IMG/VR virus record: IMGVR_UViG_3300040770_000087
Span: 1-22,776 of that record
DNA length: 22,776 nt
DNA from: a virus
Strand: one strand, 5' to 3'
The position numbers and the translations under genes were made by a program. The notes beneath the pieces are model-generated. The model worked only from the letters and a program-made list of their open reading frames with translations, was not told where the DNA came from and ran no database searches. The stretch's first letter is position 1. The number at the start of each line of letters is the position of its first letter. Positions 1-22,776 of this stretch are shown here, piece after piece.

Positions 1-157
1 CGCTAATATTTACGCGCGTTGCAATCTCGTTAATTTTAGCCCTAAAGTTATTAGTCTCTTCGGCTGAGAGCTTATTGAATAACTCGGTAGTAGCCCCGAG
101 CTGTCTCTCTTTTAGCCCGTCCTCGTTTTTATCTATAAATTCGTACGGCTCTATCAT
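1..157 (-). CDS. Hypothetical protein, N-terminal part (runs off window)
   Basis: An ATG at 157 opens a frame of 52 codons that stays open to the window edge, so the C-terminus is missing. The start overlaps the stop of the preceding connector-like gene as ATGA, which supports the start and suggests translational coupling. The visible part is charged, with no signal peptide or membrane segment. Its position after portal and connector candidates suggests a head or head-tail joining protein, but that is inference only; no family is recognised. Confidence 0.6.
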   Translation of the reverse strand, partial: MIEPYEFIDKNEDGLKERQLGATTELFNKLSAEETNNFRAKINEIATRVNIS

Positions 158-609
158 ATCTTATGAATTTCAAATGATGAGTAAGGCGCGTAATTATTTG
201 TAGGCGTTTCGCCGTCTGTCTTAAGTATCTTTTTAGCCTCTACGAACTGCGCCTCTACGGCGTTGTTCAACTGCATTAAAGTAGTGTTCTTAGTCATAAC
301 CGTTGGGCTGGACCAGTTAGGCTGGTTAACAGCTTTCAGCCCTGCGTTTGTGTGTACGTAAGTCTCTTCGACCTGCTGGCGAGCTATGCACATCGCCACA
401 AACTTGCGAAAGCCCATAAACTCGGCGCTAGCTGAGTCGGCAATCGTTCCGTCAAAGATACGAGTACTTAGGTCAAAGCCAAACATTTCGAGAAACGTTA
501 CATTTTTTACGTGCTTCATAACCGTGTCGATTTTTAACTGGCTAAGCGAGTCTGTTACTGGGTAGTACTCTTGTATTTCGGCTAGAGTTATGTTTTCAAT
601 TACTGGCAT
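154..609 (-). CDS. Putative head-tail connector (gp6-like)
   Basis: A 151-residue protein that follows the portal candidate with a 17-nt gap. The N-terminal half is helical (an LAEIQEYYP stretch, then a hydrophobic FLEMFGFDL segment), followed by the helix KFVAMCIARQQVEE and then GLKAVNQPNW. This pattern, a four-helix body plus a short loop, resembles gp6/DUF6712-type adaptors of Bacteroidetes phages that seat on the portal ring. There are no catalytic motifs and no membrane segment. The family call is by general shape and position, not a diagnostic motif; another small virion protein remains possible. Confidence 0.5.
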   Translation of the reverse strand: MPVIENITLAEIQEYYPVTDSLSQLKIDTVMKHVKNVTFLEMFGFDLSTRIFDGTIADSASAEFMGFRKFVAMCIARQQVEETYVHTNAGLKAVNQPNWSSPTVMTKNTTLMQLNNAVEAQFVEAKKILKTDGETPTNNYAPYSSFEIHKI

Positions 610-626
610 GATTAAGCGGTTTTAGG

Positions 627-1640
627 TTATATTTTGGCCTCCTGTATATTAAACCCTATCTCTTTGAAAGCGTCTAATATTTTTAGGGCCTCAAACTCGC
701 AAGTTGACTTCCATATTGCTATTGCTGCGTTATAGGCCTCTCCACTGCTCCCGAAAAGCCCCTCGCTCGGGTTTGCTAATATGTTAGGGAAACAATAAGC
801 TGCCGTACATATTTTTTTACCCGCCTTGTCGTCTACGGCGTTAAACTTGTCTAAGTCTATGTTATTCCCAATTTCAACTTTTTGGAATACCTTTGCGAGC
901 TCCTCGTCTGTATCTACTGTGATAACGTGATTAGTTCCGCTATTCTTAACCGTCTTAGCTTCGCGCAAAGCGGCTATAACTCGATCAGTATTAGTGATCA
1001 CCTTATTGCCGTTTTCGTCCTGATCTGCTGAGCTTTCTGCGGCTTTTTTCATTAAGAAAATATTATTTCCAAAAAGCGCGTTATCTGCTGAGGCCGTTAT
1101 ATGCTCGGGTGCGTCTGCTTCTATTTTCATCCAGTTAAAAACGGGTATAAAAACAGAATACTCGTACGGCGCCGTAGTCGTATTGTATTGATATATTTGG
1201 CCCGCAAACTTATCGAAACCGCCCGCCGCTTTTATTTGGGCAGCCAAAACAGTTTTGTCTTTATTAAACGCAGGGAAAGTTTTTTTAGTTCGAACATTAT
1301 AGTACTGAGAGGCACGGCCTAAGTCGTCCACTTTTTTAGCTCTATAATTTTTCGATTGTCTAAAGTGTACGCCTTTTACGTCCAAATTAGCGTTGTACTC
1401 TACCCAAAGAGTAAAATATCCGTATTTAATCTTTTCGTCTTTTATACGTTCCCAATAAGGCGTAAAGTCTTGCCTTAAGTCGGGCAGCTCGCAATACTTT
1501 TTAAACATTAGAACGGCCATTGAGGCCGTAGGGCTGTGACGTATAGCCTCGTCCAGTTGTTTAAAATAGTCGCCGTCGTCGATCAACTTTTCAAAGTCGA
1601 CTTTCTCGCTTATAGTCTTATGTATTGAAGTAATTACCAT
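627..1640 (-). CDS. Putative portal protein
   Basis: A 337-residue protein. The portal forms the dodecameric ring at the capsid vertex through which DNA passes. In order: an N-terminal helical region (about 30-70), a clip-like segment with the pattern KYGYFTLWVEYN and VKGVHFRQSKNYR (about 93-120) as in portals where a ligand line is followed by a short strand, a Tyr-rich middle with a PVFNWMKIEAD stretch and GNNIFLMKKA (about 165-198), a loop-strand TNHVITVDTDEEL (about 236-248), and a C-terminal ILANPSEGLFGSSGEAYN plus long helix (about 287-330), where portals carry the crown-proximal helices. It is short for a portal (many are 400-500 residues). The location beside capsid and connector genes agrees. 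A hairpin terminator lies just upstream. Confidence 0.68.
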   Translation of the reverse strand: MVITSIHKTISEKVDFEKLIDDGDYFKQLDEAIRHSPTASMAVLMFKKYCELPDLRQDFTPYWERIKDEKIKYGYFTLWVEYNANLDVKGVHFRQSKNYRAKKVDDLGRASQYYNVRTKKTFPAFNKDKTVLAAQIKAAGGFDKFAGQIYQYNTTTAPYEYSVFIPVFNWMKIEADAPEHITASADNALFGNNIFLMKKAAESSADQDENGNKVITNTDRVIAALREAKTVKNSGTNHVITVDTDEELAKVFQKVEIGNNIDLDKFNAVDDKAGKKICTAAYCFPNILANPSEGLFGSSGEAYNAAIAIWKSTCEFEALKILDAFKEIGFNIQEAKI

Positions 1641-1654
1641 TTGAAAAGGGATTT

Positions 1655-1688
1655 TAAAAAATAAGCCTATCGGTTAAATAGGCTTATT
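1655..1688 (-). terminator. Rho-independent terminator inside the head block
   Basis: Perfect 11-bp inverted repeat, arms 1660-1670 and 1678-1688, with a 7-nt loop. In the minus direction it is followed by a run of U (complement of 1655-1660). It sits between the 157-residue gene and the portal gene; no promoter box is seen downstream before the portal start, so the portal would depend on read-through. Confidence 0.8.
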
Positions 1689-1707
1689 ATATTTTAATTT
1701 GAGCTTG

Positions 1708-2181
1708 CTAGTCTAGGTCATTAGCCTCTTTTGCCGCCTTAGCCTCTGCGGCTTTCTTTGCAGCTCCGAAAAGGGGCTTCGCTGGCTTGTCCTCGATAGG
1801 CTCGTCCTCGATAGGCTCGTCCTCGATAGGCTCGTCCTCTACGGGCTGAGCTCCTACGATCTCAATAATATCGGGCTCGTTAAAATGTGAAAACTTGTTC
1901 GACGCTACTGAGTAAACGATTAGCGCTTTTTCTAACTTTTCCTTTATCTGCTCGTCGCTGTCTTTCGGATTAATAGGATATAAAACCCCGTTCTCTCCGC
2001 CCTCGGTCTTATAACTAACCGCACCAACTCGTAAGGTGTATAGGCTTGTCTTTTTCATATTTAGGTATTTTTTATACAGAGAGGCCAAATCTTGCGAGTT
2101 TCCGCAAGATAGGCAGCCTTTCAGTTTTGTTATGTAATATCTTGCCTCAAACGGCAAGCTGTTGAACTCGTCCGCTGTCAT
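1708..2181 (-). CDS. Virion-associated protein, possible tail assembly chaperone
   Basis: A 157-residue protein whose start overlaps the preceding stop as TAATG. Residues 1-110 form a compact domain with a CLSC pair (Cys23, Cys26) near the N-terminus. Residues about 112-132 are an acidic repeat of PIEDE units, and the tail is Ala/Lys-rich (GAAKKAAEAKAAK) ending in DLD. The gene follows a tail-tube candidate, the usual place for a tail assembly chaperone, and the low-complexity charged tail would suit one. There is no diagnostic motif, so this is a positional inference; a neck or head protein is equally possible. Confidence 0.4.
   Translation of the reverse strand: MTADEFNSLPFEARYYITKLKGCLSCGNSQDLASLYKKYLNMKKTSLYTLRVGAVSYKTEGGENGVLYPINPKDSDEQIKEKLEKALIVYSVASNKFSHFNEPDIIEIVGAQPVEDEPIEDEPIEDEPIEDKPAKPLFGAAKKAAEAKAAKEANDLD
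1786..1845. repeat. 15-bp tandem repeat, four units, in coding sequence
   Basis: Four 15-bp units at 1786, 1801, 1816 and 1831. The two middle ones are identical (ctcgtcctcgatagg), the first differs at one base and the last at three. They encode the PIEDE repeats on the minus strand. Being a multiple of three, gain or loss of a unit keeps the frame. Confidence 0.9.
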
Positions 2182-2795
2182 TACGGTATAACTACAACTT
2201 CTAACCTGTTAGCAAACTGCGCTAAAGTTACTTCGTAGCTGGTGTTGAGCCAGTTAACGCCGTTAGGTGTAGCCTCCTCGCCTCCTGCAATACTCGTAAA
2301 AGTACCAGTTACGCGATTTCCAAACTCTATCGCCGTAGCTGCGGGCAAGAATTTAAGCCCGTTAGCTATTCCAAAAATATGGAAAGTAGATACGTCGTCT
2401 ATTACCCCTTTCATCGGCACTATAATAGCCCAAAGGTTAGAGTTTAACGCCTTAACGTTCGCTTTACCCTCTGCCGTCTCTGAGTCCGATATAACTACGG
2501 GCCCGATCGTCTGAGTATATGAGTCCGATACGCTAGTACCTTCGACAACCTCATAGTTAGGGTTTACCGAGTTATACAACCACGCAATTCTTACGGGGTA
2601 GTAGGCCGAGGCCTCTACGGGGTAAACCCCCGTAGCTGGATCTTTAACCTCTACCGCCTCAACTAGAAACGGGTTTAGTACGTTCTTTGTAGCGACTAAG
2701 GCCTCGAGCCTTACCGCGTACATTTCGGCTTTTAAATTCAGTGCTACTGAGTCGCAAGCCTTGTCGATGTCTTTTACTGTTCCGCAAAATGCCAT
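2181..2795 (-). CDS. Structural protein, candidate major tail tube
   Basis: A 204-residue protein directly after the capsid gene (26-nt gap). It lacks charged helices and is dominated by short beta-like segments: YYPVRIAWLYN, YTQTIGPVVIS, LWAIIVPMKG, FHIFGIANGLKFL, NRVTGTFTSIAGG and the final RLEVVVIP. An all-beta protein of about 200 residues ending in a hydrophobic strand fits a tail tube subunit, which stacks in hexamers around the tape measure. A head decoration or minor capsid protein would also fit. The gene lies in the same head block as capsid and protease, so its products are probably made in high amounts. Confidence 0.42.
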   Translation of the reverse strand: MAFCGTVKDIDKACDSVALNLKAEMYAVRLEALVATKNVLNPFLVEAVEVKDPATGVYPVEASAYYPVRIAWLYNSVNPNYEVVEGTSVSDSYTQTIGPVVISDSETAEGKANVKALNSNLWAIIVPMKGVIDDVSTFHIFGIANGLKFLPAATAIEFGNRVTGTFTSIAGGEEATPNGVNWLNTSYEVTLAQFANRLEVVVIP

Positions 2796-2821
2796 AATAT
2801 CGTATTTTTAAGATTAGTAAA

Positions 2822-3847
2822 TTAGTAAGCTACCACGTAGTAGTCGCCGTCCACTGCTTCGGGCTGCTGGATAGTCGCCAACGTCGCCGCTGTAAACTTT
2901 CTAGTAGGCTCGATAAAATCAGTAGAGAAAGCCGTACCGTCTCCAATTGGGAATGAGATCATAGGCAGTCCTACGGTGTACACAATCCTGTGAGGTAACT
3001 CTAAAGCGTCAGCTACTGGGTTGGCAAGATCTTTAATTGCAGCCGTAAAGTGCTCATAGTTCACAAATAGTGAGCCTCTGAACGTAAACGCTGGGAAAGA
3101 TCCGAACTCATTTTCGATACTTGTAAACGCTATCCCCCTAAGGTTGTTAACGTCTTTCTCATCTAAAATTATATTGAAAATTTCGTCTGTCATCCACCCA
3201 ACTTTCTCGCTAGCTAGTACCATTTTCAAAGACGTAGATTGTGCGTCCACTACTTTTTTAAGGTAAGCGACAACCTCATCGAATGTGATCGCCATTTGAA
3301 GCGCAAGCGTAGCCTCTGAGTTCTCAGCAATTACAACCTGTGTAGGGTTTTGAGCTAAAATCTTTTTCCACTGCCCGTCGTCTTTTATGTAAGCAGGCAA
3401 TAAAGCAGGGTTTTGTAAATCTGCTTCAATGTAGGCTTTATCCCCTAGCCAGTAAGTTTTCATCATGGAATAAGTAAGCTTCATAGCTTGCTCTCTCTCT
3501 TTTGCTGAGATAAGCGCAGGCGTTGGCTTAGGATCTGCTAAGATAACGCCGTAAACTGCTCTTTGGCCGTCCGTCATATCTGTTAAGCAAATATTGCAAG
3601 CCGCGTTCATTTGGATAGTAGTATTTGTCAAAACGTCGGGAACCTCGCACTCTGTCCCTGCGGAACAGTTAGCCGCGATAATCGCGTCAGTTATAACGTG
3701 CGGCGCCTCTGTATAGGTGTTCGGCGTTAACGTTACGGTTGTGTCGTATTTTCTAGTCGTTTCGGCTAACCCTCTAATAAGAGCCTGCTGAAAGTGGCTT
3801 TCGTCCATCGAAAAGCCTACGGGTAACATGTTGTTAGCTGTTATCAT
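2822..3847 (-). CDS. Putative major capsid protein
   Basis: A 341-residue protein placed right after the protease and scaffold-like genes, the standard protease-scaffold-capsid order. The N-terminus is rich in Thr/Pro-containing loops (to about residue 115). Then a helical core with KEREQAMKLTYSMMKTYW, TFDEVVAYLKKVVDAQS and TDEIFNIILDEKDV, as in HK97-fold coats where a spine helix and P-domain strands alternate, and a C-terminal beta region with GSLFVNYEHF, HRIVYTVGLPM and FIEPTRKFTAA. No membrane segment is present. I do not recognise a specific family; the call depends on size, context and general fold. Confidence 0.68.
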   Translation of the reverse strand: MITANNMLPVGFSMDESHFQQALIRGLAETTRKYDTTVTLTPNTYTEAPHVITDAIIAANCSAGTECEVPDVLTNTTIQMNAACNICLTDMTDGQRAVYGVILADPKPTPALISAKEREQAMKLTYSMMKTYWLGDKAYIEADLQNPALLPAYIKDDGQWKKILAQNPTQVVIAENSEATLALQMAITFDEVVAYLKKVVDAQSTSLKMVLASEKVGWMTDEIFNIILDEKDVNNLRGIAFTSIENEFGSFPAFTFRGSLFVNYEHFTAAIKDLANPVADALELPHRIVYTVGLPMISFPIGDGTAFSTDFIEPTRKFTAATLATIQQPEAVDGDYYVVAY

Positions 3848-3850
3848 AGC

Positions 3851-4420
3851 TTATTTTAAATTAATTTTGGCGAAGTCGATAGACTTTTTGCCGATTACTA
3901 TTTTCTTTTTTGTTTCGTCCTGCTCTTCGTCCTCGTCGCTGCCGTGGCCCATTGTCGCTTTAAACTTTTTAAAGTCCTCTTGCATGGTTGCTATAGTCTG
4001 AGCTTGCGCTTCGATTAGTGCGGTCGCTGAGGTTTTGAACTCTTCATGCTCCCCTAGCGCTTCGGCTACTGCCCCGATAAACTCGGCAGTCTCCGCGTTC
4101 ATTTCTGCGCCTGGGCCTGCTGGCATTTCCTCGATAACGCTTACGACTTTACCCGCCATAATATCGATAGTGAAGGTTTTACCGTCTACCGCTACAACGT
4201 GCGCGCCGTCGGTTGCTGTGACTGTTACGTCCATAGCTATTTCCGATACGTCCCCAATTTCGGGAAATATCAAAGTTTCGCCGTTGGCGTCGTCTATTTC
4301 TAGTATAGCGGTCGCTTTACGGTCAGCGCCTCCTAATTTCATTTTGGCGAGTCTATCTCTCCAAGTCGGCGCGCCCTCCGCTTTCGCGAAAAAAGCACCC
4401 TTTCTAACTAAGTGTTTCAT
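3851..4420 (-). CDS. Putative head scaffold or assembly protein
   Basis: A 189-residue protein between the protease and capsid genes. The N-terminal half has a beta-like stretch with the repeated pattern dG-x-v-x-dG-k (GAHVVAVDGKTFTI, then MAGKVVSVIEE; residues about 73-98), often seen in Bacteroidetes phage prohead core proteins. Residues about 100-150 are helical and likely coiled coil (ETAEFIGAVAEALGEHEEF, LIEAQAQTIATMQEDFKKF). An acidic SDEDEEQDETKKK patch follows, and it ends with KINLK. The acidic, coiled-coil make-up and position fit a scaffold cleaved by the adjacent protease. Confidence 0.55.
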   Translation of the reverse strand: MKHLVRKGAFFAKAEGAPTWRDRLAKMKLGGADRKATAILEIDDANGETLIFPEIGDVSEIAMDVTVTATDGAHVVAVDGKTFTIDIMAGKVVSVIEEMPAGPGAEMNAETAEFIGAVAEALGEHEEFKTSATALIEAQAQTIATMQEDFKKFKATMGHGSDEDEEQDETKKKIVIGKKSIDFAKINLK

Positions 4421-4428
4421 ATTAATAA

Positions 4429-4947
4429 TTAAATTGGTTCATATATTTCCTCTTCGGGCATTAAGCCCAAAAAAACTAAATCATTTTTACTTAAAAAGTT
4501 GTCGTTCTTTTTAAGGATCTCAAACATGCCCGCAGGCAGCTCTGTATTTTCTGCTATAATTCGACGAACAAAAACGTCGTCGGCTTGCAGGATCTCGGCC
4601 ATTTCTAAAAGGTCTTCTAGTACAAGCCTATCAACTTCTATATCAAACCCCGAAGCGTGGAACAAAAAACGCGCGGCATCGTCGCAGGTCTTAATGTCCC
4701 CTAGCAAAAACAAAAATAAGCCGCATGAATATGCGAACTCGTTAACGCTTGTAATTATTAAAAACCCTTTGGCTTTAAGCTCTGAGATTTTACTTTCCAT
4801 TGCTTTAAGTACTTCGGTATGCCCTCCCTGGCTGCGAATGTCAAACACAACGGCGCAGGGCTCGGCGAGCGTATCGCAAAAAGCGTTAAATCTTGCGAGC
4901 AGGGACTCCGTAAAGTCCTCGTGTACTAAAAACTCAGCTATAACCAT
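4429..4947 (-). CDS. ClpP-like (S14) prohead maturation protease
   Basis: A 172-residue protein with the ClpP fold in outline: a DIRSQGG strand-turn (residues 36-42) matching the DIxSxGG loop; the nucleophile region EFAYSCGLFLFL with Ser74 in place of the usual xASxGxxL serine; and RFLFHASG with His97 in the position of the MIHQP histidine. A C-terminal LSKNDLVFLGLMPEE mirrors the ClpP handle end (xAxxYGLxD). The third catalytic residue is not assigned with confidence. Such proteases cleave scaffold and capsid during head maturation, and the scaffold and capsid genes are next. It overlaps the preceding Cys-rich gene by 10 nt. A short S14 relative with a non-maturation role is less likely. Confidence 0.8.
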   Translation of the reverse strand: MVIAEFLVHEDFTESLLARFNAFCDTLAEPCAVVFDIRSQGGHTEVLKAMESKISELKAKGFLIITSVNEFAYSCGLFLFLLGDIKTCDDAARFLFHASGFDIEVDRLVLEDLLEMAEILQADDVFVRRIIAENTELPAGMFEILKKNDNFLSKNDLVFLGLMPEEEIYEPI

Positions 4948-5174
4948 TTAACGCATTTATTTTTCTCGTTTTTTGCAAATATCTTTGTTGCCAGCGGGCA
5001 GTCGCACCTTGTACAAACATAACCGTTTAACTCTACTATTTTCGAGTCTAGAAAATCCGCATAATTACGTTTTTCTTTCTCGGGGCACTTGCCGCAAATC
5101 TCGGCGCGCCTTTTCTCTTCACTGCTTATAGTGCCTTTTATGTGGCTTGTAACCGATTGTAAAAAGTCTAACAT
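4938..5174 (-). CDS. Small Cys-rich (zinc-binding) phage protein
   Basis: A 78-residue protein at the head of the capsid block. Cysteines at 27, 30, 54, 57, 59 and 74 give CGKC, then CTRCDC, then a lone Cys before the terminal KWL, which looks like a zinc ribbon with an added Cys. The first 20 residues are helical. The ATG at 5174 is the frame start; the nearby ATG at 5178 is out of frame. Being first in the block and upstream of the protease suggests a virion assembly or regulatory role, but none is known to me. Confidence 0.65.
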   Translation of the reverse strand: MLDFLQSVTSHIKGTISSEEKRRAEICGKCPEKEKRNYADFLDSKIVELNGYVCTRCDCPLATKIFAKNEKNKCVKWL

Positions 5175-5192
5175 ACATAAATAATTTAAAGC

Positions 5193-5229
5193 AAAAAAGC
5201 CCTAACCGCGTAGAGCAGTTAAGGCTTTT
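5193..5229 (-). terminator. Rho-independent terminator downstream of the short transcript
   Basis: Arms 5195-5206 and 5218-5229: a 7-bp outer stem (AAAAGCC/GGCTTTT) and a 4-bp inner stem (TAAC/GTTA) separated by one mismatch, with an 11-nt loop. Transcribed from the minus strand, the hairpin is followed by six U (complement of 5193-5198). It lies between the promoter at 5279-5308 and the head block. Confidence 0.7.
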
Positions 5230-5274
5230 ATGTTATATTTTTCAACCTTTGTTATCACAACAATAGTTTAGAGT
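5193..5274 (-). ncRNA. Candidate small RNA of about 80 nt
   Basis: A promoter (boxes at 5279-5286 and 5306-5308) and a terminator (5193-5229) bracket about 80 nt with no reading frame. A 5-bp hairpin with a 5-nt loop lies at 5249-5263 (arms TTGTT/AACAA). The start is estimated about five bases after the -7 box. An alternative is that the RNA is only the 5' leader of the head mRNA and the hairpin acts as a leaky terminator or attenuator. Confidence 0.4.
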
Positions 5275-5278
5275 TAAG

Positions 5279-5308
5279 CAAATATAGCTATTATTATTTA
5301 ATACGCAA
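5279..5308 (-). promoter_or_regulatory. Bacteroidetes-type promoter for the head block
   Basis: On the minus strand, TATATTTG (5279-5286) matches the -7 consensus TAnnTTTG exactly and is preceded, after a 19-nt spacer, by TTG (5306-5308). This is the best promoter in the window. It lies just downstream of the terminator that closes the tail block, so it can start a new transcript into the head genes. Confidence 0.75.
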
Positions 5309-5320
5309 TACTTTAGGTAT

Positions 5321-5351
5321 AAAAAAAGCCGATCAAATCAATGTCGGCTTT
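5321..5351 (-). terminator. Rho-independent terminator after the tape measure gene
   Basis: Perfect 8-bp inverted repeat AAAGCCGA (5325-5332) / TCGGCTTT (5344-5351) with an 11-nt loop, followed on the minus strand by a U run from 5321-5327. It ends the tail transcription unit. Between it and the tape measure stop, 5352-5424 is AT-rich with no gene seen. Confidence 0.85.
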
Positions 5352-5424
5352 CCCCCTCCTTAAATCAAAATTTAAAAACTTAAAAAATTGGCTTTCGGTT
5401 GTAAATATAACACTTATTTTTTAA

Positions 5425-8046
5425 CTAGGTGGATTTTATTTTTATTTGTTGCTGGTTTTTTACTTCGTCCAGTGTTTCGAGTACCAAAACGGGCTGCTGT
5501 CCTGCTGCTGCGGGTATGTTTGGCGCGGCGTCTACTGTCGCAACGGTTGCAGTTCTAGCAGGGTTTTCGAATATCGCTGCAGGCGTTGAGGTTGTGGCCC
5601 CTCCGCTCGTACCTCCGCCGCTCGTACCCTTGTCCGTTTTAAGTATATTCTTAACTGCGGCAAATCCCGAAGCCGCAACAAATGCAACGTTAGCCACTTT
5701 TAGCCCTATTTCGTACGGCGTTACGGCTTTAGTCGATAGCTCGGCGGTTATACCCTGGTAGGTGTTAATCAAAGCCGAAGCGATCGCCAGCGCTTTACTT
5801 TCCCCGAATATCATTTGCGCCGCAGCGATTGCCTGCTGTGCGATTTGGAACTGGGCAGCTCTTTTAGTCTTAGCGACCTCTTTATCGATTGCCTGCGTAG
5901 CCTTTGCGTACTTTCGCTCCTCGAGTAAACGTATTGCGCTGGCCTCTTTAGCCGTAAGCCTCTCGTTTTCCAGGTCTAAGTCGATAAACCTTTGTTTCTC
6001 CTCGTACTCGGCTAGTAGTATTTGGCGCCGTATCTCGCTCTCGGCTATGCCTTGCTCTTGAATTGTTAAGAGCCTAGTCTCAAAAGCTACAGAGTCGATA
6101 AGCGCCTGCTCCTCTTTGCGTATCTTCTCGGACTCCTCAAAAGTTTTATTAATCGCTTCTACGTTTGAGAGGTAGCCCTTTTGTATCTCTTCTAACGCTT
6201 TCGCTTTATCGGCTTCGGTTAGTAGAGCCGCCGCGACTCTCTCGCTCTCAATCTTTTTAAGTAGGTCGGCGTTTGCGATTAGATCGTCACGCTCTTGCAG
6301 GCTTAGCGCCTTTTTTGCTTCTATCGCTTTGCTCTGCGCCTCTAGCTCGTCCGCGATTGTCTTGTTGGAAATCTCTAGGACCTTAGCCGAAAAGTCCGCC
6401 GCATTTTTGATACGGTCCGAGCCGTTCTGTATCTTGTCTAGTTGGCTGTAGTAGTTTTGATAAAAAACAAGCTGCTGCTCTACTGTTCGGCGTTCGCCCT
6501 CGAAAACTATTACGCTGTCATTTAAAGCCTTAAGCTTGCGCTCTCGATCTTTCTCTGCCTGCTCTTTGGCTTTATCCGCCGACTCCTTACGTAAAGAGTT
6601 GAGGTTCGTTAACTGTTCGGACTCTTGCCCGCTAATACGTTCCTGTATGTCTGAGACTTTTGTCTGAGCCTCTGCTAGAGCGTCCAGGTTGTCGCGGCTT
6701 TTGCCCGTTAACTTAATACGTAGGTTTGCTATTGCCGTCGCTTGGTTGGCGATTCTTAGCTCATCTGCTGTCTGCTGCTTAAGCGTTGCGCCCAGTTGGT
6801 TATTAGCCTTTATCCTCTCGGTTATGCTCTTACTCTCGTCGTCCCGTATTTGTCTTAGCTTCTCGGCCTGCTTTTGGAAATCTAATTGTATTTTTTGGGA
6901 TTGCCTTTGAGCAACCGTATATTTAGCCTCTGCCTCCGATAGCTGCTGCGTGGCTTGTATAGATCCTTTTACTGATTTAGTAAAGCCGTCGACCGATTTA
7001 GCGGCGTTCGTAAAGCCTATAGCCGATAAGCCCCTAGATATTAGCCCGAGCGCGCGCTCTGCCACTTCGCCCGCAAGATTAAAGGCGCTAACGATGTTAT
7101 TGATTAGAAACTCGCCTAAAGGTCTGAGAACCGAAAAAACGGCGTTAAGAACGCCCTTAAATCCTGCTAGAGCTTTACTGAATTTATTCGACGCGGCCTC
7201 GTTTTGGCTTAGAGCCGTAGCGACTGATACTAGAAGGATTACGAGTGCGCCTATCCCTGTGGCGATAATCGCAAACTTTAACAACTTCATAGCTCCCGTA
7301 GTCGCGTTTGTGGCGACCGTTGCGCCTGTTTGCGCTACTGTTTGCGCCTCGGTAGCGGCTGTCTGCTGTACTGTGGTTTGGGTGGCCAGTTGGCTCGAGG
7401 TCTTAAATCCTAAAGTTGCTCTTGTAGCCTGGATCGCACTATTTGCATACCCAGTTACTTTATCGGAGGAGTCTCCCATTATTGAGGTAAAGCCTGATAC
7501 AACCGTACGGGCTTGCGAAAATCCAGGGATTACCGTATCTAAAGAGCTGCCTAAGTCAAAAATCTTTTGTCTGTAGTTTCCTGTGATTGTAGCGGCTTTC
7601 TCCTGCTCGCTGCTGTTGGCGGTTACAAACTTTTTATTTTGGTCTATTTTAGCGTTTATAAGCGTTAAGGCCTCGGCGCCCTCTTTAGTAGTGGCGTCTA
7701 GCTGGTTACGGGTTTTAAGCAGTTCTTTATTTTGCGCGTTGGCTTGGTCGATAGTTTTAACGCTATCGGTTAAGGCTTTGCTGTTTTTTATCTCTGCCAG
7801 CGTCACGTCGTTAATCGCCGCCTGCTGCGTGCGGTATTGAGCCCCTAGTTTTTTAAGCTCTGCCTCATTTTCAACAAAGCGCTTAGTCTGTTCGCCTGTA
7901 GCGTCCCCATTTTTAACGATGTCCTTACGTAGTTCGCTATTCGCTTTTTGAAGCTCGAATATTTGCTGCTTTGTCTCAACTATTGAGTTAGTGGCGGCGG
8001 TCTTGTCGATCGTAAGCGTTGCAATATTTATAATGTTTGACTCCAT
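5425..8046 (-). CDS. Tail tape measure protein
   Basis: A protein of 873 residues from the ATG at 8046 (an alternative GTG at 8064 adds six and overlaps the upstream gene by 14 nt; I prefer ATG, 4 nt after that gene's stop). Residues 1-150 form long coiled coils rich in Gln, Lys and Glu. A hydrophobic segment follows at about 257-277 (FAIIATGIGALVILLVSVA). The middle is again coiled coil (Arg/Lys/Glu/Gln-rich), and the C-terminus has FGESKALAIASALINTYQG, typical of tape measure proteins, then a Gly/Thr linker. Length sets tail length; the hydrophobic segment may help DNA cross the host membrane. It is the last gene before a terminator. Confidence 0.9.
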   Translation of the reverse strand: MESNIINIATLTIDKTAATNSIVETKQQIFELQKANSELRKDIVKNGDATGEQTKRFVENEAELKKLGAQYRTQQAAINDVTLAEIKNSKALTDSVKTIDQANAQNKELLKTRNQLDATTKEGAEALTLINAKIDQNKKFVTANSSEQEKAATITGNYRQKIFDLGSSLDTVIPGFSQARTVVSGFTSIMGDSSDKVTGYANSAIQATRATLGFKTSSQLATQTTVQQTAATEAQTVAQTGATVATNATTGAMKLLKFAIIATGIGALVILLVSVATALSQNEAASNKFSKALAGFKGVLNAVFSVLRPLGEFLINNIVSAFNLAGEVAERALGLISRGLSAIGFTNAAKSVDGFTKSVKGSIQATQQLSEAEAKYTVAQRQSQKIQLDFQKQAEKLRQIRDDESKSITERIKANNQLGATLKQQTADELRIANQATAIANLRIKLTGKSRDNLDALAEAQTKVSDIQERISGQESEQLTNLNSLRKESADKAKEQAEKDRERKLKALNDSVIVFEGERRTVEQQLVFYQNYYSQLDKIQNGSDRIKNAADFSAKVLEISNKTIADELEAQSKAIEAKKALSLQERDDLIANADLLKKIESERVAAALLTEADKAKALEEIQKGYLSNVEAINKTFEESEKIRKEEQALIDSVAFETRLLTIQEQGIAESEIRRQILLAEYEEKQRFIDLDLENERLTAKEASAIRLLEERKYAKATQAIDKEVAKTKRAAQFQIAQQAIAAAQMIFGESKALAIASALINTYQGITAELSTKAVTPYEIGLKVANVAFVAASGFAAVKNILKTDKGTSGGGTSGGATTSTPAAIFENPARTATVATVDAAPNIPAAAGQQPVLVLETLDEVKNQQQIKIKST

Positions 8047-8050
8047 ATCT

Positions 8051-10309
8051 TTATAGTTGTTCACTTACGCGAAATTTCCAAATAACATTTGTTAACTCTA
8101 TGGCTCCGTCCATAGTTCCCGACCCTAGTCGGTTCTCTTCGGATAGATCCGCCAGCGCTTCGATCAGTATTACGTCATTAGCTTCTACGCTAAACGTCCT
8201 ATTTGCGACTACGTTTAGATAGGTCGCTTGCGTAGAGCCGTTTCGAAATCTATCTATAGCTCCGTTCGAGTAAACTGATAGCAAAAATACGCCGTTTTTC
8301 CATAGGTTAAAAAATATTTTTGTTCTAGCCTCAGCCCCGCCGCCTCTATTCGAGCAGTCTAGGAACAAACGCCCGATAGTCAAATCTACGTTTACAAGTG
8401 AGGCCCTTTCGAACTCTAATACTTTGAATACTGTAGGCGGTGTCCCGTCTGAAACGTCCCCTATTTGCGGGGCGAAAGTGTCCGGTATGTTTATTTGCGT
8501 CGTTATCTTTGCTGAGTAATTTAATCGTCTTTTAATTCCGTTAGTATCTGCCACGGCGTAGCGGTAAACTGTATCTAACTCGCTCCTAAACTCAGATAAA
8601 AAGTTAGCCCGTCCATTATGCGCGACGTTTATCTTGGCTACTCGGCTAGTGCCGTCCTCCTGGCTTATAAACTGGAAAGCTATATCTGAATTACTTTTGA
8701 CGTTCTCGGGCTCTATGTTAGAGACTTTAAGCTCAAAGGCCGCGCTAATGTCTACCGAAGTAGGGAACGCTAGGACTTGGGCCCCGTTTATAGATATATC
8801 ATTTTTCGTTAAGTCCGCCGCGGTTATTAGCATCGTTTGCGCAGGGCTCACGTTAAAAGCCGCATAGAGCGCAAATATATCCAGTATAAAAACATCCCCG
8901 TAAAAGCCTACGCTTAAATTTTGGTCAAACACTATAGGCACGTCGGCGGCTGTCCGTTCAATCATTAAAGCCTTAACTCTAACCTCATCCTTTTTAGTAG
9001 TGAAATTTAACTCTAAAGGCAGCCAATAAGAGGCTAATTGTTTAATATAAAATACCTCTTGCATCTTAAAGTTAGCTAATAGTATAGCGTCGTATCTGAA
9101 TTTTAACTGCGCAAAAGTTGGCAGGGCTATATTTTTAGTATAGGCCTGGTGGAATAGCTGCCATATCTCGAGAATGTTAGGCGAAAAGGCTTTATACATT
9201 AACTGGTAAGTTAGCAAGCCGTTAGCGTAAACGGGCACGCTTGTACGCGCGTCCTCAAATCTGAAAATATTAAGCGTTTGCGGTTCCGTGATTTCGCCGA
9301 GAGTTCTAAGCGGCATCGCCCCGTCGTCCTCTAGGTCCTGGTCGTCGAATAGTCGTAAAGATCCTGCGCCGAAATCGCTAGTAAGGTAGTCCGAAGAGGC
9401 TATAATTGATTTATTATTGTCGAAAAAGCCGTTATAGTAGTCGGGACTTTCCGAGTACGATACTGTATTCTTTTTAGCTAGTCCACCCTCAGAGCTATAT
9501 TCTGTAAAGCCTACAAACTTAGTCGAGTAGTCCACAAACTGCGCTTTTTTAGCCTCTATGTTTTTCCATAAAAATAGGCCTATTGTTTTGGATGAGTCCG
9601 AGACCTCGATATAGCCGTTAAATGTTTTCAGTACCGAGTTTATAAAGTCGTAAACGGTTAGCGTCTCGCCGAATTGCGGCAAGCCGTCCGCTCCATACCA
9701 ACCGACGTTCGAGCTGGTGTAGTATTTAGGAAGCTCTACGTCTGTTAGTATATCGCCTATTATCGAATAGCCTAACTGCGTGAATATTTTAACGACTAGG
9801 GACTTTATGTTTAGTAAGATTACGGACTCTTCAACAACTATAAAACCGCTAGTATCTTGCGCCGAAATCGGGGCAGTTCTAGCCTCTACATTCTCGGGGC
9901 CGTTAAGCAGTAAAAAGCTAAAGGCATCTTTGTTATAAATTACGCCCGTGTCTATTTGACTCATTAAAACGGTTTTCGCTTTACTAACGAAAAGGCTATC
10001 GGTAAAGATCACATAAACGGGTATAGACTCGGCGTTTTCTTTTTGGACTTTTAGCGTTTGACGTTTTAAAAATATACAGCCGTTAAGTACTACGTCTACG
10101 TCTTTGCCTATCGTCATGCTCCTAGCCTTAGAGTTTGGCAAATAGTTAATACCTAACAGCCTGCGATTTTTAGACGAGTTTTTTAACGTGAAGTTATTAG
10201 AATAAGAGTACTGGTCCTGTATGCCGTTAAGCTGCTGCGACTTTTTAAAAGTCACAAGGCTATCGGCGTCAAGGTCTAACTGCTCGTTATCTATAAATAG
10301 TTGTATCAT
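8051..10309 (-). CDS. Minor tail / tail-tip structural protein
   Basis: A 752-residue protein upstream of the tape measure and overlapped by 4 nt with the end of the preceding structural gene. It opens with MIQLFIDNEQLDLDADS, is beta-rich throughout, and has a C-terminal region (about 640-752: KIFFNLWKNGVFLLSVYSNG, then repeated short strands) that could be a jelly-roll receptor-binding fold. There is no signal peptide. Tail-tip hub, baseplate or receptor-binding functions are all possible; I do not recognise a named family. Tail-tip genes usually follow the tape measure, so the position before it is unusual. Confidence 0.6.
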   Translation of the reverse strand: MIQLFIDNEQLDLDADSLVTFKKSQQLNGIQDQYSYSNNFTLKNSSKNRRLLGINYLPNSKARSMTIGKDVDVVLNGCIFLKRQTLKVQKENAESIPVYVIFTDSLFVSKAKTVLMSQIDTGVIYNKDAFSFLLLNGPENVEARTAPISAQDTSGFIVVEESVILLNIKSLVVKIFTQLGYSIIGDILTDVELPKYYTSSNVGWYGADGLPQFGETLTVYDFINSVLKTFNGYIEVSDSSKTIGLFLWKNIEAKKAQFVDYSTKFVGFTEYSSEGGLAKKNTVSYSESPDYYNGFFDNNKSIIASSDYLTSDFGAGSLRLFDDQDLEDDGAMPLRTLGEITEPQTLNIFRFEDARTSVPVYANGLLTYQLMYKAFSPNILEIWQLFHQAYTKNIALPTFAQLKFRYDAILLANFKMQEVFYIKQLASYWLPLELNFTTKKDEVRVKALMIERTAADVPIVFDQNLSVGFYGDVFILDIFALYAAFNVSPAQTMLITAADLTKNDISINGAQVLAFPTSVDISAAFELKVSNIEPENVKSNSDIAFQFISQEDGTSRVAKINVAHNGRANFLSEFRSELDTVYRYAVADTNGIKRRLNYSAKITTQINIPDTFAPQIGDVSDGTPPTVFKVLEFERASLVNVDLTIGRLFLDCSNRGGGAEARTKIFFNLWKNGVFLLSVYSNGAIDRFRNGSTQATYLNVVANRTFSVEANDVILIEALADLSEENRLGSGTMDGAIELTNVIWKFRVSEQL

Positions 10310-11424
10310 AGCTTAAAATTACCCGAGTTAGTAATTTTTGCCTTTAGTTGAAAGTCAAAAGTACGGTACTGCTTAGCCGCTGCGCCTGTTACCTCGCACT
10401 CGATAAAAAGATCGTTGCCGTTTATCTGCTTAAGGTTCATTTCTATTTTCGGGGATCTAAGCAGCATATCGAAAAGCTCGTACAAGGCTTTAATCTTTGA
10501 GCCCTTAAAACTAATTTCGTTTTTGTAGTTACTGCCCGCCTGGACTGCTGGGCTTTTATTCTCGTTTTCGTTAAAGTAGTTTCGATCGTAGAAAGTTACG
10601 CCGCTACGGTCGGCCGCGTTTGAGTCGATAGCGGAGTAAAAATATGAAAAACCGCCTAGAGGGTTTATAAATCTAAATTGTACGGTGTCGTTAACCTCAT
10701 CGCGATAGTTAAACGCCTGCAAAGTCTTTGCGGGGTTTTGGTTAGTGCACCTGATCGGAACTAAAGACTTAACGGCGGTCACTTGTGGAGCTGTTAGTAG
10801 ATAAGTCGCTACGCCGTCAATCGCTGTGACTGCTGAGGGTATGCCTTCGACCGTTACGCTATTGCCTGTTAGCTCGTTATTGAATATCGAAATATAGTTA
10901 TCGAAGCCGTTGCATACTTCTATCACTTCGGGCGCTAGGAACGTGAGCGAGTTGTCCGTTATAGGATTAGCGAACTTGTCAAATAGTAGGCGTTCGCCCA
11001 TTATTGAGAAGTAAACGCCGTCTAGGCTGTCGATAGCTCCTACGCCGTCAGTAAATACAAAATTATCAAAGACATAGTTATCGAACCTAAACGCGTCGTC
11101 GTTCGGGACCGAGCCGTCACGGATTTTTAGGCTAGTGGTAAACTTTTCAATAGCTAGATTCTTAGTCCCTCCGAAATCAAACTCAAAGCCGTTAAGTTGT
11201 AGCGCCTTGAAAAACTCTGAGGCGTCTACGCTAAAAACTTTCGTTTGCGTGTTTGGGAATACGTTACGAATTACGGCGGTTTTATTAGCCCATTGGGACG
11301 TAATAACCACGTCGCAAACGTAGTCGTCAAAGTTCCCGACCTCTGAGTCGGTTGTGAATTCAAAAACTGCAGGGCTTGTGCAATTGAAAAACTGAGCAGG
11401 CCCTTTTATTAACGTAATAGCCAT
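10306..11424 (-). CDS. Minor structural (tail) protein
   Basis: A 372-residue, beta-rich protein without membrane segments. The N-terminal part has DDYVCDVVITSQWANKTAV and FSVDASEFFKALQLNGF (about 32-82); the middle has GGFSYFYSAID (about 255-266), a motif I associate with structural proteins of Bacteroidetes phages; the end is charged beta strands. It overlaps the preceding gene by 16 nt and the 752-residue tail gene by 4 nt (ATGA), so the two are probably translated together and may interact at the tail tip. A neck or distal-tail role is a guess. Confidence 0.5.
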   Translation of the reverse strand: MAITLIKGPAQFFNCTSPAVFEFTTDSEVGNFDDYVCDVVITSQWANKTAVIRNVFPNTQTKVFSVDASEFFKALQLNGFEFDFGGTKNLAIEKFTTSLKIRDGSVPNDDAFRFDNYVFDNFVFTDGVGAIDSLDGVYFSIMGERLLFDKFANPITDNSLTFLAPEVIEVCNGFDNYISIFNNELTGNSVTVEGIPSAVTAIDGVATYLLTAPQVTAVKSLVPIRCTNQNPAKTLQAFNYRDEVNDTVQFRFINPLGGFSYFYSAIDSNAADRSGVTFYDRNYFNENENKSPAVQAGSNYKNEISFKGSKIKALYELFDMLLRSPKIEMNLKQINGNDLFIECEVTGAAAKQYRTFDFQLKAKITNSGNFKL

Positions 11425-11840
11425 TGTGTCGTACTTACTTCGTTTATAGTCTCATCTATTGCGATGTTCATTATTCTTTGTATATTCTCGGAGCTAAGGA
11501 CCTCCTGCAATTTACTAGATCCTCCTTTGCGATCCCAGCTTGTGCCCTCTGCGAGTATTGAGGCTAGAACGGCGTAAGGGTCTAAAGTTCCCGCTAAGCC
11601 TTTGGCCTCTATCCAAGTCGTTAGCGCTTCGACTGTCGGCGGGCTTTTAAACTGCTCCCCGTCCCTCAACTCTAAAATATAATCCTCTGCGTAAACTCGA
11701 ACCTCGTCGATGTTTTCGGTCTTAGTTGTCTGCGTGCTTATGCTCTCTATCAATTGCCGAGTAGCCACCATGTCCTCGGCAACTATTGCGCCGCGAAGGG
11801 GTTGTATGAGTTCGTCGTCGACTAAAGCCTCTAAGTTCAT
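11409..11840 (-). CDS. Small tail or neck protein, unknown family
   Basis: A 143-residue, acidic protein. It has a helical N-terminus (VDDELIQPLRGAIVAEDMVA), a middle with PPTVEALTTWIEAKGL, then DPYAVLASILAEGTSW followed by KGGSSKLQEVLSS and a C-terminal helix ending in EVSTTQWLLR. The Ala-xx-Ile-xxx-Gly-[ST] pattern is like that of HK97-gp10-type tail completion proteins, but is too loose to prove it. Its ATG overlaps the stop of the 25-residue membrane-peptide gene as ATGA. It sits early in the tail block, where head-tail joining and tail-terminator proteins often lie. Confidence 0.5.
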   Translation of the reverse strand: MNLEALVDDELIQPLRGAIVAEDMVATRQLIESISTQTTKTENIDEVRVYAEDYILELRDGEQFKSPPTVEALTTWIEAKGLAGTLDPYAVLASILAEGTSWDRKGGSSKLQEVLSSENIQRIMNIAIDETINEVSTTQWLLR

Positions 11841-11914
11841 AATTTACCTGATCCGTACATTAATAAATATATGATTGTTATACCTATCGCTATTTTAGCT
11901 ATTAAGTTTCTCAT
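11837..11914 (-). CDS. 25-residue membrane peptide
   Basis: ATG at 11914, 25 codons, stop at 11839-11837. Starts MRNLIAKIAIGITIIYLLMY, a single hydrophobic helix after a basic start, then GSGKL. It is joined on both sides by ATGA overlaps (start with the 38-residue gene's stop, stop with the 143-residue gene's start), which makes it a real coupled frame and not chance. A short membrane protein of unknown role; a holin-like or tail-assembly helper function is speculation. Confidence 0.55.
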   Translation of the reverse strand: MRNLIAKIAIGITIIYLLMYGSGKL

Positions 11915-12027
11915 AGTTCTTTGTCTGAGATCGACCCAACGAAGAACCTAGCCGATATTAATAGCCCCGCTAAAATTCCTGCCAAAAATACAACAAAGCT
12001 CAGCGCTATAATGTCATTTAAATCCAT
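11911..12027 (-). CDS. 38-residue membrane peptide
   Basis: ATG at 12027, 38 codons, stop at 11913-11911. Residues about 6-29 form one hydrophobic helix (IIALSFVVFLAGILAGLL), preceded by acidic MDLND and followed by a charged SISDKEL tail. Six nt separate it from the preceding stop, and its own stop overlaps the next ATG (ATGA). No family is recognised. Together with the 25-residue gene it forms a pair of consecutive one-helix membrane proteins. Confidence 0.6.
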   Translation of the reverse strand: MDLNDIIALSFVVFLAGILAGLLISARFFVGSISDKEL

Positions 12028-12033
12028 AATAAT

Positions 12034-12342
12034 CTATTTTTTAACCCAAGTTATGATCAACTCCTTTTTGCCGTTAAACTCCGTCCTATCGGCGGCTATC
12101 TCGTTCACTTCTCTTACTTCTATCTCTACGTTTTCAAGTAGTATGCATACCCAGGCGTGTTCCTTATCGTCGATATGATGGGATCTAGTCCTCAAACCTA
12201 ACTCATTCAAAGCCCTTAGTAGCGGTACGGCTTGCGTATTAGCTACAAACTCTCCGTCTCCAAAGTCTACAAGCTCGTGAGCTTCGGTAAGCTCGTGATG
12301 GTGATTGCAATGTTTATATTTTTTTGAAGGTATCAAATCCAT
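12034..12342 (-). CDS. Conserved-looking hypothetical protein with His cluster
   Basis: A 102-residue protein. The N-terminus has YKHCNHHHELTEAHEL (residues 9-24: one Cys, five His), then VDFGDGEFVANTQAVPLLRALNELG, SHHIDDKEHAWV, ILLENVEIEVREVNEI and a KKELIITWVKK end. The middle resembles a small alpha/beta protein I think recurs in Bacteroidetes phage genomes, but I know no function. His/Cys density at the start could bind metal. It overlaps the preceding gene by 10 nt. Confidence 0.6.
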   Translation of the reverse strand: MDLIPSKKYKHCNHHHELTEAHELVDFGDGEFVANTQAVPLLRALNELGLRTRSHHIDDKEHAWVCILLENVEIEVREVNEIAADRTEFNGKKELIITWVKK

Positions 12343-12797
12343 ATCGTGTAATTTACTTCTACGCCTGTGCAGCTCGTCGCTTTCGTGTAGCGTACTGAGT
12401 TGTACAAAGGCCGTAAGTTGTTAATAGTTATCTCAAAGTCGCAGGCAATATAAAATCTCAGCTCTTTCGCAAAGTCTAGGTTAAGCAGTTCCTTAACGAT
12501 GTTTATAAACTGCCCGTCGTTATACGTCGAGGCGTTTACGTCCGTGCCTATATCGGCCGGCTGCCCTATGAACATAACGCCGTCGAACCTCATGCGGCTA
12601 TTATTCTCTATCGGCGTAGCTACGTCAATACGATTGATAAAAAACAGAGCGTCCGCCAGCTCGTTAGGCGTTACGCCCGTGCTATCGGTATCGTAATACT
12701 GGAAGCCGTTATACTCTGCGATGTATTTAAACAAGTCGCTAGGGTCGGCAATTGCTGGCAGTTGGTAAGTGTTGTCTTTAGGCTTTAAGATGCTCAT
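12333..12797 (-). CDS. Putative tail terminator or completion protein
   Basis: A 154-residue protein with mixed alpha/beta make-up and a C-terminus TSCTGVEVNYTIWI, a final beta strand reminiscent of tail-terminator (gpU-like) proteins. Before it: LFKYIAEYNGFQYYD, LADALFFINRID, NIVKELLNLDF. There is no membrane segment. Its location after terminase and before the tail proteins fits a protein that caps or joins the tail, but the ending is only suggestive. It overlaps its neighbours by ATGA (12794) and 10 nt (12333). Confidence 0.42.
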   Translation of the reverse strand: MSILKPKDNTYQLPAIADPSDLFKYIAEYNGFQYYDTDSTGVTPNELADALFFINRIDVATPIENNSRMRFDGVMFIGQPADIGTDVNASTYNDGQFINIVKELLNLDFAKELRFYIACDFEITINNLRPLYNSVRYTKATSCTGVEVNYTIWI

Positions 12798-13345
12798 TTC
12801 TTTTTCGGCTTGTTGCGCTCGTACTCGTTGAACGCGTTTAATTTGTCCGCTAAGATAGATAAAATTATTGTATCGAGGTTAAAAAGCGCTCTTTTTTCTT
12901 GGCTCTTCTCGTTGTAGTTCACGGGAATAGCTTTTTTGTCGGCCCAGTAGTTTATATAATAAAACTTATTTACCGTTTCATTCTGAAAGCCTTTACTGCT
13001 GCCCTCGACGTTGTAGCTGTGGTGTACGTGCTCTACGGCTTCACGTATGTATCTTATAGCCTCTACGAATTTATGGGTAAAAGCTTTTAAGATTATAGCC
13101 TTAAAGGCTGGCGCGCTTTGGATATTAAACCCCTCGTAAAAGCGTAGCGTTATCGCTGCGAGCTCCTTTTCGTTTTTAGCCTCTTGCAGGTCTAGCCAGT
13201 CGAACGCGTTTATCTTATCGACTATCTGCTCTTTTGTGATGCCCAAGTCGAGGTATTGCGCTAGGGCGCCCTCGTGCCTGAGTACAGCTTTCTCTTTTTT
13301 GCTCGGACGCTTTAAGGCGTTACGGATTTTAGTTTTTAGTCCCAT
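12794..13345 (-). CDS. Hypothetical protein after terminase
   Basis: A 183-residue basic, mostly helical protein: a Lys/Arg-rich start (KTKIRNALKRPSKKEK), then a helical body with HKFVEAIRYIREAVEHVHHSY, a Tyr-rich NKFYYINYWADK stretch and a long last helix ending ERNKPKKK. No family is recognised. It starts inside the large terminase gene (10-nt overlap) and ends in an ATGA overlap with the next, so it belongs to the same transcript. A role in packaging or head-tail joining is plausible from position only. Confidence 0.55.
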   Translation of the reverse strand: MGLKTKIRNALKRPSKKEKAVLRHEGALAQYLDLGITKEQIVDKINAFDWLDLQEAKNEKELAAITLRFYEGFNIQSAPAFKAIILKAFTHKFVEAIRYIREAVEHVHHSYNVEGSSKGFQNETVNKFYYINYWADKKAIPVNYNEKSQEKRALFNLDTIILSILADKLNAFNEYERNKPKKK

Positions 13346-14676
13346 ACTGGTCTCGTTTTTAGTTCAAATATAAATCTCATTAGCAGGGCGTCGAACCAGT
13401 CGGGCGATCTGCCTGTACGCTTTTTAAGTTCCTTTTTACTTTCTAGCTTAATTTTGCCCTCGTCGTCGGTCGGCTCTCTACATATTTGCTCTAAGTCTGC
13501 CATAATTTGGCGCTTAAACGTTAGGTCCTCGATAAATATTAAGCCTTTTTGTAAGTGGTCTTTAAGCATGAAAGCGCACTCCGTTTTGAGGTTTTTATAC
13601 TGTTTGTCTTTAAGCGGGGCGGCGTTGTTAATGAAAGGCTTTGCGGCGGTCAGCTTGGTAAGGCTGTTAGCTGTAAACTTTCTAAGTCCGTCCGCGTCAT
13701 AAGTTATATTTGAATACGGGATCTTGTGCTCTTCGGCTAGTTCTTTTATCTTGGTGCCGATAGCCGTTTCGTCTATTTTATCTATGCCGTACGTCTTTAT
13801 AACCCTAAAGCCGTGCCAAATGAATACTGTAAAAATATCAGCCCCCATGTAGGCAATGTCTGCAGTCATGTATTTCGCGCCTAGCGCCTTAACAAAAGAA
13901 TTGGTAAAGAGGTTGCAAATGTTATCGTAGTCGTAAAGGCTGTAAGGGTTATCGTCGTATTCCCAGTCGCCGTAAACTAATCGCTTAATGCTTTTCTCAT
14001 CGCCTTTAAGGGCTCGCATTAAGTCCCTAATGTAGTTTTTAGGCAACATCTTGTTATCAGTCGGTAAGGCTTGCACAAACTTACGGTAAGACGGCAGGCG
14101 TCCCTCTTTGTTGGCTAGGTAATAGTCCTCGTAAACGAAATTCTTTGAGGGGTTTAGCGTAACAAGTAGCTTGCCTGGTAGGTTATAGAGGTCATTTTTC
14201 CAGCGGCCGATAGTCCCCTGCAGCATTGCTTTAGCCTTGGGGTGTAGCTCTCCCGCCTCCTCGATCCAACCGCGCGTCATTTGGATAGATCCGAAGCGCT
14301 CGAAATCGGGGTCATTTGGTAGGTAGGCGGCTTCTAGTAAAAATATCTTTGAGCCGTTGTATAGCGTGTAAAAGTTGTCTTGGCCGTTAAAGCTGTAGTA
14401 ACGGTCGTCTAGCCCCCAGTCGGTAAAAACCTCGACTATTGTAGGCTGTGTATATTTTCGTAAATCGTTTAACTTTTTACGGGCGATAAAGTAGTGGGTC
14501 CCTGCGTAGATCAGCGCGTCGCCTAAGATCAGTGAGGCCCCTAGGTAGGACTTTCCCGAGCCTTTCGAGCCTCCGTAGGCTATATCTGAGACTTCGGAGT
14601 CCAGCCAGTACTTAGCGACTTCGAGCTGCTTAGCGTTGCCCCTGGTGTTAAACTCAATTGAGATCGTCGAACTCAT
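13336..14676 (-). CDS. terL: Terminase large subunit
   Basis: A 446-residue packaging motor. The ATPase has Walker A GGSKGSGKS (residues 35-43), and a hydrophobic-acid Walker B at GWIEEAGE (137-142) with the likely catalytic Glu. The C-terminal nuclease domain shows the usual acidic triad candidates Asp273 (TADIAYMGAD), Asp327/329 (TYDADG) and Asp426/429 (SPDWFDALLMRF). It pumps DNA into the prohead and cuts the concatemer. It overlaps the small subunit gene by 23 nt. Length and motif order are normal for the family. Confidence 0.93.
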   Translation of the reverse strand: MSSTISIEFNTRGNAKQLEVAKYWLDSEVSDIAYGGSKGSGKSYLGASLILGDALIYAGTHYFIARKKLNDLRKYTQPTIVEVFTDWGLDDRYYSFNGQDNFYTLYNGSKIFLLEAAYLPNDPDFERFGSIQMTRGWIEEAGELHPKAKAMLQGTIGRWKNDLYNLPGKLLVTLNPSKNFVYEDYYLANKEGRLPSYRKFVQALPTDNKMLPKNYIRDLMRALKGDEKSIKRLVYGDWEYDDNPYSLYDYDNICNLFTNSFVKALGAKYMTADIAYMGADIFTVFIWHGFRVIKTYGIDKIDETAIGTKIKELAEEHKIPYSNITYDADGLRKFTANSLTKLTAAKPFINNAAPLKDKQYKNLKTECAFMLKDHLQKGLIFIEDLTFKRQIMADLEQICREPTDDEGKIKLESKKELKKRTGRSPDWFDALLMRFIFELKTRPVWD

Positions 14677-15124
14677 CGTTTTGCGGCTCTTGCGGCGTTT
14701 CGTTTTTTATAACCATCCCGATAATCGGCGCGACTAAAGGCTTATCGCCGCTAGTGACGTCCAGCTTATCGCCGTATTTTTTAGGCTGCATTTTAGCCAG
14801 TACCCACCTACGGGCGTCAACTCTCAACCTTGCACGTTGTACGACGTCCTTATCTACTCGCTCGCAGCCCTCAGGGTCGATGTAAACGTCTTTGTGATTT
14901 TCGTCGGCTATGCTTAGAATATCCTCGAAAATAGCCTCAGCCCGTAATTCAGTCGCGCGCGCGTATTGCTTGGCTAGCTCTGCGTCTGCTGCTATCCACT
15001 CGTGAAACGTAGAGGCGTTAACCGTATCGGCCGAACGAGTAGCCGAGCGCACCGAAGCCCCGTCCTCAACGAGTTGGAGAACCTTTTTAAACGCTGCTAG
15101 TTTTTCGGCTGGTGTGTACTTCAT
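14654..15124 (-). CDS. terS: Terminase small subunit
   Basis: A 156-residue protein. N-terminal helix-turn-helix-like part (residues 10-45, SVRSATRSADTVNASTFHEWI) that would bind the packaging site, then a central oligomerising helix (AELAKQYARATELRAEAIF), VQRARLRVDARRWVLAKMQP and KKYGDKLDVTSGD, matching Sf6-type small terminases. The ATG at 15124 follows almost directly after a promoter box, leaving little or no 5' leader. The non-coding repeat region upstream is a plausible recognition site. Confidence 0.85.
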   Translation of the reverse strand: MKYTPAEKLAAFKKVLQLVEDGASVRSATRSADTVNASTFHEWIAADAELAKQYARATELRAEAIFEDILSIADENHKDVYIDPEGCERVDKDVVQRARLRVDARRWVLAKMQPKKYGDKLDVTSGDKPLVAPIIGMVIKNETPQEPQNDEFDDLN

Positions 15125-15545
15125 AGCCCCAAAGATATATAAACCCGCACCAATTCAACAAATAAAAATCGTAAAATATTAACGTAAACAAGAAATAAAC
15201 AACGTAACTAGCTAGCTCCCAGCCTATTGGACTAAAAATAAACAAGAACGGAAACAAGAAAAAAGCCTTTGTTTCTCTGCGAAGCCCCGCCGTTACTCGT
15301 TTTTAGCTAGCGTAAACGAAATAAACAAAAAAACCCGCAAAAGTGTATATACGTGATTACGTAATATTATTATTATTATGTAGTCTTATTACTATATATT
15401 TATTATTCTTATTATTATATTATTATTATTGTTTATTAGTTTACTTGTCTGTTAAGCCCGGCCACCGTTAGGGCTATGCGTAAACAACTATTGTTTATTT
15501 TACGCCTTTATTGTTTACGCCTTGTTTACGCTCTGCCTTAAAACG
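15125..15545. other. Non-coding repeat region, candidate origin or packaging site
   Basis: About 420 bp with no gene. It holds nine copies of TAAACA: forward at 15185, 15196, 15239, 15322 and 15481, reverse (TGTTTA) at 15430, 15492, 15512 and 15523; several sit in a longer CGTAAACAA. The region 15361-15430 is an A/T-only-like stretch of repeated TTA with very few G/C. A 10-bp palindrome ATTACGTAAT lies at 15356-15365. Clustered short repeats flanking an AT-rich core is the build of a replication origin, and the place beside terS is also where packaging sites lie. Neither function is shown. Confidence 0.5.
15130..15158 (-). promoter_or_regulatory. Promoter for the terminase-tail block
   Basis: Minus-strand TATCTTTG (15130-15137) matches TAnnTTTG exactly and has TTG upstream at 15156-15158 after an 18-nt spacer (a second TTG at 15159-15161 gives 21 nt). 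The last base of the box is six nt from the terS ATG, so the transcript would start at or next to the start codon. Confidence 0.6.
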
Positions 15546-15568
15546 AAAAAACCGCCTCGGGGGCGGTT
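15546..15568 (-). terminator. Rho-independent terminator
   Basis: Perfect 7-bp stem AACCGCC (15550-15556) / GGCGGTT (15562-15568), GC-rich, loop of 5, followed on the minus strand by U (complement of 15546-15551). It lies 38 nt after the stop of the 71-residue gene. A plus-strand T run at 15571-15575 could let it work both ways. Confidence 0.85.
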
Positions 15569-15605
15569 AGTTTTTAGGTGTGGTATTTTCTTACTTTTTA
15601 TGTTT

Positions 15606-15821
15606 TCAGTTAAAAGAGGCGATAGCTAATATCGTTTTTTGCAGCTCTTTGTCGAGCTCTTCGGCTCTTCGCTCTAATACTATTCGGCCGTTATCTTGTA
15701 AGCTATTCACTATAACGGCGATCTCTTCGCTGCTAAAATCCAGTGTTAAAATGTCGTGCATTACGTTTTCGATCTTCTCCTCTACTATCTCGGTGCGGGT
15801 TTTTTTCTTAAATATTCTCAT
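15606..15821 (-). CDS. 71-residue helical protein, unknown
   Basis: MRIFKKKTRTEIVEEKIENV opens a charged, fully helical protein with a hydrophobic SSEEIAVIVNSLQDNGRIVLERR middle and a C-terminal helix ending IASFN. It is the last gene of a three-gene unit and starts 14 nt inside the preceding one, so it is probably translated by coupling. It could be a small regulator or an inhibitor protein; there is no motif that says which. Confidence 0.55.
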   Translation of the reverse strand: MRIFKKKTRTEIVEEKIENVMHDILTLDFSSEEIAVIVNSLQDNGRIVLERRAEELDKELQKTILAIASFN

Positions 15822-16155
15822 ACTTTCTAAGTCTTTTAGTTAATGTTTCTATCTCTTCTTTTTGGCGTGTGTAGACGGCTCGCTGGAACTCTAAACGCCT
15901 AAGCAGGCTGTCGAGTACGGCGTAAACTCCGACGCCACCAGCCAAAGAGTTAAGCGCCTCTTTGAATACCTCCGAAGCGTCGTAACGCGCTGCGCCGTTT
16001 CTAAACTTCTCTAGCTCCTCGGCTAGCATGCTGCCGGGCGATGAGGGCCTACAGTCGTTGCAGTAGTCCTGGGGGTCTAGCTCCTTTTTTAGGTTGCAGT
16101 AGTTCCCGCAGCTAGGGCACTGGCCCGCAGCGGGTTTTGTGTTCTTACTCATCAT
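15808..16155 (-). CDS. Zinc-ribbon and coiled-coil protein, unknown
   Basis: A 115-residue protein. Cys13, 16, 32 and 35 (CPSC and CNDC) form a zinc-ribbon-like pair at the N-terminus, with Cys20 as extra. From about residue 45 the protein is helical, with a C-terminal coiled coil (LLRRLEFQRAVYTRQKEEIE). ATG is at 16155 (a second ATG follows at 16152) and overlaps the stop of the 29-residue peptide (ATGA). A DNA- or protein-binding role is plausible; family unknown. Confidence 0.6.
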   Translation of the reverse strand: MMSKNTKPAAGQCPSCGNYCNLKKELDPQDYCNDCRPSSPGSMLAEELEKFRNGAARYDASEVFKEALNSLAGGVGVYAVLDSLLRRLEFQRAVYTRQKEEIETLTKRLRKYENI

Positions 16156-16241
16156 TTCCCTAGATTTTTAATTACGAATATAACTACGGCTAGGGCTAAA
16201 AATCCACATATTACGAGGGCGCCTATGAATAAAGTTTGCAT
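16152..16241 (-). CDS. 29-residue membrane peptide
   Basis: ATG at 16241, 29 codons, stop at 16154-16152. One hydrophobic helix (TLFIGALVICGFLALAVVI) with a short basic end (KNLGK). Its stop overlaps the next ATG (ATGA), which supports it as a real gene. It is first in the unit driven by the promoter at 16275-16282, with a leader of about 25-30 nt and an A-rich AATTAAAAA upstream of the start. No family recognised. Confidence 0.6.
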   Translation of the reverse strand: MQTLFIGALVICGFLALAVVIFVIKNLGK

Positions 16242-16274
16242 ATATCTAATAGTTTTTAATTGTTATTTCTTTTA

Positions 16275-16315
16275 CAAATATATAACTTAATTCGATATAT
16301 AAAAACTAATTCGAT
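16275..16315 (-). promoter_or_regulatory. Promoter with two direct-repeat operator candidates
   Basis: Minus-strand TATATTTG (16275-16282) is an exact TAnnTTTG box; no clear TTG lies 17-23 nt upstream. Just upstream, the 9-bp word TAATTCGAT (plus strand) occurs at 16288-16296 and again at 16307-16315, 19 bp apart, about two helical turns. That layout suggests two sites for a regulator on one face of the DNA. They lie between the helicase stop and the box. Confidence 0.5.
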
Positions 16316-16317
16316 AA

Positions 16318-17706
16318 TTATTTAAAACTTTTTTTATATTTATCAATCTTAGCCTTTACCGCGTCCATTAAAACGTCTTGCGTAGAGCCTTTGCGGTCTA
16401 GCGCTTTTTTTACAGTCTCGTCCTCCGTGCCTTGCGCGATTAGGTGGCCTATCACTACGGGGTACTTGCGCCCCTGCCTGTGCAATCTTTTATTAAATTG
16501 CTGGTAAAGCTCCAGGGACCAGTTAAGGCTAAACCATAGCGCCATAGTGTGCCCCTCCTGGAGGTTAAGCCCGTGCGAGGCGCTAGCTGGGTGCGTAAGC
16601 ATAACCTGTATTTTACCCGCGTTCCAGTCCTTAATGTGCTGCTGGGTCTCTAGCTTAACGGGCTTGTACTTCTTAAGCCTTACGAGTAGCCTAGCGAGCT
16701 CATGCTTATAGCTGTACGCGATAAAGACGGGCTTACCGTTCGCCGCCTCGATAAACTCCTCGCAGGCGTCCAGCTTGCAAGCGTGGACCTCGTGAACGTT
16801 TCGCTCTTCGTCGTAGATTGCGCCCCCTGCAAACTGCAGCAGCTTATTACTTAAAGCCGCGGCGTTCATCGCGCTTATCTCGTCGACCTGGGCGGCGATC
16901 AGCTCGAGTACTCTATCGCGCTCGAAGTCGTCGTACTTTTGTTTAATCGCTGGGGGCAGCACTACGTTAATAAAAGTATCGATACGCTCTGGTAGCTCTA
17001 GGTAGTCCTCGGACTTAAGGCTCATACAAATATCTTTAATTTTACTATGTATACGGTCGTCCGCCTCGGGGCTAGGCTCATAGCCGAAGCCGCTATACTT
17101 CTTACTAAAGTAGTTCGAGCGGTAGAAAGTTATCGTTTTGCCTAGACGCTCCCCGCGATCCAGTAGCCAAATTTGCGGCCACAAATCAATCAGCCCATTA
17201 GGCGCTGGCGTGCCCGTCAGCAGGACGACCCGCTGGAAATTAGCCTGTACGGCTTTAAGTGCTTTAAACCTTATAGCAGCGTGATTCTTAAAGCTAGAAC
17301 TCTCATCTATTACGAGCATATCGAACGGCAATTTAGACCCTCCGCACTCGCCTACTAGCCAGGCGATGTTATCACGGCTAATAATGTGAATGTAAGCCTT
17401 AACCGATAAGGCTGCGCGGCGTTGCTTCTCATTGCCTGCGATCTTTGATATAGTTAGGTTACGCAAGTGCGACCACTTAGCGATCTCGTCGGACCAAACG
17501 ACTTCAGCAACACGTTTAGGCGCAACGATCAAAACGCTATTAATTTCGAAGTCCTCGAACATTAGCTGATTGATAGCAGTAAGCGTAGATGTAGTTTTTC
17601 TAACTCAGCCCAACCCCATATCGACGAACAAAGCCGAAAAGGGGTTGGAGCATATAAAGTTAATGCACTCCTTTTGGTAGTTGTGCAAATTGTTTTCGTT
17701 TAGCAT
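16318..17706 (-). pseudogene. SNF2-type helicase with stop codon in Walker A
   Basis: From the ATG at 17706 (7-nt overlap with the HNH gene end) the frame reads NLHNYQKECINFI... VDMGLG, then TGA (codon 34, 17607-17605), Val, Arg, then KTTSTLTAINQL. Normally these would join as DMGLGKT, the SNF2 Walker A. After the break all else is intact: DESS (about 134-137), TGTP (164-167) and QQFNKRLHRQGR motif VI (about 402-413). So a 9-nt insertion with an in-frame stop splits the P-loop. A re-start at 17562 would give a 414-residue protein lacking the ATP-binding loop. It could be inactive, or the insertion may be a sequencing or assembly error. Such helicases act with VRR-NUC nucleases in recombination. 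Confidence 0.75.
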
Positions 17707-18212
17707 TTTTTACGTTTAAAAGTTTGGTTTTTTATATGGTGTTTTGCGTGCTCAGACTGAGACGCAAAAACCTCTAAATTATCAGGATCGTTATTTAAAA
17801 TATTTTCGTCTTTATGGTGTACTACTTCTCCTTTTTTCAAAGGGCGTCCGAGCTTTTGCTCAGCTACTATCCTGTGAGTGTGGCGTCCGTATGTCTTACG
17901 ATAGGCTTTGCCCTCTCCTTTACCTAAGTTTGAGGCTCTTAGTTTAGCCCTAGTCTCGGGCGTCATTCGCTCGGGGTTTAATTCTGCGTTCATTTTTGAA
18001 AACCTTTGGCTCTTCCACTTAGAGGAGCAGGCAGGCCCGCAAAGTATAACATTAAGCGCGGCGCTTGGCGTCCTTGCTACTAACTTGCCGCAAATAAAGC
18101 AGTTATACTCTTTCTTTTTTGAGGCGCAAATTTTATTGCAGTGTCTTTTCGTTTTAGCCGCTGAGGGTTTTACCTTGAAAGGCTTACCGCATTTTAAGCA
18201 AATAGATTCCAT
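17700..18212 (-). CDS. HNH homing endonuclease
   Basis: A 170-residue protein from the ATG at 18212 (a longer frame from 18281 adds 23 residues of weak, hydrophobic sequence and is rejected). Two zinc knuckles come first: CLKC (5-8) with CNKIC (25-29), and CFIC (38-41) with CGPAC (58-62). The catalytic HNH part follows: GEVVHHKDENILNNDPDNLEVF (128-149; His132/133, Asn145) and SEHAKHH (153-159). It cuts DNA and likely promotes its own spread. It sits between the VRR-NUC/DUF7220 and helicase genes, and its 3' end overlaps the helicase start. Free-standing mobile HNH genes are common in phages. Confidence 0.88.
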   Translation of the reverse strand: MESICLKCGKPFKVKPSAAKTKRHCNKICASKKKEYNCFICGKLVARTPSAALNVILCGPACSSKWKSQRFSKMNAELNPERMTPETRAKLRASNLGKGEGKAYRKTYGRHTHRIVAEQKLGRPLKKGEVVHHKDENILNNDPDNLEVFASQSEHAKHHIKNQTFKRKKC

Positions 18213-18238
18213 AATTATTAAGGATTTTAATTTCTTTG

Positions 18239-18269
18239 TAAATATAGCTAACCCCCGCCCCCATTGCAA
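18239..18269 (-). promoter_or_regulatory. Weak promoter candidate for the HNH gene
   Basis: Minus-strand TATATTTA (18239-18246, one base off TAnnTTTG) with TTG at 18267-18269 after a 20-nt spacer, in the 72-bp gap before the HNH gene. The mismatch in the last box base makes it uncertain. Confidence 0.35.
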
Positions 18270-18284
18270 GAAAAAATACAAAAA

Positions 18285-18494
18285 CTATTTACTTTTATTA
18301 AAAACTCTTCTTAATAGGTAGCCTCTAAGCAGCGACGCTAAAAAGAAAATTATTGTTATTACTAAATTTTGGTTAAGTCTTACGGGTATTCCCATAAGCG
18401 GGTAGACTATCGCCTGGATGCAAACCGAGACGGCTAGGCCGACAACTGTCTGTGTTATTGTCTCGATAAGAGACTGTTTTTTGCTTTGACTCAT
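18285..18494 (-). CDS. DUF7220-like small membrane protein
   Basis: A 69-residue protein: MSQSKKQSLIETITQTVVG start, one membrane helix at about 15-33 (VVGLAVSVCIQAIVYPLMG), a short loop, a second at about 43-58 (LVITIIFFLASLLRG) and a basic end YLLRRVFNKSK. The MSQSKxxSLxET start and SxxRGYLLRRxF end match what I recall of the DUF7220 family, common and uncharacterised in phages. ATG overlaps the preceding stop as ATGA, so it is co-translated with the VRR-NUC gene. Confidence 0.7.
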   Translation of the reverse strand: MSQSKKQSLIETITQTVVGLAVSVCIQAIVYPLMGIPVRLNQNLVITIIFFLASLLRGYLLRRVFNKSK

Positions 18495-18775
18495 GGTATA
18501 TAAATTTTTAAGGTTTGCTGTAAGTTCTCTAGGCTGTCGATCACGTAGACGTCAAAGCCTAGAGCCCTTATCTTTTTATGTATTAATTTCTGTATCGGTG
18601 TCGGCTTTTTGCCCGTACTTTTTATCTCGGCGAAAAACGCCACGCCGCCAGGCATTAAAGCGATACGGTCGGGAAGTCCCGAGACGTACACGGCGGGCAG
18701 CTTAAACGATCGCCCGCCCCCTGCCCTTATCGCCGCAGCGAATTTCCTCTCTATAACTTTCTCGTTTGGGCTCAT
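18491..18775 (-). CDS. VRR-NUC domain nuclease
   Basis: A 94-residue protein that is almost entirely the VRR-NUC fold: N-terminal helix (EKVIERKFAAAIRAGG), then GLPDRIALMPGG with Asp36, FFAEIKSTGKKP with Glu50 and Lys52, and PIQ with Gln62. These make the PD-(D/E)xK active site. It is expected to cut branched or flapped DNA during replication or recombination, often paired with an SNF2 helicase. Its start overlaps the stop of the disrupted gene upstream (ATGA). Confidence 0.88.
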   Translation of the reverse strand: MSPNEKVIERKFAAAIRAGGGRSFKLPAVYVSGLPDRIALMPGGVAFFAEIKSTGKKPTPIQKLIHKKIRALGFDVYVIDSLENLQQTLKIYIP

Positions 18776-18955
18776 ATTAAATTAGCTTTTATGTACTCGA
18801 GCTCTCGGGCTGTCAGCTTGTAGAGATAGGATCTAGGCACGCCGTCGTTAATCTCGAACGCCACCTCTTTACCGTCTTGCCTAAATATAAACCAAAGGTT
18901 ATCCTTTGCCAAGCTGCTCGCTATTACCGGGGGGGGGGTTTTTATCGTTTACCAT
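18772..18955 (-). pseudogene. 60-residue gene out of frame at a G10 run
   Basis: ATG at 18955 reads MVNDKNPPPG, then stops after 18 codons because the plus-strand run of ten G at 18929-18938 shifts the frame. If one G is removed, the frame continues to a natural stop at 18774-18772 that overlaps the VRR-NUC ATG (ATGA), giving 60 residues: MVNDKNPPPVIASSLAK..., then WFIFRQDGKEVAFEI and YKLTARELEYIKANLI at the end. The start is 7 nt after the primase stop. So the gene is otherwise intact. Homopolymer sequencing error, true mutation, or slippage are all possible. A TTG within the second half could also act as start. Confidence 0.7.
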
Positions 18956-18962
18956 TTAGTCG

Positions 18963-21371
18963 TTACTTTTTACGTGAATAAAATTTTTGCTTGCCGTATA
19001 CGCCAAAGTTTGCGGTCGTGGCTTTATACTCCCAGCTCTCTAGGCTTTTCATAATGTCGTTAATGCTGCCCGTTAAGTAACGGCTCATGTCCTCTTTGTT
19101 TTTACCGAGGCACTCGCACCAAATTTCAGCGATGCAAACCCTATCGCGTTTCCCGATACCCTCCTGCTCGGCTTCGGGATCGTTTAAGAACATACGCCTT
19201 TGATCTAAATCTAAACGCTCCCAGTTAGCAGGCAGCAAAGTATTAAGGTACTGCTCTACTATCCCCGTTCGGTCGTCTACGTCGCAGTGTTCGCGCTGTT
19301 CTTTGTCGGCTATTATCGAAGCCCGGGCGCTTAAGAAAAGACTTTCGCCTTTACTATATAAGTATGTAGCCTCCGCCCATATTTGCGGGATCTCGGCGTC
19401 TAAATCGTGCCATACGCTTTTAAGTACCTCCTCGGGCTTAACGTCTATTGGCATAAAGCGACGGTTCCCGCTGGGGTCTGTAAAAAGCTGGTGCTTGTTA
19501 GAGGTCGCAATAAATATATTTTGACGTGGGTAAGACTCGACTACTTTACCGTAGGCAGGTCGATAGGTGTCTATTTGCTTAGTTAGGTAATGCTTTACGC
19601 CCTCGACGTCCGACTTTCTAAATCCTGCCATTTCTGCAATCTCCATAATCCAAGCGCCCTGCAGTTGCTCAAAGGCTTGGTTTCCGCTTACCGTCATAAA
19701 GCTATCGCTGTACCACTCGCCTCCGAGCTTATTTATAAACGTGCTCTTATTGGTCCCCTGGGCGCCGATCAGTGTTAATACTAGATCGAATTTTTGCCCT
19801 GGGTTATATACTCGAGATACCGCAGCGACTAAAGTTTTTCGAATTGCCTCTCGTGTATAGGCGTTGTCGGGCGCACCGAAGTAGTCTATAAGTAGGTAGT
19901 CTACTCTTTCCTGCCCGTCCCACTCCAAGCCGTTAAGATAGTCCTTTATAGGGTGGAAAGAGCGCTTTTCAAACTCTAGGGCCAGGGCGTCGTCGATCTT
20001 TTGAACGCCCGTAATACCGTATATAGTTTCTATGTAATTACGGATCCCCGAGTAGTCCACATTACGCAAAGGCTCGGGCTTTGTAACTCTTCGCCAGGGC
20101 AAAGTCTTAAACGCGTATCGTTTATTATCGAATTGGTTTTGCTTAAAGCAGTCTTTGAGCCTTGCGTCGTTGGTAAAGATAAGGTTCAAGTTTTGCGCAC
20201 TGGATAGATAAGCGCCTCGGTTGTCTGTGTCTAGCTCACTCATCCACTCTACGGCGTCGCTTGCCCCCTCCACGGCTTCGGGCTCGTCCAGGTCGTAGTC
20301 GTCTAGGCTGTCGACAAAATCGTACTTAATAGCCTCTAAGCTCTCGGCGGCGATCAGCTTCTTAACCTCTTTATCTTTAAGGGCCAGCGCCTCCATAGCT
20401 GCGAAGCTCTTAGCCTTTACGCCTGTAGTTTGGTTCTCACTGTCTAGGTGTCCGAACTTGTGCAACCTTACGAGATCAAAGGCGTTTGAAGTCTTGCCGC
20501 TGCAAGGGTCTGTACCGTGGTGACTAAATGCGAAAGTATCTTCGTAAACGATAAGCCCGCCCGCCGTAGATCCTTGCGTATAAGTGTATCGGTCGTCTCT
20601 GTCGGTCGGGCTATACTCGTCGATTAAATACTTTTCGATAACCTCAGCGATCCCGTGAGTACGGCAAAACGCGCCAACGATCCCGCTTTTCTCTCTCGGG
20701 TCGGCCTGCTTCTTTGCTCGGTCGCCTAGCTCTCTAAGCATTTGCCCCGAGGTTGGCCAAAGGCTCGTATCAGTCCAATCGATATAAGAGGCTAGGATCT
20801 CGTCAACGTTTAACCAGGCGCCGTCCTGTACTTCGCAGTAGTAGTCGACGTCCTTAGGTACTACGGGGTAAAACATTAAGCGGTTAGTCTCAAATGTAGT
20901 ATTATCGAATAAATCGACGCCCAGCTCGCCCGCCACTTGACGGCCCACGGCTACGTACTCGTCGGGCGTACATTCGCGATCTAAAGGCATTAATAGTCTG
21001 TACCTCGGCATAGCCTTTGAATGTTTAGCCGTTCCGTGCAGGATCGCCGCGTTAGTGTATTGTAGTGTGAAGTCCTCCCAAAATTCAAAATGCGCGAAGT
21101 CGATGTCTAAAGTTAACAACTGTCTGTGCATTACATTTTTAGGGCTACGCTTCCCGCTGCGTAAATAGCCACCGACGTAGCCACCCGCTGCGCCTTTAAG
21201 CGATGTCTGCTCTTCTTTGTTCGCAGCGATAAAAGCCTTATATCCGACCGTCATAACAGACGGCTCGCTTATAGTTTTTACAAAGTCCGACCAGTTAAGC
21301 GTCTTGTTTTTCCAAACTGTGCTACGGACGTTTAGGCCCGTAGCGATATTAATTTTTCCGTCGTGTATCAT
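18963..21371 (-). CDS. Primase-helicase (VapE-type) replication protein
   Basis: An 802-residue protein. The N-terminal part has archaeo-eukaryotic-primase-like features: LTLDIDFAH with Asp89 and Asp91, HSKAMPRYRLLMP (117-129), and TFETNRLMFYP (159-169). A DPCSGKTSNAFDLVRLHKFG stretch (288-307) links to the C-terminal VapE helicase (PF05272 type): GLEWDGQER (481-489), Walker A GAQGTNKST (536-544), Walker B WIMEIAE (574-580), TSNKHQLFTDPSGNRRF (623-639). It likely unwinds and primes phage DNA for the family A polymerase. ATG overlaps the preceding stop (ATGA). Confidence 0.9.
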   Translation of the reverse strand: MIHDGKINIATGLNVRSTVWKNKTLNWSDFVKTISEPSVMTVGYKAFIAANKEEQTSLKGAAGGYVGGYLRSGKRSPKNVMHRQLLTLDIDFAHFEFWEDFTLQYTNAAILHGTAKHSKAMPRYRLLMPLDRECTPDEYVAVGRQVAGELGVDLFDNTTFETNRLMFYPVVPKDVDYYCEVQDGAWLNVDEILASYIDWTDTSLWPTSGQMLRELGDRAKKQADPREKSGIVGAFCRTHGIAEVIEKYLIDEYSPTDRDDRYTYTQGSTAGGLIVYEDTFAFSHHGTDPCSGKTSNAFDLVRLHKFGHLDSENQTTGVKAKSFAAMEALALKDKEVKKLIAAESLEAIKYDFVDSLDDYDLDEPEAVEGASDAVEWMSELDTDNRGAYLSSAQNLNLIFTNDARLKDCFKQNQFDNKRYAFKTLPWRRVTKPEPLRNVDYSGIRNYIETIYGITGVQKIDDALALEFEKRSFHPIKDYLNGLEWDGQERVDYLLIDYFGAPDNAYTREAIRKTLVAAVSRVYNPGQKFDLVLTLIGAQGTNKSTFINKLGGEWYSDSFMTVSGNQAFEQLQGAWIMEIAEMAGFRKSDVEGVKHYLTKQIDTYRPAYGKVVESYPRQNIFIATSNKHQLFTDPSGNRRFMPIDVKPEEVLKSVWHDLDAEIPQIWAEATYLYSKGESLFLSARASIIADKEQREHCDVDDRTGIVEQYLNTLLPANWERLDLDQRRMFLNDPEAEQEGIGKRDRVCIAEIWCECLGKNKEDMSRYLTGSINDIMKSLESWEYKATTANFGVYGKQKFYSRKK

Positions 21372-21769
21372 TGTATTCTTTGGATTTTAAGGGTGAAGTT
21401 TCTCCCTGCTTCGGCTATTAAAACGTGATGCTTTTCTAGTTGCACGGCTTGGTCGTCTGATCTGTGGGACCATGCGGGTATGTAAATGTCGTTATCTTTA
21501 AAAAACTGATCCATTGAGGCTTTACGGCTTTTAGCCTGCGTAGCTAGGAACTTGTCAAGCTCTCTGTCCCCGTCGATAATAACCTCAAAGCTTTTAAAGC
21601 CCTCTGTTACTTCGACTTTATATTTTTGCAGAGATACGGATTTAGTTTTTCTAGGTGCGGGTGTTAGCTCTTTTTGCACTTGCTGCACTCTACGGGCTAG
21701 ATCCTCAAAGCCTAAAAGCTCTAAGTCTGTATGTATGTCGTTTAGTAATTTTTTAGCCTTTGCGTTCAT
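21368..21769 (-). CDS. Hypothetical protein, 133 residues
   Basis: A charged, soluble protein with an N-terminal helical part (LLNDIHTDLELLGFEDLARRVQQVQK), a strand-like central part (SLQKYKVEVTEGFKSFEVIIDGD) and a C-terminal basic region with HRSDDQAVQLEKHHVLIAE. No motif or family is recognised. It lies between a small basic protein and the primase and is coupled to both by ATGA overlaps, so it probably works in replication. Confidence 0.6.
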   Translation of the reverse strand: MNAKAKKLLNDIHTDLELLGFEDLARRVQQVQKELTPAPRKTKSVSLQKYKVEVTEGFKSFEVIIDGDRELDKFLATQAKSRKASMDQFFKDNDIYIPAWSHRSDDQAVQLEKHHVLIAEAGRNFTLKIQRIQ

Positions 21770-21918
21770 TTAGGTAAGCCGTTTAAGTATATTGCAATTT
21801 CAGTTAAAAGCGCGTGCTGGGACTTCTCGACTCGGTAGCTAAACATTTTCTTTGTCGAGGTCTTGGGTCTGTTGCCGCCTCGGTTGTCAAGGCGGTTAGG
21901 TTTTAGTTTTTGGGCCAT
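21766..21918 (-). CDS. Small basic protein, possible DNA binder
   Basis: A 50-residue protein from the ATG at 21918, whose first base overlaps the preceding stop (TAATG). A longer frame back to 21960 lies inside the upstream gene and is rejected. It starts MAQKLKPNRLDNRGGNRPK, an RGGxRP motif as in many small phage proteins, then FSYRVEKSQHALLTEIAIYLN, which looks like a ribbon-helix-helix half. A repressor or DNA-binding role is plausible but unproven. Confidence 0.6.
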   Translation of the reverse strand: MAQKLKPNRLDNRGGNRPKTSTKKMFSYRVEKSQHALLTEIAIYLNGLPK

Positions 21919-22106
21919 TAGGTTATAAGTATTACTTTTGAGACGCTCGGCTTTATGCAAAGGCTCCCGTCCTCTGAGCCGTAAACTTTGCAGATTTCAA
22001 GCTCTGCAAATTTAGTAACTGCGATTCTGTACGCGTTGTTTCCTATTTCTACTGCTATATGACTGGCCTCTCTTGGCTCGTCTTCCCCTTTGATTGTAAA
22101 CTCCAT
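21918..22106 (-). CDS. Hypothetical protein, 62 residues
   Basis: ATG at 22106, about 20 nt after the estimated transcript start, so this is the first gene of the early operon. It is a small beta-rich protein: HIAVEIGNNAYRIAVTKFAELEI, then a GSEDGSLCIKP loop and a hydrophobic end SKVILIT. No family is recognised. The first position and small size fit an early regulator or a host-takeover protein, but nothing in it proves this. Confidence 0.6.
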   Translation of the reverse strand: MEFTIKGEDEPREASHIAVEIGNNAYRIAVTKFAELEICKVYGSEDGSLCIKPSVSKVILIT

Positions 22107-22132
22107 GATCTGTGTGTTTTTATTTGTTGAGT

Positions 22133-22163
22133 CAAAGATACAACAACTATCTAATTAATGTAA
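22133..22163 (-). promoter_or_regulatory. Promoter of the replication operon
   Basis: Minus-strand TATCTTTG (22133-22140), the same 8-mer as in front of terS. TTA, one base off TTG, lies 20 nt upstream (22161-22163). The gap 22107-22194 holds this box and no convincing terminator for the polymerase gene. Confidence 0.55.
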
Positions 22164-22194
22164 TACGGTTTAAAACTTTAACATAATTTTAACA

Positions 22195-22776
22195 TTAATC
22201 TTTTTTATAGTACTGCGTTACGAACCCCTCGGCGGGCGTCCCTAAGCCTTTAGCCCATTCGACGGGCTCGCCTAAGATCCTGCACATTTCATCGATTACA
22301 AAATCAGTGCCCTTGTCGGGTATGTCGGCGACGACCTCATCGTGTACGTGCATAACAATATCAAAGCCCGCAGCGTCTAGTCGCCTCATTCCGTCGGCGA
22401 GTAGATCGCGCGCTATGGCCTGTATAATATTCTCGGATAGCTTGCCGCCGTAAGTATCGACCCAGCCCCACTGTCCCGTTATTTGGTCCTTGCCTTTGTA
22501 TTTTAGCGACTCGTTGCCCCAGCGGTTAGTAGTTAGTAAGGGCTCTCTGTAAACTAGCTTTCGGCCGTTAGGTAGTTGCACCGTTAGGCTTTTATGCTCG
22601 TATTTAAAAACGATACCTTTAAGGTTCGAAGTTATAGGCCTGCGGGTCTGTAGTGCTTTGATCGCGCAAGCCTCAAACTCGTACCACATTTTAACCACTG
22701 CGGGCGATGCTTTGCGCCAAAGGTCTACGATGTTTTTCATCTCGGCGTCGCTTAGGCCCATAGCCTCGCCGCCCAT
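22195..22776 (-). CDS. DNA polymerase, family A, C-terminal part
   Basis: The frame runs off the window; the Met at its visible beginning is internal. The 193 residues are the end of a polymerase I-type palm: the region PAVVKMWYEFEACAIKALQ (25-43), a beta region with VQLPNGRKLVYREPL, IIQAIARDLLADGMRRLDAAG (117-137), and motif C VMHVHDEVVADIP (141-153; His145, Asp146, Glu147), the metal-binding HDE typical of this family. It synthesises phage DNA with the primase-helicase encoded next. The stop is TAA at 22197-22195. Confidence 0.88.
   Translation of the reverse strand: MGGEAMGLSDAEMKNIVDLWRKASPAVVKMWYEFEACAIKALQTRRPITSNLKGIVFKYEHKSLTVQLPNGRKLVYREPLLTTNRWGNESLKYKGKDQITGQWGWVDTYGGKLSENIIQAIARDLLADGMRRLDAAGFDIVMHVHDEVVADIPDKGTDFVIDEMCRILGEPVEWAKGLGTPAEGFVTQYYKKD

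Follow-up and report, generated by a model that had tools for sequence, protein, structure and literature searches.

Does a stop codon inside the nucleotide-binding loop of a phage helicase mark a decaying gene, or one that the ribosome still reads as a whole? The question is raised by a stretch of viral DNA from IMG/VR (22,776 bases; hereafter the window), in which a helicase gene extends from an ATG at 17706 on the minus strand to a stop at 16318 and is interrupted by a single internal stop, a TGA. Its affinities lie with the SNF2-type enzymes (Pfam SNF2-rel_dom, 1e-15; PHROG 62 DNA helicase, 2.4e-144; Helicase_C at 3e-4, below the cutoff). At the P-loop the minus strand reads GAT ATG GGG TTG GGC / TGA GTT AGA / AAA ACT ACA, with GAT as codon 29, and the Walker A motif accordingly takes the form DMGLG-stop-V-R-KT, with nine nucleotides lodged exactly between GLG and KT. 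The first-pass annotation, which had placed a stop-containing 9-nt insert at 17599-17607, was thus correct in both position and sequence, and also in taking the helicase to be intact on either side, there being no other break along its length. It had further pointed to an HNH endonuclease gene ending where the helicase begins; this gene indeed runs to 17700 and thus a few bases into the helicase gene. The HNH protein retains every invariant residue of the family alignment (A2), the conserved His residues included, while a PDB search for its relatives returned a weak zinc-finger match at best. The features of the locus are collected in the table.

Table. Features of the split helicase locus in the window (coordinates are those of the window)
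Feature	Position	Strand	Basis or remark
SNF2-type phage helicase gene, interrupted at codon 34 by TGA	16318..17706	-	463 codons including stops
Helicase N-part, codons 1-32 (MLNENNLHNYQKECINFICSNPFSALFVDMGL), preceding the take-off codon	17611..17706	-	sequence
Predicted take-off codon GGC, second Gly of GLG	17608..17610	-	sequence
In-frame stop TGA, first codon of the insert	17605..17607	-	sequence
9-nt insert TGAGTTAGA	17599..17607	-	sequence
Predicted gap TGAGTT, within the 9-nt insert	17602..17607	-	sequence and hop table
Predicted landing triplet AGA, an exception in the family, mismatched with GGC	17599..17601	-	sequence and hop table
Predicted resume codon AAA	17596..17598	-	sequence
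Helicase C-part from KT on, intact 426-aa ORF	16318..17598	-	SF2 motifs VIDES, LTGTPAPNG, QFNKRLHRQGR
HNH endonuclease gene, 170 aa, cysteine-rich N-terminus, best start ATG 18212	17700..18212	-	Pfam HNH_3 (PF13392), 8e-13
DUF7220 small protein, inside the interval without alignment to L002	18285..18494	-	Pfam DUF7220, 1e-27
VRR-NUC-like nuclease, normally the gene preceding the helicase	18491..18775	-	PHROG 93 endonuclease, 4.6e-21
Putative exchanged cassette: HNH, small ORF, helicase N-part and gap	17589..18535	-	no detectable DNA similarity to L002; flanks align

The interruption recurs well beyond the window. A survey with the downstream part of the window helicase as query recovered 56 viral loci, most of them with an uninterrupted P-loop; of the exceptions, one reads GGC-TGAAGGC-AAA (L016) and another ATG-GGC-TGACTT-GGT-TTA-GGG-AAA (L020). 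Scans with the pattern GATATGGG..T.GG. followed by a stop added same-family helicases in which an insert separates GLG from KT, at least 46 of them with TGA, at least 10 with TAA and at least 57 with TAG; non-redundant helicases among the matches listed number 107 split versus 156 intact. The inserts in these relatives are mostly of 4-12 nt (five are of 1-2 nt), and three frames and three stop codons are represented. As these pattern-based sets demanded a stop, they say nothing about how often a stop is present, on which only the blind sets bear. In the blind survey, a profile beginning at KT (A1) was run on GTDB genomes and IMG/VR, and 22 of the approximately 160 helicases recovered proved to be split (21 called by script and L426 by eye), though these are not fully independent since a few loci came from both collections or overlap earlier ones. 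Although a stop was not a detection criterion, the insert begins with one in all 22 cases, always directly after the take-off codon (TAGGA, TAGC, TGAT, TGAGC, TGAGT, TGAGGC, TGAGGT, TGAGGA, TGAGGGC and TGAAAGGC). The suspicion that the interruption is more than a random error is borne out by these differing stop-containing inserts at the same motif in over 100 non-redundant relatives. The split helicases also occur in cultured bacteria (Geosporobacter, Mobilitalea, Clostridium algidicarnis, Streptococcus porci, Succiniclasticum and Heliorestis) and in deposited phages (Paenibacillus phage Pd_22F, Erysipelothrix phage phi1605 and Ruminococcus phage NatCom_29429). On a tree of the C-part (one FastTree run on sequences among the matches listed, with the change count being indicative) approximately 36 parsimony changes between the split and intact states are needed, as against approximately 84 with shuffled labels; hence, the split trait is clustered and yet moves often.

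Two further explanations were set aside. Stop reassignment (TGA as Trp, and others) is ruled out, since the inserts use all three stop codons and in most cases alter the frame; an intein or self-splicing intron at the P-loop would have to fit into 9 nt in the window and at most 12 nt in the relatives, which is too small.

The geometry of the inserts suggests how the gene might be read across them. For the 137 tabulated split genes, a scan of hops of 1-15 nt, which selects for the product xMGxGK[TS] and is informative in its landing codons and its spread of lengths, found that a hop from the pre-stop codon to the triplet just ahead of the codons for the rest of the P-loop would yield this motif with no added residue. 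The hop lengths are 1, 2, 4-10 and 12 nt and distribute modulo 3 as 30/42/65 (n = 137). That the insert keeps the frame is, therefore, true in the window but does not hold for the family. Where the hop is of 6 nt or more, such that the take-off, stop and landing triplets do not overlap, 41 of the 46 landing triplets encode the same amino acid as the take-off codon, with about three being expected for random triplets. The matched codons are mostly Gly, but also Leu (TTA/TGAA/TTA in L626) and Val (GTC/TAG/GTC in L640), and where the gap lies at the first Gly of the motif (L020, L426, L606, L610, L616, L625, L627, L637 and L649) the matched codon shifts accordingly. The landing triplets of the short hops share bases with the stop: they are GGN after TAG at +5 in 52 cases, and AGY, GAY or once AGA in the remaining +4 and +5 hops, those of +4 and the TGA-type +5 landing on the near-cognate AGY/GAY. 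CGC serves as the landing triplet in L064, L105, L176 and L630. In L227, L241, L245 and L595 the insert is a lone T (GGG T AAR), which resembles a +1 frameshift version of the device, and the insert of L182 is +2. RNA structure near the gap does not rise above that of shuffled sequences, the mean fold z being approximately 0 in the split and intact sets alike.

Matched codons on either side of a stop have the geometry that ribosomal 'stop-hopping' would be expected to use. They could alternatively stem from a duplication during repair; translation is favored because the stop is constant, the flanks are conserved and the Walker A motif is restored in every frame. The earlier suggestion of a recoding event thereby gains support from the stop-first inserts and matched flanking codons across the family. 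Recoding of a more familiar kind, namely readthrough of the stop or ordinary programmed frameshifting as in prfB, would have its classical trigger in a stop occupying the A site, and the four +1 inserts and the single +2 insert are in keeping with it. However, the distribution of hop lengths shows that the frame is not a constant +1, and readthrough or a single-nucleotide shift would leave extra residues in the Walker A motif in nearly all cases, such as GLGxVRKT in the window, making this account highly improbable.

Evidence from both halves of the split genes further bears on whether they are still in use. The downstream ORF has a median length of 423 aa in split genes as against 421 aa in intact ones, with the SF2 motifs conserved in the former; the N-part, of approximately 31-33 residues, is conserved in sequence, and the dN/dS of the 31 codons before the gap is 0.15 in split versus 0.11 in intact genes (averages over related pairs). 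Both halves thus appear to be under purifying selection, which speaks against the proposal of a pseudogene in progress. The related proposal of a scar left by a lost mobile element finds no support either, as the HNH gene remains in place with its catalytic residues and the inserts are maintained, each of those found blind leading with a stop. A variant of these ideas, in which the HNH enzyme cuts the P-loop DNA and error-prone repair leaves inserts that kill the helicase, would see the split genes as recent pseudogenes. It accommodates the placement of the inserts at the presumed cut site, their variable length and the resemblance of some to short duplications (CTTAGG-TTAGG), and a fill-in duplication could even yield matched codons. 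Nevertheless, it is unlikely, given the invariable leading stop in the blind set, the open and conserved state of the entire C-part, the low dN/dS of the N-part, the persistence of large split clades (with 13 and 18 members) and the near-lack of further lesions.

Another alternative is that two products are made, with termination followed by reinitiation to give a helicase that lacks the Walker A motif and has a separate or regulatory role. The GenBank annotations of Pd_22F, phi1605 and Javan422 do place the helicase start downstream of the gap. However, 105 of the 137 split genes have no ATG, GTG or TTG upstream of KT in the frame of the C-part, and reinitiation would consequently cost them the Walker A motif; the distance from KT to the first ATG beyond it has a median of 64 codons and varies widely across the 137 genes, there is no conserved start, and conservation of the N-part and of KT would not be expected. 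With so many genes lacking a start upstream of KT, the case of relatives sharing the insertion and using a functional downstream start did not materialize either, and we hold the two-product reading to be very unlikely.

The reading of the inserts as bypassed gaps draws in the adjacent HNH gene as well. Of the 22 blind split loci, six have a homolog of the window HNH between VRR-NUC and the helicase; none of the 104 intact [DE]MGLG loci does, and four intact loci in which the motif is DCGLG or ECGLG do (p=7e-4 in a Fisher test of the split loci against the whole intact set). The other 16 split loci lack such an HNH beside the helicase, and in five genomes of this kind we found no copy elsewhere, which weighs against the homing account; the gap can outlive the endonuclease. 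In the converse search, starting from the HNH (profile A2 on IMG/VR and 398 genomes of one bacterial phylum), a P-loop ATPase lies directly downstream of the HNH in 67 of 84 loci. At least 31 of these are split, across three helicase families; L606, L610 and L625, called intact by the script, are actually interrupted at the first Gly. The intact neighbors mostly have an unusual Walker A motif (ECGLG, NCGLG, SMGLG, DLGLG or AMGMG) or are other ATPases, with L612, an intact neighbor with a canonical Walker A motif, being an exception. The link to a homing enzyme raised in the first-pass annotation is, therefore, upheld at the level of the family, whose members sit upstream of P-loop ATPase genes with frequent splits or alterations in the P-loop. 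An HNH gene beside such a gene fits a free-standing homing endonuclease, for which the P-loop would be the likely target. DCGLG, ECGLG or NCGLG in place of DMGLG is also seen beside the HNH in L446, L464, L512, L513, L574, L599, L617 and L636; these are possibly substitution alleles that escape the endonuclease. Kin of the HNH also occur directly upstream of unsplit P-loop ATPases (GPSGSGKT, STGGGKT, GPPGTGKT) in L635, L644, L645, L648, L650, L655, L660 and L664.

If the HNH enzyme were to act at the P-loop, a trace should be visible in the DNA around the gap. At 80-99% identity of the C-part, the identity of the N-part is 0.59 between split genes and their nearest intact relatives, as opposed to 0.85 between intact genes and 0.90 between split ones. 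In the window and its nearest relative (L002) the C-part is 91% identical and the N-part 35%; blastn similarity between the two stops at 18536 and returns at 17589, the L002 counterpart of the unaligned interval being a DNA methyltransferase. These comparisons suggest that the N-part and the gap are swapped as one unit with the junction at the gap. Replacement of the N-part with retention of the C-part is what would be expected if gene conversion had started at a P-loop break, the co-conversion tract from the HNH gene to the presumed cut site being seen as the replaced N-part next to the conserved C-part. The Corynebacterium phages StAB, which has the HNH, and Stiles, which does not, provide a natural pair: their flanks are 96% identical and the changes cluster at the P-loop, where the HNH bearer has a recoded, uninterrupted motif, LGLGMGKT for LGMGLGKT (3000-3050 of L586, the StAB locus, against L588). 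This looks to be a second way of disguising the site. The interval between VRR-NUC and the helicase is also an insertion hotspot, with DNA methyltransferase-like genes in L002 (4538-5866), L010 (4919-5860) and L014 (5120-5869). The DUF7220 protein sits between VRR-NUC and HNH in the window, while a similar protein in L010 is upstream of VRR-NUC.

Read together from the sequences, the position of the inserts, their leading stop, the matched codons, the purifying selection, the HNH linkage and the exchange junction suggest that P-loop DNA is the target of the HNH enzyme, that the altered P-loop is protected from it, and that the ribosome hops. Accommodating these elements, we posit an HNH homing-endonuclease family that targets the DNA encoding the Walker A motifs of phage ATPases. 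Its carriers would shield their own copy by changing the P-loop DNA, most commonly through a stop-first micro-insert, mostly of 4-12 nt. Upon reaching the stop, the peptidyl-tRNA on the preceding codon (usually Gly GGY) would release the mRNA and re-pair with the triplet beside the resume codon in a 'stop hop', yielding DMGLG-KT without extra residues whatever the length of the insert. The HNH gene, the N-part and the gap would travel jointly via gene conversion ending at the gap. On balance, we think it probable that the locus in the window is such a homing cassette, with its target disguised by a translationally bypassed micro-gap, and that its nine nucleotides are a coding gap rather than a lesion.

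The window itself is not the best representative of its family. Its take-off codon GGC and landing triplet AGA are unmatched, giving the poorest match of the set and probably poor pairing with the tRNA that reads GGC, and an exact 22-mer around its gap found no other copy in an IMG/VR search. It is conceivable, if on the doubtful side, that a window-specific decay or an assembly error has put AGA for GGN here in a family that is otherwise bypassed, a reading compatible with the explanation offered for the family. As against this, the rest of the gene and the HNH are intact, and AGA as a landing triplet recurs in L063, from a different phage, which with its duplicate is the only occurrence outside the window.

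Among known systems, the closest in organization is gene 60 of phage T4, the only well-studied case of bypassing in phages in the literature searched, in which a bypassed, stop-containing insert is thought to shield the gene from the neighboring HNH homing endonuclease MobA (PMC5009743, PMC2988022). Shared features are the stop directly after a Gly take-off codon, the matched Gly landing codon in the family and the free-standing HNH neighbor. However, the T4 gap is of 50 nt as opposed to hops of 1-12 nt (mostly 4-12) here, there is no detectable stem-loop, and the present inserts lie in the Walker A motif of helicases from over 100 phages and three helicase families, with take-off also from Leu or Val. 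Given the differences in gap length and RNA structure and the unmatched landing codon of the window, we do not class them as being of the gene 60 type. The many bypassed inserts and the sometimes imperfect landing codons are also reminiscent of the mitochondrial bypass elements of Magnusiomyces capitatus, which have no tie to phage P-loop genes. Those elements are longer and have hairpins. Synthetic 'stop hops' in Escherichia coli, as summarized in a recoding review, had matched codons flanking a stop, with hops of +5 or +6 in which 9 nt gave one amino acid (Weiss 1987, via PMC5009743); those were constructs, whereas the inserts here are natural. The same 2016 review knew of no natural in-frame stop hop and notes a long-standing expectation of short-distance counterparts of gene 60 whose landing codons match (PMC5009743). 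Its candidate for short-range bypass, the terminase of Streptomyces phage Hau3, involves a UUA codon and is given no HNH or P-loop link in that account (PMC5009743). Free-standing HNH homing endonucleases of T-even phages, the Mob proteins, co-convert flanking DNA (PMC2988022), and as with them the present HNH gene lies in a polycistron beside its presumed target; in contrast to them, the presumed cut site is approximately 100 bp from the HNH gene, and the predicted target is P-loop DNA in several ATPase families. We found no published account of stop-first inserts in P-loops in the literature searched, which included few subscription papers.

We further consider it rather likely, if with somewhat less assurance than the reading of the window, that such mobile 'translational micro-introns' are widespread, in which HNH cassettes target the DNA for Walker A in several families of phage ATPases and natural short stop-hops in any frame (mostly of 4-12 nt, with Gly, Leu or Val take-off) neutralize the cassettes' own inserts. 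This suggests that selfish endonucleases may exploit the Walker A motif, one of the best-conserved in biology, and that many phage helicases annotated as truncated may be made whole. As a natural collection of over 100 inserts that spans every frame and uses all three stops, the family also amounts to a ready-made experiment on the release and landing of peptidyl-tRNA.

Some minor observations concern other genes in the window and the relatives. A VapE-like primase/helicase is encoded at 18963-21371 of the window (PF05272, 8e-74). More distant HNH genes lie upstream of intact helicases with EMGTG or DMGLG-KS (L007, 2258-2881; L011, 1795-2430). In L023 (3528-5863), an HNH/AP2-like ORF (4378-5109) apparently interrupts a DNA polymerase gene and might represent an intron or a homing insertion.
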